From an uncultured Acidimicrobiales bacterium (GTDB taxonomy: Bacteria > Actinomycetota > Acidimicrobiia > Acidimicrobiales > SHLQ01), in assembly GCA_938038785.1 (NCBI GenBank), contig CALHTB010000033.1, positions 1-57,966 on the forward strand: DNA of 57,966 bases, written 5' to 3'. The notes under the pieces are model-generated. The model had not been told where the DNA came from. It worked only from the letters and a program-made list of their open reading frames with translations, and did no database searches. Positions 1 through 57,966 of this stretch are shown here, piece by piece (position 1 is the stretch's first letter; each line of letters starts with the position of its first letter). Made by a program: the position numbers and the translations under genes.

Positions 1-830
1 TCTTCGCCGCCTACCTGGTCGAGAAGCGAGAAGTGCTGGCGCTGTCTTCGTACCGCTTCCTCGGGATGGCCCTGCCCGAGCCTCGCCATCTCGGCCCGGT
101 GGCGCTCGCTTGGGGTGCGTCGTTGCTGGTGATGGTGGCCGAGAAGGACCTCGGCTCGTCGTTGCTGATTTTCCTGGTCGTCGTGGTCATGTTGTGGGTT
201 GGCACCTCACGCTTCAGCTACCTGCTCACCGGCATGGGCCTGTTCGTCATCGGCAGCTGGGTCGCCTCCCGTCGCTTTAGCCACGTCCAAGATCGAATCG
301 ATATCTGGCTCGACCCATTCGCCGACGCAAATGGCAAAGGCTTCCAACCCGTCGAGGCCAGCTTCGCCCTGGCCAATGGCGGCCTCACCGGCACGGGGCC
401 CGGCCGAGGCGAGCCCTACCGAATCCCCGAAGTCGAAACCGACTTCATCTTCGCCGCCATCGGCGAAGAGCTCGGCCTGGTCGGCTCGGTCGGCGTGCTC
501 GTGGCGTTCGTGGTCATGGTGACCTCAGGCCTACGCATCGCCATCGGCACTCGCGACGACTTCGGCAAGCTGCTCGCCACTGCGCTGTCGGCGCTCATTG
601 GCATCCAGGCGTTCATCATCATCGGCGGCGTTGTCCGAGTGGTGCCGCTCACCGGCATCACACTGCCGTTTGTTAGCTACGGCGGCTCTTCGCTTGTCGC
701 CAACTACGTGCTGGTGGCGCTGCTCATTCGCATCAGCCAAGACGGAGCTCGTCGCCCCGACATCGCCATGGTGCCGGTGGCGTCGCCAGCAACCGAGCCT
801 GGCGCCGACACCGAACTGGCCGACGCGTGA
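1..830 (+). CDS. rodA: RodA/FtsW-family peptidoglycan glycosyltransferase (5' truncated by window edge)
   Basis: This is the C-terminal part (about 275 residues) of a SEDS-family membrane glycosyltransferase that polymerises lipid II together with a class B penicillin-binding protein. The reading frame is open from base 3 and has no start in the window. Visible SEDS signatures are EKDLGSSLL, the P-E-VETDFIFA stretch followed by GEELG, and PFVSYGGSS near the C-terminus, separated by hydrophobic helices. The gene overlaps pbpA by GTGA, so the two are translationally coupled. RodA rather than FtsW is inferred from the pbpA-pknB neighbourhood, which matches the mycobacterial rodA-pbpA-pknA-pknB order. 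A pknA is absent here. Confidence 0.93.
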   Translation, partial: FAAYLVEKREVLALSSYRFLGMALPEPRHLGPVALAWGASLLVMVAEKDLGSSLLIFLVVVVMLWVGTSRFSYLLTGMGLFVIGSWVASRRFSHVQDRIDIWLDPFADANGKGFQPVEASFALANGGLTGTGPGRGEPYRIPEVETDFIFAAIGEELGLVGSVGVLVAFVVMVTSGLRIAIGTRDDFGKLLATALSALIGIQAFIIIGGVVRVVPLTGITLPFVSYGGSSLVANYVLVALLIRISQDGARRPDIAMVPVASPATEPGADTELADA

Positions 831-2374
831 ACCGCCAAATCGTCCGCCTTGGCCTTGGGCTCATGGCCGCCTACCTCGTACTCTTCGTCCAGCTCAACAA
901 CATCCAAGTGTTCGGCGCCGAAGAGCTCAACACCCACCCCGAGAACAGCCGGCCATTGGTGGCCAACTTCGGCGCTCCCCGCGGCGAGATCCGTGCGGCT
1001 GACGGAACAGTGCTCGCCAGAAGTGTCGAGCTCGAAGACGGGGCCTTTGCCCGCCAGCGTGAATATCCAACCGGCGAGCTGTTCGCCGAGGCGACCGGTT
1101 TCTTCAGCTTTAACTCAGGGGCCGACGGCCTCGAGTTGACATGGGACGACGAGCTACGAGGCGAACAGAACGCCCTGGCCGACGGCATGCGCGAACTGCT
1201 GGGTGGCGAATCCACAACCGCCGATGTCGAGACGACGTTGTCGGTCGAGCTGCAAGAGGCTGCCCGAGATGCCCTCGGCGACCGACGGGGCTCGGTCGTG
1301 GCCCTCGATCCGCAGTCGGGAGCGATCCTGGCGATGTGGTCGTGGCCAACGTACGACCCAAACCCGCTCAGCTCGGTCGACACCGCTGAGGCAGCAGCGG
1401 CTCGCCAAGCTCTGCTCGCCGATGCCAATAACCCGTTGCTGCCGCGCACCACCCGCGAGCTGTACTTCCCCGGGTCGACGTTCAAGGTGGTCACTGCCGC
1501 CGCCGCCCTCGACGCGGGGGTGGCCGAGCTCGACACTCCCGTGTTCGCCAACGTCACCGAATACGTACCGCCGCTCACGTCGAACCCGTTGGGCAACTTC
1601 GGTGGCAGTAATTGCGGCGGGCCGCTGCGCGATCTCATTCGCCGGTCATGCAACGCCGGCACCGCGCAGTTGGCCGTCGAACTGCTGGGCGCAGATGAGC
1701 TCGTCGGCACCGCCCGCGACTTCGGCTTCGGTGATGTGCCCCCGGTTGGCCTGCCCGATCTTGTTGCGTCGCAGATGCCCGACGACTTCGGTGCCGACCT
1801 CGGCACCACTGTCGAAATCGCCCCCGACCTCGCTGCCCAATTCGAAGACCTTCCCGAGGTCGAGCTCACCGACGACATGCCCTCCCTGGCCCAGACAGCA
1901 ATCGGCCAATTCGATGTGAAGTCCACACCGTTACAGATGGCGCTGGTCGCAGCCGCGGTTGCCAATGACGGCGAAGTCCCTCGTCCGCATGTAGTCGACC
2001 GGGTAATTGACTCCGAGGGCGCAGTTCTGCACGAGGCCAACCTCGACCCGTGGCGTCGGGCGATGAGCCGGCAAACCTCCGAGGAGTTACGTGAGGCCAT
2101 GGTCGGCGTGGTGAGCGACGGCACGGCCCAGGTTTTGCAGGTGCCAGAGCTTGTTGTGGGTGCCAAAACAGGTACCGCCGAGATCGGCACGAACATCGAG
2201 TCAACCCATGCCTGGATCATCGCTTTTGCCGGTGATGACATTGCCCGCCCCGACATTGCGGTGGCCGTTCTGGTCGAGGCAGATGACACGATCGGTGAGC
2301 AAACCGGTGGTCGGGTTGCCGGTCCTGTGGCCCTCGACGTGCTCAACGCGTGGCAGGCCGCGCGCAGAAAGTGA
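827..2374 (+). CDS. pbpA: Penicillin-binding protein 2 family transpeptidase PbpA
   Basis: Class B penicillin-binding protein of 515 residues that cross-links peptidoglycan at the outer membrane face, the expected partner of the RodA encoded just upstream. An N-terminal membrane anchor covers about residues 8-25. The catalytic motifs are all present: STFK at 217-220 (acyl-serine 217), SCN at 274-276 and KTGTAE at 447-452. The start is a GTG that overlaps the rodA stop, which fixes it by coupling. Length is normal for the mycobacterial PbpA type. The gap to pknB is 46 bases, so rodA-pbpA-pknB probably form one operon. Confidence 0.95.
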   Translation: MNRQIVRLGLGLMAAYLVLFVQLNNIQVFGAEELNTHPENSRPLVANFGAPRGEIRAADGTVLARSVELEDGAFARQREYPTGELFAEATGFFSFNSGADGLELTWDDELRGEQNALADGMRELLGGESTTADVETTLSVELQEAARDALGDRRGSVVALDPQSGAILAMWSWPTYDPNPLSSVDTAEAAAARQALLADANNPLLPRTTRELYFPGSTFKVVTAAAALDAGVAELDTPVFANVTEYVPPLTSNPLGNFGGSNCGGPLRDLIRRSCNAGTAQLAVELLGADELVGTARDFGFGDVPPVGLPDLVASQMPDDFGADLGTTVEIAPDLAAQFEDLPEVELTDDMPSLAQTAIGQFDVKSTPLQMALVAAAVANDGEVPRPHVVDRVIDSEGAVLHEANLDPWRRAMSRQTSEELREAMVGVVSDGTAQVLQVPELVVGAKTGTAEIGTNIESTHAWIIAFAGDDIARPDIAVAVLVEADDTIGEQTGGRVAGPVALDVLNAWQAARRK

Positions 2375-2420
2375 CTCTCGATCTGCGTTCTGTGGTCGCG
2401 CTCGCTAACATTTAGCGGTT

Positions 2421-4628
2421 ATGTCTGACGCCCCCTACGAAGTCCTCGCGGGCCGCTACGAGTTGCACCGACAGCTTGCAACCGGCGGTTCTGCCGACGT
2501 CTTCCTTGCTCGCGACCAGCTGCTGAACCGGCCCGTCGCTGTCAAGATCCTCAACGAGACCCTGTCCAAGGACAACGCCTTCGTTCTGCGCCTCCGTCAG
2601 GAAGCCCAGGTCGTTGCCAGCCTCAACCACCAGAACGTGGTTGGCGTGTTCGACCAGGGTGAACACGAGGGTGCTCCGTTCATCGTCATGGAGTACGTCG
2701 ATGGCCGCAGCCTCGCCGAGATCCTGCGCTCGGAGGGCAACCTCCACCCCGATCGTGCTGCCACGATCGCGGTTGATGTCGCCGCGGCGCTCGACGCTGC
2801 TCATCGTCAGGGAATGGTCCACATGGACGTCAAACCCGGCAACGTGCTTATTACCAACGAGGGGCAGGTCAAGCTTGCTGACTTCGGTATTGCCAAGGCC
2901 CTGAACGAGGGCCACGAGACCGACATGACCGTCGAGAACGGCACGGTCATGGGCACGGCAACGTATCTGTCTCCCGAACAAGCCCAAGGCCACAAGGTCG
3001 GGCCGCGTAGCGATGTGTATTCGCTGTCGGTCGTGCTCTACGAGATGATCGCTGGCCAGGCTCCCTTCACCGGCGATTCGGCTGTTGACATTGCCCGCAA
3101 GCACGTCGAAGAAGCTCCGGTCTCGCTGAAGAGCCATGGCGTCGATGTGGCGCAGTCGCTGCAGGCAATCACGTTCAAGGGCCTGGCCAAGAAGCCCGAC
3201 AACCGTTACCCGTCGGTCCGAGACCTCGCCGCCGACCTCAAGCGTTACCTCGCTGGCGCACACTCGACCAAAGGCGAGGCAGCCAAAGCTGCCGGCGCAG
3301 CTGGAGCTGCGACTGCAGCAACCGCTACGCCACCGGTCGTGCGTGCGGTCACGGGTCGGTCAACACCGCCAGAGGTCGAGGAAGACCCAACGGTCATCAT
3401 CCCGGCAACACCTGGCCCCACCGGCTCGGGGCCATCGGCGCCAAAGCCGGCCCGTGCTGCGGCACCCGCGGCTGCACCAGTTGCGGTGGCTGCTCCACCA
3501 CAAGATGCACCTCCCGCGGATGCCTCGGCTCAGCCGATGGTGGTTCGCAACGACGACACCTGGAAGCGCAACATCTTGTTCTTCTTGGCCCTGTGCATTC
3601 TTCTTGTACTCCTAGCGTTCCTTGCCCAAACCTTCCTCAACGTTCTCAGCGGCAACAGCGATACCGACGGCGGGGGCACCTCAACCACAATCGTCGATGA
3701 CAGCGTCGACACCGTGGTGCTTCAGGACTTCAGCAATTTCGAACGCGACCAGGCAATGGCACTCATCGACCGTGCGGGTCTGGTTCCCGAGATCGAGTTC
3801 CAGCCAAACAACGACGTCGGCGAAGGTCGGGTGTTCAGGCAATCTCCGGTACCCGGAGCGATCGTCGAGAAGGGCTCGATTGTCCGCATTACCGTCAGCG
3901 AAGCCGAGGGCCAGATCGAAGTTCCCCCGCTGATCGAGCTCACCCGCGAAGAAGCCGAGGAGCGCCTCACTCGCCTCGGGTTTACTCCAAGCGTCACCGA
4001 GGTTGATAGCAACGTTGCAAGCCCGGGTGTTGTCATCAGCCAGGAACCATTGCCCGGCACCGATGCCGAACCGAACTCGGTGGTGTTCCTCGAAGTGTCG
4101 CTCGGCCCGTCTGAGCGCACCGTTCCGAACCTTGCTGGCCAAGAGTTCAACGAGGCCCTCAACGAACTGTTCGAACTCGACTTCCGTACGTCGCGTGTTG
4201 ACGAGCCAGATCCGCTCGTCGAGGAAGGGTTGGTGCTGCGCACCGAGCCTGAGGCCGGTTCCCTTCTGCGAGGTCGCGAGATCGTCACGATCTACGTATC
4301 GAGCGGAGTTGCCCGCATCACCGTTCCCCCGGTCGAAGGTTTGCTTGCCGACTCTGCCCGCCAGCAACTCATCGCCAGCGGTTTCGTCGTCGAGGTGCAA
4401 ACCAGCCCCGTCACCGACGCAGCTCAAGTGAACCGAGTGTTGCCAAACGGTCAGACCCCGCCAGCAAACACCGAGCTTCGTGAGGGCGAAACCGTGACCC
4501 TCGTTGTTGGAATCGAGGCGCCGGAAGAGTCGACAACCACGACGACGGCACCAACCGACGACACCACAACGACGACCACGACAACCACATCGACGACGAC
4601 CACGACGGTCGCAGACGACGATGCGTAG
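2421..4628 (+). CDS. pknB: PASTA-domain serine/threonine protein kinase (PknB type), non-RD catalytic loop
   Basis: Membrane kinase of 735 residues. The cytoplasmic kinase domain covers about residues 10-275, with VAVK (Lys42), catalytic Asp136, Lys138 and DFG at 154-156. One membrane helix lies near 384-406. Four PASTA repeats follow outside the cell (about 430-700), ending in a threonine-rich tail. PASTA kinases bind muropeptides or lipid II and control wall growth and division. The catalytic loop reads HMD (134-136) where most such kinases have HRD, so this is a non-RD kinase. A proline/alanine-rich juxtamembrane linker (about 285-380) joins kinase and membrane. It follows rodA-pbpA, its usual partners. 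It ends directly against the convergent trpG stop codon. Confidence 0.95.
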   Translation: MSDAPYEVLAGRYELHRQLATGGSADVFLARDQLLNRPVAVKILNETLSKDNAFVLRLRQEAQVVASLNHQNVVGVFDQGEHEGAPFIVMEYVDGRSLAEILRSEGNLHPDRAATIAVDVAAALDAAHRQGMVHMDVKPGNVLITNEGQVKLADFGIAKALNEGHETDMTVENGTVMGTATYLSPEQAQGHKVGPRSDVYSLSVVLYEMIAGQAPFTGDSAVDIARKHVEEAPVSLKSHGVDVAQSLQAITFKGLAKKPDNRYPSVRDLAADLKRYLAGAHSTKGEAAKAAGAAGAATAATATPPVVRAVTGRSTPPEVEEDPTVIIPATPGPTGSGPSAPKPARAAAPAAAPVAVAAPPQDAPPADASAQPMVVRNDDTWKRNILFFLALCILLVLLAFLAQTFLNVLSGNSDTDGGGTSTTIVDDSVDTVVLQDFSNFERDQAMALIDRAGLVPEIEFQPNNDVGEGRVFRQSPVPGAIVEKGSIVRITVSEAEGQIEVPPLIELTREEAEERLTRLGFTPSVTEVDSNVASPGVVISQEPLPGTDAEPNSVVFLEVSLGPSERTVPNLAGQEFNEALNELFELDFRTSRVDEPDPLVEEGLVLRTEPEAGSLLRGREIVTIYVSSGVARITVPPVEGLLADSARQQLIASGFVVEVQTSPVTDAAQVNRVLPNGQTPPANTELREGETVTLVVGIEAPEESTTTTTAPTDDTTTTTTTTTSTTTTTVADDDA

Positions 4629-5204
4629 CTAGCTGCAGCGAGCCAGAAAGTTCGAGAACAGGTCGTGGCCCGCTTGGGTGAGGATCGACTCGGGGTGAAA
4701 CTGCACGCCTTCGATGTCGTGCTCGCGGTGACGTAAGCCCATCACCAGGCCATCGCTAGTTTCGGCGGTGATCTCGAGCTCGTCGGACACGGTGCCGCGT
4801 TCGACGATGAGCGAATGATAGCGGGTGGCTTCGAGCGGGTTTGGCAGCCCGGCGAAGACACCGGTGTTGTTGTGGTTGATCATCGATGTCTTGCCGTGCA
4901 TGACATCGGGAGCACGGCTCACGGTTCCGCCGAATACTTCACCGAGGCATTGGTGCCCGAGGCATACGCCAAAGACCGGCCGCTTGCCTGGCGCATCGCG
5001 GATGACGTCGTTCGAAATTCCGGCATCGGCCGGGGTGCCTGGACCAGGGCTGATCAAGATGCCGTCGGGGCCCATATCGTCGATTTCGGCAAGGTCGATC
5101 TCGTCGTTTCGCTTCACGATCGGGTTCGCTCCAAGCTGCCCGAGGTACTGCACGATGTTGTAGACGAACGAGTCGTAGTTGTCGATCACCAAAATGTCGG
5201 TCAT
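4629..5204 (-). CDS. trpG: Glutamine amidotransferase, anthranilate/aminodeoxychorismate synthase component II
   Basis: Class I glutamine amidotransferase of 191 residues supplying ammonia for anthranilate or p-aminobenzoate synthesis. The N-terminal IDNYDSF motif, oxyanion strand SPGPGTP (52-58), nucleophile Cys81 in GVCLGHQC and the His170/Glu172 pair in FHPES are intact. The sequence alone does not decide between TrpG and PabA. No synthase component I gene is adjacent. In mycobacteria trpG also sits between pknB and crgA, so the position is conserved. Here, however, it converges on pknB with no bases between the two stop codons. It is divergent from crgA across 44 bases. Confidence 0.92.
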   Translation of the reverse strand: MTDILVIDNYDSFVYNIVQYLGQLGANPIVKRNDEIDLAEIDDMGPDGILISPGPGTPADAGISNDVIRDAPGKRPVFGVCLGHQCLGEVFGGTVSRAPDVMHGKTSMINHNNTGVFAGLPNPLEATRYHSLIVERGTVSDELEITAETSDGLVMGLRHREHDIEGVQFHPESILTQAGHDLFSNFLARCS

Positions 5205-5248
5205 GGCTTCCTTACGCTATCGGGCCGCCGTGGCCTACACTGACGGCC

Positions 5249-5530
5249 ATGTCGAGTCCCAAGAAGCGTCGTGTCCAAGGTGGCCGTGTCACCGCAAAAG
5301 GCACGCAGCCACATAACGCCAAGCCATCTGTTGAGACCGTGCGTGAAATAAGCACCGAGCCAAGCCCCCCTTGGGTGACTTGGGTTCTGTTCGGCTTGCT
5401 GGCAATTGGGATGATCATCATCTTTTTGAACTACACGAAGCTGCTCGGGGGCGAAGTGAACAACGCCTTTACCTTGCTCGGGTTGGGCTTCATTCTCGGC
5501 GGCATCATCACCGCCACCCGCCTGCGCTAA
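5249..5530 (+). CDS. crgA: Cell division protein CrgA
   Basis: Small septal membrane protein of 93 residues, an actinobacterial regulator that interacts with FtsZ and the septal PBPs in species where it has been studied. It has a basic, polar N-terminus (residues 1-38) and two predicted membrane helices (about 41-60 and 72-90) joined by a short loop, the standard CrgA topology. The gene is divergent from trpG and closes the division/cell-wall locus. The downstream 685 bases carry no convincing gene. Confidence 0.9.
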   Translation: MSSPKKRRVQGGRVTAKGTQPHNAKPSVETVREISTEPSPPWVTWVLFGLLAIGMIIIFLNYTKLLGGEVNNAFTLLGLGFILGGIITATRLR

Positions 5531-5545
5531 ATAACAGGCGTGTAG

Positions 5546-5823
5546 TTAGCCACAGGTTTCCACACACGCTGTGGATAACCGGTGGTATTTGTTGTGGTTG
5601 TTGACGTAATCCACAGCATCCACAAGGTTTCCCACAGGTGCCGTTTTGTCAGTGGATTGCTCTGACATCGTGAGCGCAAGCCCTGAAACCATTGCGTTTT
5701 GGTAGCACATGCCGTCACTATTGCTATCCATGTTGCCAATGTTGTTCATGTTGTTTGTGGTGTTCCACAATGCGGACCACAGGCGTGAATCTCCAGGCTT
5801 GGCCTGTGGATATCTGTGGAAAA
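5546..5823. other. Cluster of DnaA-box-like 9-mers (candidate replication-initiator binding region)
   Basis: One exact match to the consensus TTATCCACA lies on the minus strand at 5570-5578. One-mismatch forms occur at 5546-5554 (TTAGCCACA), 5607-5615 (TAATCCACA), 5805-5813 (minus, ATATCCACA) and 5815-5823 (minus, TTTTCCACA). Looser forms are at 5556-5564, 5616-5624 and 5628-5636. Between the two groups, 5690-5770 is visibly richer in A and T than its surroundings and holds three ATGTTG hexamers spaced 9 bases apart (about 5729-5752). The position after crgA fits, because the pknB/crgA locus lies near oriC in mycobacteria. The region may be oriC or only a DnaA-binding locus. No dnaA or dnaN gene is in view. 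Confidence 0.5.
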
Positions 5824-5824
5824 C

Positions 5825-6211
5825 GTATCGACTCAGCCCTTGGCGGGCTTCCTCGAACTCGAGTTTCATCTCTCCGAGCTGAAACGTCGCTTGGTCCAAG
5901 CGCTTGAGGAGAGCGAAGCTCGCGTAGCGGTATCGGCTCAGCCCTGGCGGGCTTCCCCGAACCCGAGTTTCATCTCTCCGAGCTGAAACGTCGCATTCAG
6001 AGGGCGCTATCGGGGAGGGAGCGGAGCGGACGACCATGTCGGTTTCCGCGGATCTCGGCGGAAGTCGTATCGGCTCAGCCCTTGGCGGGCTTCCCCGAAC
6101 TCGAGTTTCATCTCTCCGAGCTGAAACGTCGCTTGGTCCAAAGCGGTTCGAGGAGAGCGAAGCTCGCGTAGCGAACTTGGAAGCTTCCGCGGATCTCGGC
6201 GGAAGTCCGAG
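5825..6211. repeat. Modular intergenic repeat block (three long units plus short palindromic modules)
   Basis: Three related units begin at 5825, 5930 and 6067. Each starts GTATCGRCTCAGCCC and contains a GTTTCA...TGAAAC inverted repeat. The first and third continue into a GAGGAGAGCGAAGCTCGCGTAGCG module. Between units two and three, 6016-6065 carries a GGGAGCGGAGCG / CGACCATGT module and a partial hairpin module. The block ends in a complete hairpin CTCGG-N7-CCGAG (6195-6211). Bases 6150-6211 recur exactly at 27908-27969. Open frames across it have no protein features and read the same repeat-encoded phrase several times, so it is treated as non-coding. Confidence 0.85.
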
Positions 6212-6215
6212 AAAA

Positions 6216-6503
6216 TTACAGCTCGTGGGCTCCGGTGATGATTTCCATCTCCTGCATGCAGTGCCGAGGCGGTTCGGGGTCCTCGTTTGTGGACATGGTC
6301 ATGCGAACTTCGGTGCCACACATCTCGCACTGGAACTGGATCTTGACCTTGCGCAGGTCGCCGGGCGGAGGTGGCTCGGGGATTGGAGCAGCCATGCCGC
6401 GTAGCATCATCAACCCAACGCGAATGATGGCATAGCCCATGGCGATCGCGATGATGACGTTAAGCAACGGCAACCCAAAGATCGTCAAGGCCAATGTCGT
6501 CAT
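6216..6503 (-). CDS. Small membrane protein with C-terminal zinc-ribbon-like segment
   Basis: Protein of 95 residues of unknown function. One hydrophobic helix spans about residues 9-35, followed by a proline-rich linker (40-48). The C-terminal part has a CxxC pair (Cys59, Cys62) and a later HC pair (His81, Cys82), the spacing of a small metal-binding ribbon facing one side of the membrane. It lies 20 bases downstream of the molybdopterin oxidoreductase gene on the same strand and may be the last gene of that operon. A role in delivering or sensing a metal or redox state would fit the context but is not shown. Confidence 0.72.
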   Translation of the reverse strand: MTTLALTIFGLPLLNVIIAIAMGYAIIRVGLMMLRGMAAPIPEPPPPGDLRKVKIQFQCEMCGTEVRMTMSTNEDPEPPRHCMQEMEIITGAHEL

Positions 6504-6523
6504 GTATTCAGACTACCCGTGGG

Positions 6524-7294
6524 TTAGAGCCCGGCATACCAGTCGTAGCCGCGTTCGGTCCAATAGTCGGGCCCGCGAACGTTGCTGAACTCGATGCGAG
6601 AGATCCGCTTGATCTGCTTGATGCCGTACTTGTGGGGCATCGCGAGACGTAGGGGAGCTCCGTGGAGCTGGGTGAGCGGCTCGCCGTTGAGCTCCCACGC
6701 AAGCAGGGTTTGGGGGTGCAACATCGAGTCGCGATCGAGGCTCACTTGGTAGACGCCGTCGGGCGTTTCCATGTTGACGAATTCGGCTTCGGCAGCATCA
6801 GGGTAGAGCGCTGCGAAGTTTGCGAATGCGGTGCCCCCCCAGGTGACGATCTGGCTCCAACCTTCCACGCACTTGTGCTCGACCGTCATCTCTTCGAACG
6901 GCATCGACGTGAAGTCGTCAATGACATGTTGTCCGAGGGTCGAACCATCAGGACCGATGGCATCGAGTGTCCAGGCATCGAGATCGATCTCGTTGCGCAC
7001 ACCATGGCGGCCGTTGATCCGGATCGGTCCCGCCTCCGATGGGTCGAACGTGGGGGAGAGGCGGTCGGGGCTATAGAACGATTGCCAGATCGCAGAGTTG
7101 AAGTCGTGCACCGAGCGCAACGGCGCCGCGATTCGGTCGCCCGGTGCCTGTTGTCGAGAGAGTTCGGTGATGCCGGCCCCGCCGAGCCCGAGGGCGAGCA
7201 GGCCGATAAGAAACGAACGGCGTCCTTTGCCTTCGAACTCTTCGGCGGTCATTGTGCGCCGAGGGCTTACATAGAAGTCGTTGTCGTTAGACAT
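6524..7294 (-). CDS. Sulfite-oxidase-fold molybdopterin-dependent oxidoreductase (MsrP/YedY-like), Tat-exported
   Basis: Protein of 256 residues. A twin-arginine signal (RRSFLIG, Arg25-Arg26, then a hydrophobic stretch) implies export in folded, cofactor-loaded form. The oxidoreductase molybdopterin domain covers about 85-250. Cys142 in KCVEGWS is the expected molybdenum ligand. The dimerisation domain of true sulfite oxidases is absent, which places it with MsrP/YedY-like enzymes. Substrate is unknown; relatives reduce methionine sulfoxide in proteins. Its start overlaps the upstream cytochrome b gene by 8 bases, so the two are probably a membrane electron-transfer pair. Confidence 0.88.
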   Translation of the reverse strand: MSNDNDFYVSPRRTMTAEEFEGKGRRSFLIGLLALGLGGAGITELSRQQAPGDRIAAPLRSVHDFNSAIWQSFYSPDRLSPTFDPSEAGPIRINGRHGVRNEIDLDAWTLDAIGPDGSTLGQHVIDDFTSMPFEEMTVEHKCVEGWSQIVTWGGTAFANFAALYPDAAEAEFVNMETPDGVYQVSLDRDSMLHPQTLLAWELNGEPLTQLHGAPLRLAMPHKYGIKQIKRISRIEFSNVRGPDYWTERGYDWYAGL

Positions 7295-8039
7295 TGGCGA
7301 GCTCCTCTTCTGGAGTGGCGTCGATCTCGGCGGCGCCAGGGCTGTCGTCGGTGTGGTCGTCAGGGGTCACGTCTTCGAGCTCGTATCCAGTGACCATCGA
7401 CCAGAAGTTGGCGAATCCGGACCGCATCACTTGGACGATGTGCACGCCGAAGAAGCTCAATAGTCCGAACGTCATCAGCAAGTGGATGGCACGGGCTCGC
7501 TCGTATCCACCGAAGAGATTCGTCAACCACGCCAGTTGGGTTGGCTTGAAGAGCGCAAACCCGGTGGCGACGATGATGGCGGCCATTACCAACACGGTGC
7601 TGTACGCCACTTGTTGCATGACGTTGTACTGGCCGTGTGCGGGTGCTTCCTTCTTCAACCCCATGTCGTGCAGGATTGTGGCGGGGATGTTCTTCAGGTC
7701 ACCGAGCCGGGGAACGATGTGCTTCCATTCCCGGCTGTACGCGAGGTAAGCCAGGTAGGCCAGGCCGTTAATAACGAGAAGCCAGCCGAAGCTCAGATGA
7801 AACGACAGCCCTTTCGCCAGCTTGCGGTCGAGATCGAGTTGCTCGTAGACCACATTGGGGATGAGGTTGTTGTCGCCGAACTCGCCAGGAACTCGGGTGA
7901 AGTCGAAGGACCAGTAGATGCGGAGGCCACTCCAGATCATCACCGAGATGATCGGGAAGTTAAACCAGTGCATCCAGCGGATGGCCCGCGGGTGCACCTC
8001 TACTGCTACTTGTGTGTTGTCGGTTGCGGTGTCGGTCAT
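7287..8039 (-). CDS. Membrane-bound cytochrome b (b561 / YedZ-like partner of a molybdoenzyme)
   Basis: Integral membrane protein of 250 residues with four or five hydrophobic helices and histidines near helix ends, including HPRAIRWMHW at the N-terminus. This is the pattern of diheme cytochrome b subunits that pass electrons between quinol and an exported enzyme. The start was set at the ATG at 8039, preceded by AGGGAGAC; an in-frame ATG at 8102 has no such site. The gene overlaps the molybdoenzyme gene by 8 bases. The C-terminus is rich in Asp and Glu. It is longer and differently arranged than E. coli MsrQ, so MsrQ equivalence is not claimed. Confidence 0.85.
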   Translation of the reverse strand: MTDTATDNTQVAVEVHPRAIRWMHWFNFPIISVMIWSGLRIYWSFDFTRVPGEFGDNNLIPNVVYEQLDLDRKLAKGLSFHLSFGWLLVINGLAYLAYLAYSREWKHIVPRLGDLKNIPATILHDMGLKKEAPAHGQYNVMQQVAYSTVLVMAAIIVATGFALFKPTQLAWLTNLFGGYERARAIHLLMTFGLLSFFGVHIVQVMRSGFANFWSMVTGYELEDVTPDDHTDDSPGAAEIDATPEEELANV

Positions 8040-8116
8040 TGCGTCTCCCTGTACCTGCACATAAACCCCCATCGGCATGGGAAATTCGATCCTTTGGAAC
8101 AAATCAATATTCTGTT

Positions 8117-8132
8117 CACATCTGCAGGTGTG
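8117..8132. promoter_or_regulatory. Near-palindrome upstream of the molybdoenzyme/cytochrome operon
   Basis: CACATCTGCAGGTGTG is an almost perfect 16-base palindrome (one mismatched pair) lying 78 bases before the cytochrome b start. It may be a regulator site for that minus-strand operon. There is no independent evidence. Confidence 0.25.
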
Positions 8133-8160
8133 ATCCCCACCAGAAACTAAATGCCGATGT

Positions 8161-8187
8161 TGTTCTGCCGAAGGACCCGATACAATG
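8161..8187 (+). promoter_or_regulatory. Promoter of tRNA-Ala
   Basis: A TACAAT -10 hexamer at 8182-8187 sits 12 bases before the tRNA 5' end. A possible TTGTTC -35 is at 8161-8166 with a short 15-base spacer. Confidence 0.5.
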
Positions 8188-8199
8188 AAATACCTAGCG

Positions 8200-8271
8200 G
8201 GGCCTTAGCTCAGTTGGTAGAGCGCTTGCTTTGCAAGCAAGATGTCGGGAGTTCGATTCTCCCAGGCTCCA
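8200..8271 (+). tRNA. tRNA-Ala (anticodon TGC)
   Basis: Complete cloverleaf. The acceptor arm GGGGCCT pairs with AGGCTCC, with one G-T pair. The D-loop contains AGTTGGTAGA. The anticodon stem is CTTGC/GCAAG with loop TTTGCAA, and the T-arm is GGGAGTTCGATTCTCCC. The CCA end is not encoded. Transcribed toward the methyltransferase gene. Confidence 0.97.
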
Positions 8272-8280
8272 CAATCATTT

Positions 8281-8300
8281 GTCCGCCCTCCGGGGCGGAC
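8281..8300 (+). terminator. Hairpin after tRNA-Ala
   Basis: A perfect 8-base-pair stem (GTCCGCCC/GGGCGGAC) with a TCCG tetraloop lies 10 bases after the tRNA. There is no T-run behind it, so it may act as a processing or partial termination signal. Confidence 0.6.
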
Positions 8301-8367
8301 ATTTGCGTTTTGCAGGTCCGTTCCGGGCTTTCCGCTGTCCGGCGTACTTTGCAGGCACACTTGTCGG

Positions 8368-9594
8368 GTGATTTCTGACCTTCCGCCGTTGCCGGGCAAA
8401 CGCCTAGCTATCCGTCTCACTCCTGACGCGCTGCGTCAGGTTCGTGGCGGGCACCCGTGGGTGTACGACAAGGCAATCACGTCGGTGTCGGACGCCGGTG
8501 CCGCACCTGGGGCGCTTGCTGTCGTCTTTGATGCTGACCGCGCCTTTGCTGGCATAGGCCTGTGGGACCCCGATTCGCCGATACGCATTCGGATGCTGCA
8601 CCGAGGCAAACCCACACAGATCGACGAGTCGTTCTGGCGCACTCGGGTTGCCGACGCTATTGCTCTGCGGGCTCCCTTAGAAGCATCGAACACCACGGGC
8701 ATGCGCCTCATCCACGGTGAGAACGATGGATTCGGCGGCGTGGTGGTCGACCGCTACGACACGACCCTGGTGGTCAAGGTGTACTCGGTGGCCTGGCTGC
8801 CGCATCTCAACTCGGTACTTGATGCACTGCACGACGTAGTGCAGCCCACTCGGATTGTCCTTCGTTTGGGACGGCTGGCTGCAGACGCCACGCAAAACTC
8901 ACCGCTGCGCGATGGCATGGTCGTCCTCGGCGAGGAGCCGGATGGGCCGGTGCTCTTCGACGAGCTCGGGCTGCGGTTCGAATCAGATGTATTGCGAGGG
9001 CAGAAGACCGGCCACTTTCTTGACCAACGCGACAACCGCAAGCGGGTGGGCACGTGGGCAAACGATGCTCGAGTGCTTGACGTGTTCAGCTGCACCGGCG
9101 GGTTCTCCGTCCATGCTGCAGCCGGTGGCGCGGCGCTGGTGCACAGCGTCGACATCGCGTCACCGGCCATCGAGACGGCGATCCGAAACATGGCGCACAA
9201 CGCCGACCGCACCGGCAACACACGGCACCAAACAACCGTTGGCGATGCCTTTGAGGTTATGGACGACCTCGGTGCCAAGCTCGAGAGCTACGACATCGTG
9301 GTCGTCGACCCTCCCTCATTCGCGTCCCGCGCCAGCGAGCGCGATGGCGCGATTCGGGCCTATCGCAAGCTGACCGAGCTTGCCCTGCCCCTGGTTCGCC
9401 CTGGTGGCGTGTTGCTGCAAGCGTCGTGTTCGTCTCGGGTAACCGCGGACGACCTTGCCTCGACGGTGCAAGCAGCCATGCGATCCCAAGGGCGAGTGCC
9501 ATCGAACGTCGAACACTTCGGCCATGCCATCGACCATCCGGTGACCTTTGCCCAAGGCCGGTACCTCAAGGCAATCTCAGCTCGGCTGAGCTAG
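8368..9594 (+). CDS. Class I SAM-dependent rRNA methyltransferase, RlmI-like
   Basis: Protein of 408 residues. The N-terminal PUA-like domain (about 1-80, with RGGHPWVYDKAI) is followed by an EEHEA-type middle region and a Rossmann methyltransferase domain. KTGHFLDQRDNR, LDVFSCTGGF (SAM-binding motif I) and VVDPPSF (motif IV) are typical of the RlmI/RlmK family, which methylates 23S rRNA cytosine. The start is the GTG at 8368; extending upstream would run into the tRNA-Ala. Target base is inferred from the family only. It stands between tRNA-Ala and the DUF3048 gene on the same strand. Confidence 0.9.
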   Translation: MISDLPPLPGKRLAIRLTPDALRQVRGGHPWVYDKAITSVSDAGAAPGALAVVFDADRAFAGIGLWDPDSPIRIRMLHRGKPTQIDESFWRTRVADAIALRAPLEASNTTGMRLIHGENDGFGGVVVDRYDTTLVVKVYSVAWLPHLNSVLDALHDVVQPTRIVLRLGRLAADATQNSPLRDGMVVLGEEPDGPVLFDELGLRFESDVLRGQKTGHFLDQRDNRKRVGTWANDARVLDVFSCTGGFSVHAAAGGAALVHSVDIASPAIETAIRNMAHNADRTGNTRHQTTVGDAFEVMDDLGAKLESYDIVVVDPPSFASRASERDGAIRAYRKLTELALPLVRPGGVLLQASCSSRVTADDLASTVQAAMRSQGRVPSNVEHFGHAIDHPVTFAQGRYLKAISARLS

Positions 9595-9702
9595 CTCGCT
9601 CAGCCCGAGTAGTTCGATTGACCCATCTTTGGGCGAGGGCTTATTTCATCAACCCAAGTGCCGATGATGGAGGATGTCTGCTCAAAATTCGGCGGTTCGT
9701 TC

Positions 9703-10992
9703 GTGAACCAACGCAAGCTCATACTTGGTGGCGGCGCCTGCTTCCTGGTGGCGGTTCTGCTCATTGCATGGGTCGCCGGCAGAAATGGTGACTCCTCCGA
9801 CCTCGCAACCGAATCCGAGGAGACCACAACCACAACGACGTCGACCACGACCGAAGCCCCCACGACCACCATCGCACGTGAGCTGTCGTCTCCGTCGTCT
9901 GCCAGCTCCATTCCGTCTCCCTTGCCCTTTGACCCAATGGATGGCGAAACGAACTTCAACATTCCCACCACTGTTGCGCCCGAACCCGAACAGGACGTCT
10001 CGCTTTCGGCCGACGCAACCGATTCGGCCGAAACCACGACCACCACGGCTGCTGCGACATCGGGCCCAGCGCCAGTGACGATTGCTCGTCCATCGTGTGC
10101 AGCAGGCCTAGGTGCACCGACGAACCAGCGAGCTCCGTTCACCGGCCTGTCGGCAAACATCCCGTCGGGATTGCCCGCGGTGGTCGTCAAGGTCTCGAAC
10201 AACAGCTCGGCTAGCCGTCGAGCACTCACCGGCCTGGACAAGGCCGACATCGTGTTTGAAGAGCGCATCGAAGCTTCCGCAACCCGTTTCTTCTCGGTAT
10301 TCCATTCTCAGCTTCCAGCGAACGTAGGGCCCGTTCGCTCGGGTCGAACTACCGACATCCAGATCACGCAGAACTTGAACCAACCAGTGTTCGCCTACTC
10401 GGGCAGCAACCAAGGTGTTGCCCGCCAGATCAAGTTCGCTGCCGACAACTCGATCCTCATTCCTTTCATCAACACCGACCGAGCACCTTTCGCTCGTGAC
10501 GGCCGGTACAAAGCCCCCGACAACCTCTTTGTCGATCCAGCAAGCCTTGGCGGATGTGGCGGTAAGCGAAACCCAACCGCGGTGTTCAGTTACGGGCCTG
10601 CCAGTTCAACCACGGCCAAGGCCGCATCGTCGGTGTCGTTGCAGGCACGTTCGCCATACCGTTTCGACTGGAACGGTTCGAAGTGGGTCCGCTCACAAAG
10701 TGGATCTGCCCACGTCACCCGAGAGGGCATTGCGCTTGCCCCAACCAACGTCGTCGTGCTGTTCGTGCCCTACGTGCCAAGCCAGATTGACTCGGCCTCG
10801 GTCGATGCCGAGACCATCGGTTCAGGCAAGGCCTTGGTGTTCCGTGACGGAACCGTCACCGATGGAGCCTGGCGTCGCAACAAGGGCCACGAGCCATACA
10901 CCCTCACCGACGGCGCAGGCGCCAAAGTCAACCTCGCCCCAGGCCAAACCTGGGTAGTCCTAGCCCCAGCAGGCTCAGCCTCATACAACTAG
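9703..10992 (+). CDS. DUF3048 domain membrane-anchored protein with threonine-rich linker
   Basis: Exported or membrane-anchored protein of about 430 residues, related to YerB-type DUF3048 proteins whose function is unsettled. An N-terminal hydrophobic helix is followed by a Ser/Thr/Pro-rich linker to about residue 135. The two-part DUF3048 domain starts at about residue 145 (FTGLSANIPSG), with the typical DIVFEERIE, GPVRSGR and YTLTDGAGAK segments. The GTG at 9703 was chosen because it places the helix right at the N-terminus. In-frame ATG codons at 9658-9667 would add about 15 polar residues. The linker implies a wall-spanning position. Confidence 0.85.
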   Translation: MNQRKLILGGGACFLVAVLLIAWVAGRNGDSSDLATESEETTTTTTSTTTEAPTTTIARELSSPSSASSIPSPLPFDPMDGETNFNIPTTVAPEPEQDVSLSADATDSAETTTTTAAATSGPAPVTIARPSCAAGLGAPTNQRAPFTGLSANIPSGLPAVVVKVSNNSSASRRALTGLDKADIVFEERIEASATRFFSVFHSQLPANVGPVRSGRTTDIQITQNLNQPVFAYSGSNQGVARQIKFAADNSILIPFINTDRAPFARDGRYKAPDNLFVDPASLGGCGGKRNPTAVFSYGPASSTTAKAASSVSLQARSPYRFDWNGSKWVRSQSGSAHVTREGIALAPTNVVVLFVPYVPSQIDSASVDAETIGSGKALVFRDGTVTDGAWRRNKGHEPYTLTDGAGAKVNLAPGQTWVVLAPAGSASYN

Positions 10993-11076
10993 CGGGTGAC
11001 GTGTAGCTCCCACGCCAAACGGGCATGCCTGTCCCAAGGGGCGCCCGTGTCAGGGTTCGAACGTAGAGTGGAATGC

Positions 11077-11349
11077 ATGGCTCGACCCCCAATCGATACC
11101 TCCGCTGAGAGTGCGGCAGTGCAGCGACAGATCATTAACGCGAAGTCGCCCGCCGAACGCGCTGAGATGCTCGATGCCATGTCCCGAGGAGTCACCGAAA
11201 TCGCGAAAGCCGGCATTCGGCGGCAACACCCCGGTGCAAACGAAGGCGACGTGATGGTTCACCTTCTTGAGCGCCGCTACGGCGCAGATTTCGTGCGCTT
11301 AATCCCAGACGATGCCATCGCCGAGATCCGACGCGCTCAAATGCCATGA
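11077..11349 (+). CDS. Small protein paired with a nucleotidyltransferase (possible antitoxin or regulator)
   Basis: Predicted helical, soluble protein of 90 residues with a conserved-looking core GIRRQHPGAN...LLERRYGADF. No enzyme motif is seen. It overlaps the following nucleotidyltransferase gene by 4 bases (ATGA), so the two products are made together. Short partners of this type commonly precede stand-alone nucleotidyltransferase genes in accessory modules. An antitoxin or targeting role is inference. The start is the ATG at 11077; upstream sequence in frame lacks coding character. Confidence 0.7.
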   Translation: MARPPIDTSAESAAVQRQIINAKSPAERAEMLDAMSRGVTEIAKAGIRRQHPGANEGDVMVHLLERRYGADFVRLIPDDAIAEIRRAQMP

Positions 11350-11903
11350 TCGACCCCGCAACCCTCGCAGTCTCATTCGGCGAGGAACTCGATGCGCGAG
11401 ACATTACTTATGCGCTGACTGGGTCTGTTGCTGCGTCGTTCTATGGAGAGCCTCGAAGCACCGTAGACATCGATTTCACGGTGATGACAGCAAGAGACTC
11501 GCTTGCGCGCCTTATCGAGCTGCAAGATAGGTACTACGTATCCGAATCGGCGATCAATGAAGCAGTCGACCAGTCAAGTTCGTTCAATCTGATCCATCAC
11601 GAAACCGGGCTCAAGGTCGACATCTTCGTTCTCGACTCCTCGCCCTTCAACGAGGTGATGATCGAGCGTCGTATTCGCATGCAGCTCACCAGCGGTGATG
11701 TCTGGGTGGCTTCACCCGAAGACGTCACGGCACGAAAGATCCGGTGGTACGCGTTGACAGACGAAACATCCGAACGCCAGTACCGCGACATCATGGCCCT
11801 GCTGAGTTACGGGAACGTGAACGTCGATGAGGTCATCGCCACTGCGAAACTCGTTGGGCTTGGAGAGCTCGCAGAACGGCTAGCCGACGAGGCACGGTCG
11901 TAG
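11346..11903 (+). CDS. Nucleotidyltransferase-fold protein (AbiEii/DUF6036-like)
   Basis: Protein of 185 residues with the minimal nucleotidyltransferase core: TGSVAASFYGEPRST at about 25-39 (the GS motif), DIDF shortly after (paired carboxylates for metal binding), and a third carboxylate likely in VDIFVL near residue 90. Such stand-alone enzymes act as toxins of type IV-like systems or add nucleotides to tRNA or proteins. The specific reaction here is unknown. It is translationally coupled to the small gene before it and ends 2 bases from the convergent SDR gene. No second nuclease or phage gene lies nearby. Confidence 0.8.
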   Translation: MIDPATLAVSFGEELDARDITYALTGSVAASFYGEPRSTVDIDFTVMTARDSLARLIELQDRYYVSESAINEAVDQSSSFNLIHHETGLKVDIFVLDSSPFNEVMIERRIRMQLTSGDVWVASPEDVTARKIRWYALTDETSERQYRDIMALLSYGNVNVDEVIATAKLVGLGELAERLADEARS

Positions 11904-11905
11904 CG

Positions 11906-12838
11906 TCAGTTGTTTTGATGCGGGCGGCCGTTGCCGTCTTGAGGCTGGCCGAACATGTTTGAGTTCAGGCGAGCATCGTTGCAGATCTGCTTCATGAGCG
12001 GGCCGAGCTCTTCTGGCTCGTCGGTCTGCGAACCGTGCGGGCCGAGAACCCAACCTTCGGCTACGCCGACGCGATCGCCAACAACGTCGAAGACGCGTCC
12101 GGTGATGCCGGCCGACTCTGGCGATGCGAGCCATGTAGCGACGTTCGCGATCCAGCGTGGATCCATGCCGCCCTTTTGCTCTTCGGTCAGATCGGAGAAG
12201 CCAGGCAGGTTTTCGGTCATGCGGGTGAACGCTGCTGGTGCAATGGCGTTACAGGTAACGCCGTAGTTGGCGAGCTCCATCGCGATGATGGTGGTCATCG
12301 ATGCAATACCGGCCTTGGCTGCGCCGTAGTTGCTCTGGCCGACGTTGCCGTAGATGCCTGATGGCGATGAGGTGTTGATGATGCGAGCGTCGGGCTGGTT
12401 GCCGGCTTTGCTCTGCTCGCGCCAGTATTTCGACGCGTGTGAGATGGGGTTGAACGTGCCCTTGAGGTGCACGGCAATAACTGCGTCCCAGTCGGACTCT
12501 TCCATCTTGAAGACCATGCGGTCACGCAAGATGCCGGCGTTGTTGATGAGGATGTCGAGCCCGCCAAATGTGTCGATGGCCTGCTGAATCATGTCGCCAG
12601 CTTCGTCATAGTTCGCAACGTTGGCGCCGTTGACTACCGCTTCGCCACCGAGCTTTTCGATCTCGTCGACAACCGACTGGGCCGGGCTGAGCTCGCCGCC
12701 CTCGCCGTTGACGTCGCCGCCGAGGTCGTTGACCACGATCTTGGCGCCCTTGCTCGCAAGCGACAGCGCGTGCTCGCGACCAATGCCACGACCCGCTCCG
12801 GTAATTACTGCGACGCGACCTTCAACCAAACCACTCAT
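11906..12838 (-). CDS. Short-chain dehydrogenase/reductase, MFE-2 hydroxyacyl-CoA dehydrogenase type
   Basis: NAD(P)-dependent SDR of 310 residues. TGAGRGIG near residue 14 binds the cofactor, NNAG near 105 stabilises the fold, and the catalytic Ser and YGAAK motif are intact. The long NDLGGDVNGEGG segment after beta-2 resembles the (3R)-hydroxyacyl-CoA dehydrogenase domain of multifunctional enzyme type 2. That suggests fatty-acid or steroid side-chain beta-oxidation, but no hydratase gene is adjacent. The C-terminal extension after the SDR core (about 250-310) is polar. Confidence 0.88.
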   Translation of the reverse strand: MSGLVEGRVAVITGAGRGIGREHALSLASKGAKIVVNDLGGDVNGEGGELSPAQSVVDEIEKLGGEAVVNGANVANYDEAGDMIQQAIDTFGGLDILINNAGILRDRMVFKMEESDWDAVIAVHLKGTFNPISHASKYWREQSKAGNQPDARIINTSSPSGIYGNVGQSNYGAAKAGIASMTTIIAMELANYGVTCNAIAPAAFTRMTENLPGFSDLTEEQKGGMDPRWIANVATWLASPESAGITGRVFDVVGDRVGVAEGWVLGPHGSQTDEPEELGPLMKQICNDARLNSNMFGQPQDGNGRPHQNN

Positions 12839-12901
12839 GGGTGCTCCTAGCTTTTCGAACGACCGTCAGCTTACCTGCGGGTAATTGCCGCGGTGTCAGG
12901 C

Positions 12902-12956
12902 ACGAATCTGTGGAGTCTGGTGACCGAATATCGAACACCAGACTCCACAGATTCGT
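12902..12956. terminator. Perfect 21-bp inverted repeat after prfC
   Basis: Arms 12902-12922 and 12936-12956 are exact complements around a 13-base loop. The hairpin begins 11 bases after the prfC stop (minus strand) and precedes the SDR gene. It probably terminates prfC transcription or stabilises its 3' end. No T-run is present. Confidence 0.75.
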
Positions 12957-12966
12957 AGTGTCTGAG

Positions 12967-14559
12967 CTAGCCGGCGCCGGCTACGAGCTTTTCGAGCATG
13001 AGCTCGGGGCGTTCGCCGATGAGGCGGTCCAGCCAGTAGGGGCTTTCGAACAGTGCGAGCAACGTGCCGTCCGAGCGGGACAGTACGTCGACGCCTTGCA
13101 TGGCCCGGAGTTCTTTGAACGACTCTTCGTTGGTGAGTCGGGCGACGGTGTAGTTGGTCATCGACAGCTCGACGGGTGCGCCGAACTCGTTCTCGAGTCG
13201 ATGGGTCGCCACCTCGAATTGCATGGGGCCAACCGCGGCCAACACCGGGGCTTGGTCGCCGATATCGATGTCGCGCAGCACCTGCACGACGCCCTCTTCG
13301 TCGAGCTGGTTCACGCCGTTACGAAACTGCTTGAAGCGGCTGGTGTCTTTCGTTCGGGCAATGGCGAAGTGCTGTGGGGCGAACGACGGAATCGCCGGAT
13401 ACCGGACTTGCTTGTCTTGCCACAACGTGTCGCCAATACGTACGTCGTTGGCGTTGACCAGGCCGACGATGTCGCCGGGCCACGCCTCATCCAGCGTCTC
13501 GCGGTCGGTGCCGAACGCGGTGTGCGCGTACTTGGTGGCGAGGGGCTTACCACTGTTCTCGTGTGTCACGACCATGCCGCGCTCGAACTTGCCGCTGCAC
13601 ACTCGAAAGAACGCGGTGCGATCTCGGTGGGCCTTGTCCATGTTGGCCTGCACCTTGAACACAAACCCCGAGAACGGGTCGTCGATGTCGCGTAATGCGT
13701 CTTCGTCGGTTCTCTTCGCTTCAGGCGAAGGTGTGAGGTCAACCACCGCATCGAGCAAGAGCCGAACACCGAAGTTCGTCAATGCCGAACCGAAGAACAC
13801 CGGCGTGGTCACTCCGGCAAGGAAGGTTTCCTCGTCGTACTTCTGGCCGACCGCTTCGAGTAGGCCGAGCTCGTCGACTGCGTCTTCGTAGAGGCTGCCC
13901 TCTTCAGCGATGGCGCGCTCGGGTTCGACAAGTTCTTCTGGAGCGATAGTCGCACCTCGCGCCGTGCGGGTGAATCGGACGAACTCGCCCGTTCGCTGAT
14001 CGAGGACGCCGCGGAAACCCTCTGATGAGCCAACCGGCCACGAAAGAGGAGTGGGCGTGAGGGACAGCTGCTTTTCGATGTCGTCGAGGATCTCGAGCGG
14101 CATCAACGCCGGACGATCCCACTTGTTGATGAACGTGAGAATTGGGATTTCACGGTCGCGGCACACCTCAAATAGCTTCAGCGTCTGCGGCTCGATGCCC
14201 TTCGCCGCATCGAGCACCATGACCGCCGCGTCAGCTGCTGCGAGCACGCGGTAGGTGTCTTCAGAGAAGTCGCGGTGACCCGGGGTGTCGAGCAGATTGA
14301 CGATGTGGTCGCGGTACGGGAACTGCAGCACCGTCGAGGTAATGGAGATGCCACGCTGCTGTTCGAGCTCCATCCAGTCCGATGTCGCTGAACGCCCGCC
14401 GCGCTTTCCCTTCACGGAACCAGCTTCGGTGCCGAGTGCACCGCCGTAGAGAAGGAACTTCTCGGTGAGCGTCGTCTTGCCCGCGTCGGGGTGCGAAATG
14501 ATGGCGAACGTGCGTCGACGCTTGGCTTCGTCGAGGATCTGTTCTGGAGAAGTCACCAT
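12967..14559 (-). CDS. prfC: Peptide chain release factor 3
   Basis: Translational GTPase of 530 residues that removes RF1/RF2 from the ribosome after termination. The G domain has SHPDAGKTTLTEK (G1), the RGISIT switch I region, DTPGHRDF (G3) and NKWDRP (G4). The beta-barrel domain and the C-terminal domain with the RF3-specific FEVATHRLENEFG segment follow. Length is normal for RF3. The ATG at 14559 was taken as start; a TTG nine bases upstream is also in frame. RF3 is patchily distributed in Actinobacteria. Confidence 0.95.
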   Translation of the reverse strand: MVTSPEQILDEAKRRRTFAIISHPDAGKTTLTEKFLLYGGALGTEAGSVKGKRGGRSATSDWMELEQQRGISITSTVLQFPYRDHIVNLLDTPGHRDFSEDTYRVLAAADAAVMVLDAAKGIEPQTLKLFEVCRDREIPILTFINKWDRPALMPLEILDDIEKQLSLTPTPLSWPVGSSEGFRGVLDQRTGEFVRFTRTARGATIAPEELVEPERAIAEEGSLYEDAVDELGLLEAVGQKYDEETFLAGVTTPVFFGSALTNFGVRLLLDAVVDLTPSPEAKRTDEDALRDIDDPFSGFVFKVQANMDKAHRDRTAFFRVCSGKFERGMVVTHENSGKPLATKYAHTAFGTDRETLDEAWPGDIVGLVNANDVRIGDTLWQDKQVRYPAIPSFAPQHFAIARTKDTSRFKQFRNGVNQLDEEGVVQVLRDIDIGDQAPVLAAVGPMQFEVATHRLENEFGAPVELSMTNYTVARLTNEESFKELRAMQGVDVLSRSDGTLLALFESPYWLDRLIGERPELMLEKLVAGAG

Positions 14560-14592
14560 CCAACTCAAGCGGCTCGATGACCATTTTCCTCC

Positions 14593-15270
14593 CTAGTGCG
14601 CCGTATTGCAGGACCCCTCGGTCGTTGCGTGTGCCCGAGCGTCGGCGAGGTATTGGGTGACCAGGGCGCACAGCGCTAACCACTCGGCGAAGAACAACCA
14701 GCGCTCGCCCAGCCACGGCCATGCCAGCCCAACAAGCCACATCACCGGAAACGGCGCGACGATCGCCAAAGCCGGACGCCACCGCGTCATGAGCTCGCGG
14801 TAATGGCGCACGAGCAACCAGAACGGAAGGACCGGGGCCATCACCAGCCACATACCGGGGCTCCAGTCGTCGGGCGAATCGTGGCGCGCAACTTCCAAGA
14901 ACGCACCAACGAAGAAGAAGTAAATCGCAAAGAAGTAGTGCACGGGCAACGTTGCGTCTTTCTCGTCGAACAACAGCACGCCAAGCCCGTAGACGCCCAT
15001 CAGAATGTGGATTCGGTGACCCGTGATCAACCAGCCGTTCACGATGAACATCACGATCGAGAACGTGAGCGGCATAAAGAAGGCTCCGGCGGGGAGCAGG
15101 TCGTGGTATGCGCTGATGCTGGCTCGGGGCCAGGATGTTCCGTTGTTGATGACGTCCGCGACCCACATGATTACCGGCGCAAGCACAGCGAAGGCGAACG
15201 CGGCCTGGTCGAAGCGTTGATACTCCCATCGTGAGTCGTTGCTCACGTGCTCGCCGAGGCCGCCAAACAT
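14593..15270 (-). CDS. Multi-pass membrane protein of unknown function
   Basis: Predicted to have about six or seven membrane helices, rich in Trp and Phe, with polar loops such as FDEKDATLPVH and HDSPDDW. No transporter or enzyme motif was recognised. The helix pattern resembles DUF998-like membrane proteins, but no family is claimed. The ATG at 15270 was chosen as a compromise; the frame stays open to 15444 but that part lacks membrane character and reaches into the proX-like leader. It lies 33 bases upstream of prfC on the same strand and may be co-transcribed with it. Confidence 0.62.
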   Translation of the reverse strand: MFGGLGEHVSNDSRWEYQRFDQAAFAFAVLAPVIMWVADVINNGTSWPRASISAYHDLLPAGAFFMPLTFSIVMFIVNGWLITGHRIHILMGVYGLGVLLFDEKDATLPVHYFFAIYFFFVGAFLEVARHDSPDDWSPGMWLVMAPVLPFWLLVRHYRELMTRWRPALAIVAPFPVMWLVGLAWPWLGERWLFFAEWLALCALVTQYLADARAHATTEGSCNTAH

Positions 15271-15482
15271 TTGAGCAGTCTTGCACGTCGGTACGGCCCG
15301 CAGATTCTTCTCAATCCGCCTTACCCCGTGGAGCAGGTTTGCCATGTCGCAACGTTTGCCTGGCCCATCGCTCGCGAAGCCCATCACAACCTGGGGGCTG
15401 GCCAAAGCAATAAGGGGCTGTAGGCGAAGCTGCGATGTCTTCAAGCTTGAGTGGCAAACATCCCATAGGAGGGGATCACAAA

Positions 15483-16736
15483 ATGAAGCTATTCAAGAAG
15501 GGCGCGTGGCTTTGGCTACTCGCAATACTCTCGCTCGTTGCAGCTGCCTGTGGCAGCACGGCGAGCGACGTCGCGTCTGACACAGCAGACGCGGCCGCAG
15601 ATGCTGCAAGTGAGGTGGTTGATGAAGTCACCCCCGAAGCAGAGGAAGACGACCCGGCACCCGAGGCTGAACCCGCGACCGAGGCCGAGGCCGAACCCGA
15701 GGGAGACGCACTCCCGGGCGGTGGCAGAGACATCACCATGGGTCGAGGCAACTGGTCATCGGGCTACGTGCAGGCGGAAATTCTCCACAACCTGCTCGAA
15801 GAGATGGGCTACGCCGTATCACCACCATCAGCCGGCGAGTTCGCACCTGACCTTGCGTACCAGGCAATGGCCAACGGCGAGATCGACTTCTGGGCCAACA
15901 GTTGGTACCCGGGCCACCTCAGCTGGTGGGAAGGCGAACTTCCCGACGGCAGCCAGGTAGGCGACAACCTCGAGCGAATCGAAGGCTCGCTCATGCAAGG
16001 TGGCGGCCTCCAGGGTTGGCTCGTGACAAAGAGCTGGGCGGAGGATAACGGCATCACCACGCTTGATCAGATCAACGACGACGAGGACCTTTGGAGCCAG
16101 CTCGATTCCGACGGCAACGGTAAGGGCGAGTTCTTTGGTTGCCCAGAGGACTGGACCTGCGACGACATTATGGAGTCGCAGATTCTCTTCGCAGGGTGGG
16201 ATCAGCTCGAGCAGATAAAGGCCGGCTACGACGCAATGTTCGCCGAGTTCCTGGTGAAGGCGCAACAGGGCGAGCCCGCAATCATGTACACCTGGACGCC
16301 TACCTCGTACTTGGCGCAGGCAATCCCGGGTGAGACAACGATGTGGATCTCGGTCGCTAACGACTCGGTTCTCGACGACTCGAACCCGCTCGAGGCTGAT
16401 GGCGGTGAGGCATACTGCCAGCGATGCGGCGAGACTCTTGGGTATCAAGGTCTTGGCGAGGACACCTGTCTTCAGGGCCCAGACGGTTGCCAAACCGGTT
16501 GGGAAGCAGCAGATATCGAGATCACGGCCAATAAGGATTGGCTGGCGAACGAACCTGTTGCACGCGAGATGTTCAACCAGTTCAAGCCGCCTCTGATCGA
16601 CCTTGCAATTGCGGGCATCGCGCTCGATGCATCGGACGGTTCTGACGATGCGGTCGCCAAGATCGCAGGGGACTGGATCGCCGAAAACCGTGACCTAGCC
16701 GATAGCTGGATCGCGGCTTCACTCGCTGCTGGCTAG
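15483..16736 (+). CDS. Glycine betaine/proline-type ABC transporter substrate-binding lipoprotein
   Basis: Lipoprotein of 417 residues. The signal ends in the lipobox LVAAAC (Cys23), followed by an acidic Ala/Glu/Pro linker (about 28-78) and an OpuAC domain (about 80-417). The aromatic box expected for quaternary amines is suggested by [14 protein letters not shown]. The start ATG is preceded by AGGAGG at 15468-15473. No permease or ATPase gene is adjacent, so the binding protein is an orphan here. Six cysteines in the C-terminal half (the [10 protein letters not shown] and CQRCGE...CLQGPDGC segments) could form disulfides or bind metal, which is unusual for the family. Confidence 0.88.
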
Positions 16737-16753
16737 TCAGAAGCCAGTGGGTG

Positions 16754-16814
16754 ACACCACCGGAGACGGCGGTGTGTTTGCAGTGCGGTGGGGGGTATCT
16801 GTGACCCCCACCGC
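16754..16814 (+). terminator. Two consecutive hairpins after the betaine-binding lipoprotein
   Basis: The first hairpin (16754-16775, 9-base arms with one mismatch, GAGA loop) is followed by GTTTG. The second (16785-16794 paired with 16805-16814) has a perfect 10-base GC-rich stem. They separate the lipoprotein gene from the LysR gene. Confidence 0.65.
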
Positions 16815-16815
16815 G

Positions 16816-16838
16816 TTGCATAACTTTGGGACATGCAA
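16816..16838. promoter_or_regulatory. LysR-type operator candidate (T-N11-A)
   Basis: TTGCAT (16816-16821) and ATGCAA (16833-16838) form a perfect 6-base inverted repeat with exactly 11 bases between the arms, the classical LysR-regulator box. TTGCATAAC recurs directly at 16860-16868. The site lies immediately before the LysR gene and suggests self-regulation. Confidence 0.55.
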
Positions 16839-16847
16839 GCGGGAGGT

Positions 16848-17843
16848 ATGGACGTGGCCTTGCATAACATGACAACATGTGACGTGCGTAACATTGTGGC
16901 GAAGGTGGATCGATTGCAGCGGCTTGCTGTTTTCGAGAGCGCCGGTCGGCTGGGAAGTTTCTCGGCGGCGGCCGACGAACTCGGCATGACCCAACCCGCA
17001 GTAACCCGCCATATTCGTTCGCTGGAAACCTCAATTGGGCACACGCTGTTCATCCGTACGAGCAATCGCAGCCGACTGAGTGACGCCGGCGCGGTGCTGC
17101 TTTCGGCCGTAGGCGAAGGCTTCGATGCGGTCGAGCGTGGTCTCGACAAACTCGACCATGACGTCGAGACCTTCGAACTTGCGACCGGGCCGAGCATGGC
17201 CCAGTTCATCCTGGTGCCAATGCTTGATCAACTACAGAACGCCATTGGCGAGATCGACGTGCGCATGACGATCTTCGACGGACGTCGAACCTTCGATCGC
17301 AGCCGCTACGACGCCGTGACCCAGCTCAGCCCAGCACCAGGACCAGGGGTCTGCAACGATCTTCTGTTCCCCGAAGTGGTCGTTCCTGTTGCGTCGCCTG
17401 GCTTAGCCCAACGACTTGGGCTCAACGCTCGGAGCTCGCCCGAAGATCTCGTCGCTGCACCCCGAATTCACGAGGTGGAGGGCCATCGTGAATGGATGTC
17501 CTGGGACGGGTGGTTCGCCACCAACGGCGTTGACCTTCCGGACCGGCAGCGCCGGGTGCTGTTCAACAATCACCCGCTGGTGATCCAGCAGGCCATCGCT
17601 GGTGCGGGCGTAGCGCTTGGTTGGCGGTTTCTCGTCGACCAACTCGTCGCCGATGATCTGCTCGTCCATGTTGGGCAACCCACACCCACGGGTAAGGGGT
17701 TCTACCTCACCTGGCCATCCACCGTGTCGAACGATCGCAGCCTGCGCGTGGCCGAAGCGATCTCGAACTACGTGAACTCTCTCGACCTAACCGACGGAAC
17801 TTCGACATCGGCCGCCAAGATCGCCGAACCCCAATCGGCCTAG
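16848..17843 (+). CDS. LysR-family transcriptional regulator
   Basis: DNA-binding regulator of about 331 residues. The N-terminal winged helix-turn-helix (SFSAAADELGMTQPAVTRHI) is followed by a periplasmic-binding-protein-like effector domain. The start is uncertain. The ATG at 16848 has GGGAGG directly before it but only one base of spacing. An ATG at 16833 falls inside the operator-like repeat, and starts at 16869-16905 would still keep the HTH. It follows the betaine-binding lipoprotein on the same strand, separated by two hairpins, so a regulatory link is possible but not shown. The effector is unknown. Confidence 0.88.
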   Translation: MDVALHNMTTCDVRNIVAKVDRLQRLAVFESAGRLGSFSAAADELGMTQPAVTRHIRSLETSIGHTLFIRTSNRSRLSDAGAVLLSAVGEGFDAVERGLDKLDHDVETFELATGPSMAQFILVPMLDQLQNAIGEIDVRMTIFDGRRTFDRSRYDAVTQLSPAPGPGVCNDLLFPEVVVPVASPGLAQRLGLNARSSPEDLVAAPRIHEVEGHREWMSWDGWFATNGVDLPDRQRRVLFNNHPLVIQQAIAGAGVALGWRFLVDQLVADDLLVHVGQPTPTGKGFYLTWPSTVSNDRSLRVAEAISNYVNSLDLTDGTSTSAAKIAEPQSA

Positions 17844-17871
17844 GACTCACGACTTTCCGAAGGCCAAGCGC

Positions 17872-18915
17872 CTAACTAGAGCGCGCGGCCAGGAATTCGG
17901 CGAGCTCGGTGAGGCGCTGGTTCGCATCGCCAGCAAGCGGCGTACGAGCAATGGCATCGAGAGCCTCGCCAGTAAGTGAGGTGATCTGCGACTCGACATC
18001 GGCGACTGCACCCGTGTCGACCAACACCATTTGAATGTCGGCAATCTGTTCGACGCTGAGCGATGAACCTACGGTCGACAGGACCATTGCCTGGTCGGGT
18101 GTAGCTGCTTCACGAGCCCGAGCAAGTAGCGGTGTGGGCTTACCCTCGCTGAGGTCATCCCCGACGGGCTTGCCCGTAAGCTCGGTTTCGCCAAACACGC
18201 CAAGCAGGTCGTCGCGAAGCTGAAAGGCGATGCCAAGCGGGGTGCCGATGTTGCCCAGCGATTCTTCGAGGTCGGTTCGGCCGGTGAGGGCGGCGCCCAT
18301 TTGCAAGGGGCGAACAATGGTGTAGCGGGCGGTCTTGTATTCGACGATGCGCTCGGCGGTTGCCAGCGGAACATCCCCCCGAGCGGTTCCGACAACATCG
18401 AGAAACTGGCCGAGGTTCACTTCGATACGCAGGTCGTTCCACAGCCGCCGCACCTCGGCATTGACGTCGGCCAACAACACATCGGACAGCACAAGCGAAA
18501 CATCACCCGCAAGGATTGCGACCGCCTCGCCGTATCGGCGAGCCTCGCCGCCCCAGCTGCCAGCTTCGTGGTCGGCAATCGCTCGGACGTGGGCGGTGGG
18601 TTCGCCCCGACGGGTAGGTGAGCCATCCATAACGTCGTCGTGAAACAGTGCGAATGCCTGCAGCAGTTCCAGTGCCGCACCGAGGCTGGCGATAGCAGGG
18701 TCGGTCGGGTCGCCTCCTGCGCCGACAAAACCCCAATGCGCCATCGCTGGGCGAACGCGCTTGCCTCCCGCGAGAACCAGCGTCGACAGCAGGTCGATGG
18801 TCTCGCCGAACAACGGATCGAGAACACCCCACTCCTCGCGATACCCATTAAGAACGGCGCGAAGTCGGTCGTCGACCTGCCCCGCTGGAATTGTCAGTGC
18901 GTCAGGAATGGTCAC
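17872..18915 (-). CDS. Polyprenyl diphosphate synthase (geranylgeranyl/farnesyl type)
   Basis: Isoprenoid chain-elongating enzyme of 347 residues. GGKRVRP (50-56) binds isopentenyl diphosphate and the first aspartate-rich motif DDVMD is at 93-97. The second motif reads DDLLG at 236-240, a form frequent in actinobacterial short-chain synthases. The residues before the first motif (ALELLQAFALFH) influence product length, but the product cannot be fixed by eye. Its start overlaps the xseB stop by 4 bases, so it is the last gene of the xseA-xseB operon. An isoprenoid gene beside xseB is a common bacterial arrangement. Confidence 0.92.
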   Translation of the reverse strand: MTIPDALTIPAGQVDDRLRAVLNGYREEWGVLDPLFGETIDLLSTLVLAGGKRVRPAMAHWGFVGAGGDPTDPAIASLGAALELLQAFALFHDDVMDGSPTRRGEPTAHVRAIADHEAGSWGGEARRYGEAVAILAGDVSLVLSDVLLADVNAEVRRLWNDLRIEVNLGQFLDVVGTARGDVPLATAERIVEYKTARYTIVRPLQMGAALTGRTDLEESLGNIGTPLGIAFQLRDDLLGVFGETELTGKPVGDDLSEGKPTPLLARAREAATPDQAMVLSTVGSSLSVEQIADIQMVLVDTGAVADVESQITSLTGEALDAIARTPLAGDANQRLTELAEFLAARSS

Positions 18916-19145
18916 TCGGCATCGCCGAGCTCTTCGAGGTCGGCAACGATTTGCTCGACGCCAAGCTTGGCCGACGTGATGCGCTCACGGCAGAAGGTGA
19001 TGAGCTCGGAAGCTCGCTTGACTCGCTCGGTCAAGATGTCAACGTTTAGCGCCTCGTCTTCGAGCTCGGTGAGGATGTCGTCGAGCTCGGACACCGCGGT
19101 CGAGTAATCGAGCTCGGTTGAGGCGTCGGTGTTTGTTGAGGTCAT
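18912..19145 (-). CDS. xseB: Exodeoxyribonuclease VII small subunit
   Basis: Helical protein of 77 residues that wraps around XseA to form exonuclease VII, which degrades single-stranded DNA. The core YSTAVSELDDILTELEDEAL and the following amphipathic helix match the family, and the length is normal. It overlaps xseA upstream and the prenyl synthase downstream by 4 bases each, so all three are translationally coupled. Confidence 0.93.
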   Translation of the reverse strand: MTSTNTDASTELDYSTAVSELDDILTELEDEALNVDILTERVKRASELITFCRERITSAKLGVEQIVADLEELGDAE

Positions 19146-20566
19146 GTAGGTGCTTCCTGAGATGGGTCGACGACGGACACGTTGCTGATGATCGAGCCGT
19201 CGGCGACCTCAGTTACCAGTGTGTCGCCTGAATCGACATCAGCCACTGCCCGAACGACATCTCCCTGCGCGGTTCTGGTAATCGACCAGCCTCGTCGAAG
19301 AAGAACCGCTGGATCTGCGGCGCGTAATCGGGCATCGATGTGGCCGAGTTGGGTGGTAGCCGAGCGCAGGATGCGATCGGCCAGTTTGGGGAGTTCGACG
19401 GTTTGGGCGGCGAGGCGCTGGTCCGCGGCGATGAGGCCTTCGCGGCCGGCGCGTGCGGTGCGGCGGGACTGCTCGATTAAACGTTGATCGGCGAGGTTTA
19501 GACCTTCACGGCCGGCCAGCGAGGCACGGCGAGCCAGGGAAACCAGCTCTCGTTCGGCCCGCTGACATTGCACATTGGCAACGACGTGGATGGCGTCCCA
19601 CCGAGACTCGGTGGCCGATACAAACTGGTCGACGGCAGCGGCCAGGTGGGCGGCGACAGCAGTAGGGGTTTTCAAGGCGGTGTGGGCGACCTCGTCTGCG
19701 ACGCTGCGATCGACCTCGTGGCCAATTCCGGTGATGACAGGCACGGGCGCGTCGGCGATGGCACGGCACAGCTGCTCGTTATCGAACACCGCAAGGTCGC
19801 CACGTGACCCTCCACCGCGAATGATGACGATGACGTCGACGTCATGGCGACACATTGTGCGCAGCCCCGCCATCAGTGTCGAGGGCGCCATTTCGCCCTG
19901 CACCCGGGTGTCGCACGAGGTGATCTGAAACGCGAAGCCGGTCGACTCGAGTTCCTTGGTGAAGTCGGCTTCGGCAGCGCTGCCACGGCTGGTGAGCAGG
20001 CCGATACGCAACGGCACAAGTGGAAACGGTTGGGCTTTGTTGCGCTGGGTTACACCGTCGGCGTGGAGGCGAGTGATGAGGGCGTCGCGCTCGGCGGCCA
20101 TGGCTGCAAGGATGTAGCGCGGGTCGATGCCGGTCATCCGTAGCTGCAGGCGACCTTGCTGGTGGTAGAAGTCGACCGCGGCACGAACCCGCACAGCCAT
20201 TCCATCGACAAGCCGGCCGACGTTCTTTCGTTTCAGCTGGTTGTTGACGATCTGCTTGGTCTGGCTGAACAGCACCACCGAGATTTTCGCCGCCGCCGGC
20301 ACGCCCGGCTGAACCGGCTCGACGAGATCGAAGTACACATGGCCCGACCGCGATCGGTTGAGGTTGCTGATCTCGCCCTCAACCCACAGGTCGTCGGGAA
20401 AGGCCTGCACAACTGCGGTGCTGATGAGGTCGTTGAGCTGCGCAACGGTGAAGCTTGGTTCGTTGCGCGGCGCAGGAGGAGGGCTATTGGCCTCACTCAC
20501 TACGTCTTGGCTCAGGGATGCAAGTTCGCTCTCGGCGAACAGCCCCGACTCCGCTTCCGATGTCAT
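19142..20566 (-). CDS. xseA: Exodeoxyribonuclease VII large subunit
   Basis: Catalytic subunit of exonuclease VII, 474 residues. An N-terminal OB-fold (FTVAQLNDLI, DLWVEGEISN, SGHVYFDL) precedes the catalytic region with the GLLTSRGSAA, IIRGGGSRGDL and GIGHEVDRSVAD segments. A helical, Arg/Ala-rich stretch typical of the family's extended arm lies at about 325-420, before a C-terminal beta domain (RRGWSITR). Overlaps xseB by ATGA. The first 35 residues are extra compared with E. coli XseA. Confidence 0.94.
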   Translation of the reverse strand: MTSEAESGLFAESELASLSQDVVSEANSPPPAPRNEPSFTVAQLNDLISTAVVQAFPDDLWVEGEISNLNRSRSGHVYFDLVEPVQPGVPAAAKISVVLFSQTKQIVNNQLKRKNVGRLVDGMAVRVRAAVDFYHQQGRLQLRMTGIDPRYILAAMAAERDALITRLHADGVTQRNKAQPFPLVPLRIGLLTSRGSAAEADFTKELESTGFAFQITSCDTRVQGEMAPSTLMAGLRTMCRHDVDVIVIIRGGGSRGDLAVFDNEQLCRAIADAPVPVITGIGHEVDRSVADEVAHTALKTPTAVAAHLAAAVDQFVSATESRWDAIHVVANVQCQRAERELVSLARRASLAGREGLNLADQRLIEQSRRTARAGREGLIAADQRLAAQTVELPKLADRILRSATTQLGHIDARLRAADPAVLLRRGWSITRTAQGDVVRAVADVDSGDTLVTEVADGSIISNVSVVDPSQEAPT

Positions 20567-20577
20567 GGAAAGCGACG

Positions 20578-21291
20578 TTACCTGGCCGCGCTGACAGTGA
20601 GCTCAGCACTCACTGCAAAGTGGTCGCTCCAGTAGAACTTGGTGCCGTCGATAGTCGTGGGCTTGTCGTGCACCACCGTGTTGGAGATCTTGATACCGGG
20701 GCTGGCGAACATGCGAGTGAAGTAGGCCGAGAACTCGTAACCCTCGTCGCGAAAGCGGTTCTTCTTCGAGTTCCACGTGGGCCGCGGCGGCTTTGGAGCA
20801 TCGAACCCAGCGTTGACGACAAACTCGACGTCGGCCAACCGCATGTTCGTGTCGCCAACGATGAGCAAACGTTCCGTAGGGCTCTTCGAGACGAGCTCGC
20901 CCAACTGTTCGAGCCGGCGCCCCACACCACCCTTGCCCGGTTCGAGGTGCACGTTGCCCACGGTGAACGCGGGACGACCGTCGTGTTCGGGAAACGTGGT
21001 GAGCAGACCAACACCATCGACCACATCGATCGTTGGCTCACTCGCTGCAAGAGGGGAGTCCTTGGAAACCAGCGTCGCCATCTGGCCACTGTGTGACCGA
21101 GTAGTTGCCTGCATCAGGTCGAGCGTCTCGACGAACGGCACCTTGTTTGGCAGTTCCTGCCAACACACCACATCGGGCGCGACGTCGAGGGTGAACTCTC
21201 GAACCGCATTCTCGATCATGTCATGACGCACCGACCCAGGAGCCTGCGCCGACCGTTCCAGCATCGCTAGGTTCCACGAGAGCAATTTCAT
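20578..21291 (-). CDS. Endonuclease/exonuclease/phosphatase-fold protein
   Basis: Protein of 237 residues with the conserved catalytic pieces of the fold: SWNL at the N-terminus, Glu46 in CWQEL, NVHLEPG near 110, GDTNMR near 146 and SDHFAV near the C-terminus. The metal- and phosphate-binding residues therefore appear complete. Members hydrolyse phosphodiesters or phosphomonoesters in DNA, RNA, lipids or small molecules, and the substrate here is unknown. It sits 11 bases upstream of xseA, so a nucleic-acid role is plausible. A dispersed hairpin repeat lies directly before its start codon and supplies the only Shine-Dalgarno-like GGGAG. Confidence 0.85.
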   Translation of the reverse strand: MKLLSWNLAMLERSAQAPGSVRHDMIENAVREFTLDVAPDVVCWQELPNKVPFVETLDLMQATTRSHSGQMATLVSKDSPLAASEPTIDVVDGVGLLTTFPEHDGRPAFTVGNVHLEPGKGGVGRRLEQLGELVSKSPTERLLIVGDTNMRLADVEFVVNAGFDAPKPPRPTWNSKKNRFRDEGYEFSAYFTRMFASPGIKISNTVVHDKPTTIDGTKFYWSDHFAVSAELTVSAAR

Positions 21292-21292
21292 G

Positions 21293-21345
21293 CTCGGGAC
21301 TCCCGCCCGAGATCCGCGCTCGCTGTCATGGTCACTGCGCTTCGC
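21293..21345 (-). repeat. Dispersed palindromic repeat copy before the endonuclease-fold gene
   Basis: The hairpin CTCGGG (21293-21298) - 7 bases - CCCGAG (21306-21311) is followed by ATCCGCGCTCGCTGTCATGGT and a GCGCTTCGCTCC module. It matches the copy at 26794-26828 and, on the opposite strand, those at 6195-6211 and 27953-27969. Its stem has one extra base pair relative to the others, added on both sides. Confidence 0.7.
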
Positions 21346-21362
21346 TCCGTTCCCGCTCGAGC

Positions 21363-23303
21363 TCAGGCATCAGCCGGGGTTGCATCGGTGCGAACCAGGT
21401 TCTCGTAGAGCGAGTCATACAAGCCGCCGAGCGCCCGGAGCTCGTCATGGGTGCCGCGTTCGACCACAACACCGTCGTCAACGACGATGATCTGGTCGGC
21501 CGAGGTGATGGTCGACAATCGATGTGCGATGACCAGCGACGTGCGGCCGTCGAGTGCGTCGACCAGCGCTTCTTGGATGAGCGCTTCGTTCTCGGTGTCA
21601 AGGTGGCTAGTCGCTTCATCGAGAATGACGATGGCCGGGTCCTTCAACAACATGCGGGCGATGGCGAGACGTTGCTTCTCGCCACCCGAAAGTCGATAGC
21701 CCCGCTCGCCCACAACGGTGTCGAACCCTTCGGGCAGCGCGTCGATCACCTCGAAGATACGAGCGGCCTTCGTTGCCTCGACCAGTTGCTCGTCGGTGGC
21801 GTCGGGGTTGGCGTAGCGCAGGTTGGCCCCGACCGTGTCATGGAACATGTGCGGGTCTTGGTTCACCACACCAATGGCATTGCGAAGGCTTTCCTGTGTC
21901 ACCGACCGAATGTCGTGACCGTCGATCGAAAGCGTTCCACCAGTGACGTCGTAGAGGCGGGGGACCAAGTTGAGCAGTGTCGACTTGCCTGCGCCCGACG
22001 GCCCAACGATGGCCACGAGCTGGCCCGCGTCGATGTCGAGGTCGATGCCCTTTAGAACTTCGCGTTCTTCGACAGGACCGGCATTCGATGTCTCGGTGAG
22101 CGGCGTGATTCCTGCCGACATGTGCTTGCCAGGGCCGCGGCTCGGCATCCGGCGTCCGGAAGCCTCCTCAAGCGATTCGAGCGTCGACTCGTTGGCGCCG
22201 GGGTAGGTGAAGGTGACGCCGTCGAATCGGATTTGGCCTGCAACGTTGGTCAGCTCGGTGGCGTCGGGAGCGTCTTCAATGGGGTTGTCCATGTCGAGAA
22301 TCTCGAAGACGCGTTCGAAGCTGACCAGCGCGCTCGTGACGTCGACTCGGGCGTTCGACAACGCGGTGAGCGGCAGGTACACGCGAACGACGAGCAAGCT
22401 CAGCGCGGCCAGGTCGCCCACCGAGATCGTGCCGTTGATTGCCATACGACCACCGATCCAATAGATGGCTGCGGTTCCGAGCGCACCCACCAGGGTCATG
22501 GCGGTCATGAATACCCGAGCCAGCATTGCTGACCGGATTCCGATGTCTCGGACTCGGGCAGCGCGCATGCCAAAGTCGTCGGCCTCGACCTTCGGCCGGC
22601 CAAACAGCTTCACCAGCATTGCTCCGCTGACGTTGAAGCGTTCGGTCATCGTGGTGTTCATCGATGCGTTGAGCTGCATCGACTCGCGGGTGATCTCGGC
22701 CATCTGGGCGCCAACCCGACGAGACGGGATGAGGAAGAACGGCAAGATGATCAAGCTCAGCAGCGTCAGGCGCCACTCGAGTGCGAACATGGCGACCAAC
22801 GTGATGCCGAGGTTGATGACGTTGCCGATGACGGTCGACAGGAACGTGGTGAACGCTCGCTGGGCGCCGATGACGTCATTGTTGAGGCGTGAGATCAGCG
22901 CACCGGTTTGGGTTTGGGTGAAGAAGCCGAGCGGCATGTTTTGCACGTGACGGAACAGTCGATCGCGAAGGTCATAGATGATGCCCTCGCCAATCCGGCT
23001 CGACAACCAGCGTTCCGCCATCGACACAATGGCCGAGCCGAGGGCGGCGAACACGACGATGAGGCCAAGCCAGGTAAGGCGGCCGTTGTCGCGTTCGGGG
23101 ATCACCACGTCGATGATGTCGCGGAAGGCGAACGTCGGGATGATGGCAATCACCGAGCTCACGATGATGAGGAAGATGAAGCCGACGACCATTGGCCGGT
23201 ACGGCTTGGAGAAACCCCACACGCGTCGCACCGTTTCGCGATCGATGCCCTTGGGATCTTGACTGCCGCTGCTCATCGAATGGAGCACTTGCATTGGGTG
23301 CAT
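21363..23303 (-). CDS. ABC exporter (fused membrane and ATPase domains, MsbA/MDR type)
   Basis: Half-transporter of 646 residues that should work as a homodimer. The membrane domain (about 30-320) has six helices with a coupling segment near DLRDRLFRHVQ. The ATPase domain has Walker A GPSGAGKST, Q-loop NQDPHMF, signature LSGGEKQR, Walker B IVILDEATS and the switch IAHRLS. A spacer of about 60 polar residues lies before the ATPase. Substrate is unknown; lipids or drugs are typical. ATG codons at 23303, 23294 and 23276 are all possible starts and none has a clear ribosome site. It precedes the endonuclease-fold gene on the same strand. Confidence 0.93.
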   Translation of the reverse strand: MHPMQVLHSMSSGSQDPKGIDRETVRRVWGFSKPYRPMVVGFIFLIIVSSVIAIIPTFAFRDIIDVVIPERDNGRLTWLGLIVVFAALGSAIVSMAERWLSSRIGEGIIYDLRDRLFRHVQNMPLGFFTQTQTGALISRLNNDVIGAQRAFTTFLSTVIGNVINLGITLVAMFALEWRLTLLSLIILPFFLIPSRRVGAQMAEITRESMQLNASMNTTMTERFNVSGAMLVKLFGRPKVEADDFGMRAARVRDIGIRSAMLARVFMTAMTLVGALGTAAIYWIGGRMAINGTISVGDLAALSLLVVRVYLPLTALSNARVDVTSALVSFERVFEILDMDNPIEDAPDATELTNVAGQIRFDGVTFTYPGANESTLESLEEASGRRMPSRGPGKHMSAGITPLTETSNAGPVEEREVLKGIDLDIDAGQLVAIVGPSGAGKSTLLNLVPRLYDVTGGTLSIDGHDIRSVTQESLRNAIGVVNQDPHMFHDTVGANLRYANPDATDEQLVEATKAARIFEVIDALPEGFDTVVGERGYRLSGGEKQRLAIARMLLKDPAIVILDEATSHLDTENEALIQEALVDALDGRTSLVIAHRLSTITSADQIIVVDDGVVVERGTHDELRALGGLYDSLYENLVRTDATPADA

Positions 23304-23334
23304 GGTCGTGAGCGTATTGCCGCAAAACGCAAAC

Positions 23335-23359
23335 GGGCACCGGCGTAACGCCGGTGCCC
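23335..23359 (-). terminator. Rho-independent terminator after mscL
   Basis: Perfect 11-base-pair stem GGGCACCGGCG/CGCCGGTGCCC with a 3-base loop. On the minus strand it is followed by GTTTGCGTTTTGC. It lies 30 bases after the mscL stop. Confidence 0.85.
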
Positions 23360-23389
23360 CTTCGGTTTCGTTCTACAGAAGAATCGTAA

Positions 23390-23761
23390 CTAGCGCTGCT
23401 GTGCCTTGAGGAGATCGCGGATCTCGGTGAGGAGGTCCTGGTCTGGGGTCGCGGCTGGGGTGGTCTGCGCACCGGCCTTAGCGATTGCCTTGACGATCAT
23501 GAAGACGATGAACGCAATCAGTACGAAGGTGATCATGGCGTTGATGACCGAGCCGATGTCGATGCCGCCGACTGCGATGTCGGTGATGCTGTATGCACCG
23601 GTTTCTGGGTCGGGGTCGATGCCGATGAGCTTCGCAACGATCGACAACACGAGCCCAACGACCGCATCAACCATTGGCTGGAAGGCCAGGGCGAGCACAA
23701 GGCCAACAGCGATTGGGATGACGTTGAACTTCTCGAGAAATTCGCGGAATTCGGTAAACAT
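23390..23761 (-). CDS. mscL: Large-conductance mechanosensitive channel
   Basis: Pentameric tension-gated channel that releases solutes on hypo-osmotic shock; 123 residues, normal length. The N-terminal FREFLEKFNVIPIAVGLVL is the amphipathic helix running into TM1. TM2 (INAMITFVLIAFIVFMIVKA) and the C-terminal bundle helix (LLTEIRDLLKAQQ) follow. The start ATG is preceded by AGGAGA. An in-frame extension upstream to 24322 runs through the SRP RNA and is not coding. It is a single gene with its own terminator. Confidence 0.95.
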   Translation of the reverse strand: MFTEFREFLEKFNVIPIAVGLVLALAFQPMVDAVVGLVLSIVAKLIGIDPDPETGAYSITDIAVGGIDIGSVINAMITFVLIAFIVFMIVKAIAKAGAQTTPAATPDQDLLTEIRDLLKAQQR

Positions 23762-23881
23762 GACTATCTCCTGAGATTTAAGTTGACCCGCCTCGTAGAC
23801 GAGCGTAGTTAGCGCACGCCTGCTCATCGGGTTCTTTCTCTTCTTCTTGGCGTCGACGCAGATGACTACGAGCGCGCAAAC

Positions 23882-24015
23882 GCCCGCTCTGTGGAGTGAC
23901 GGCCAGGCGATCTGCGGCACACAGGAAGCATCGCTGAGAGCTGCTGCCTTCCGGCCCTGACCCGGTTCACGAGTCCCTGTTGCACAGGACCCGACCGTCA
24001 CACCGCAAAGCGGGC
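23882..24015 (-). ncRNA. ffs: Signal recognition particle RNA (bacterial small type)
   Basis: The minus strand contains the conserved SRP domain IV core GGGTCAGGGCCGGAAGGCAG with the GGAA tetraloop, inside a long hairpin. The ends pair: GCCCGC (24015-24010) with GCGGGC (23887-23882), and the GTGACGG/CCGTCAC segments further in. Length is about 134 bases with these ends; the mature RNA may be shorter. It binds Ffh to target membrane proteins to the Sec machinery. Confidence 0.88.
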
Positions 24016-24047
24016 GTACCACAACGATATCGGCCCCAAACCGAATT

Positions 24048-24075
24048 TCGATAGGCGCACGCGTATCGCTGTCAA
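24048..24075 (-). promoter_or_regulatory. Promoter of the SRP RNA gene
   Basis: A consensus TTGACA -35 (24075-24070) and a TATCGA -10 (24053-24048) are separated by 16 bases on the minus strand, directly upstream of ffs. Confidence 0.65.
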
Positions 24076-24124
24076 TAGATTTCAACCTGACGAGCGCTTC
24101 GCAGCGCGGTTGGTCCCGCTGTGA

Positions 24125-24310
24125 TGATGTTGCGGTGTGTCCTCCCAGCTCGAGTGTGACTCTTGGTCCCGCTGGCTTGTTTGCCTTTGTCCCGATTTGT
24201 CCGCTCGAGTCTGGGAGGACCGCCGCTGTGGGCATGCATCGACGGAGCGAACGTGACCTGATAGGAGCTTGAGCAAGAAGTCCCGTCACAGTGCTGTCCG
24301 CAGCTTCGAT
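24125..24310 (+). ncRNA. Putative IS110 bridge RNA
   Basis: Two large stem-loops precede the transposase. The first (24132-24226) closes with GTCCTCCCAG/CTGGGAGGAC plus CTCGAG/CTCGAG. Its 49-base loop carries the left- and right-target guide matches. The second (24243-24300) closes with CGGA/TCCG and GTGAC/GTCAC, and its loop carries ATAGGAGC, identical to the element's right end. Target loop first and donor loop second is the order known for IS621-type bridge RNAs. Ends are approximate. Confidence 0.7.
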
Positions 24311-24346
24311 GATGCGTGCCAACCCTCAACAACGAAAGGGAAGGCA

Positions 24347-25402
24347 ATGACAACAATGACAGACACCGACGATTCGGTCACGGTCGGTGTGGACACACAT
24401 CGCGATGACCATGTCGCGGCTGCACTCGATCCAATGGGGCGGCTGTTAGCAACAGGAACGTTCCCGGCAACAGGGGTCGGTTATCGGCAGCTGTTGAAGT
24501 GGGCGGAATCGTTTGGACAGATCGACAAGATCGGTATCGAGGGGACTGGTTCTTGGGGAACTGGGCTTGCTCGTTACGCCGTCAATCAAGGTGTGGAGAC
24601 TCGTGAGGTGAACCGGCCGAACCGTCAACATCGGCGCCGGCACGGCAAGTCCGACACAGCCGATGCTGTTGGGGCTGCGAGGGCTGTTCAGGCTGGTGAC
24701 GCCAACGGTCAGCCTCGCGGCAATGACGGTGATGTCGAAGCGTTACGGGCGATTCGTATCGCCCATCGGTCAGCGCATAAAGCCCGAACTCAGGCCATTA
24801 ACCAGCTTCGAGCCCTGGTGGTGACTGCGCCTGAACAGCTCCGTGATCAGCTTCGATCTTTATCTGCTTTGGAGCTGGTGCGCACAGCATCGAGGTTCCG
24901 GCCATCGGACAGCACTAACGATGTCACCAAGGTCGCGATGCGTTCAATAGCGAGGCGAGCCGCAGCACTCACCGAAGAAATCGATGAGCTCGGAGAACAC
25001 CGCGACCGGCTCGTGCATCGGGTCGCGCCTGTCGAGCTGATGGAAGAGCATGGCGTTGGTGCCGATACAGCGAGCAATCTGTTGATCGCGTTTGGTGACA
25101 ATCCCGAGCGGGTTCATTCAGAAGCTGCGTTCGCTGCGCTGTGCGGGGTGTCCCCAGTGGATTGTTCTAGTGGTCGCAACCAACGGCACCGACTCAACCG
25201 AGGAGGTGACCGCCAAGCCAACAACGCCCTGTGGCGCATCGTCATAGTCCGCTTGTCAAGCCATCAACCCACACGCGACTACATGAACGGACAAATAGCG
25301 AAAGGCAAAACCAAACGAGAAGCCATCCGAAAACTAAAACGCTACATCGCCCGGCACATCTGGCGAATCCTGCAACACCACCAACCCCAACACGCCACTT
25401 GA
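24347..25402 (+). CDS. IS110-family transposase (bridge-RNA-guided recombinase)
   Basis: Transposase of 351 residues. The N-terminal RuvC-like DEDD domain shows VGVDTHRD (Asp16), the acidic residue in GIEGTGSWG, and KSDTADAVGAAR. The C-terminal Tnp_20 domain has the helix-hairpin-like GVGADTASNLLIAFGD and SPVDCSSGRNQRHRLNRGGD, which contains the probable catalytic serine. Both domains are complete with no stop or frameshift, so the element may be active. The start ATG at 24347 follows GAAAGGGAAGG. A longer in-frame start at 24269 would overlap the donor loop of the bridge RNA and is less likely. Confidence 0.92.
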   Translation: MTTMTDTDDSVTVGVDTHRDDHVAAALDPMGRLLATGTFPATGVGYRQLLKWAESFGQIDKIGIEGTGSWGTGLARYAVNQGVETREVNRPNRQHRRRHGKSDTADAVGAARAVQAGDANGQPRGNDGDVEALRAIRIAHRSAHKARTQAINQLRALVVTAPEQLRDQLRSLSALELVRTASRFRPSDSTNDVTKVAMRSIARRAAALTEEIDELGEHRDRLVHRVAPVELMEEHGVGADTASNLLIAFGDNPERVHSEAAFAALCGVSPVDCSSGRNQRHRLNRGGDRQANNALWRIVIVRLSSHQPTRDYMNGQIAKGKTKREAIRKLKRYIARHIWRILQHHQPQHAT

Positions 25403-25458
25403 CACCAATAGGAGCATCGGGACCAACCCATACTTTGAGGGGTACGACCCAACACGCG

Positions 25459-26499
25459 CTAAACCTTGGCGGCAATCCGCTCTTGGGCGATGGCGTCGGC
25501 GACTTGTGAGGACGGACGGTTCTCGGCGTCGGCCCGAGCGAGGACGTCCATCGTCCGTTCGCGTAGCCCTCTGATGCGCGAGTCGATTTCGTCAGCGGTC
25601 GATTCGGTATAGATCACCGGTGCTGCGCCAGTCACTCCGCCGCAATTCGCAAGGTAGTCGGGCACATAAGTAATGCCGCGACTGCGGAGCATCTCGCCAT
25701 GGCGATCTTCGGCCAACTGATTGTTTGCCATGCCACACACGATCTGCGCGCGGATCTCTGGGATTGTCTCGTCGTTGAGTACCGCACCCATTGCACACGG
25801 CGCGAACACATCGACTTCCTGACAATGAATTTCGTCCGCAGCAACTGCGGTGGCACCGAACTGCTTGACGATGTCAGCCACGGCGTCGTCTCGCACGTCG
25901 GCTACGACCAATTCAGCTCCGGTATCGTGCAGGTGGCGTGCGAGGTTGAACCCCGTCGCACCAAGACCCTGTATCGCCACACGTCGACCAGCCAGTTCGT
26001 CGCTACCGAACACATGGGCCACCGCCCCCAGCAAACTACTGAAGCCGCCGAGTGCAGTGAACTGGGAAGGGTTGAAGCCAGGTTCGTATCGTGACGCGTT
26101 CGCAAAGATGAAGTCGCATTGTTCGGCGAGGGTGTCCGCATCGGCTGGGCCGACGCCGACGTCGATCGCAGTCCAGAACCTGCCGTTGAGGCGCTGCACA
26201 AACGACGAGAATGCTCGAAGGAGCTCGGGCTTTTGTGGCGAGGCTGGGTCGGCGATGATCACGCACTTACCTCCACCAAGCTCGAGCCCGGCGATTGAGT
26301 TCTTGTACGTCATCCCCTTCGACAGCCGCAACACATCGGTTAGCGCGTCCGCGGCCGAGTCGTACGGGTGCATGCGGCAGCCGCCCGCGGCCGGACCAAG
26401 CGTCGTGTCATGGATGGCGATGATGGCGTGCAGTCCGACGGACTCGTCGGTGCAGTAGAGCACCTCTTCATGGCCATCAAAATCGGGGTGATCAAACAC
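25459..26499 (-). CDS. Glu/Leu/Phe/Val dehydrogenase family protein (leucine dehydrogenase-like)
   Basis: NAD-dependent amino-acid dehydrogenase of 346 residues that interconverts a branched-chain or aromatic amino acid and its 2-oxo acid. The N-terminal catalytic domain has GPAAGGCRM, MTYKNSIAGLELGGGK with the catalytic lysines, and DVGVGPAD. The Rossmann domain has the GLGATGFNLA fingerprint. The length fits leucine/phenylalanine dehydrogenases rather than hexameric glutamate dehydrogenases. It directly abuts the GNAT gene start-to-stop and is the last gene of a three-gene operon. The IS110 element lies about 40 bases past its stop, in the former terminator. Confidence 0.92.
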   Translation of the reverse strand: MFDHPDFDGHEEVLYCTDESVGLHAIIAIHDTTLGPAAGGCRMHPYDSAADALTDVLRLSKGMTYKNSIAGLELGGGKCVIIADPASPQKPELLRAFSSFVQRLNGRFWTAIDVGVGPADADTLAEQCDFIFANASRYEPGFNPSQFTALGGFSSLLGAVAHVFGSDELAGRRVAIQGLGATGFNLARHLHDTGAELVVADVRDDAVADIVKQFGATAVAADEIHCQEVDVFAPCAMGAVLNDETIPEIRAQIVCGMANNQLAEDRHGEMLRSRGITYVPDYLANCGGVTGAAPVIYTESTADEIDSRIRGLRERTMDVLARADAENRPSSQVADAIAQERIAAKV

Positions 26500-27069
26500 T
26501 CAATACCTCAGGAACATTTGTGAATAGCGATCGTCTTCGCTGCCGTACCAGGGGTCGACAAGGACGCCCAGGTCTCGCATGCCCGCCGAACGGGCGACCT
26601 TCGCCGACGCGAAGTTGTTGCGCCACATCAGTGCCCAGATCCTCGGCACGCCGTTGGTTAACCCATACTCGATCACCGCTTTGGCCGCCTCGGTGGCATA
26701 GCCGTTGCCCACGGCGTCAGGGTGCAAATACCACCCGACCTCCACCTCCTCGCCCATCCGAATTCGAGACAGGTTAGTGCTGCCGACTATTCGCTCGGAC
26801 TCCCGCCGAGATCCGTGTTCGCCGTCATGGTTGCTACCGCCGGAGAGTGTGATCGCCCAGGTGCCGAACGGGTTGTCAGTGTCGTTGTGCCGGTTCCAGA
26901 TGGCGATCTCGTTCGTGGCCTGATCGATGTTGCGCCACGGCTCGGGCGAGCCCAGCCACTTCGTGAGCTCGGGGTTGCCGCGCATTTCGAGCAACCGTGG
27001 CGCGTCATCGACATGCCACGGCCGCAAGGTCAGGCGCTCGGTCGAGAGCGATACGCCCGCCAGGGTCAT
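26500..27069 (-). CDS. GNAT-family N-acetyltransferase (RimJ/RimL type) carrying an inserted repeat
   Basis: Acetyl-CoA-dependent acetyltransferase of 189 residues with LTLRPWHVDDAPRLLEM at the N-terminus and the acetyl-CoA-binding region around GYATEAAKAVIEYGL. Substrate is unknown. The start ATG (27069) overlaps the SDR stop by ATGA. Between two core strands it carries about 14 extra residues (around HDGEHGSRRESER) encoded by a copy of the dispersed palindromic repeat at 26794-26828. The frame is kept, so the repeat is translated as a surface loop. Confidence 0.88.
   Translation of the reverse strand: MTLAGVSLSTERLTLRPWHVDDAPRLLEMRGNPELTKWLGSPEPWRNIDQATNEIAIWNRHNDTDNPFGTWAITLSGGSNHDGEHGSRRESERIVGSTNLSRIRMGEEVEVGWYLHPDAVGNGYATEAAKAVIEYGLTNGVPRIWALMWRNNFASAKVARSAGMRDLGVLVDPWYGSEDDRYSQMFLRY
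26794..26828 (-). repeat. Dispersed palindromic repeat inside a coding sequence
   Basis: The hairpin CTCGG (26794-26798) - ACTCCCG - CCGAG (26806-26810) is followed by ATCCGTGTTCGCCGTCATGG. On the minus strand the 25 bases ending at its left side match 27949-27973 with one difference. The copy is in frame with the GNAT gene. Confidence 0.75.
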
Positions 27070-27809
27070 GCAGTCCATCCGCCGTCGAACCCGACGACCT
27101 GGCCGGTCTGAAACTTGGCTGTGCCGTCGATGAACACCCGACAGAACTGTGCGAACTCCTCCATGGTGCCGAGGCGACCCATGGGGACGTTCTTTTCGAT
27201 CTTGGCCATGATCTTCGGGTTGTCGGCTCCGGTGGCCGCCCGAAAGCCAGGGAAGTCCATGAAGTTCGTGCCGACCGCGTTTACCTGCACTCCCTGGGAG
27301 GCAACCTCGGCGGCGACGTTCTTGACCAACATGTTCGCGCCAGCTCGGGTAGCCGAGTACAGCGGTGCGCCCGGAGTTACCCGTAGGCCCGAGGCGCTAG
27401 TGATTGCCAGAATCTGTCCCGAACCTGCGTCGAGCATCGGCTGAACGAACGCCCTAAGCGAACGGAACACCGATTCGATGTTGCCCGCCATCACTCGGGC
27501 GAGGTCGTCGTCGGTGGCTTCGGTGAACTTGCCCAGCACGATCTCGCCGGTGAAGAACACGGCCGAGTCGATGCGGCCGTAGGCGTCCATCGCCATGTCG
27601 ACCAAGCGGGGAGCCGCTGATGGTTCGGCCAGGTCGAGAACCCCGTCGATCACCCAACTGTCGGCGCCGGCGTCAGTGACTGCCTGAATGGTCTCGGGTG
27701 CGGGCTCGCCGAGGACGAGGTCGTAGCCCGCCTGGGCCATGACCGTGGCTAGCGCCGGGCCAACGTAGTGCTTGGCGTTGGCAACGATCGCGACAGGCTT
27801 CTCATGCAT
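27066..27809 (-). CDS. Atypical short-chain dehydrogenase-like protein (YxxxR active site)
   Basis: SDR-fold protein of 247 residues. The nucleotide-binding turn reads NAKHYVG instead of a canonical TGxxxGxG. The catalytic serine is present (ITSASG), but the YxxxK motif reads YSATR, so the lysine is replaced by arginine. The C-terminal GFDGGWTA is typical of SDRs. The protein may have lost or changed dehydrogenase chemistry. First gene of the operon with the GNAT and amino-acid dehydrogenase genes (4-base overlap, then direct abutment), which suggests a shared amino-acid or amine pathway. Confidence 0.83.
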   Translation of the reverse strand: MHEKPVAIVANAKHYVGPALATVMAQAGYDLVLGEPAPETIQAVTDAGADSWVIDGVLDLAEPSAAPRLVDMAMDAYGRIDSAVFFTGEIVLGKFTEATDDDLARVMAGNIESVFRSLRAFVQPMLDAGSGQILAITSASGLRVTPGAPLYSATRAGANMLVKNVAAEVASQGVQVNAVGTNFMDFPGFRAATGADNPKIMAKIEKNVPMGRLGTMEEFAQFCRVFIDGTAKFQTGQVVGFDGGWTA

Positions 27810-27907
27810 GAGGTTGGTCTAGCACCGCCGAGCCGAGCCCGCCGTTCGCTTCGCTCACTAACCGAGTTTGTCGCTGGCGCTCCAAACCTCGCTGAGTGAA
27901 AGCGCTT

Positions 27908-28105
27908 GAGGAGAGCGAAGCTCGCGTAGCGAACTTGGAAGCTTCCGCGGATCTCGGCGGAAGTCCGAGCGAAACAGGGAGCGGAGCGGGCGACCATGTA
28001 GACCTCCGCAGTTGTCGACCGGAAGTGTCGAGGATTTCGGGTTGGGGGAGCGGAGCTCGCGTAGCGACCATGTAGACCTCCGCAGTTGTCGACCGGAAGT
28101 GTCGA
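27908..28105. repeat. Second modular repeat block with two exact 41-bp direct repeats
   Basis: Bases 27908-27969 are identical to 6150-6211 (62 bases, including the CTCGG-N7-CCGAG hairpin). They are followed by a GGGAGCGGAGCGGG module. Bases 27991-28031 and 28065-28105 are exact 41-base direct repeats starting CGACCATGTAGACC. The second copy ends about 48 bases before tRNA-Ser, so it may include or abut that promoter. Open frames through the block resemble those in the first block and are not considered genes. Confidence 0.85.
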
Positions 28106-28153
28106 CGAGTAGTTGTATCGTTATGCCTTGCTTCGGTGCGTGCACCGTTGTCT

Positions 28154-28238
28154 GGAGGAGTGCGAGAGCGGCCGAATCGGCACGCTTGGAAAGCGTGTGA
28201 ACCGCAAGGTTCCGTGGGTTCGAATCCCACCTCCTCCG
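28154..28238 (+). tRNA. tRNA-Ser (anticodon GGA)
   Basis: Class II tRNA with acceptor GGAGGAG/CTCCTCC, anticodon stem CACGC/GCGTG with loop TTGGAAA, a long variable arm (AACCGCAAGGTT) and T-arm GTGGGTTCGAATCCCAC. The discriminator is G and CCA is not encoded. Confidence 0.97.
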
Positions 28239-28268
28239 CTAACGAAACGTCATATCGAGGTGGGCCTT

Positions 28269-28416
28269 CGACGTCGACCTTCTCGTCGACCGGATCAACA
28301 CGCTGCCCTCGTATGGACACGCGCGGCTCTTGCCGGAAGCTGGACACGGGCTGGGCATGAGCCATGTCGATGACTGCCTCGCCCTCGTGTGTGAGGCTGT
28401 AGGTGCGACAGCCTAG
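28269..28416 (+). pseudogene. Possible gene remnant (C-terminal fragment of an alpha/beta-hydrolase-like protein)
   Basis: One frame through this 293-base stretch between tRNA-Ser and hipB reads as a plausible protein C-terminus, including VDLLVDRINTLPSYGHARLL and AGHGLGMSHVDDCLALVCEA, and ends at a TAG (28414-28416). There is no start codon context. It may be a decayed gene or chance. Confidence 0.2.
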
Positions 28417-28433
28417 TTGACGACATAGGACAA

Positions 28434-28472
28434 TATAGGCACAGTTGGCTGTATCGTAAAGATGTGCCTATA
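28434..28472. promoter_or_regulatory. Operator candidate of the hipBA-like module
   Basis: TATAGGCACA (28434-28443) and TGTGCCTATA (28463-28472) form a perfect 10-base inverted repeat with a 19-base spacer. A third GGGCACA half-site and a CTGTC-N7-GACAG repeat follow before the hipB start. HipB-type proteins bind paired palindromes in their own promoter. Confidence 0.6.
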
Positions 28473-28531
28473 CAGGCTCATATTCCCTACCTGTCGAAGA
28501 TAGACAGAATGGGCACATTGAAAGGTTCGAA

Positions 28532-28765
28532 GTGAATTACGACATCCGAACGCCGGAGGACTTAGGCCAAGTCATTGCCGACCGGCGACGCGTACTTGGC
28601 AAGAACCAAGCCGTCCTCGCAAATGAGGTTGGGCTAAATCGCGACTACCTATCAAAGCTTGAACGAGGTAGGTCAAGTCTGGTGACCAATCACGTCTTCC
28701 GGATCTTGCGGAGGATGGGCGCGACGATCACTATCAGCTTTGACGATGAACCCGTCCATGGCTGA
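28532..28765 (+). CDS. XRE-family antitoxin/regulator (HipB-like)
   Basis: DNA-binding protein of 77 residues with one helix-turn-helix (QAVLANEVGLNRDYLSKLER) and a short C-terminal beta segment ending ITISFDDEP, as in HipB. It should bind the palindromes upstream and neutralise or co-repress with the HipA-like kinase. The GTG start is preceded by GAAAGG. It overlaps the hipA-like gene, the usual antitoxin-toxin arrangement. Confidence 0.87.
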   Translation: MNYDIRTPEDLGQVIADRRRVLGKNQAVLANEVGLNRDYLSKLERGRSSLVTNHVFRILRRMGATITISFDDEPVHG

Positions 28766-29993
28766 GCGGCCAAAGTCGCTCGAGGTCTTTCTCGCCGACG
28801 AGCTAGTCGGCACGATCACCGAGCATCGGCGGAAGATGCAGCTTCGATATGACGACGCGGTTCTTAAGAAGTACCGAGGGCTTTCGTTGCTCTCCTGTTC
28901 GCTGCCAGTCAACTCCGGCCCACACGACCCAACGAACTTTCTCGACGGGGTGCTCCCGGAGGGAGACTTTCGGGCAGGTCTGGCCGCGCGGGCTGGTGTC
29001 ACTGCCAACGACACCTACGGGCTGATCGCACAGTATGGACGCGACATCGCAGGGGCGATCTCGATTCGTGATCCACAACGCCCGATTGAGTCAATCCGAC
29101 CGAGCGCCTTGCCGCTGTCCGAGGATGACCTGCGGGCCGAGGTCGAGGCACTTCCAACTCGGCCGCTCGGGGTGCACGACGACTCCGAGCTTTCCATTGC
29201 CGGACTGCAGAACAAGCTGTTGCTCGTTGCCGACGGCTCTGGTTGGGCTCGTCCCATTGGTGGGCAGCTATCAACGCACATCCTCAAGCTCGATAGCCAA
29301 GCTCACCCCGGGGTGGTACGTGCCGAGGCCGAAGTCATGCTGCTGGCCAAGGCGGTTGGGCTGACCTCGGTCGATGTAGAGGTCGTCGCAATCGGGGCGA
29401 TCGATTGCCTCATTGTCGAGCGGTTCGATCGCGTAGTCGACTCAGACGGGCAGGTCTCTCGGGTGCATCAAGAAGATGCTTGCCAAGCATTGGGGCTTCG
29501 GTATGAACAGAAGTATGAGCTGCCAGACCGAGGCCGGTTTCGTGGCGGTGGCGGGCCCGAATTTTCTCAGATCGCTGGGCTACTTGACGCCTACTCCGTG
29601 AGCCCGCTGCACGATCTTGACCGGCTAGCGCAAGTTGCGACATTCACTGCGCTCACCGGCAATTCTGATGCTCACGGAAAGAACCTGGCATTGCTCCATG
29701 TACGGCCGGGCGGAGTGCGGTTGGCCCCGCTGTACGACACTGTGCCCACGATCCTGTTTCCTCGACTAAAGGATGAGGCAGCCATGACCATTGGCGGTGC
29801 AGTCGACTTGGCGCTCGTGGGCAAAGAAGCGCTTCGTCGAGAGGCGAGGCACTGGAACGTCGACCCCGACCGAATGGTGGCCGAGGGCGTGGAGCTGGCC
29901 GAGCAGCTCGCTGACGGCTGTGCCGCGCTCGACAGTACTAGCGCGGTGCGTCAGATGGTGGAAGAGCGCGTCGAGCGCTTTCTCGCGTCATGA
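28758..29993 (+). CDS. HipA-like serine/threonine kinase toxin
   Basis: Protein of 411 residues of the HipA family, which in E. coli phosphorylates glutamyl-tRNA synthetase and causes dormancy. The N-terminal subdomain (LEVFLADELVGTI, FLDGVLPEG), HQEDACQALG, the catalytic-loop motif TGNSDAHGKN and the metal-binding LYDTV are all present, so kinase activity is likely. An ATG at 28746 is an alternative start. Coupled to hipB by overlap. The 3' end overlaps the convergent OmpA-like gene by 6 bases. The pair follows a tRNA and repeats, which suggests an accessory module. Confidence 0.9.
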   Translation: MAERPKSLEVFLADELVGTITEHRRKMQLRYDDAVLKKYRGLSLLSCSLPVNSGPHDPTNFLDGVLPEGDFRAGLAARAGVTANDTYGLIAQYGRDIAGAISIRDPQRPIESIRPSALPLSEDDLRAEVEALPTRPLGVHDDSELSIAGLQNKLLLVADGSGWARPIGGQLSTHILKLDSQAHPGVVRAEAEVMLLAKAVGLTSVDVEVVAIGAIDCLIVERFDRVVDSDGQVSRVHQEDACQALGLRYEQKYELPDRGRFRGGGGPEFSQIAGLLDAYSVSPLHDLDRLAQVATFTALTGNSDAHGKNLALLHVRPGGVRLAPLYDTVPTILFPRLKDEAAMTIGGAVDLALVGKEALRREARHWNVDPDRMVAEGVELAEQLADGCAALDSTSAVRQMVEERVERFLAS

Positions 29994-31406
29994 GTCGAGT
30001 AGCACGACCTCGACGCGACGGTTGAGTTGCCGGCCGGCTGGGTTGTCAGCACCCGCGGAGTCTCTATTCGAAGCTACGGGTCGGGTTTCGCCGAACCCAA
30101 AAACCTCGGCGATTGTGGTCACCCCCCGATCGACGAGCGCGCGCTCGACTGATACTGCTCGCCGCTGCGAGAGATCGAGGTTGTACTCGGAGGTGCCGAT
30201 GGCGTCGGTGTGTCCGTGGATCTCAACCTGAAGGGCGTTCTCGGTCAACACCGAACCAACCTGGTCGAGAAGCGGTTGGGCTTCGGGACGCAATTCATCC
30301 GCGTCAAAATCGAAGAGCACGTCAGCGTCGAGGCGAAGCACCGTGCGACATCGAGGTTCAAGACGACCCAGCGTGTCGAGCGGAGGAAATCTGTCGGCCA
30401 CGGCGAACTCGGGCATCGGCGACGCGGTGAGAACGGCGGGGTCGAGAATGCCGATGTCGGTGGTGAAGGCGTTGGAGCCTTCCGCGTCGGTGTAGGTCCC
30501 ATTGCCGTCAGCATCGACTTCGATCAACAGGCCATCTCCTCGCCGATACACCCCCGAACCGTCGGCGAGGACCTCGAGTGTTTCGGCGTTGGCTCCCGTC
30601 GCCGCAAACTCGAAACCGCCGTCGGCGCTTTTGACGATGGTGGCCGAGCGGTCGCCCGTCTTGCGATACTCACCCGAACCGTCGGCGTTAACACTCATAC
30701 TCAACGCTCCTGCAGCGTCTGTCCGATCGAAAGAGCCGGCCCCACCGACCTCGATCTCGATTGCAGTCGTGTCCGCGTCGTCGACATCGACGGCCCGGTA
30801 CGTGCCACTGCCATCCTCCTCGACTTCGATGGCAATCACGACACCGCTGCGCGATGACGCATACGAACCCGAACCGTCGGCCTCGACAACGATGGTTGTG
30901 GTGGCACTGCCCCCGCTATCGACGTAGGTGCCGGATCCATCATCTTCGATCGTCAGCGAAATCGTGCCGTCTGGGCCAAGGCCAACATAGGTGCCTGACC
31001 CGTCGGGGCTGATGTCGAAGAAGCTCGTTCCGTTCGACCCCTCGTACACAAGTTGCCCACCATCGGACTCACAAGCTGCGTCAAGCACCGTCAGGCCACC
31101 ATCACCGCGGGCAAAGTTGCCAAGTGCCGACGCAGCATCACGCTGTGAATCATCGAGGATCGACAGGTCGGGCAACGCAACGATGGGTACAACGGGAAGG
31201 TGGATGTTGACCGGCAGAGCTTTGTCAACATCTGACGCTTCGGCTGGCTCGCCGTCGGACGCCGAGTGAACAACAGACGAAGTTGTCTGGCTTTCTACGG
31301 TTGATGGAGTGGTCGTGTCAGTTCCGGAAGCAGGATCGTCGCTCGACGTGCAAGACGCGGCCAGTAGCAGAACGCCAACAAGCCCCACCACCGCCCTCAT
31401 GGTCAA
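29988..31406 (-). CDS. OmpA-like lipoprotein with nine DGSG repeats
   Basis: Lipoprotein of 472 residues. The signal has a lipobox LAASC (Cys19), followed by a Thr/Ser/Asp-rich linker. The middle (about 125-320) holds nine imperfect repeats of about 22 residues centred on DGSGTY or variants (DGSGSY, GAGSF, DGSGEY, DGGFEF, DGSGVY, DGNGTY). The C-terminal OmpA domain (VLFDFDADELRP, EIHGHTD, LSQRRAVSV, NRRVEV) binds peptidoglycan in known members. In a Gram-positive organism this would tie a surface beta-repeat region to the wall. Function of the repeats is unknown. Confidence 0.88.
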   Translation of the reverse strand: MTMRAVVGLVGVLLLAASCTSSDDPASGTDTTTPSTVESQTTSSVVHSASDGEPAEASDVDKALPVNIHLPVVPIVALPDLSILDDSQRDAASALGNFARGDGGLTVLDAACESDGGQLVYEGSNGTSFFDISPDGSGTYVGLGPDGTISLTIEDDGSGTYVDSGGSATTTIVVEADGSGSYASSRSGVVIAIEVEEDGSGTYRAVDVDDADTTAIEIEVGGAGSFDRTDAAGALSMSVNADGSGEYRKTGDRSATIVKSADGGFEFAATGANAETLEVLADGSGVYRRGDGLLIEVDADGNGTYTDAEGSNAFTTDIGILDPAVLTASPMPEFAVADRFPPLDTLGRLEPRCRTVLRLDADVLFDFDADELRPEAQPLLDQVGSVLTENALQVEIHGHTDAIGTSEYNLDLSQRRAVSVERALVDRGVTTIAEVFGFGETRPVASNRDSAGADNPAGRQLNRRVEVVLLDS

Positions 31407-31413
31407 TAACCAG

Positions 31414-33483
31414 CTACGTCTGCTGCAAGTTCTCGAGCACGGTGGGCATCAGGTTTGCTTCGACGTCGGGCAAGTCTGACGCAGGCCCGAAGACCGCCGC
31501 GAACAGCGTGAATCCAGCGTCGTCGAACACGTACGCCCGGATGTTCCCAACGGCCGCGTCAATGTCGACGACATCCCAGGTTCGGCCACCGGCATCGAAG
31601 CTGCCAGCCGGAACCGGTTCTCCACCGAGCTGGCTTGCCAACAGATCTACGAACTGCTCGGCGGGAATTGGTCCACCCTGTTGGATCAACACCGTCTGGT
31701 GAGCAAGGTTCGAGTCGCTTCGAATGCTGGTTCCCGGTCCCTGGCTGGTCCACCCTTCGGGCACCACGCCCTTTACGCCTAGGAACGACACCTCGAAGGG
31801 CTCGAACGTCAACCCTTCGAGACTTCCAGGAAGCCAGCTCGGCTCCTTCGACGTCTCGATGCATGAACGGTCGATGTCGGCTGCGGGGTCGGCGAAGAAT
31901 CCAAGCGCGATCGACATGCCGCAATCATCGCCAACAACGCCATGTCCAACGTGAGGGAGTACCGCCAGCTGCCCGTTCGAGAAGCCCGGCTCGACTGCGG
32001 TGGCAAAGCTCGGCGGGGTGATCGGGTCGTACGCGCCGGCCAGCATCAGCGTGGGCACGTCCGATGTCACCGGTTCGGTAATCGATGCGGGCGCCGAGCC
32101 TGTGGTGAACACGTCGCAGAACTGGGTTGCTTCTTCCTCGAAGATCTCACCGAAGTTGTCATCGAACAGCTCGTCGCCGGTTGCGCCTGCGTCCCAAGCC
32201 GAAGCCGGGGTGAGCTCGGCCAAGAAGTCGTGACACATCACTGAGGTGTACATGCCATGTGAGATCAACGGGCCGTTCGTAATCCCCAGCCCGATCAACG
32301 TGGCCAACACGTCGGTGTTGTCGTTCTCGAGTTGCTCGACCATTTCTGGCAGCGCAGCAAACGCCTCTGGCTGGTAGAGCGCTTGGAACACGGCACCTAC
32401 CAGCCGGGTGTCGTCGACCACTGCATCGTAGGTTTCGCCCGTGATTTGATCGGCCGCCTCAAGCTCGAACGGTTCGGCGTCGGCCTTAGCAACGACGGCC
32501 CGGAACCTCTCTTCGAGGTTCGGGTTTGCCGCCGAGCACTCGGCGCTGGCCTCACACCCGGCGAAAAGCTGGTCGAGAGAACCCTCGAACGTTGTGGGAA
32601 TCGCAGCGAGCGAACCAAGGGTCGGGTCGGTCGGCTGAATCGAATCGAGAATCAGCGCCCGAACGCCGTCGGGGTGGTTGCGCACAAGCTCCTGGCCAAG
32701 GCGGGTGCCGTAGCTAATGCCCAGCACATTCCACTGCTCGTAGCCGAGCGCTTCGCGTAGTGCGTCGACATCGTTTGCAGACGCGACAGTGTGGTACGCG
32801 CTGAGATCAGCGCCTTCCTCCACAAGCCGATCGGCACATTCTTGGAGAACGCCGAGTTGCAGGTCGACATCGCCATCTTCGGGAGCTCGCTCGATGGTTT
32901 CAAGACCTAAGTCGATGACCTCCTCGCATTCGAGGTCGATCGTGCTCAGCGCCGAGCCCCGCTGCGTGAACATCACCAACGGGTGGTCTTCGAGTATCGG
33001 CCCGAACTGCTCGCTAAGCGTCAGGCCTATAAGGCCAAACGTGCTGCCGCCGGGACCGCCTTCCAAGTACACCACCGGTGTTGCATCCGATGGCGTGTTC
33101 GGGCCAGTAAAGGTAGCGACGTGTAACCGAAGGGTGTCGGTGTCCGACGGGTCGTCCCAATTCTCGGGAACGGTGAGCCATCCACACTCGGCTTCGAACT
33201 CAGGTGGTGGATCGAACTCGCAGCTTCCCGACGCGTATTCGGGTTCTGGCTGCGGGGCCGGGTCGTCGGCTTCGTCTTGGCTCGTCTCGTCGTCCGGCTC
33301 GTCCTCTTCGGGCTCGGGCACGCCGTCGGAGACAGGGTCTTCCTCGGTCGCCACTGTCGGTTCGGAGGCGTCAGTGTCGGGCGCAGCCGCATCGGTGTCG
33401 GGACTCGAGCTCGAACATGCGCTGGCGAACAACGCCAGCGCCGCGAGCAGGGCGAAGATGCGAACGAATCGAGTCAAAGACAT
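31414..33483 (-). CDS. TAP-like alpha/beta-hydrolase lipoprotein (tripeptidyl-aminopeptidase family)
   Basis: Lipoprotein of 689 residues. The lipobox SAC (Cys23) is followed by an Asp/Glu/Pro-rich linker (to about 85). The hydrolase domain has EGGPGGS (oxyanion), GISYGTRLG with the nucleophilic serine, and a C-terminal TAP-like part with AGAYDPITP and the histidine in HVGHGV. About 130 extra residues follow the hydrolase, beginning with the LTFEPFEVSFLG segment, forming an unassigned beta-rich domain. Relatives are secreted peptidases or esterases. The start ATG is preceded by GGGAGC. It lies 7 bases upstream of the OmpA-like gene, so both lipoproteins are probably co-expressed. Confidence 0.88.
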   Translation of the reverse strand: MSLTRFVRIFALLAALALFASACSSSSPDTDAAAPDTDASEPTVATEEDPVSDGVPEPEEDEPDDETSQDEADDPAPQPEPEYASGSCEFDPPPEFEAECGWLTVPENWDDPSDTDTLRLHVATFTGPNTPSDATPVVYLEGGPGGSTFGLIGLTLSEQFGPILEDHPLVMFTQRGSALSTIDLECEEVIDLGLETIERAPEDGDVDLQLGVLQECADRLVEEGADLSAYHTVASANDVDALREALGYEQWNVLGISYGTRLGQELVRNHPDGVRALILDSIQPTDPTLGSLAAIPTTFEGSLDQLFAGCEASAECSAANPNLEERFRAVVAKADAEPFELEAADQITGETYDAVVDDTRLVGAVFQALYQPEAFAALPEMVEQLENDNTDVLATLIGLGITNGPLISHGMYTSVMCHDFLAELTPASAWDAGATGDELFDDNFGEIFEEEATQFCDVFTTGSAPASITEPVTSDVPTLMLAGAYDPITPPSFATAVEPGFSNGQLAVLPHVGHGVVGDDCGMSIALGFFADPAADIDRSCIETSKEPSWLPGSLEGLTFEPFEVSFLGVKGVVPEGWTSQGPGTSIRSDSNLAHQTVLIQQGGPIPAEQFVDLLASQLGGEPVPAGSFDAGGRTWDVVDIDAAVGNIRAYVFDDAGFTLFAAVFGPASDLPDVEANLMPTVLENLQQT

Positions 33484-33564
33484 AACGCTCCCTATGTGTC
33501 GGAAGCCCAGCCTCTCACACGACCATCGAGAACGTTGGTCGAAACCCCGAGCAAGACGCGCCTG

Positions 33565-34389
33565 TTACAGCTCGTGTGGCTTGTCAACGACGAACGACCT
33601 CACGATCACCGAGTCGCGTCGCCAGGTGTGGTCCTTCACCAAGTACGACAGATGCACGTGTGCGGTGACGCCGTCGATCGCCATTTCGCCCACGCCGAGA
33701 CCTTCGATCTCTTCGCGGAACGGAGGCCACTTGCTTACCGGCACCCGCAGGTAGTCCTGCTCAGCCCCCGTCGCCACATCGAAGCAATGGATGCCCGGGA
33801 ACTGGGCGCGAGCCTCGTCCACACCGATGAACGTCCGAAACCACTCGCGAAGGTTCAATCGGTCGTCGGCGGCTAAGTACACAACGCCAGTCGGGGTAAA
33901 CGCCGCCCCCTGCACTCGATGCACCTCTTCGTCCAGCGTGATGTTCCTGTCTGGCCGGGGGCTGCCGGTTGTTGGATCGTAGGCCTCGAGCACGCTGGCG
34001 AAGTTCCAATCGCATGTATAGAGCAGGCCGTTCGCCGGGTTGATCGAACACCAGGCGAGGTGAGGTATGCCGTCGCGCTCGACCTCCCGCGGTATCGAGA
34101 CCGTATCGAGGTGTTTGAGATCTCGTGTGAAGGTGATTACAGCCTCGGGGTTCTCGAGCGCGATCGACACCACCCCATCGACGATCGACACGGCTCCCAC
34201 ATGGCCAGCTAGCGTCCGAGGGATCTCCGCGCGGGCCTCGAGCCTTGAAAAATCAGGCGAGTAGCGCGACACGCCAGGGTTCTTGTCGTTCTGGGTGACA
34301 AACCAACTACTTCCGTCGGTTGCAACACCCTGACCACGGCCGGTCCACACGTCGCGGTACCGGCGTGAGATTTCCTGCCAGCTGGCCAT
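33565..34389 (-). CDS. Cytoplasmic beta-propeller-like protein of unknown function
   Basis: Protein of 274 residues with no signal peptide. It consists of repeated short beta-strand units with the rhythm of a propeller, such as GQGVATDGSSWFVTQND, GAVSIVDGVVSIAL, VQGAAFTPTGVVYLAADD and EGLGVGEMAIDGV. No catalytic motif was recognised. An ATG at 34413 would add eight residues. The frame remains open far upstream but that part overlaps the divergent gene and lacks coding character. It is divergent from the unknown gene at 34538 across about 150 bases. Confidence 0.7.
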   Translation of the reverse strand: MASWQEISRRYRDVWTGRGQGVATDGSSWFVTQNDKNPGVSRYSPDFSRLEARAEIPRTLAGHVGAVSIVDGVVSIALENPEAVITFTRDLKHLDTVSIPREVERDGIPHLAWCSINPANGLLYTCDWNFASVLEAYDPTTGSPRPDRNITLDEEVHRVQGAAFTPTGVVYLAADDRLNLREWFRTFIGVDEARAQFPGIHCFDVATGAEQDYLRVPVSKWPPFREEIEGLGVGEMAIDGVTAHVHLSYLVKDHTWRRDSVIVRSFVVDKPHEL

Positions 34390-34537
34390 TCTCGATGCAT
34401 GTTCACGCCGCATGTGGCTCAGAGTACCCGGCCTATGTTCGACCCCTGGACCACTCAATTTTTCTGGTGCACTCGCCGACAGGACAAAGAGGGCTTCATC
34501 CCGTCTGGGCCCCGTGAAATCAGAGAAATGCGTACTC

Positions 34538-35479
34538 ATGGCGAGTGACAAGTCATTCGTTGTCGATGTCAAAGCAAATGTAGAAGTTCGAGATGCCAAC
34601 CTGGCGCCAAAACTGATCTTCTCCTTTCCCGGACTCGACGACCCCGAGAATCTGTGGAGTGAGCTCAGAGAGCTGGGTTGGAACGTCCCTGAACGTCCAC
34701 CCCATCCCGAGCCCGAAATCGACTGGAATGACGATGCGAGTGGACACGCATACGCAGTGCTCCCATATGAGGTGGAGGACTTCGTCGTAGAAGCCCACAA
34801 GTGGCCGCCGAACGAGGTTGCCGAGCGCGGCCTTGAGACCATCAATACCCTTCGACGCCTTGGGGTCGACCTCAACGTCCCAGTTGCGTACCTCGCCTTT
34901 CTCCGGCGAACCCAGGTGGCCATGCTCCGCAACCCCACAAAGTGGAAGCGGCCCGTCGAGAAGCCAACAAAGATCCCTCTGACAGTGTTCCTCAGCAAGC
35001 AGCCGTGGTCAGCGCTGGTCGATGACCCAAAGATCGAGGTATACGAGACGGCGGCAGGACCAACCCAACCAAAGCTCTACTGGGCCGAGAGCGAAGACAA
35101 CGTCGACTCCCTCTTCGGCAACGCAGAGCAGCGCGCCCAAATGCTTCGCGCGGTCGGCGAAGGCTGGGAGCTGATGAGCCGAATGGAAGCGCCGTCATCG
35201 ATCGGCGGGCGTGACCGGATCCTGCGATTTATCGTCCGCGACCTTCGTGATGGCACGGACATGCTCGACGAGCTCAAGAACAACGTCGGCGATAGCTGCG
35301 CATCGTTGCTCATGCGCCCGATCGTCCAGACTGACGCGATCGACAACTGCCTGCTCATTGTCTCAGTCGTTCCCGAAGACCGATTCGCCGAAATCGGTCA
35401 GATGTTGATCTCGCATTTCACCGACGCGGTCGGACGAGGACGTCGCTACGTCCCTGCGAGTGGTCAGGACGCGGCGTGA
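34538..35479 (+). CDS. Unknown protein translationally coupled to the HD-GYP protein
   Basis: Soluble protein of 313 residues that matches no family recognised by eye. It has no membrane helix and no signal. It is rich in charged residues and appears alpha/beta, with a C-terminal region of about 110 residues (from GGRDRILRFIVRDLRDG) that may be a separate domain. Its stop overlaps the GTG start of the HD-GYP gene (GTGA), so the products are made in fixed ratio. A regulator or target of the HD-GYP protein is the natural guess. The ATG at 34538 was chosen; the in-frame sequence upstream looks non-coding. Confidence 0.72.
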   Translation: MASDKSFVVDVKANVEVRDANLAPKLIFSFPGLDDPENLWSELRELGWNVPERPPHPEPEIDWNDDASGHAYAVLPYEVEDFVVEAHKWPPNEVAERGLETINTLRRLGVDLNVPVAYLAFLRRTQVAMLRNPTKWKRPVEKPTKIPLTVFLSKQPWSALVDDPKIEVYETAAGPTQPKLYWAESEDNVDSLFGNAEQRAQMLRAVGEGWELMSRMEAPSSIGGRDRILRFIVRDLRDGTDMLDELKNNVGDSCASLLMRPIVQTDAIDNCLLIVSVVPEDRFAEIGQMLISHFTDAVGRGRRYVPASGQDAA

Positions 35480-37428
35480 CCGATCCGGAGACGGACGGTC
35501 AGAACGAGTGGAGTGGTCGGGTATGGCTGGCGAGACTCGTGCGAGTCGCGATCTTTGTCGTGCCTTTCCTGGCAGGTTTCGCCGCTGGCCTCGTTCTGAA
35601 CGATCTTTGGGCGATACCCGAGACCCGAGGACAGTGGTGGACCCGCTTCTTTGTTTTGGGCTCGGTGTCAACAGCGGTGATGTTCGTTACACAGCGCATG
35701 ATCGACCGACTGCTGCCGCTGCCCGCTTTGCTCAAGATGTCACTGATCTTCCCGGATCAGGCACCTTCACGGTTCGGCATTGCCCTTCGCTCTGGCAGCA
35801 GCCGAAAGCTCGCAGAGCAGATCGAACAACTCGAGAGCCGCGGCATTGGTGATACTGCCGCTGAAGCTGCGGACTCATTACTTGTGCTCTTAGGTGAACT
35901 GTCGGCTCACGACCGTGCCACCCGTGGCCATGCCGAACGAGTGCGGGCGTACTCTCAGCTCATCGGCGAAGAGCTTGGTCTGTCCAAGGTCGAACTGTCG
36001 AAGCTGCAGTGGGCTGGACTGATTCACGACATCGGCAAGTTGAGCGTGCCGTCGGCGATTCTGAACAAACCCGGACGGCTGACCGACGATGAATTCGAGA
36101 TTGTGAAGAGCCATCCGCTAGCCGGTGACGAGTTGATCGGTCCGTTGCGGGGTTGGCTTGGCGAGTGGGCCGATGCGGTCGCGCAACACCACGAGCGAAT
36201 CGATGGCAACGGATATCCAAATGGCCTGACCGGTGACGAGATGTCGCTGAGCGCCAAGATCGTTGCCGTGGCTGACGTCTTCGACGTAATCACGGCTGCC
36301 CGGTCCTACAAAGAACCCCAAAGCGCAGCGCACGCCCGCGGCGAACTGATTCGCCACAGTGGTACCCAGTTCGACCCCGAGGTGGTGCGGGCGTTTATGC
36401 GAGTTGGGCTGGGTCGCAAGGGCTTGCAGCTGGCACCTTTTTCATGGCTGAGCCATCTCCCGTTCGCCAACGCCGCCATCACGACCCCGGCGATCAATGC
36501 CATCGCAGCGGCGACGCTGTCGCTCGCGACAATTGCGGGCGGCGTGATGCCTGCGCTTCCCGAGGGTGACAACGAAGTCATTGCCGTCGATGTGCCTGAG
36601 GCTCTCGCCCTCGAGGAACCCCTAACCGAGACACCGACGACCACGGCGGCGCAGCGCACTCAGCCGCCACCCACTCGAGCCCCACGTGCGACGGTGCCTG
36701 CTCCGATCCAGCCGTCGACTGTCGAGATACCTACGACCACAACATCGCCGGAATCCACAACCACGTCGACCACAACGACCCAACCATCTCAAAGTTCCAC
36801 GACCCGTCCTGTTCAAACGAGTGGCACAGATGCACAGCGAACTACCACGACGACACGCGCTCCACAGCCAACGACCACACGCGCCCGTCCAACAACAACC
36901 GTTGCTCCAACCACGACTCGGCCACCAACAACGACCACGACAATCGCGACCACAACCACCACGGCCACGACAACCACGACAACCACAACCACAACGACTG
37001 CTGCACCGCTCGACGCATGCGACCAAATATCGGTCTTACAATCTCTTGCTGGGCTCGACCTATCGGCGTGTGACTTTAGCGTTGTCGATCTTGTTGGCCG
37101 GGACCTCCGTAACGTCAACTTCGCCGGTGCTGACCTTCGATTTGTCGACTTCGACAACTCGGACCTGTCAGGAGCGAACTTCTCGAACACTTCTCTGGCG
37201 CTCGCCGACTTTCGCAACACGACAATGAACGGAACAAACTTCTCTGGCGCCGATCTCTACGATGCAAAGTTCTGGAGCGCTGGGGGCGATCGAGTCAACT
37301 TTTCGAACGCCGGCTTGCGGCTAACCAAGTTCGGCCTAGCGAACCTGACCAACGTTGTCGCGAACGGCACCATCTACGAGGACGTCCAATGTCCGAACGG
37401 GGTTACTCAGAGCACACCGTGTTGGTGA
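35476..37428 (+). CDS. Membrane HD-GYP phosphodiesterase fused to an extracellular pentapeptide-repeat domain
   Basis: Protein of 650 residues. Two N-terminal helices (about 21-41 and 55-73) precede a cytoplasmic HD-GYP domain (about 130-320) with HDIGK (184-188) and HHE...GYP (238-248), all catalytic residues present. HD-GYP enzymes hydrolyse cyclic di-GMP or related dinucleotides. A third helix (about 338-358) leads to a threonine/proline-rich stalk of about 150 residues. The C-terminal domain (about 530-635) is a run of A(D/N)LxF-type pentapeptide repeats and should lie outside the cell. The fusion of an intracellular signalling enzyme to an outer pentapeptide solenoid is unusual. GTG start coupled to the preceding gene. 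Confidence 0.88.
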   Translation: MTDPETDGQNEWSGRVWLARLVRVAIFVVPFLAGFAAGLVLNDLWAIPETRGQWWTRFFVLGSVSTAVMFVTQRMIDRLLPLPALLKMSLIFPDQAPSRFGIALRSGSSRKLAEQIEQLESRGIGDTAAEAADSLLVLLGELSAHDRATRGHAERVRAYSQLIGEELGLSKVELSKLQWAGLIHDIGKLSVPSAILNKPGRLTDDEFEIVKSHPLAGDELIGPLRGWLGEWADAVAQHHERIDGNGYPNGLTGDEMSLSAKIVAVADVFDVITAARSYKEPQSAAHARGELIRHSGTQFDPEVVRAFMRVGLGRKGLQLAPFSWLSHLPFANAAITTPAINAIAAATLSLATIAGGVMPALPEGDNEVIAVDVPEALALEEPLTETPTTTAAQRTQPPPTRAPRATVPAPIQPSTVEIPTTTTSPESTTTSTTTTQPSQSSTTRPVQTSGTDAQRTTTTTRAPQPTTTRARPTTTVAPTTTRPPTTTTTIATTTTTATTTTTTTTTTTAAPLDACDQISVLQSLAGLDLSACDFSVVDLVGRDLRNVNFAGADLRFVDFDNSDLSGANFSNTSLALADFRNTTMNGTNFSGADLYDAKFWSAGGDRVNFSNAGLRLTKFGLANLTNVVANGTIYEDVQCPNGVTQSTPCW

Positions 37429-37637
37429 CGCTGACCCGGTGCGTTTGTTTCCGGTGAGGTACGAGTCCTCGACAATTTGAGCCGAAGCAGGTCGACTTCG
37501 CGTTCAAGTTCGGCGATACGACGATCCTTCTCGGCGAGCGCTTCTTCGAGTGCGTCCGATTCAGGAAAGTGCTGCTCCTTGAGCGCGCGCACCTGCGACA
37601 ACCGTCGTTGCTCGGCGTTTTGTCGCTTCTCGCCCAT
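37407..37637 (-). CDS. Small coiled-coil protein
   Basis: Basic and acidic protein of 76 residues, predicted helical with a heptad pattern (SDALEEALAEKDRRIAELER). It may dimerise. It converges on the HD-GYP gene with a 22-base overlap of the 3' ends and lies upstream of nothing else on its strand. Function unknown. It could be spurious, but the codon use and heptads favour a real gene. Confidence 0.5.
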   Translation of the reverse strand: MGEKRQNAEQRRLSQVRALKEQHFPESDALEEALAEKDRRIAELEREVDLLRLKLSRTRTSPETNAPGQRHQHGVL

Positions 37638-37668
37638 AGCCCGACGCTAGCGCGAGCGGTGAAGCCTG

Positions 37669-38469
37669 TCAGCTCGACCTGGTCAGCTCGAAGTGTTCAG
37701 CTAGCACGTCATTCCAATCCTCTTGTGCAACAGGCACCTCGATTTGCCCCGCTGGGCCGACCCGCTTGAGGCGATCGCCCAACAACGTGATCCGCTCGGG
37801 TCCACCATCGATCAGGCGGGTAGCAAACGGCTTAGTACTCCAGTGAAGCGAGCGGTCGGCCTGAAGACGGTTGGACGCCTCGTCGAACTCGTCGAGCGTG
37901 CGGACGGTTCGCTTGAACCGGTACTGAGGCTCGGGCACGCCGTCGTCGTCATGGCGGGTGAGGGTCAGGCCCTGTGGGCTGTCGATGAACTCGAAGGTGG
38001 CGACATGGCCGTCTTGGGGGCCGGTTCGTGCCAGCTCGAGCGGGGTGGCGAAGCCATCGCCGAAGCCCACGTCGACGAGGTATGCCACCGAATCGATGGT
38101 CACCTCGAGCATGAGGTGGTCAACAATGACGGTTGGCCCGTCTAGCAGCACCGCGGCTCCGAGTCGGCGCACGTCAAAGCCAAGTGCCTCAAGCAGCGTA
38201 GCGAACGCCCCGTTCAGCTCGAAGCACCAGCCGCCTCGGTTGCGGTTGACGACCTTGTCGATCGACCATGCCAGGTCGGTCCGAACACCGACCCGGTCGA
38301 ACACATCGAGGTTCTCGAAGGGCACGGTTGACATATGTGCCCGTTGCAGCGTCGTAAGGCCGACGAGTGAAAGTGGTGGCGGCGAGTCGAGCCCGATGCG
38401 CGCCAGGTAGTCGTCGACATCGATCTCGATGGCGTCGACATCGCCTGCAGTTGATGGGGGCTCGCTCAC
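37669..38469 (-). CDS. Arylamine N-acetyltransferase
   Basis: Acetyl-CoA-dependent enzyme of 266 residues acting on arylamines, hydrazines or related substrates. The catalytic triad is visible: Cys82 in RGGWCFELN, His118 in VDHLML and Asp133 in VDVGFGDG. The N-terminal YLARIGL and VPFENLDV segments are typical. The GTG at 38469 was chosen because further extension overlaps the divergent engB gene. In mycobacteria NAT is tied to steroid and lipid metabolism; no such genes are adjacent here. Confidence 0.92.
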   Translation of the reverse strand: MSEPPSTAGDVDAIEIDVDDYLARIGLDSPPPLSLVGLTTLQRAHMSTVPFENLDVFDRVGVRTDLAWSIDKVVNRNRGGWCFELNGAFATLLEALGFDVRRLGAAVLLDGPTVIVDHLMLEVTIDSVAYLVDVGFGDGFATPLELARTGPQDGHVATFEFIDSPQGLTLTRHDDDGVPEPQYRFKRTVRTLDEFDEASNRLQADRSLHWSTKPFATRLIDGGPERITLLGDRLKRVGPAGQIEVPVAQEDWNDVLAEHFELTRSS

Positions 38470-38532
38470 GGCACGAGGGTAGCCCCGATACCGGCCAGCT
38501 TCTTCCCAACACAGCGCGGTTAGCCTGGCGAC

Positions 38533-39174
38533 GTGTCCGGTCCTCTCCAACTCGAGTTCGTCATGTCGGCGGCCAAGCACGGCCAGCTTCCCAACTCGCT
38601 GGTCGAGATTGCGGTTGCGGGCCGATCTAACGTTGGCAAGAGCTCGCTGCTCAATGCCCTTGCCAATCGGAAGAGCCTGGCCAAGACGTCGAAGACGCCG
38701 GGTGCGACTCGGCTGCTCAACGTGTTCGAAATGCAGCCAGAAGGTTCGGGCAAGTGGTTGGTCGACCTACCCGGCTATGGCTATGCGAAAGCTCCTAAGC
38801 ACGAGCAAAAACGGTGGGCAAAGATGATCGAGAACTATCTGATCGAGCGCGAGCCGCTCGAACACGTGTTGATGCTCGTCGATGGCGAGATCGGTCCAAC
38901 AGGCCTCGACAAACAATCACTCGAATGGTTCCGCCATATCGGGCTGCCCATCACGATCGTGGCGACCAAGCAGGACAAGGTGAAGTCGTCCAAACTCGGC
39001 AAGCGCAAGAGCGAACTTGCCAAAGGGTGCGGTGTCGAACGCAAACAAGTTCGATGGGTGAGTGCCGCCAAAGGCAACGGCATTCCCGAGCTCCGCCAAG
39101 AGATCCACACCATGCTCAATTTCGAGCCCGAGTACATCGATACCGGCGAAGATGATGCCAATGAAGAGGAGTAA
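38533..39174 (+). CDS. engB: Ribosome biogenesis GTP-binding protein EngB (YsxC/YihA)
   Basis: TRAFAC GTPase of 213 residues needed for large-subunit assembly. GRSNVGKS (30-37) is G1, the T of TPGATR is in switch I, DLPGYGYAK is G3 with the family-specific GYGYA, and TKQDK is G4. Length is normal. The start is a GTG. The MOSC gene follows after 2 bases, so they share an operon. EngB is absent from many Actinobacteria, so its presence is a mild lineage marker. Confidence 0.94.
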   Translation: MSGPLQLEFVMSAAKHGQLPNSLVEIAVAGRSNVGKSSLLNALANRKSLAKTSKTPGATRLLNVFEMQPEGSGKWLVDLPGYGYAKAPKHEQKRWAKMIENYLIEREPLEHVLMLVDGEIGPTGLDKQSLEWFRHIGLPITIVATKQDKVKSSKLGKRKSELAKGCGVERKQVRWVSAAKGNGIPELRQEIHTMLNFEPEYIDTGEDDANEEE

Positions 39175-39176
39175 CA

Positions 39177-39932
39177 ATGACCGATTCAACCATCGATGCC
39201 ACGTGTGAACTGTGCGGCTTCTCGGCATCGTTCTACGGTCTCGAAACCGACCTCTCCTCGACCCAAGTTGTCGGACCAATAGTGGCTAAGGCGGCAGCTG
39301 AAGGACTAAGCGACGACGAGCTGAACGCTGAGCATGAAGGCACCTCGATCGCCAGCCTGCTGGCGTCTCTCGACTCGGTCCCCGATGACGACTTCGAACG
39401 TGCCCATCACGGACTGCACACGATGGCTCGTATCGGAGAACTTCGTGACGCCCTTGGTTACGGACCTGTGCCCGGCACGGGTGAGGTCACCGGCCTGCAT
39501 CTCTCGAACGGTGGTGTTCCGAAGAGCGCGGTCGACTCGGTGCAGATCGCCCGCACCGGGGTGGCCGGCGACGTGCAGAGCAACCGAATCCATCACGGGC
39601 GCCCTCTGCAGGCGCTGTGTTTGTGGAGCTCCGATGTCATTGCCGCCCTCAACGCTGAGGGCCACCCAGTCACCGCTGGGCTCGCAGGCGAGAACATCAC
39701 CATGTCCGGGCTCGACTGGGCGTCGCTTCGTCCAGGTTCGCGAATCACGGTCGGCGCCATTCCCGTCTTAATGTCTGCATACGCGACGCCATGCTCGAAA
39801 ATCGCGGCTGGCTTCGTCGACCGGAACTTCGGTCGCGTCGACCACGACGACCAGCCAGGGTGGAGCCGGTTGTACGGCATTCCCCTCGCCGAAGGCACCT
39901 TGTCGATAGGCGACATTGTCAGCGTGGGATAG
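39177..39932 (+). CDS. MOSC-domain protein with N-terminal CxxC extension
   Basis: Protein of 251 residues. The C-terminal MOSC domain (about 98-250) has HHGRPLQALCLW, GLAGENIT and the conserved cysteine segment TPCSKI. It resembles YiiM-like sulfur-carrier or molybdenum-cofactor enzymes. The N-terminal 95 residues carry a CELC pair (Cys10, Cys13) and a helical segment resembling part of a DinB-like bundle, with a histidine pair (AHHGLH). This extension is unusual for YiiM. Tight spacing after engB suggests co-transcription. Substrate unknown; a link to the molybdoenzyme at 6524 is only speculative. Confidence 0.85.
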   Translation: MTDSTIDATCELCGFSASFYGLETDLSSTQVVGPIVAKAAAEGLSDDELNAEHEGTSIASLLASLDSVPDDDFERAHHGLHTMARIGELRDALGYGPVPGTGEVTGLHLSNGGVPKSAVDSVQIARTGVAGDVQSNRIHHGRPLQALCLWSSDVIAALNAEGHPVTAGLAGENITMSGLDWASLRPGSRITVGAIPVLMSAYATPCSKIAAGFVDRNFGRVDHDDQPGWSRLYGIPLAEGTLSIGDIVSVG

Positions 39933-39969
39933 TCCGCCCGTACTGCAGACTCCGCCGTAGAATCGCCCC

Positions 39970-41445
39970 GTGAAGAGCAAGCTCGTCGGCATTCTTGCCG
40001 TCCTCGGAATCGTCGGCGGCGGAGTTGCGTTCTGGCGCGGGTCGAACGAATCCGAAACCGTCAGCTCGCTCGGCAGCCTCGGACGAAACGCAGAGGTGGC
40101 CAAGGTTGGCGCTCGCACCAGTGGGCGATGGGCCGTCACCCAAGCTCGGAAAACCTTTGCGTCCGCCGAGCGTCGAGACGAGCTATCAGCCGAATTCGAG
40201 ATGAAGACCACCGAAGACGTAGTGGCCTCGCTCGGCAATTTGAAGGGCGCCATGATGAAGGTTGGCCAAATGGCCAGCTACCTCGACCTTGGTTTGCCCG
40301 AGAACGTGAGAATGACGCTCGCCTCGTTGCAAGCTGACGCTCCGCCGATGTCGGCCGAGCTTGCCGCCTCGGTCATTGTCGACGAGCTCGGCCAGCACCC
40401 CGATCAACTCTTTGCCGAATGGGACGGCACGCCAATCGCGTCTGCGTCGATTGGGCAGGTTCATCGAGCGCTCACCCACGACGGAGCCGCCGTTGCGGTC
40501 AAGGTGCAGTATCCGGGCGTTGCCGAGGCAATCGAGTCCGACCTCCGTACCAACGACGCGCTATTCACCGCCTTGAGGGTCATGTTTCCAGGCATCGATA
40601 CCTCGACAATTACCGAGGAGCTTCGTGATCGCCTCAGCGAAGAGCTCGACTACGAACTCGAAGCAAAGAACCAGCGCCACTTCGCCAAACACTTCGACGG
40701 GCACCCGTTCATCCATGTGCCACCGATCTTCGACGAGTACTCCAGCCGACGCGTGCTCACCTCCGAGCTCGTGGTCGGGTCGTCGTTCGCCGAAGTGCTC
40801 GAATGGTCTGAAGCCGAACGCAACCTCGCGGCTGAAACGCTCTTTCGATTCACGTTCGGCTCGATCTACCGACTTGCTGCATTCAACGGCGACCCACATC
40901 CGGGCAACTACATCTTTCATGGCGAAGGAAAGGTCACGTTTCTCGACTTCGGGTTGGTCAAGCACTTCGAGGAATCCGACACGGCCCTCTTCGAGTCGCT
41001 CATAACCGACATGGTGCTAGAACCCAACATCGCCGCCTTCCGCCGCACGGTTGAGGAGGCGGGAATCTTGAAGCCTGGTCAGCCATTCTCGAACGAACTC
41101 ATCGGCGACTACTTCTCGCACTTCTACGACTTTGTGCAACACGATCGCGAGTTCACGTTCACCGAGGAGTATTCGGCAGCGGGTGCAAAGGCCATCTTCG
41201 ACACGAGCGGTGAAGAGGGAGAGTTGAAGAAGGTGCTCGACGTTCCATCATCGTTCGTCGTACTGCAGCGCATCAACTTGGGAGTCATTGCGCTGTTTGC
41301 GCAACTCAATGCCACGGGCAATTGGCTGCGCATCGGAAAAGAGATTTGGCCGTTCGCCGATGGCGAAGCGTCGACACCGATGGGCGAGACCATCGAACGG
41401 TGGGGCCGAGCTAGTGGGATGCGCTCCTCGTACGAAGGCCTCTGA
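39970..41445 (+). CDS. ABC1/UbiB-family atypical kinase
   Basis: Protein of 491 residues with an N-terminal membrane helix (about 5-22). The family KxGQ motif is at 97-100 (KVGQ). The alanine-rich nucleotide loop IASASIGQVH, the lysine in VAVKVQYPG, the catalytic-loop FNGDPHPGNYIF and the metal-binding LDFGLVK are intact. UbiB-like proteins control isoprenoid-quinone or lipid homeostasis through ATPase activity. The start is GTG. Downstream in the same direction come a small membrane protein and yaaA. Confidence 0.9.
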   Translation: MKSKLVGILAVLGIVGGGVAFWRGSNESETVSSLGSLGRNAEVAKVGARTSGRWAVTQARKTFASAERRDELSAEFEMKTTEDVVASLGNLKGAMMKVGQMASYLDLGLPENVRMTLASLQADAPPMSAELAASVIVDELGQHPDQLFAEWDGTPIASASIGQVHRALTHDGAAVAVKVQYPGVAEAIESDLRTNDALFTALRVMFPGIDTSTITEELRDRLSEELDYELEAKNQRHFAKHFDGHPFIHVPPIFDEYSSRRVLTSELVVGSSFAEVLEWSEAERNLAAETLFRFTFGSIYRLAAFNGDPHPGNYIFHGEGKVTFLDFGLVKHFEESDTALFESLITDMVLEPNIAAFRRTVEEAGILKPGQPFSNELIGDYFSHFYDFVQHDREFTFTEEYSAAGAKAIFDTSGEEGELKKVLDVPSSFVVLQRINLGVIALFAQLNATGNWLRIGKEIWPFADGEASTPMGETIERWGRASGMRSSYEGL

Positions 41446-41501
41446 GTAAGTTTTCGCCGTATGGGTTACCCAAAATCGGGGCGCATGAGTAGCGTTTGCT
41501 C

Positions 41502-41657
41502 ATGGTGGAACTAGGTGATGAACAGCCTCGGGTGGCTCCCGGCAGGCCCAAGGGAAGCGGTAGCCGCGCCCCGTGGATTGTCTTAGCAGTGCTCCTAGCG
41601 ATCGGGCTCGCAATAGCGATCAGTATCGCCGTTGCAGTCGTACTGCTTCGCGCGTAG
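41502..41657 (+). CDS. Small single-helix membrane protein (51 residues)
   Basis: A short open frame in the 270-base gap between the UbiB-like gene and yaaA. The first 24 residues are polar with several prolines and glycines (DEQPRVAPGRPKG). The last 26 are a strongly hydrophobic helix ending in LLRA. The composition contrasts with random frames here. No Shine-Dalgarno sequence is seen. Function unknown. Confidence 0.5.
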   Translation: MVELGDEQPRVAPGRPKGSGSRAPWIVLAVLLAIGLAIAISIAVAVVLLRA

Positions 41658-41718
41658 GCAATGCATAACGACTCGCTGGGGGCTGAAATTCGCCTCGATA
41701 TCGGATAGACACAGAGTT

Positions 41719-42504
41719 GTGCTGATCGTTGTTTCTCCCGCAAAGTCGCTCGACTACGAGTCGCCTCTGGCGACGAAGAAGTTCTCCGAGCCTGAAATGC
41801 TCGACCAAAGTGCCGAGCTGGTCTCCGTCATGGCCACGAAGTCGCCAGACGATATTTCGTCGATGATGCATGTGTCGGGCCAGCTCGGGGAGCTGAACTA
41901 CGAGCGCTTCCAAGACTGGGAGCGTCCGTTCACGACCGAGAACGCGCGTCCTGCGCTGCTTGCCTTCAACGGCGACGTCTATACCGGCATGGATGCGGTC
42001 AATTCCTTTTCTGAGCGCGACTTCACCCACGCACAAAAGACGCTTCGCATTCTGTCGGGGTTGTACGGCGTTCTTCGACCGCTCGACCTCATGCAGCCAT
42101 ACCGGCTCGAGATGGGCACCAAGCTGGTCACCGACAAGGGTCGCAACCTGTACGACTACTGGGGTTCGCAGATCGCAGAGAACCTCAACACTGCAATCGA
42201 CAAGAGCCCAGGTGCAAAGGTGCTGGTGAACCTGGCCTCGAACGAGTACTTCTCCGCCGTCGACACTGCCACGCTTGAGGCGCCCGTCGTGGCACCGGTC
42301 TTCCTCGATGCCAAGGGCTCGGCCGAGCACAAGATCGTCAGCTTCTTTGCAAAGAAGGCCCGTGGCGTCATGAGCGCATGGATCATTCAGAATCGCATCA
42401 CGACACGAAAAGCCCTCATCGAGTTCGATGGAATGGGCTACCGCTACGATGCGGATCGGTCGGCTCCTGACAAACCGGTGTTCACACGCCGCAATGACAG
42501 CTGA
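41719..42504 (+). CDS. yaaA: YaaA (DUF328) family peroxide-stress protein
   Basis: Protein of 261 residues of the family that in E. coli lowers free intracellular iron and DNA damage during peroxide stress and binds DNA. Typical segments are IVVSPAKSLDY at the N-terminus, PALLAFNGDVYTGMDA, LRILSGLYGVLRPLDLMQPYR cut short here as family hallmark, and NLASNEYF. The GTG at 41719 was chosen because it places the signature at the N-terminus. Followed by the DUF2510 gene after 25 bases. Confidence 0.92.
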   Translation: MLIVVSPAKSLDYESPLATKKFSEPEMLDQSAELVSVMATKSPDDISSMMHVSGQLGELNYERFQDWERPFTTENARPALLAFNGDVYTGMDAVNSFSERDFTHAQKTLRILSGLYGVLRPLDLMQPYRLEMGTKLVTDKGRNLYDYWGSQIAENLNTAIDKSPGAKVLVNLASNEYFSAVDTATLEAPVVAPVFLDAKGSAEHKIVSFFAKKARGVMSAWIIQNRITTRKALIEFDGMGYRYDADRSAPDKPVFTRRNDS

Positions 42505-42529
42505 GCAGGAAGAATAGAAGGTAGACGAA

Positions 42530-43237
42530 ATGTCGGATTCAGCAGTTCCTGGTTGGTACCACGCAGAAGGCGATCCACCGAATACCGAACGTTATTGGGA
42601 TGGCGCGGCGTGGACCGAAGGGCCGCGGCCAATCGTGGGCACAAGCCCCGTACCTGAGACCCCAACTCCTATCGACGAGGGTGATATTCCGACCGTTGTC
42701 GCAGGCTCGGCAATGGACACACCGTCGGTTCCCGATATGCCTGCGATGGATACGCCATCGGTTCCCGACATGCCCGTGACCGGCTCGGGTGGCATGGACG
42801 CTGGCTTCCCGTCGATCGACGACACCGCAAGTCCGGGAGGGTTCTCGAACGTCACTCCAAATCCGACCACTCCCGCGCCGGGATACCCCCCGGTGGATGC
42901 CGGTATGGCACCAAGCGGGCCATCGGTGACCCCAGGTTTCGGCGGGCCCCCGGCCTTTCCAGGAGCCCCGATGGGTAGCGGAATGCAGTCGGCGATGTTC
43001 TCGGAATCCAGCCAAGCAACAACCTCGCTGATCCTGTCGATCATCGGGCTCTTTTGTTGTGGGCTCCCCGCGGTTGCAGGCCTATTCATGGGCTACAACG
43101 AGAAGAAGGGCATCGACGAGGGGCGTCGCGACCCGTCAAACCAAGGCCAAGCGGTTGCCGCGTTGGTTATCGGTGGGCTTGCCATGGTTGTGTGGGGCTT
43201 CTTCGCCCTTCTCATTCTCATTGGGGCACTTGCCTAG
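42530..43237 (+). CDS. DUF2510/DUF4190-type membrane protein
   Basis: Protein of 235 residues. The N-terminal DUF2510 motif (PGWYHAEGDPPNTERYWDG then AWT) is a short actinobacterial module found on many membrane proteins. A Pro/Gly/Met-rich linker contains a direct repeat (VPDMPAMDTPS twice). Two C-terminal helices with a small loop (GYNEKKGIDEGRRDPSNQGQ) match DUF4190. Function unknown. It converges on the ABC-2 permease gene, with 9 bases between. Confidence 0.87.
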   Translation: MSDSAVPGWYHAEGDPPNTERYWDGAAWTEGPRPIVGTSPVPETPTPIDEGDIPTVVAGSAMDTPSVPDMPAMDTPSVPDMPVTGSGGMDAGFPSIDDTASPGGFSNVTPNPTTPAPGYPPVDAGMAPSGPSVTPGFGGPPAFPGAPMGSGMQSAMFSESSQATTSLILSIIGLFCCGLPAVAGLFMGYNEKKGIDEGRRDPSNQGQAVAALVIGGLAMVVWGFFALLILIGALA

Positions 43238-43246
43238 ACCGCCCAG

Positions 43247-44011
43247 TTACCGGTTGGGCGTCCACCGGAACGTCTTGAGCGTCACGATAAGCCCAACAAC
43301 TCCCCACGCGGCGATGACCAGCCAATGGTCCCACGGCCAGGCTGCGCCATCGGCGAACGGGTTATAGCTCTCCTGTAGCGCTTGGTTGAGGTGGGCGACG
43401 GGGAAGATATTGCCCACCGTGTCAACCCAACTCGGCGTCGACTCGGCAGGAACGAACACGCCGCTGATGAAGTACAACGGCAACATGATGGCGTTGGTAA
43501 CAGCGGGGGCGGCATCCTCTGACGGAATGATCGTGGTGAGCGCCAGGCCAAGCGCCGAGAACGCCATGGCACCCACGAGCAGCGAGATGATCAGGTTCGG
43601 GAGCGTCACGAATTGGAGCTCGACGCCATAGAGCACTCGCCCGATCAGCGTGATGATCACCGTCATGACGGCGGCGATGACGAAGCCCGCTAAGGCTTGG
43701 GACAAGACGAACACCCACGGAGGGATGGGCGTGCTGCGAACCCGCTTCAACATCCCCCGTTCGCGCCGGGTGGTCATGGTGATGGCCGGGTTCACCAGCG
43801 TGGCCGACGCAATGGCGAGCGTAAGGATTCCTGGCACATACACGGTCGCTACTTGGGCGCCGTTCTCAAGGGTCTCGTTGCCGAAGATAGACGTGAAGAT
43901 CACCAAGAAGATCAGCGGCAAGATGACGGTGAAGAACGATGCTGCCGGGTTACGTCGAAAGATGAGCAGATCGAATTTGAGTTGGCGAATGATGCGAGTG
44001 ATGTTGCTCAT
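43247..44011 (-). CDS. ABC-2 type exporter permease
   Basis: Membrane protein of 254 residues with six predicted helices and the ABC-2 signature region (GVFVPAESTP, then VAHLNQALQ). The N-terminal FLxxRNPAASFF motif is typical of drug or antibiotic exporters. The start ATG overlaps the ATPase gene stop by 4 bases. With that ATPase it should form a homodimeric exporter; the substrate is unknown. An open frame extends upstream of this start but overlaps the ATPase gene in another frame. Confidence 0.91.
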   Translation of the reverse strand: MSNITRIIRQLKFDLLIFRRNPAASFFTVILPLIFLVIFTSIFGNETLENGAQVATVYVPGILTLAIASATLVNPAITMTTRRERGMLKRVRSTPIPPWVFVLSQALAGFVIAAVMTVIITLIGRVLYGVELQFVTLPNLIISLLVGAMAFSALGLALTTIIPSEDAAPAVTNAIMLPLYFISGVFVPAESTPSWVDTVGNIFPVAHLNQALQESYNPFADGAAWPWDHWLVIAAWGVVGLIVTLKTFRWTPNR

Positions 44012-44913
44012 GCTCCACCTCCTTCGGTCAGCTGAAGGAACACGTCTTCGAGGGTCGGGCGGGCCACGTTCAGCTCGGGTAACGGCACGCTCATCTCGGT
44101 GGCCCAATTGGTCAACTGGTGCAGCGTGACGAGCGAATCGGTGGTGTCGATGCGGGCAATACCGGTTGCCGGTTCGACCCGCACGCCAAGGGCTGCAGGT
44201 GGCTGAGCATCGGATGGGTTTGGCCGCCAACTGATGCGAGTGGTGGCATCGACCTTGGTGGCGAGTTCGTCGGCGGTTCCGCGCGCAACGATCTTGCCCG
44301 CGCCGATGACGACAATTCGATCGGCGAGCTGCTCGGCCTCGTCCATGTAGTGGGTGGTAAGCAGAACGGTTTTGCCGAGGTCTCGAAGTGCCTCGATCAT
44401 TCCCCACGACTCGCGACGCGCCGATGGGTCGAATCCGGTGGTGGGCTCGTCGAGAAACACCAGGTCTGGGTCACCCACCAGCGCGAGCGCGAGGTCGAGG
44501 CGTCGTTTCTGCCCCCCCGAAAGTTTGCGGGTTCGGTGGTCGGCGCTGTCGATGAGGCCAACAAGTTCTAGCGTTTCGCGTGGGTCGCGTGGCGACTCGT
44601 AGTAGCCGGCCTGCATGTGGACTGCTTCGCCAGCGGTGAGTTCGGGGATTGGCTCGGACTCTTGGAGCACGATGCCGATTCGCTCACGCCACGACAGCGG
44701 TGCCTTTTCGGGGTCGTAGCCGAGCACTTCAACCTGACCACCGGTGCGTTTGCGGAATCCCTCAAGGATCTCGATCGTGGTGGTTTTGCCCGCCCCGTTC
44801 GAACCAAGGAATGCGAGAATTTCGCCTTGCTCGACCTCGAGGTCGATCCCGTCCACTGCGGTGAAATTGCCGTAGTCCATTCGTAGGTCTCGGGCGGCGA
44901 TTGCAAGGGGCAT
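44008..44913 (-). CDS. ABC exporter ATP-binding protein (daunorubicin-resistance type)
   Basis: ATPase of 301 residues. Walker A GSNGAGKTT, Q-loop LQESEPIPE, signature LSGGQKRRLDLAL, Walker B LVFLDEPTTGFD and the His switch (LTTHYMDEA) are intact. A C-terminal domain (about 215-301) is typical of DrrA-like proteins. The ATG at 44913 was chosen; further upstream sequence is the intergenic operator region. Coupled to the permease gene and divergent from a TetR regulator. Confidence 0.92.
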   Translation of the reverse strand: MPLAIAARDLRMDYGNFTAVDGIDLEVEQGEILAFLGSNGAGKTTTIEILEGFRKRTGGQVEVLGYDPEKAPLSWRERIGIVLQESEPIPELTAGEAVHMQAGYYESPRDPRETLELVGLIDSADHRTRKLSGGQKRRLDLALALVGDPDLVFLDEPTTGFDPSARRESWGMIEALRDLGKTVLLTTHYMDEAEQLADRIVVIGAGKIVARGTADELATKVDATTRISWRPNPSDAQPPAALGVRVEPATGIARIDTTDSLVTLHQLTNWATEMSVPLPELNVARPTLEDVFLQLTEGGGA

Positions 44914-44983
44914 GGTCTCGACCTTTCCAGGGGTCGACAGTCTCGTGCATTCCCACGATGCCGTCCACACCGATCCGTAGCCG

Positions 44984-45014
44984 CACCTTTCTGGACAATA
45001 TGTCCGAAAAGGTG
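44984..45014. promoter_or_regulatory. 31-bp palindromic operator between the exporter and TetR genes
   Basis: CACCTTT (44984-44990), GGACA (44993-44997), ATA, TGTCC (45001-45005) and AAAGGTG (45008-45014) form a nested palindrome with a two-base mismatch on each side. It lies in the divergent promoter region and is the natural binding site for the TetR protein. Confidence 0.7.
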
Positions 45015-45108
45015 TGTACTTAAAATTGGGCATGACATCGGAGGGTCTGTTGCGCACATTGATCACGGCCGTAGCCCGCACTCCAGATCCTCGACGAACG
45101 GAGTAGCT

Positions 45109-45876
45109 ATGTCGGCGGAGAAACGACAACGGCTAAGCAGTGAGGAAACACGTGAACGGCTCATCCGGGCGGGGTATGCCGCGCTCGCTGATGTCGGTAT
45201 CTCTGTTGGGCTCGATGCCGTCAGCCTCGAGCAAGCGATCCGCGACTCAGGCGTCTCGAGATCATCTGCCTACGCCGTCTGGTCAGACGACGACGAGCTC
45301 GCACCACAGGAGAGCTTTCAGCGCGAAGTCCTAGGGCGGGCCATGGGCCATCGAGTGGAAGCGACGCGGGAGTTCCGCGAACGCCTCGAGCAAACCTACG
45401 CCGAGCATGGGCAGACCATGACGCCCCTCGAGCTGCGCCGCGAGATCGTTCGTGTAGTGGGCAATAGTCATGTGCAGGCCATCGAACAGATTGTCGAGTG
45501 GCGGATAGTCATTGCGTTGCGGGCAATTCTCCTCAGCGCACCACCGGGAGGCCGGGACGAGCGGCTCCTGACCTGGCTACGAGCTAGCGAGAGGGCTGGC
45601 CGCCTCGAAACCATCACGTCGATCTACCGGCCCGCAACGAAAATGTTGCAGATGGTGCCGCGGCCCGAGTACGGAGACGCAGCGTTCCATTACGCGGAGG
45701 CTGCGGCAGCTTCGCTTACCGAAGGACTTGCAGTTCGTTCTGCCCTCAAGGTTGACTATCTGCCCGCCGACCTCCATCACCCCGACGACGACCCGACGAA
45801 GACGTGGTCGATTTACTCACTGGTGTTCGAGCGAATCTTGGACCTGTTTTTCATGCCGGTCGATGAGGATGAATAA
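45109..45876 (+). CDS. TetR-family transcriptional regulator
   Basis: Protein of 255 residues. An N-terminal helical bundle contains a helix-turn-helix at about 37-58 (SLEQAIRDSGVSRSSAYAVW). A larger than usual ligand-binding domain follows. Divergent from the ABC exporter with a 31-bp palindrome between them, so it most likely represses the exporter and itself until a ligand binds. Ligand unknown. Confidence 0.86.
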   Translation: MSAEKRQRLSSEETRERLIRAGYAALADVGISVGLDAVSLEQAIRDSGVSRSSAYAVWSDDDELAPQESFQREVLGRAMGHRVEATREFRERLEQTYAEHGQTMTPLELRREIVRVVGNSHVQAIEQIVEWRIVIALRAILLSAPPGGRDERLLTWLRASERAGRLETITSIYRPATKMLQMVPRPEYGDAAFHYAEAAAASLTEGLAVRSALKVDYLPADLHHPDDDPTKTWSIYSLVFERILDLFFMPVDEDE

Positions 45877-45879
45877 TCC

Positions 45880-47136
45880 CTAACGCGGGGTAAACGTGGC
45901 AGGCAGGTGCTTGATGCCGTGAATGAAGTTCGACTGCAGCACGTCGGGCGGACCGCTGGCAACGATGTCGGGAACCCGCTCGAATAGCTCGCGGTACATC
46001 ACGCCGATCTGGCGTCGGGCGAGATGGGCCCCGAGGCAGAAGTGCGGACCTGGTCCACCGAAGCCGATGTGTCGGTTCGGGTCGCGCAGCACATCGAACT
46101 TCAGCGGGTCGTCGAAGTGGGTCTCGTTGCGGTTTGCAGCCAAGTAGAACATGGCGAGTTTGTCGCCTTCAGCAATGTCGACGCCACCCAACACCGTGTC
46201 AGCTGTTGCGGTCCGGCGCATGTAGGTGACCGGGCTGGCCAGTCGAACGATTTCCTCGACCGCGGTGGGGGTGACGCCGTCGATGTCGTTCTGCCAGATC
46301 TCGCGCTGATCGGGGTTGTCCGAGAGATACTTCAGGCCCCAGGAGATGGAATTCCGGGTGGTCTCGTTGCCGGCGACGACGAGCAAGATAAAGAAACTTG
46401 CGATGTCTGCCGGAGACAGTTGCTCGCCGTCGACCTCGGCGTTGACCAGGATCGAGGTGAGGTCGGTGCCATCGCCGCCGCGCTTGGATTCGGCAACGTC
46501 TGACATCAGTGCTGCCAGGGCACCTCCGGCTTCCAATAGGGCGGTCACGATGTCGCTTGCTTCGGGCACATATTCGGGGTCGGACGCACCGAGGATGATG
46601 TTGGTCTGGTCGAAGACGAATGTGAGTTGGCTGCGGGGGACTCCCATCAAGTCACACACGATTGCCAAGGGCAGCTGGGCGGCAACATCGACTACGAAGT
46701 CGCACTCGCCTCGATCCGCAATGGCGTCGACGATTGCTCGAGCCTGGTCGATGATGGCGTCATCGAGCTGGGACAACATCCGCGGGGTGAACCCGCGCGA
46801 CACCAGCTTGCGCAGGTGAGCGTGGCGGGGGTCGTCCATGGCGATCATCGAGCTGAAGAAGGCGGTGAACTCTTGTGGGGTGTCGAGGATCGTGATGCCG
46901 TTCGCCGACGAGAACAACTCGGGGTTGCGTGACATCTCGACGATGTGGTCGTACTGAGTGATGGCCCAAGCACCAGGACCTGGCGGCATGCCGATGCCTG
47001 TGAGAGCTACCTCTGGGAAGAACTGGGGAGGTTGGGCGCTCAGCTCGGCGAGCCGAGCGTCGATGAGCGCGGCGTCCTGCGTCCAGAACTGTGCCATGAC
47101 CGGGTTGGTAATGGGGGTGTCGTCGTGTGTGGTCAT
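45880..47136 (-). CDS. Cytochrome P450
   Basis: Heme monooxygenase of 418 residues, soluble bacterial class. The I-helix motif AGNETTRN (oxygen activation), the K-helix ExxR as EEIVR, and the heme loop FGGPGPHFCLGAHLAR with the cysteine ligand are present. The N-terminal sequence resembles the CYP125/CYP142-like steroid and fatty-acid hydroxylases of Actinobacteria, but the subfamily is not certain. No ferredoxin gene is adjacent. It ends 4 bases from the convergent TetR gene and lies downstream of the response regulator on the same strand. Confidence 0.93.
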   Translation of the reverse strand: MTTHDDTPITNPVMAQFWTQDAALIDARLAELSAQPPQFFPEVALTGIGMPPGPGAWAITQYDHIVEMSRNPELFSSANGITILDTPQEFTAFFSSMIAMDDPRHAHLRKLVSRGFTPRMLSQLDDAIIDQARAIVDAIADRGECDFVVDVAAQLPLAIVCDLMGVPRSQLTFVFDQTNIILGASDPEYVPEASDIVTALLEAGGALAALMSDVAESKRGGDGTDLTSILVNAEVDGEQLSPADIASFFILLVVAGNETTRNSISWGLKYLSDNPDQREIWQNDIDGVTPTAVEEIVRLASPVTYMRRTATADTVLGGVDIAEGDKLAMFYLAANRNETHFDDPLKFDVLRDPNRHIGFGGPGPHFCLGAHLARRQIGVMYRELFERVPDIVASGPPDVLQSNFIHGIKHLPATFTPR

Positions 47137-47161
47137 GGGGCTTTCAGGATAGGGAGGCCAG

Positions 47162-47785
47162 CTACTCGATGCCGTGATCGAGCGCGTAGCGAATCAGCTC
47201 TTGTTTCCGGTTGAGCTGGAGCTTCTTCAAAATGTTGCGCACGTGGTTCTCGACGGTCTTGGGGGAGATAAACAGCGTCTCGCCGATTTCTTTGTAGGTG
47301 TGGCCACGTGCCACAAACTGCAGTACTTCGCGCTCACGTTCGGAGAGCGACTCTCCGGGCGCCTCGGCTTTGTGGAGTCGGCGGAACTCGGTGAGCACCA
47401 ATGCCGCTAGCGAAGCCGAAAAGACCGGCTCGCCTTTTGAGGCTTTCCAGAGCTGCTCACGAAGTTCGTCGGGCTCGGTCGACTTCACGAGGTAGCCGAG
47501 CGCACCGGCAGCGATTGCGTCGAGTAGGTCGGATTCGGCTTCAGAGACGGTGAGCATGACGACCGGGACCTTGCCCTCGAGTGCCTTGACCAGCGCAATA
47601 CCGCCCCCTTCGGGCATGTGCAGGTCCGACAGCACGAGATCGGGGTCGGTGGCTTCGATGACCTTGATGGCCTCCGCAGCGTCGCCAGCTTCGCCAACAA
47701 CGGTGAAGTTGTCGCCGAGGTCGGCGCGTAGGCCGGTACGCCAGATGGCGTGGTCGTCCGCAATCACTACTTTTACTGCCGCCAT
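47162..47785 (-). CDS. NarL/LuxR-family response regulator
   Basis: Protein of 207 residues. The receiver domain has Asp10-Asp11, phospho-acceptor Asp54 (LSDLHMP) and the conserved lysine in VKSTEPDE. The C-terminal LuxR helix-turn-helix (LSEREREVLQFVARGHTYKE, then SPKTVENHV) binds DNA. Preceded by the histidine kinase gene with a 22-base gap, so the two form a two-component system. Targets unknown. Confidence 0.94.
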   Translation of the reverse strand: MAAVKVVIADDHAIWRTGLRADLGDNFTVVGEAGDAAEAIKVIEATDPDLVLSDLHMPEGGGIALVKALEGKVPVVMLTVSEAESDLLDAIAAGALGYLVKSTEPDELREQLWKASKGEPVFSASLAALVLTEFRRLHKAEAPGESLSEREREVLQFVARGHTYKEIGETLFISPKTVENHVRNILKKLQLNRKQELIRYALDHGIE

Positions 47786-47807
47786 GTGACGTACTTTCTC
47801 TCTCGGG

Positions 47808-48932
47808 TTAGATCCACAGTTGCACGTCGGCCCCGCGCCCCGGCGCACTCTTTACATCGGCAACCCCACCGGCCTCTTCAATTCGGCCACGGATCGAGCG
47901 GGACATCCCAATGGATTCGGTGGCGAGAGCAGGGTCAAATCCCGTGCCGTCATCCTTCACACTGACGAACATGATCGCGTTTGGTGCCGACTCTGGTGGG
48001 CCGTCGAACGAGTCTTCGGCTGGTTCGGCGTAGATCGTGATCTTGCCAGCTGCACCGTGCTTGCTTGCGTTGGTCAGGCATTCGCCGACCGCTCCCGAGA
48101 TTGCCTGAAACTGCTCGGCCGTTAACTCGGGCAGCTCTCCGGCGACGACCACCGACACTTTGCAACTGGGGAACCGACGCTCGTGCTTGGCGGCCACGTC
48201 GTGCATAGCTGGTTCGAAGGCCAGCGACGAGGTGATGTCGGCTGCTGAGCCGGACAGGTAGCCACGCAGTTCGTGCTCTTGGTCGCGGGCCAGCGCTGCC
48301 AGCTCGTCGTCGGTGGATCGTCTTTGGATGACCGCCAACGTTTGCAACACGCCGTCGTGGAGCTCGCGTGCAAACTCCTCGCGCGCCCGGGCGATCGAAA
48401 TCTCTTTCTCGGCACGGCGCAGCCGAGCTACAACGAAACCGGCGATCGTTCCGGTCAGGATCCACAGCCCCGCCTTCGACACTGCGCCAACGATGCCATT
48501 GCCGCGGTCGAGGAGTATGACCTCCGAGACGTAGGCCGCCACGCTGATGACCAGCGCCGACAACAAGCCTGCTCGGGCGCCGAACAGGATGCCTGCGGCC
48601 ATGATGCCTGCGGCCGGCCACGACCACGGCAGCGACTGGGTGCGCGTGTCTGCGTAGACCAAACCGTCGGCGAGTAGCACGGTGATTCCAACAGCCAGCT
48701 CGAATAGCACCGTGGGCAACGCCATCGGGTTGAGGATCGACCGGCCACCCTTGCTCGGGGTGAGGAGCACGGTGACCCCGATCATCAACGCGATCATGAT
48801 CCATGCAAGTGCTGGCGCCCAGGTGAGTTCTTTTCGATTGAAGTGCTGCGTTGACAACGCCACGCCCAGCACCGCCCAGATAAGGGTGGCAATACGGAAC
48901 AGTGAGAGGGCTCGAAACAACCCACGAACCAT
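47808..48932 (-). CDS. Membrane histidine kinase, MacS/NarX-like
   Basis: Sensor kinase of about 374 residues. Five or six N-terminal membrane helices form a MacS-type sensor with little outside the membrane. The HisKA_3 dimerisation helix has the phospho-histidine in ARELHDGVLQTL, and the HATPase domain has the N-box GECLTNASKHG and DDGTGFDP. The ATG at 48932 was chosen because it begins just before the first helix. The frame is open to 49253, but that part is polar and overlaps the divergent promoter region. Signal unknown; lipid or wall stress is typical of MacS sensors. Confidence 0.87.
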   Translation of the reverse strand: MVRGLFRALSLFRIATLIWAVLGVALSTQHFNRKELTWAPALAWIMIALMIGVTVLLTPSKGGRSILNPMALPTVLFELAVGITVLLADGLVYADTRTQSLPWSWPAAGIMAAGILFGARAGLLSALVISVAAYVSEVILLDRGNGIVGAVSKAGLWILTGTIAGFVVARLRRAEKEISIARAREEFARELHDGVLQTLAVIQRRSTDDELAALARDQEHELRGYLSGSAADITSSLAFEPAMHDVAAKHERRFPSCKVSVVVAGELPELTAEQFQAISGAVGECLTNASKHGAAGKITIYAEPAEDSFDGPPESAPNAIMFVSVKDDGTGFDPALATESIGMSRSIRGRIEEAGGVADVKSAPGRGADVQLWI

Positions 48933-49164
48933 CGCCTCTTCGGCAACCTGTGCGATCTCCTCGCCCGAACGCGACGAGCCCCGGCGACGGCCAAACGGCA
49001 GATTTCGGAGGCTTTGCGACTGTTCGATCCCCCAAGCATGGCAAATCACCCGCCATGCGGTCTGGACCCAGCAACGAATGTGGCCGGTGGCCCCCAGATC
49101 CCCTAGGGGGTTTTGGGGGATTCCCCCAGGGCCCAAGCGGGCTCGGTTCTGGCTCAATGAATAC

Positions 49165-50502
49165 ATGCACACCACAACCACCCCAAACAGCACCCCAAAC
49201 AGCCCCGTCACATCGCTCGCCGACATGGCCTCCAAGGTCAAGAGCGACCGCAACCGTGCGATCGACTTCTACCGTGTCGTCGCAATGCTCGCCGTAGCCT
49301 TCGGCCACTGGCTCGCTCTCGTCGCTGTCTCTGACGCCGAGGGCAACATCGTTGGCGGCAACGCCCTCGAGTTCGTTCCAGCACTCAGCTGGGCGACCTG
49401 GCTACTGCAGGTCATGCCGCTGTTCTTCGTCGTTGGCGGGTTCTCGTCGGCAATGTCACTCGACTCGCACAACCGAGCTAACGGTCGAGCTCAAGACTGG
49501 ATCGCAGCCCGACTTCGTCGGATGCTTCCCCCCGCTGTTGTCCTTGCGGCCACCTGGTTGGTTGTGCTGGTCGCAGGTACAGCAGCGGGACAGGGTGCGC
49601 TCGTCGCCACCGCCCTGCATGCAGCTGCGATCCCGCTGTGGTTCCTGGCCAACTACACCATCGACACCGCTCTTGCCCCGTTCGTACTTCCGGCCTTCCG
49701 CCGCAACCCCGCCCGTTTCGCGGCAGCGATTGGTGGCGCCTTCCTCTTCTTCGAAGCGCTTCGTATCGCAGACGTTGCCGTTGTCCCGCACATCAACTGG
49801 GTCCTTGGATGGCTGATCTTCCAGGTCACCGGCATGGCATGGCGTGATGGTCTCCTTCCAACCGGCGCAAAGCTCTACGCAATCGCCGCTGGTTTCTGGG
49901 CAGCCACGATCGCCCTCGTCACCACCGGTGGACCGTGGATTGTGTCGATGGTCAACATCCCCGGCGTCGAGAACAGCCCAACCGCACCTCCAACGCTGAG
50001 CCTCATGACCTTCGGCTTCGCCTTTAGCCTCACCGCTGTTGCTGCGGCTCCCCGAGTATCAGCTGCGCTGGCCGCCCGCCCCAAGGCATGGACCGCAGTG
50101 GTTGGTGCCAATACCGTCGCAATGAGCGTCTACCTCTGGCACATGACCGCAGCGATCATCGTGACCGCCGCAATGCACTTCACCGTTGGCTTGCCCTCCC
50201 ACGAAGTTGGCTCGGCTGCCTGGTGGATGTTCAAGATCCCGATGATCATCGGTTCGCTCATCGTCCTCGCTCCGATCGTGATGATGGTCGCTTCGGTCGA
50301 GCGCAAGGCACTCCTGGCACCTCGTCGGGCATGGAACGGCGGCATCGGTTCGATCTTCGCTGTCGCCATCGTGACCTCGACCGCTCTCAAGCTGTGGTCG
50401 AGCGGCTACATCGCCACCGCCGGACCTGCTCTGGTCGTGCTTGTCGCACTTGGTGCAACCGTGCTTCGCCCAACGAAGACCGAGGTTGTCGTTACCTCGT
50501 AA
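49165..50502 (+). CDS. Acyltransferase family 3 membrane protein
   Basis: Integral membrane protein of 445 residues with about ten helices. RAIDFYRVVAMLAVAFGHW contains the family's catalytic-type histidine, and the FFVVGGFSSA segment is typical. Members transfer acyl groups to sugars, peptidoglycan or lipids. The start is uncertain: the ATG at 49165 gives a Thr/Asn-rich N-terminus, and the ATG at 49228 would remove 21 residues. It is divergent from the histidine kinase, so the two-component system may control it. Overlaps the convergent hydratase gene by 11 bases. Confidence 0.86.
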   Translation: MHTTTTPNSTPNSPVTSLADMASKVKSDRNRAIDFYRVVAMLAVAFGHWLALVAVSDAEGNIVGGNALEFVPALSWATWLLQVMPLFFVVGGFSSAMSLDSHNRANGRAQDWIAARLRRMLPPAVVLAATWLVVLVAGTAAGQGALVATALHAAAIPLWFLANYTIDTALAPFVLPAFRRNPARFAAAIGGAFLFFEALRIADVAVVPHINWVLGWLIFQVTGMAWRDGLLPTGAKLYAIAAGFWAATIALVTTGGPWIVSMVNIPGVENSPTAPPTLSLMTFGFAFSLTAVAAAPRVSAALAARPKAWTAVVGANTVAMSVYLWHMTAAIIVTAAMHFTVGLPSHEVGSAAWWMFKIPMIIGSLIVLAPIVMMVASVERKALLAPRRAWNGGIGSIFAVAIVTSTALKLWSSGYIATAGPALVVLVALGATVLRPTKTEVVVTS

Positions 50503-51286
50503 CTCGGCTGATTTCCACAGAACCAAGACCGGCGTACTGACCCGTTGCTACCGAACCCGGTGGCAACGGGTCGATGCCTGTACAGGTGCCCGACATGACG
50601 AACTGGCCTGCGTGCAGACCGATGTCTCGCGAGCTGAGGTGGTTCGCAATCCACACGAGGGCCTCCCAGGGGTTGCCCAAGATGGCGTCGCCACGACCGG
50701 ACTTGGTGGCGGTGCCGTCGATGTCGAGTTCGACCGTCACGTTCGACAGGTCGGGGCAGTTCTCCACTGCCACCGGCTCGCCTAACACCACACCGCCGTT
50801 CGCGCCGCTGTCGGCGATCAGGCTGAGGTAGCCAATGCCGGTGAAGTCGGTGAACCGCGGAGCTACCAGTTCGATCGCCGGCGCAACGGCGGCGGTGGCG
50901 GCTCGAACATCGTCGACGGTGTACTCGGAGTTGGTCGGCGGCAGGTCGGCGCCGAGGATGAAGGCAAACTCGCATTCGATGCCTGGGCTGTGCATGGCGT
51001 CCTCGTGGAGAATGCGCGAACCGTGCACCCCTCCGTCGAAGACCCGACCAGCAAAAGGCCCGGGGCTGTTGAGAATCTTCATTGCCTCGGCCGACGTGCA
51101 GCCAACTTTCCACCCGACGGTGTCCCATCCCAGCTGCGACGCATGGGCTTCGGCAATGGCGTACGCCGTTTCATGATCGGACGGTTCGCCGTCGCCGAGT
51201 GTCTCGATAAGGGAGATGGCGAGGCGGGCGTCAGTGAGCATCTGAGCGGCGGACGCCACCGTGTCGGCAGTCAGGGGTGGTGTCAT
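50492..51286 (-). CDS. 2-keto-4-pentenoate hydratase / fumarylacetoacetase-family protein
   Basis: Protein of 264 residues. The FAH-fold segments GWKVGCTS, the metal-binding IECEFAFILG and the C-terminal GNPWEALVWIANHL are typical of 2-oxopent-4-enoate hydratases or 4-oxalocrotonate decarboxylases in meta-cleavage of aromatics. No other catechol-pathway gene is adjacent, though a Rieske oxygenase is encoded 5 kb away. It converges on the acyltransferase gene with a small overlap. Confidence 0.88.
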   Translation of the reverse strand: MTPPLTADTVASAAQMLTDARLAISLIETLGDGEPSDHETAYAIAEAHASQLGWDTVGWKVGCTSAEAMKILNSPGPFAGRVFDGGVHGSRILHEDAMHSPGIECEFAFILGADLPPTNSEYTVDDVRAATAAVAPAIELVAPRFTDFTGIGYLSLIADSGANGGVVLGEPVAVENCPDLSNVTVELDIDGTATKSGRGDAILGNPWEALVWIANHLSSRDIGLHAGQFVMSGTCTGIDPLPPGSVATGQYAGLGSVEISRVTR

Positions 51287-51382
51287 CTCTATGGTCTACC
51301 GACCCCGGTCGGCAATGCGCAAGCGAGGTTCGGCCGCTAGCGTGTCCCACCAGTAACAATCCCGTGAACTTAGGAGATAGGC

Positions 51383-51883
51383 ATGGCTGAAACAGCGCTT
51401 CGAGGAAACCCAGTACAGACCGCCGGCGACCTTCCGGCAGTGGGAGCAGCAGCGCCAAGCTTCTCGCTCACCGGCAACGACCTCGCTCCGATCACCTCCG
51501 AGAGCCTCGCTGGTCAGCGTGTCGTGCTCAACATCTTCCCGTCGGTGGACACCCCCACGTGCGCCACCAGCGTCCGCACCTTCAACGAGCGTGCAGCGTC
51601 CCTCGAGAACACCACCGTTCTGTGCGTTTCGGCCGACCTGCCATTCGCCCAGGGCCGCTTCTGCGGCGCTGAAGGTATCGAGAACGTAAAGACCGCCTCG
51701 ACCTTCAAGAACGCTGAGTTCCTCTCCGATTACGGCGTTGGCATGGTCGATGGCCCGCTCGAATCGCTGTGCGCTCGCGCTGTTGTGGTCATGGACGAGT
51801 CGGGCAATGTTGTTCACCAGCAGCTCGTTGGCGAGATCGCCGACGAGCCGGACTACGACGCAGCCATTAGCGCCCTGAGTTAA
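51383..51883 (+). CDS. tpx: Thiol peroxidase, atypical 2-Cys peroxiredoxin
   Basis: Periplasm- or cytoplasm-type peroxiredoxin of 166 residues that reduces hydrogen and organic peroxides using thioredoxin. The peroxidatic Cys60 lies in DTPTCATS and the resolving Cys94 in GRFCGAEG, matching E. coli Tpx positions. The start ATG is preceded by TAGGAGA. Followed after 4 bases by a small membrane protein gene, so it may head a short operon. Confidence 0.95.
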   Translation: MAETALRGNPVQTAGDLPAVGAAAPSFSLTGNDLAPITSESLAGQRVVLNIFPSVDTPTCATSVRTFNERAASLENTTVLCVSADLPFAQGRFCGAEGIENVKTASTFKNAEFLSDYGVGMVDGPLESLCARAVVVMDESGNVVHQQLVGEIADEPDYDAAISALS

Positions 51884-51887
51884 ACAA

Positions 51888-52337
51888 ATGAAGGTGTCGA
51901 GCGGACCGCTCGTCGCTGCAGCACTTGGCGCGGGGTTCCTCGCCGTTGTTTCCCTCGTGCTGCCATGGTTTGTGCTGCTCGGCAAAGCTCGATCGAGTAT
52001 CGACTTGTTGGGCAGCGCCAGCGCGCTCGATGTGCTTGAAGGCTGGGTCAAAGTTGCCGTGTTCGCCGGGTGGTTCGTTGCGCCGATCTTGGTGTCGGTT
52101 GCGATGTTCCTCGCAGCATCTGGACGGCACAAAGCCGCGGCGATTCTTCTCTTGCCGATCGGGCTTTTGCTCGTCGGTGTATTCGTCGTCGGGGTTCTCG
52201 CCGACGACATCGGGATTGCCTGGGGTTCGATCTTCGGGGGAGTGTTCGCTGCCCTCGCCACCGTCTTTGCCATGATGGTGCTCATGACGTCACGATCTGC
52301 CAATGCGGAACTCGCGAACCCTAGGACTTCAGCGTGA
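51888..52337 (+). CDS. Small four-helix membrane protein
   Basis: Protein of 149 residues with four hydrophobic helices (about 8-30, 55-77, 83-104 and 108-132). No motif recognised. Situated between tpx (4-base gap) and the FHA-like gene (GTGA overlap at 52334-52337), so it is translationally coupled to the latter. Function unknown. Confidence 0.78.
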   Translation: MKVSSGPLVAAALGAGFLAVVSLVLPWFVLLGKARSSIDLLGSASALDVLEGWVKVAVFAGWFVAPILVSVAMFLAASGRHKAAAILLLPIGLLLVGVFVVGVLADDIGIAWGSIFGGVFAALATVFAMMVLMTSRSANAELANPRTSA

Positions 52338-53026
52338 GCGAGCTGCACCTGTTCTTTATCGACGAACTCACCGTCGCCGAGCCCGGCGACGTCGTGACGT
52401 TTGGCCGCAGTGGCGATATCGAAGTCGATGAGGCGAACCAGTACATGCATCGCATCGTTGGAACGTTCTTCGACCAAGACAACGTCTGGTGGCTGGCCAA
52501 CAAGAGCCGTCACGGCCAACTGACACTGGTGGGCAACACCGGACGCCTCACCCGACTTCCGCCTGAAGCCGTTTCGGCCATCACCGAGCAGAGTGGTGTG
52601 CTGCGTTTCGACGCTGGCCCAACGACCTATGAGCTCGGTTGGACGTTGCCCGGCAAAGAGCCCTTGATGCCGCCGGTTGTAGATGGCGAAGGAAGCTTGT
52701 CGATGGTCACTAGCCAGTTCGGCATCGTCCCCCTCAACGAGGAACAACGAATGCTGCTGGCTGCGTTGTCCGAGAAGTGCATCTTGGATACATCCGCCTC
52801 GACCGCCGACCTTCCAGCGAACGCATCGGTGGCCCACCGCCTTGGCTGGTCAGCCAAGAAGCTCGATCGCAAGCTCGACTACCTCTGTGCCCGCCTGTCA
52901 TCAGAAGGCGTTCGCGGTCTACGCGGCGAAAAAGGCTTTGAAGCCATCGACCGCCGAAGCCGCTTGGTCGAACACGTCATGTCCAACGGCATGATCAGCG
53001 AGGCCGACCTCGCTGCGCTCCCGTAA
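52334..53026 (+). CDS. FHA-like / winged-helix protein
   Basis: Soluble protein of 230 residues. The N-terminal half looks like a forkhead-associated fold: VVTFGRSGDIEVDEANQYMHR has the GR, a charged turn and a terminal MHR in place of the usual SHR, with beta-strands around it. The C-terminal part (about 135-230) is helical and resembles a winged helix-turn-helix (SVAHRLGWSAKKLDRKLDYL). Binding to a phospho-threonine protein, possibly a PknB substrate, and to DNA is inferred. Coupled to the membrane protein gene upstream. Confidence 0.72.
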   Translation: MSELHLFFIDELTVAEPGDVVTFGRSGDIEVDEANQYMHRIVGTFFDQDNVWWLANKSRHGQLTLVGNTGRLTRLPPEAVSAITEQSGVLRFDAGPTTYELGWTLPGKEPLMPPVVDGEGSLSMVTSQFGIVPLNEEQRMLLAALSEKCILDTSASTADLPANASVAHRLGWSAKKLDRKLDYLCARLSSEGVRGLRGEKGFEAIDRRSRLVEHVMSNGMISEADLAALP

Positions 53027-53143
53027 TTGCCATACGTGCTGACGGGGAGGTCTCCCTATAGATAGGTCATCTACAGTCCGACACTATGGGATGAGTCGCC
53101 ATCACTTTGGTGACTTCACCGTGGAGCAGAGGAGTGGCGGGAC

Positions 53144-55477
53144 ATGGAAGACGACCAGAAGAACGAACAACAGGGCGAGACAAACGTCCCCCTCGCGTGG
53201 GGCAAGGTTGGAGGCAACCCTCCACCTCCTCCGGCGCCTCAACCGCCAGCTCGGCCATCGGTCGAGCCGCCCGAAACCCCGCAGCCTTGGGCCCAGGAAG
53301 CGGCAGCGCACAATCCGCTTCGCAGTCCGCAGCCTCCGACTCCGCCTCTTGGCCAGTCGATTGGGGCGACGCCGCCTCCAGTCCCACCCACGCCAACTCC
53401 TGCACAGGGGGTAACCCCACCCGTTCTCTCAACTCCGGCACCGTCCGTGCCTGCCGGCGCCGAGACCGTTGTCTCGTCGGCTGCAGAACCGGTCCTTTCC
53501 GGTGACTATGGCGTCACCCCACCCCCCGTTGCTCCTGAAGTTGCTTCTTCGTCCAGCAAGCTTCCATGGATCGTCGCTCTCGTGGGCACCCTCGTCCTTC
53601 TTGGCGGTGGCGGATTCTTCGCACTGACGGCCTTCAACTCGACCGGTGGAGCTGACACCCCAGATGAGGCCGTCGAGGAGATGTTTGCCGCGATCAGCAA
53701 CGAGGATTTCGTGACGCTTGGTGAGCTCATCGAACCCAGCGAACGTCGCACGATCGTCGAGCCGACCATCACCCAAATCCTTCCCGAGCTTCAGCGCCTT
53801 GACCTTCTGTCAGCAGAGGCAGATGCCAGCAACGTCGAGGGTGTCGACTTCGAGGTGACCGACCTGACCTACCGGGTTGAACCCATCGTCGATAACCCCG
53901 ACATGGTGCACGTCTTCTTGACCGGCGGCGAGTTCGCCAGCGAGTTCAACGCTGCCGAGTTCCCATTCTCCGACTCGTACCGCGAGTTTCTTGGCGAGGA
54001 CCTGCAAGACGAAGAGCGCACGGTCGAGCCGATCGAGGAAACCGAAACACCAATCACGTTCGTACAACGCGATGGTAAGTGGTACTTCTCGGGATGGTTC
54101 TCCGTTGCTGAGGCTGCACGCCTCGAAGCCGGCGAGCGCCTGCCGTTGGCCAGCGAAGCTCCACCGGCACTCGGTTCAGAGTCACCTGAGGCAGCCGTCG
54201 AGGCGCTGTTCGAAGAGATGGTCGAGCTCGATCTGGCCGGAATGATCGGACGCATGGACCCCGAAGAGCTCGCAGCGCTGTACCGCTACTCGCCGCTGTT
54301 CCTCGAGGAAGGACAGGACGGGCTCGATGAGTTCCGCCAGCTCCTGAACGACGAGGACGTTGCATGGGATATTCGCGACTTCGAGTTCGATGTGAACACC
54401 GACGGAGACGATGCGATCGTCGAGATCCGTGCATTCACCTTCGATGTCACCTCACCTGATGTGAACGTTTCGTTCACGTACAGCCGAGAAGCAATCAACG
54501 CTTCGGTGTCGGCAGCCGAAGGCGAGGGCACCCTCGAAGCAACAACGACCAGCTGGCAAATCGACGGCGTGGTCGAAGGTGACCCGTTCACCATCAACGT
54601 CACCCTCGACCCCGAAGCAGGTGTCATCACCGGCTCAGGAAACTTCGCTGGCGATACCGGCGAAGGCGAGTTCACTTTTGACGCCAGCGGCATTTGTTCC
54701 CGCTACAGGGTCACCATCGCTGGTGAAACCGAAGAGGGCTGCCTTGAAGAAGAGCTCGGCAGTGAAGAGGAAGACCTGCTCGGAACCTACGAGACGGTGT
54801 TTGACGACTGGCCGACCGAATTCCCCGGTATCGCCATTAGCGCTCGCCGCACCGATGGCGAGTGGTATGTCTCGCCGGTCAGCACGGTCTTTGACGGCAT
54901 GATCGCGGTACTTGAGCAGTTCGAGGATGGCGAGTTCGAAGCCTTCACAAACTCGGCTATGGTCGCCGACCCACTTTCGGGCGTCGGCGGCATGGAGAGT
55001 GTCATCGCTGACGTCGTCGATGACTCGGTCGGCACCACCTCTTCCGAGCCAAGCGCTCAGGACATCGAGGACTTGCTCGCCGAGCTTGATTCGGGGATTG
55101 ACGCTTCGGCCGATGCCGTGGTCGAAAGCAACATCGAATTCACCGTCGATCGTGGCGCTGTTGCCGAGCTCGATGAGTCGCTTTCGGTGGGTGCCTACGA
55201 TCTCGCGACGGTTGACCTCGAAGCGGGCGACACGGTCACGATCACCGTCCGGACCCAGGCCGACGGAACACTCGATTCGCTCCTCACGCTTCGCTTTCAG
55301 GAGTCACAGCAGGTCGTCGGTCAAAATGACGATGCCGAGTTCGATGCGGGCCTACCGTCGTCGCTCGACAGTCAGCTCGAAGTCATCATCACCGAGACCG
55401 GCACGTACGAGATTCTCATCGGCTCCTATGAATCAGAGAGCGCAGGCGACTACAACCTGACGGTTGCCCGTTCGTAA
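53144..55477 (+). CDS. Large single-pass membrane protein with tandem NTF2-like domains and a C-terminal PPC domain
   Basis: Protein of 777 residues. A proline-rich cytoplasmic N-terminus (about 20-135) leads to one membrane helix (about 144-164). The outside part is acidic, with two similar alpha+beta units that each begin TPDEAVEEMF or SPEAAVEALF (about 175 and 350), like DUF4878/NTF2-type domains. A further beta region follows, and a C-terminal PPC-like domain (about 690-777) has YDLATVDLEAGDTVTITV and TGTYEILIGS. Function unknown; a surface or wall-facing sensor is plausible. The start ATG follows GAGGAG. Confidence 0.82.
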   Translation: MEDDQKNEQQGETNVPLAWGKVGGNPPPPPAPQPPARPSVEPPETPQPWAQEAAAHNPLRSPQPPTPPLGQSIGATPPPVPPTPTPAQGVTPPVLSTPAPSVPAGAETVVSSAAEPVLSGDYGVTPPPVAPEVASSSSKLPWIVALVGTLVLLGGGGFFALTAFNSTGGADTPDEAVEEMFAAISNEDFVTLGELIEPSERRTIVEPTITQILPELQRLDLLSAEADASNVEGVDFEVTDLTYRVEPIVDNPDMVHVFLTGGEFASEFNAAEFPFSDSYREFLGEDLQDEERTVEPIEETETPITFVQRDGKWYFSGWFSVAEAARLEAGERLPLASEAPPALGSESPEAAVEALFEEMVELDLAGMIGRMDPEELAALYRYSPLFLEEGQDGLDEFRQLLNDEDVAWDIRDFEFDVNTDGDDAIVEIRAFTFDVTSPDVNVSFTYSREAINASVSAAEGEGTLEATTTSWQIDGVVEGDPFTINVTLDPEAGVITGSGNFAGDTGEGEFTFDASGICSRYRVTIAGETEEGCLEEELGSEEEDLLGTYETVFDDWPTEFPGIAISARRTDGEWYVSPVSTVFDGMIAVLEQFEDGEFEAFTNSAMVADPLSGVGGMESVIADVVDDSVGTTSSEPSAQDIEDLLAELDSGIDASADAVVESNIEFTVDRGAVAELDESLSVGAYDLATVDLEAGDTVTITVRTQADGTLDSLLTLRFQESQQVVGQNDDAEFDAGLPSSLDSQLEVIITETGTYEILIGSYESESAGDYNLTVARS

Positions 55478-55517
55478 ACGCTCAAAGAAGTAGGCCGGAC
55501 GATCTAGTCGCTAAACG

Positions 55518-55557
55518 CCAAACCCACAGCCGGTTCCCCTCCAGGCTGTGGGTTTGG
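55518..55557 (+). terminator. Rho-independent terminator after the PPC-domain gene
   Basis: Perfect 14-base-pair stem (55518-55531 with 55544-55557) with a 12-base loop, followed by TGCTTTTCG. It lies 40 bases after the stop codon. Confidence 0.9.
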
Positions 55558-55625
55558 TGCTTTTCGTCACATGTACACCATATGTGGGTATCAAATATTG
55601 TGGGCCGCACGTCGATTCGTTGAAT

Positions 55626-55832
55626 ATGAATACCTCAGCTACCGCAAAACTTGATGGCTTGGAAAGGTCAACGCAATCCCTCTACCGAGAGTTGCAGGAC
55701 ATTCAGGTGGGCATCATGGAAGTGAATCCCAAAGACCCCGAGCGCCGAGCGGCGGCGATCGAGTTGGCCTCAGCTGGCCTAGCCGACCTGAAGACGTTCA
55801 ACCGCAAGACCTGGGAACTGGTTCTCCGGTAG
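55626..55832 (+). CDS. Small helical protein of unknown function
   Basis: Protein of 68 residues, predicted all-helical and polar, with LDGLERSTQSLYRELQDIQ and RRAAAIELASAGLADLKTFN. No family recognised. The start ATG at 55626 was chosen because the upstream frame overlaps the terminator. It converges on the Rieske oxygenase gene with 7 bases between. A GGTATCAAA half-site (55587-55595), shared with the palindrome before the Rieske gene, lies 30 bases upstream of it. Confidence 0.55.
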   Translation: MNTSATAKLDGLERSTQSLYRELQDIQVGIMEVNPKDPERRAAAIELASAGLADLKTFNRKTWELVLR

Positions 55833-55839
55833 TAGCTGG

Positions 55840-57108
55840 CTAGCGGTCGATTGCGGCGGGCGTCGGGTTTACTCCGGCGCCGTACTGAGATTCAGCCGAA
55901 CCGTCGTCGCCGGGAGGCACCACGAGGTCTTCGGTCGATGTCTCGGTCATGAAGTCAGCAAGTATCCGCTGGAACCGGTGCAGCGGCTCTTCAAATCGTG
56001 GTGCCAATGGTCCGGCGGGAACGGTCCCACTGGTGAGGCCCCGCTGGCCCCGCTCGACAATGTCGATGTCTTCAGCGTTGACATCGAGCCAGAAGGTGCG
56101 CATGGCCTCGAACGCCTCGTCGCTGGCGTCCGCTCCGCTCTTCGGAAGCAACCAGGTGCAGGTCTCACGGGTAAGGCCCGGCGCAACCGGGTCGAGCTGC
56201 ATCACGAACACGTGGTTTGGGAGTACCGACAACAGCACGTTCGGGAAGATTGCAGCGAACCTGCTGCTGACCGAGTCGGACTCATCGAGCCCGTCCGCTG
56301 GAGGCAGCGCCAACCAGTCGTCTCGTTCGTCGCCGCTAACCGGGGTGGTGGTTTGGCCGCAGTACATGCCTGGACCTTGGTAGCGGTAGTGGTCCTCGAC
56401 CCGGCTGACCTTCGCGAGCTCGGGGTGTACCCAGCCGAGGTGGTAGTACTCCTGGAAGTTCTCGCTGATGAGCTTCCAGTTGGCCTTGATGTCCAGCTCT
56501 TGGGTGCGCCGTGGCTGCCAGTCGTCGAGGCCGTAACCAGCCATGCGCTCGGGAAGGTCTCCCAGCCATTCGAGCAGCGGCATCGTGTCGTCGGACAGGC
56601 AGGCGAACAGCAGCACGCCCCACGTTTCGACTCGAACGGGAATGAGGCCGTAGTCGGCTTTGTCGAACTCGTCGCGAGGAACTTCGTCGATGCGAGGTGC
56701 CGACTTCAACGAACCGTCGAGGTTGTACCCCCAGCGGTGATACGGGCAGCGAATTGTCGAGGTGACATCCGAGTCGCACTCGAAGAGCTCGGTGCCGCGA
56801 TGGCGGCAGCTGTTGAGGAAGCCGTGCAGTTCGCCATCGGCGTCGCGGGTGATGATGATCGACCGGCTGCCAACGTTGCGAACCAGCACTCGTCCCGGAG
56901 CGGTGTCGGCGGCGAGCCCGATCGTGACCCAGGCTCGTTCGAACACCGACTCTTGCTCGTCGGCGAAGAACTCGGGGCTGGTGTAGGCCAATGGGTTGAG
57001 GCCGGTTGAGGATGTGAGCTCGGCGCGGGTACCTGCCCAGAACACTCCGTCTTTCCATGGAGCCACAACCGGCTCGCTACTCACCTCAATACGCGTGCGC
57101 TCAGACAT
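55840..57108 (-). CDS. Rieske aromatic-ring-hydroxylating oxygenase, alpha subunit type
   Basis: Iron oxygenase of 422 residues. The Rieske cluster ligands are Cys101-His103 in CRHRG and Cys121-His124 in CPYHRWGY. The catalytic domain has the bridging and iron-binding residues in ENFQEYYHLGWVHPEL. It resembles single-component oxygenases that act on choline, carnitine or aromatic acids. No beta subunit or reductase gene is adjacent, so electrons must come from elsewhere. A 23-bp palindrome lies upstream at 57173-57195. The start ATG at 57108 was preferred over the longer frame. Confidence 0.91.
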   Translation of the reverse strand: MSERTRIEVSSEPVVAPWKDGVFWAGTRAELTSSTGLNPLAYTSPEFFADEQESVFERAWVTIGLAADTAPGRVLVRNVGSRSIIITRDADGELHGFLNSCRHRGTELFECDSDVTSTIRCPYHRWGYNLDGSLKSAPRIDEVPRDEFDKADYGLIPVRVETWGVLLFACLSDDTMPLLEWLGDLPERMAGYGLDDWQPRRTQELDIKANWKLISENFQEYYHLGWVHPELAKVSRVEDHYRYQGPGMYCGQTTTPVSGDERDDWLALPPADGLDESDSVSSRFAAIFPNVLLSVLPNHVFVMQLDPVAPGLTRETCTWLLPKSGADASDEAFEAMRTFWLDVNAEDIDIVERGQRGLTSGTVPAGPLAPRFEEPLHRFQRILADFMTETSTEDLVVPPGDDGSAESQYGAGVNPTPAAIDR

Positions 57109-57172
57109 GGCCGAAAGTGTGCCACACGTCCTCGAATCGCGGAAAGGTGCGTTCCCCAAGATTTGTCGACCG

Positions 57173-57195
57173 TTTGATACCGCATAGGTATCAAA
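57173..57195. promoter_or_regulatory. Palindromic operator candidate upstream of the Rieske oxygenase
   Basis: TTTGATACC (57173-57181), GCATA and GGTATCAAA (57187-57195) form a perfect 9-base inverted repeat 65 bases before the oxygenase start. The same GGTATCAAA occurs at 55587-55595 before the small helical gene. Confidence 0.6.
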
Positions 57196-57277
57196 TCCTC
57201 CACAAATCCGAGGCCGAGGAACGACGGAGTGGTGCCGCTACGATTACGGGTCGGTCTACCCAGTAGGCCAGTAATTG

Positions 57278-57350
57278 GCCCCCATCGTCCAGCGGCCTAG
57301 GACGCCTGCCTTTCACGCAGGTAACACGGGTTCGAATCCCGTTGGGGGTG
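57278..57350 (+). tRNA. tRNA-Glu (anticodon TTC)
   Basis: Cloverleaf with acceptor GCCCCCA/TGGGGGT (one G-T pair), anticodon stem CCTGC/GCAGG with loop CTTTCAC, and T-arm ACGGGTTCGAATCCCGT. The discriminator is G and CCA is not encoded. The next gene starts only 11 bases further on. Confidence 0.96.
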
Positions 57351-57361
57351 CTGGTATCACC

Positions 57362-57966
57362 ATGCATCGTCGATTGACCGCCTTACTCCTTGCAATGGGA
57401 CTGGTCGCGGCGGCGTGCAGCTCGACGATCACCGAGCCCGAGGCTGCGCCAACCACCGAAGCCGTCACCGAAGCAGTTGCTGACGTTGAAGCACCGCCCG
57501 GCACCAACGACGACGTCCTGGTGATTCAGCCGATCGATTCGGATGAACTGCGCAAGGCCATCGAAGACTGGGAAGGCGACGCCGACGGTGGCGGCATCGC
57601 GTTTGTGCGAAACGAAGACTGGCAGAGCGACGTCGTCGCCGCAGGCATCGACCCAGCCACCGGAGACCCTCTCGACGTGGACGACCGCGTCCGTGTCGGC
57701 AGTATCTCGAAGGTCATCACGGCCGTGTTGGTGATGCAGCTCGTCGACAAAGGTTTGGTCGAGCTCGACGCGCCCGTCAGCACCTACGTCACCGGGCTTG
57801 CCCTCGCGAACGACGTAAGCATCGCCGAGCTGTTGGGACATCGCAGCGGTATTCCCAACTACACCGTGACCCGCGGCTTCTTCGAGGTTGTCATGGCCAA
57901 CCCCGACCGCAAGCCTCAGCCGACGGACATGATCGGCTTCACGAACGGCGAGTCCGACTTCGACCC
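57362..57966 (+). CDS. Serine-hydrolase (class C beta-lactamase family) lipoprotein, 3' truncated by window edge
   Basis: The first 201 residues of a lipoprotein. The signal ends in LVAAAC (Cys19), followed by an Ala/Glu/Thr-rich linker. The serine-hydrolase domain begins near residue 50 and has SISK at 114-117 (acyl-serine 114) and a Tyr-containing HRSGIPNYT near 165. The family includes esterases, D-amino-acid peptidases and beta-lactamases, and activity cannot be told from this part. The ATG lies 11 bases after tRNA-Glu, so it is either co-transcribed with the tRNA or has a promoter inside it. Confidence 0.85.
   Translation, partial: MHRRLTALLLAMGLVAAACSSTITEPEAAPTTEAVTEAVADVEAPPGTNDDVLVIQPIDSDELRKAIEDWEGDADGGGIAFVRNEDWQSDVVAAGIDPATGDPLDVDDRVRVGSISKVITAVLVMQLVDKGLVELDAPVSTYVTGLALANDVSIAELLGHRSGIPNYTVTRGFFEVVMANPDRKPQPTDMIGFTNGESDFD

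What the first reader, a model, noticed from the sequence alone, without database searches (positions are those of the whole stretch)
24119..25423. IS110 element whose bridge RNA guides can be read against its own insertion site
The first predicted loop upstream of the transposase repeats 12 bases of the left flank (24163-24174 = 24110-24121). It also contains 8 bases complementary to the right flank (24189-24196 against 25416-25423). The second loop repeats 8 bases of the right end (24261-24268 = 25408-25415). This is the target-loop/donor-loop logic described for IS621. It defines both ends of the element and its natural target without comparative data. The core reads CT on the left and CA on the right, a mismatch that may be a later mutation.
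Basis: partly seen in the sequence, partly recalled or inferred. Interest (0 to 1): 0.75.

Follow-up and report, generated by a model that had tools for sequence, protein, structure and literature searches.

The report
RNA-guided jumping gene with split core
A small bacterial jumping gene carries a guide RNA that spells out both where it lands and its own ends; in this element and many relatives the landing site and the element share only one base at the joint, instead of the two-base 'core' of the best-studied relative.

Summary
The finding is real but misread at the right end. The element (24120-25418, 1,299 bp) is an IS110-family insertion sequence with an intact-looking DEDD/Ser recombinase and a two-loop bridge-RNA region upstream. 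On average, relatives' target loops match their own flanks (0 of 10,000 shuffles), and uninterrupted targets exist. The 18-base target predicted for this copy, TTGGTCCCGCGGGACCAA, occurs three times without mismatch in a genome of the same genus.

Two corrections follow. The CT-left/CG-right difference is not a later mutation: RDG spells the left base and RTG the right base. Among elements whose two guides disagree at this position (N9), both junctions follow their own guide in 17 of 19, two fail on the right only, none is reversed. Only C8 is shared, whereas IS621 uses an identical CT core. The simplest reading is that strand exchange here falls between positions 8 and 9; biased repair of an IS621-type exchange is not excluded. 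No experiment was run.

The parts
24120..25418 (+). IS110-family element, 1,299 bp (one shared C, 24119 or 25418, can be counted on either side)
   Evidence: ends from conserved right-end sequence of relatives, guide matches and empty sites
24108..24119 (+). left half of target, GGTTGGTCCCG plus position 8 (C)
   Evidence: 24110-24119 equals LTG 24163-24172; intact palindrome in G171
24119..24120 (+). left junction positions 8-9 = CT; position 9 (T) is donor-encoded
   Evidence: RDG reads CT
24123..24128 (+). -10-like GATGAT, 17 nt from the right-end TTGACA when the ends are joined
   Evidence: inference by analogy with the IS621 circle promoter (PMC11208158, passages)
24132..24226 (+). bridge-RNA hairpin 1 (target-binding loop)
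   Evidence: RNA fold of 24121-24330: z -6.05, 0 of 200 shuffles as stable (coordinates); consensus fold of 19 sequences
24163..24172 (+). left target guide, LTG (position 8 and leftwards)
24189..24194 (+). right target guide, RTG: GTCC + C (position 9 = G) + G (position 8 = C)
   Evidence: complement of 25418-25423
24195..24196 (+). handshake bases AT of the target loop, complement of donor positions 6-7
   Evidence: complement of 25416-25417
24228..24323 (+). bridge-RNA hairpin 2 (donor-binding loop)
24261..24268 (+). left donor guide, LDG (ATAGGAGC)
   Evidence: equals 25408-25415
24286..24291 (+). right donor guide, RDG: TCAC + A (position 9 = T) + G (position 8 = C)
   Evidence: complement of 24119-24124
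24292..24293 (+). handshake bases TG of the donor loop, facing target positions 6-7 (CG; one G-U wobble)
24347..25402 (+). recombinase, 351 aa; D16, E65, D103, D106 and S275 align with IS621 D11, E60, D102, D105 and S241
   Evidence: Pfam PF01548 and PF02371; all five invariant in the 12-row alignment; profile match to 8wt6, whose chain I read as numbered two higher than the paper (residue names from PMC11208158 passages)
25399..25404 (+). -35-like TTGACA in the right end
25408..25415 (+). right-end sequence matched by the LDG
   Evidence: same layout in relatives
25418..25419 (+). right junction positions 8-9 = CG; position 9 (G) is target-encoded
   Evidence: RTG reads CG; empty sites read TTGGTCCCG-CG-GGACCAA
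25419..25428 (+). right half of the palindromic target

Best explanation
A bridge-RNA-guided IS110 element inserted into the centre of a palindrome, GGTTGGTCCCG|CGGGACCAACC, that recurs in the genus. By sequence, the target loop specifies the site (LTG for the left half, RTG for the right half) and the donor loop specifies the joined ends of the circular form (LDG for the right end, RDG for the left end). In this group the two molecules usually share only position 8 (C). Position 9 is encoded separately, by RTG for the target and by RDG for the donor, and after insertion the right junction carries the target's N9 and the left junction the donor's N9. Inferred, not shown: the circle intermediate; transcription of the RNA from the promoter made when the ends join (TTGACA, 17 nt, GATGAT); and strand exchange between positions 8 and 9, one base to the left of the IS621 top-strand cut (after position 9).
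For: RTG N9 equals right N9 in 33 of 37; RDG N9 equals left N9 in 35 of 36 (left position 8 forced to C). Left junction placed by LTG plus donor guide, N9 not used: 34 of 44 placed at score 9 of 13 or more, left N9 = RDG N9 in 32 of 34; of 29 with both junctions, 19 have guides that disagree at N9, and 17 have left = RDG and right = RTG, 2 have left = RDG and right = neither, 0 are reversed. At score 10 or more: 30 placed, 30 of 30 agree, discordant 17 = 15 + 2 + 0. Empty sites in the same genomes: G210, 15 of 22 pattern hits are CAGCGG-CT-GCGCCGGG, against four occupied copies reading CG left and CT right; G002, 11 of 13 hits are ..CGCTNG-CG-CTCNCTCC, against three occupied copies reading CA left and CG right. 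The target of this copy was written down and found three times without mismatch in G171, same genus. LTG positions 1-7 match own flank 5.42 of 7 against 2.69 with other guides (n 36), RTG 10-15 3.84 of 6 against 1.80 (n 37), each 0 of 10,000 shuffles. The LTG does not follow N9 (11 of 37). Named relatives read by hand with the split: L184 and L185 (Streptomyces), L187 (Sphingobium), L188 (Roseomonas). L189, annotated ISEc21 family, reads TA left and CC right; ISEc21 is reported to insert without duplicating target bases (PMC11187229 section 12).
Against: No experiment. 63 of 111 loci with a transposase hit were dropped because my patterns did not find both loops; the parser was tuned on the closest relatives and required C at LTG position 8, so left C8 (34 of 34) is partly built in; with the donor guide alone left C8 held in 17 of 19. 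Score 9 is not strict: shuffled guides reached 9 or more in 67 of 440 trials and 10 or more in 8 of 440. With the left junction placed by the donor guide alone only 19 of 44 were unique, and of 12 discordant elements 9 fitted both guides, 2 the left only and 1 neither. L011, L013, L020 and L038 fail at right N9. The 19 discordant elements, this one included, contain 10 distinct guide sets, so they are not 19 independent cases. The reversed control pattern gave 18 hits in G210 against 22 (gap lengths not shown). The G171 sites are palindromic, two of three flank one unit, and at up to 3 mismatches the pattern gave 25 forward hits in the genus against 19 for the control, so only the exact hits count. 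No empty site orthologous to this insertion was found; the own genome, 73% complete, holds no intact copy.
Confidence: 0.8

Rival explanations
1. The chemistry is as in IS621 (top strands cut after position 9, bottom strands between positions 5 and 6 by my conversion of the paper's numbering, short heteroduplex). Mismatches at position 9 are then always repaired towards the bottom strand, so the junctions look as if exchange fell between 8 and 9.
For: IS621 is the solved relative; its paper reports those cuts and suggests mismatch repair in E. coli (PMC11208158 passages and section 13). My register follows IS621: G80 pairs C8 and the handshake bases AU follow.
Against: It needs repair towards the bottom strand at N9 but towards the top strand at positions 6-7: in the four G210 copies, the three G002 copies and 17 of 19 discordant elements, none reversed (the G210 copies are among the 19). 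In the ISEc21-family element, by my hand reading, position 8 follows the opposite strand from position 9.
Confidence: 0.3
2. One reading: core CT on the left, CA at 25415-25416 on the right, identical originally and changed by a later mutation.
For: The LDG match ends at 25415 and CT is the IS621 core.
Against: Two bases (mostly AT) after the LDG match recur in relatives with different targets, so they belong to the element. The empty sites in G210, G002 and G171 have no extra bases. None of 19 GGTCCCG..CGGGACC sites in the genus has the spacer this register predicts (CTT or CAT); 11 have none (reversed control 3 sites).
Confidence: 0.03
3. The loop matches are chance or a by-product of a palindromic, GC-rich neighbourhood.
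For: The flanks form one palindrome, so the left and right target matches are partly one fact.
Against: 1 of 7,353 placements; own-flank agreement across relatives with other targets, 0 of 10,000 shuffles.
Confidence: 0.01

Closest known systems
ISEc21 (IS110 family, E. coli; Siddiquee et al. 2024, PMC11187229)
   Same: An E. coli transposase annotated ISEc21 family (L189) is 44% identical to the window's; guide RNA upstream; loop-right-end match (AGAAGGGC); ISEc21 is reported to insert without duplicating target bases (their experiment, section 12); N9 differs between the two junctions of L189 (hand reading).
   Different: ISEc21 targets IS3-family transposase genes, not a palindrome; in L189 position 8 also differs between target (T) and donor (C). 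The sections I read describe an insertion point, not separately encoded junction bases.
IS621 bridge recombinase (Durrant et al. 2024, PMC11208160; Hiraizumi et al. 2024, PMC11208158)
   Same: Two-loop bridge RNA in the left end, LTG/RTG/LDG/RDG, handshake bases, circle promoter, five catalytic residues (passages; alignment).
   Different: IS621 uses an identical CT core in donor and target, with T at position 9 almost invariant and both core bases within the LTG pairing. Here N9 is free and often differs, and the LTG does not follow N9. The LDG match here ends at position 5; in IS621 the LDG pairs up to position 8.
ISCro4 (PDB 9t56)
   Same: Solved IS110-family recombinase, second PDB relative.
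   Different: Only its chain was compared; its core rules were not examined here.

Membership tests
IS110 family (IS110 group) | RuvC-like DEDD domain plus C-terminal Tnp domain with catalytic Ser | tested here: met
   PF01548 and PF02371 above cut-off; D16/E65/D103/D106/S275 invariant in 12 rows and aligned with IS621
IS110 family (IS110 group) | Long non-coding left end with a structured RNA upstream of the gene, short right end | tested here: met
   left end 24120-24346, right end 16 bases beyond the stop codon; fold z -6.05; 26 of 43 consensus pairs with a change on both sides in at least one of 19 sequences
IS110 family (IS110 group) | Target loop matches own flanks; donor loop matches own ends | tested here: met
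IS110 family (IS110 group) | Circle form with promoter made at the joined ends; RNA bound by the recombinase | not testable with these tools
   sequence only: TTGACA-17-GATGAT across the joined ends; a TTGAC motif in 27 of 31 joined ends printed
IS621-type bridge system with a shared dinucleotide core | Same two-base core (CT) in donor and target, read by LTG, RTG and RDG | tested here: not met
   left CT, right CG in this copy; guides disagree at N9 in 19 of 29 elements with both junctions, this one included; LTG does not follow N9 (11 of 37)
IS1111 group | Guide RNA downstream of the gene, in a long right end | tested here: not met
   RNA lies upstream; right end 16 bases
IS1111 group | Subterminal inverted repeats of 7-17 bp | not tested
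   no dedicated search made

The most novel reading that the evidence does not exclude
A group of IS110 recombinases (this element, ISEc21 and relatives in Actinomycetota and Pseudomonadota) exchanges strands between positions 8 and 9 and needs no shared dinucleotide core. Each junction is written in full by one guide strand, so donor and target can be chosen independently, without the CT core that IS621 prefers.
Probability: 0.5. Interest if true: 0.75.

Novelty: new variant of a known kind. Interest (0 to 1): 0.5.

Why it matters
It gives a sequence-only test of where bridge recombinases exchange strands, which IS621 cannot give because its cores are identical. If the exchange point is really one base to the left and no dinucleotide must be shared, site choice for bridge editing would widen. 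It also shows that one window copy plus relatives sufficed to predict the natural target (written down), which was then found intact in a same-genus genome.

Tried and rejected
Rejected: the CT/CA register. Not possible: a multi-copy test in the window's own genome, which has one match only. Tried without result: close relatives in genome contigs and viral contigs from one protein query (161 pattern stretches, none confirmed; 12, none confirmed); an orthologous empty site via the dehydrogenase gene, which at E <= 1e-60 has no match in the 18 other genomes of its genus and family searched (10 of 40 genomes match, the window's own and nine of the same order), and via the SRP RNA flank (10 of 11 genus genomes match, own included; outside the own genome the matches end at query base 145 of 229 at the latest, before the insertion point); Rfam for the bridge RNA (0 matches at E <= 1 in 24000-25600); a sigma-70 scan of the inserted form (0 found, 0.7 expected in shuffles, so uninformative). 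Placing the left junction by the donor guide alone was too ambiguous (19 of 44) and was replaced by LTG plus donor guide without N9. In one search left position 8 was forced to C, and the LTG parser also required C there. An earlier count gave 12 of 13 for G002 and 14+ for G210; the lists show 11 of 13 and 15 of 22, used here. No family tree was built: 'group' means elements found by similarity to the window's protein or to L187's. Literature searches for separately encoded core bases: (listings capped, for instance 25 of 209 and 10 of 82,514); nothing in the listings or passages seen states it. Preprints and most subscription papers are not held; figures and supplements were not seen.

Full report
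What is there. The window carries one IS110-family element. The gene 24347-25402 encodes 351 residues with both IS110 Pfam domains, and five residues align with the catalytic residues of IS621 (residue names from PMC11208158, passages). It is the only match at E <= 0.001 in its genome, a 134-contig assembly judged 73% complete. The element lies between a small SRP RNA gene on the minus strand (23898-23996) and a Glu/Leu/Phe/Val-type dehydrogenase gene on the minus strand (25459-26499).

Check of the observation. The three matches are exact. The upstream region 24121-24330 folds into two hairpins, 24132-24226 and 24228-24323, with an energy 6 standard deviations below shuffles. In a sequence alignment of 19 elements, this one included, 26 of 43 consensus pairs show at least one sequence with both sides changed and the pair kept. 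That alignment was made by sequence alone and has 55% mean column identity, so the covariation is indicative only.

Relatives. The transposase finds matches at E <= 1e-20 in 83 of 298 genomes of the order and at E <= 1e-85 in 40 of 395 of the class, own genome included in both. From 111 loci with a transposase hit, 44 distinct elements gave both loops to my patterns; 63 were dropped for lack of one loop and 4 were duplicates. In all 37 where the LDG's own sequence was found downstream, the third base after it is C; in 29 of these 37 the two bases between fully complement the handshake bases next to the RTG, in 8 one of two. The handshake bases vary little, and 282 of 10,000 shuffles did as well.

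Register. In IS621, RTG bases G77-G80 pair target positions 11-8, and handshake bases A81-U82 pair donor positions 7-6 (PMC11208158, passages). Here the RTG reads GTCC-C-G followed by AT, and the right end reads AT-C-G-GGAC.

Empty sites. G210 has four occupied copies and, among 22 hits to a gapped pattern, 15 with no gap, CAGCGGCTGCGCCGGG; the reversed control pattern gave 18 hits whose gaps were not shown, so the weight lies in the no-gap class and in its agreement with the guides. G002 has three occupied copies and 11 of 13 hits with no gap and G at position 9 (control 0). For this window's copy the target TTGGTCCCG-CG-GGACCAA, written down, was found without mismatch three times in G171, same genus, and at zero mismatches in none of the other ten genus genomes, own included. 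Looser hits (up to 3 mismatches) were no commoner than expected: 25 forward against 19 for the control. Two of the three G171 sites share 22 bases with the joined flanks, GTTGGTCCCGCGGGACCAACCC.

The split core. With the left junction placed without N9: 34 of 44 placed (score 9 of 13 or more); left N9 equals RDG N9 in 32 of 34. Of 29 with both junctions, 19 have guides that disagree at N9; 17 of those have the donor's base on the left and the target's on the right, 2 have the donor's base on the left and neither on the right, none is reversed. At score 10 or more, which shuffled guides reach in 8 of 440 trials, 30 are placed, 30 of 30 agree on the left, and the 17 discordant ones split 15, 2, 0. 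With the donor guide alone, 19 of 44 are unique and the 12 discordant ones split 9 (both follow), 2 (left only), 1 (neither). The 19 contain 10 distinct guide sets. The three G002 copies, whose target loop my pattern missed, show the same by hand reading (CA left, CG right; RDG CA, RTG CG). Among named plasmid records, by hand, L184, L185, L187 and L188 show the split, L186 has CT on both sides, and L183, L191 and L192 were not resolved. In L189, annotated ISEc21 family, and the similar L190 I read TA left and CC right, so even position 8 differs and the crossover falls between 8 and 9; the RDG there spells CA, not TA. Siddiquee et al. report that ISEc21 inserts without duplicating target bases (PMC11187229 section 12).

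Mechanism. Shown by sequence: guides, ends, target, and which base each junction carries. Inferred: circle formation, transcription from TTGACA-17-GATGAT at the joined ends, RNA binding, and the exchange point. IS621 cuts its top strands after position 9 and its bottom strands between 9* and 10* (PMC11208158, passages), which I convert to between top positions 5 and 6. If this group cut the same way, top-strand inheritance would put the target's N9 on the left; the opposite is found. A cut between 8 and 9 explains N9 and positions 6-7 with one rule; repair of an IS621-type product needs opposite directions at 6-7 and at 9. I put about 0.5-0.6 on the shifted exchange and 0.3 on the repair rival.

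Novelty. The element is a new member of IS110, related to ISEc21 (44% identity to L189) and more weakly to IS621. The separately encoded N9 is a variant of the IS621 logic that I did not find stated in what I saw: passages of PMC11208160 and its section 12; passages of PMC11208158 and its section 13; passages of PMC11187229 and its sections 12 and 13. Figures and supplements, where it might be shown, were not seen.

Noticed in passing
L195 (G300) 676-1960; L193 (G171) 471-1553: In two genus relatives the target palindrome or a close variant sits at both tips of a roughly 1.1-1.3 kb unit around a DUF222 gene (with an HNH match just below its cut-off in G300); in G300 the tips are 105-bp inverted repeats, 89% complementary. 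The window's IS110 may target tips of another mobile unit.
   Followed up: partly
L044, L046, L048, L049, L103, L119, L123, L127, L187, L188: Relatives whose right flank starts CAA and reads like an IS3-family transposase gene (by eye, not searched), the kind of gene published as ISEc21's target.
   Followed up: no
L008, L037, L039 and similar: Some relatives have a transposase extended at the C-terminus, with the right end correspondingly further away; Pfam found no extra domain in L008, the one scanned. The tail looks helix-turn-helix-like by eye.
   Followed up: partly
window 28154-28239: tRNA-Ser (GGA) called by ARAGORN but not listed by the Rfam scan at gathering threshold.
   Followed up: no
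window 24269-25402: The open frame extends upstream to a TTG at 24269, within the donor loop; a longer start would overlap the bridge RNA. ATG 24347 is the likelier start.
   Followed up: no
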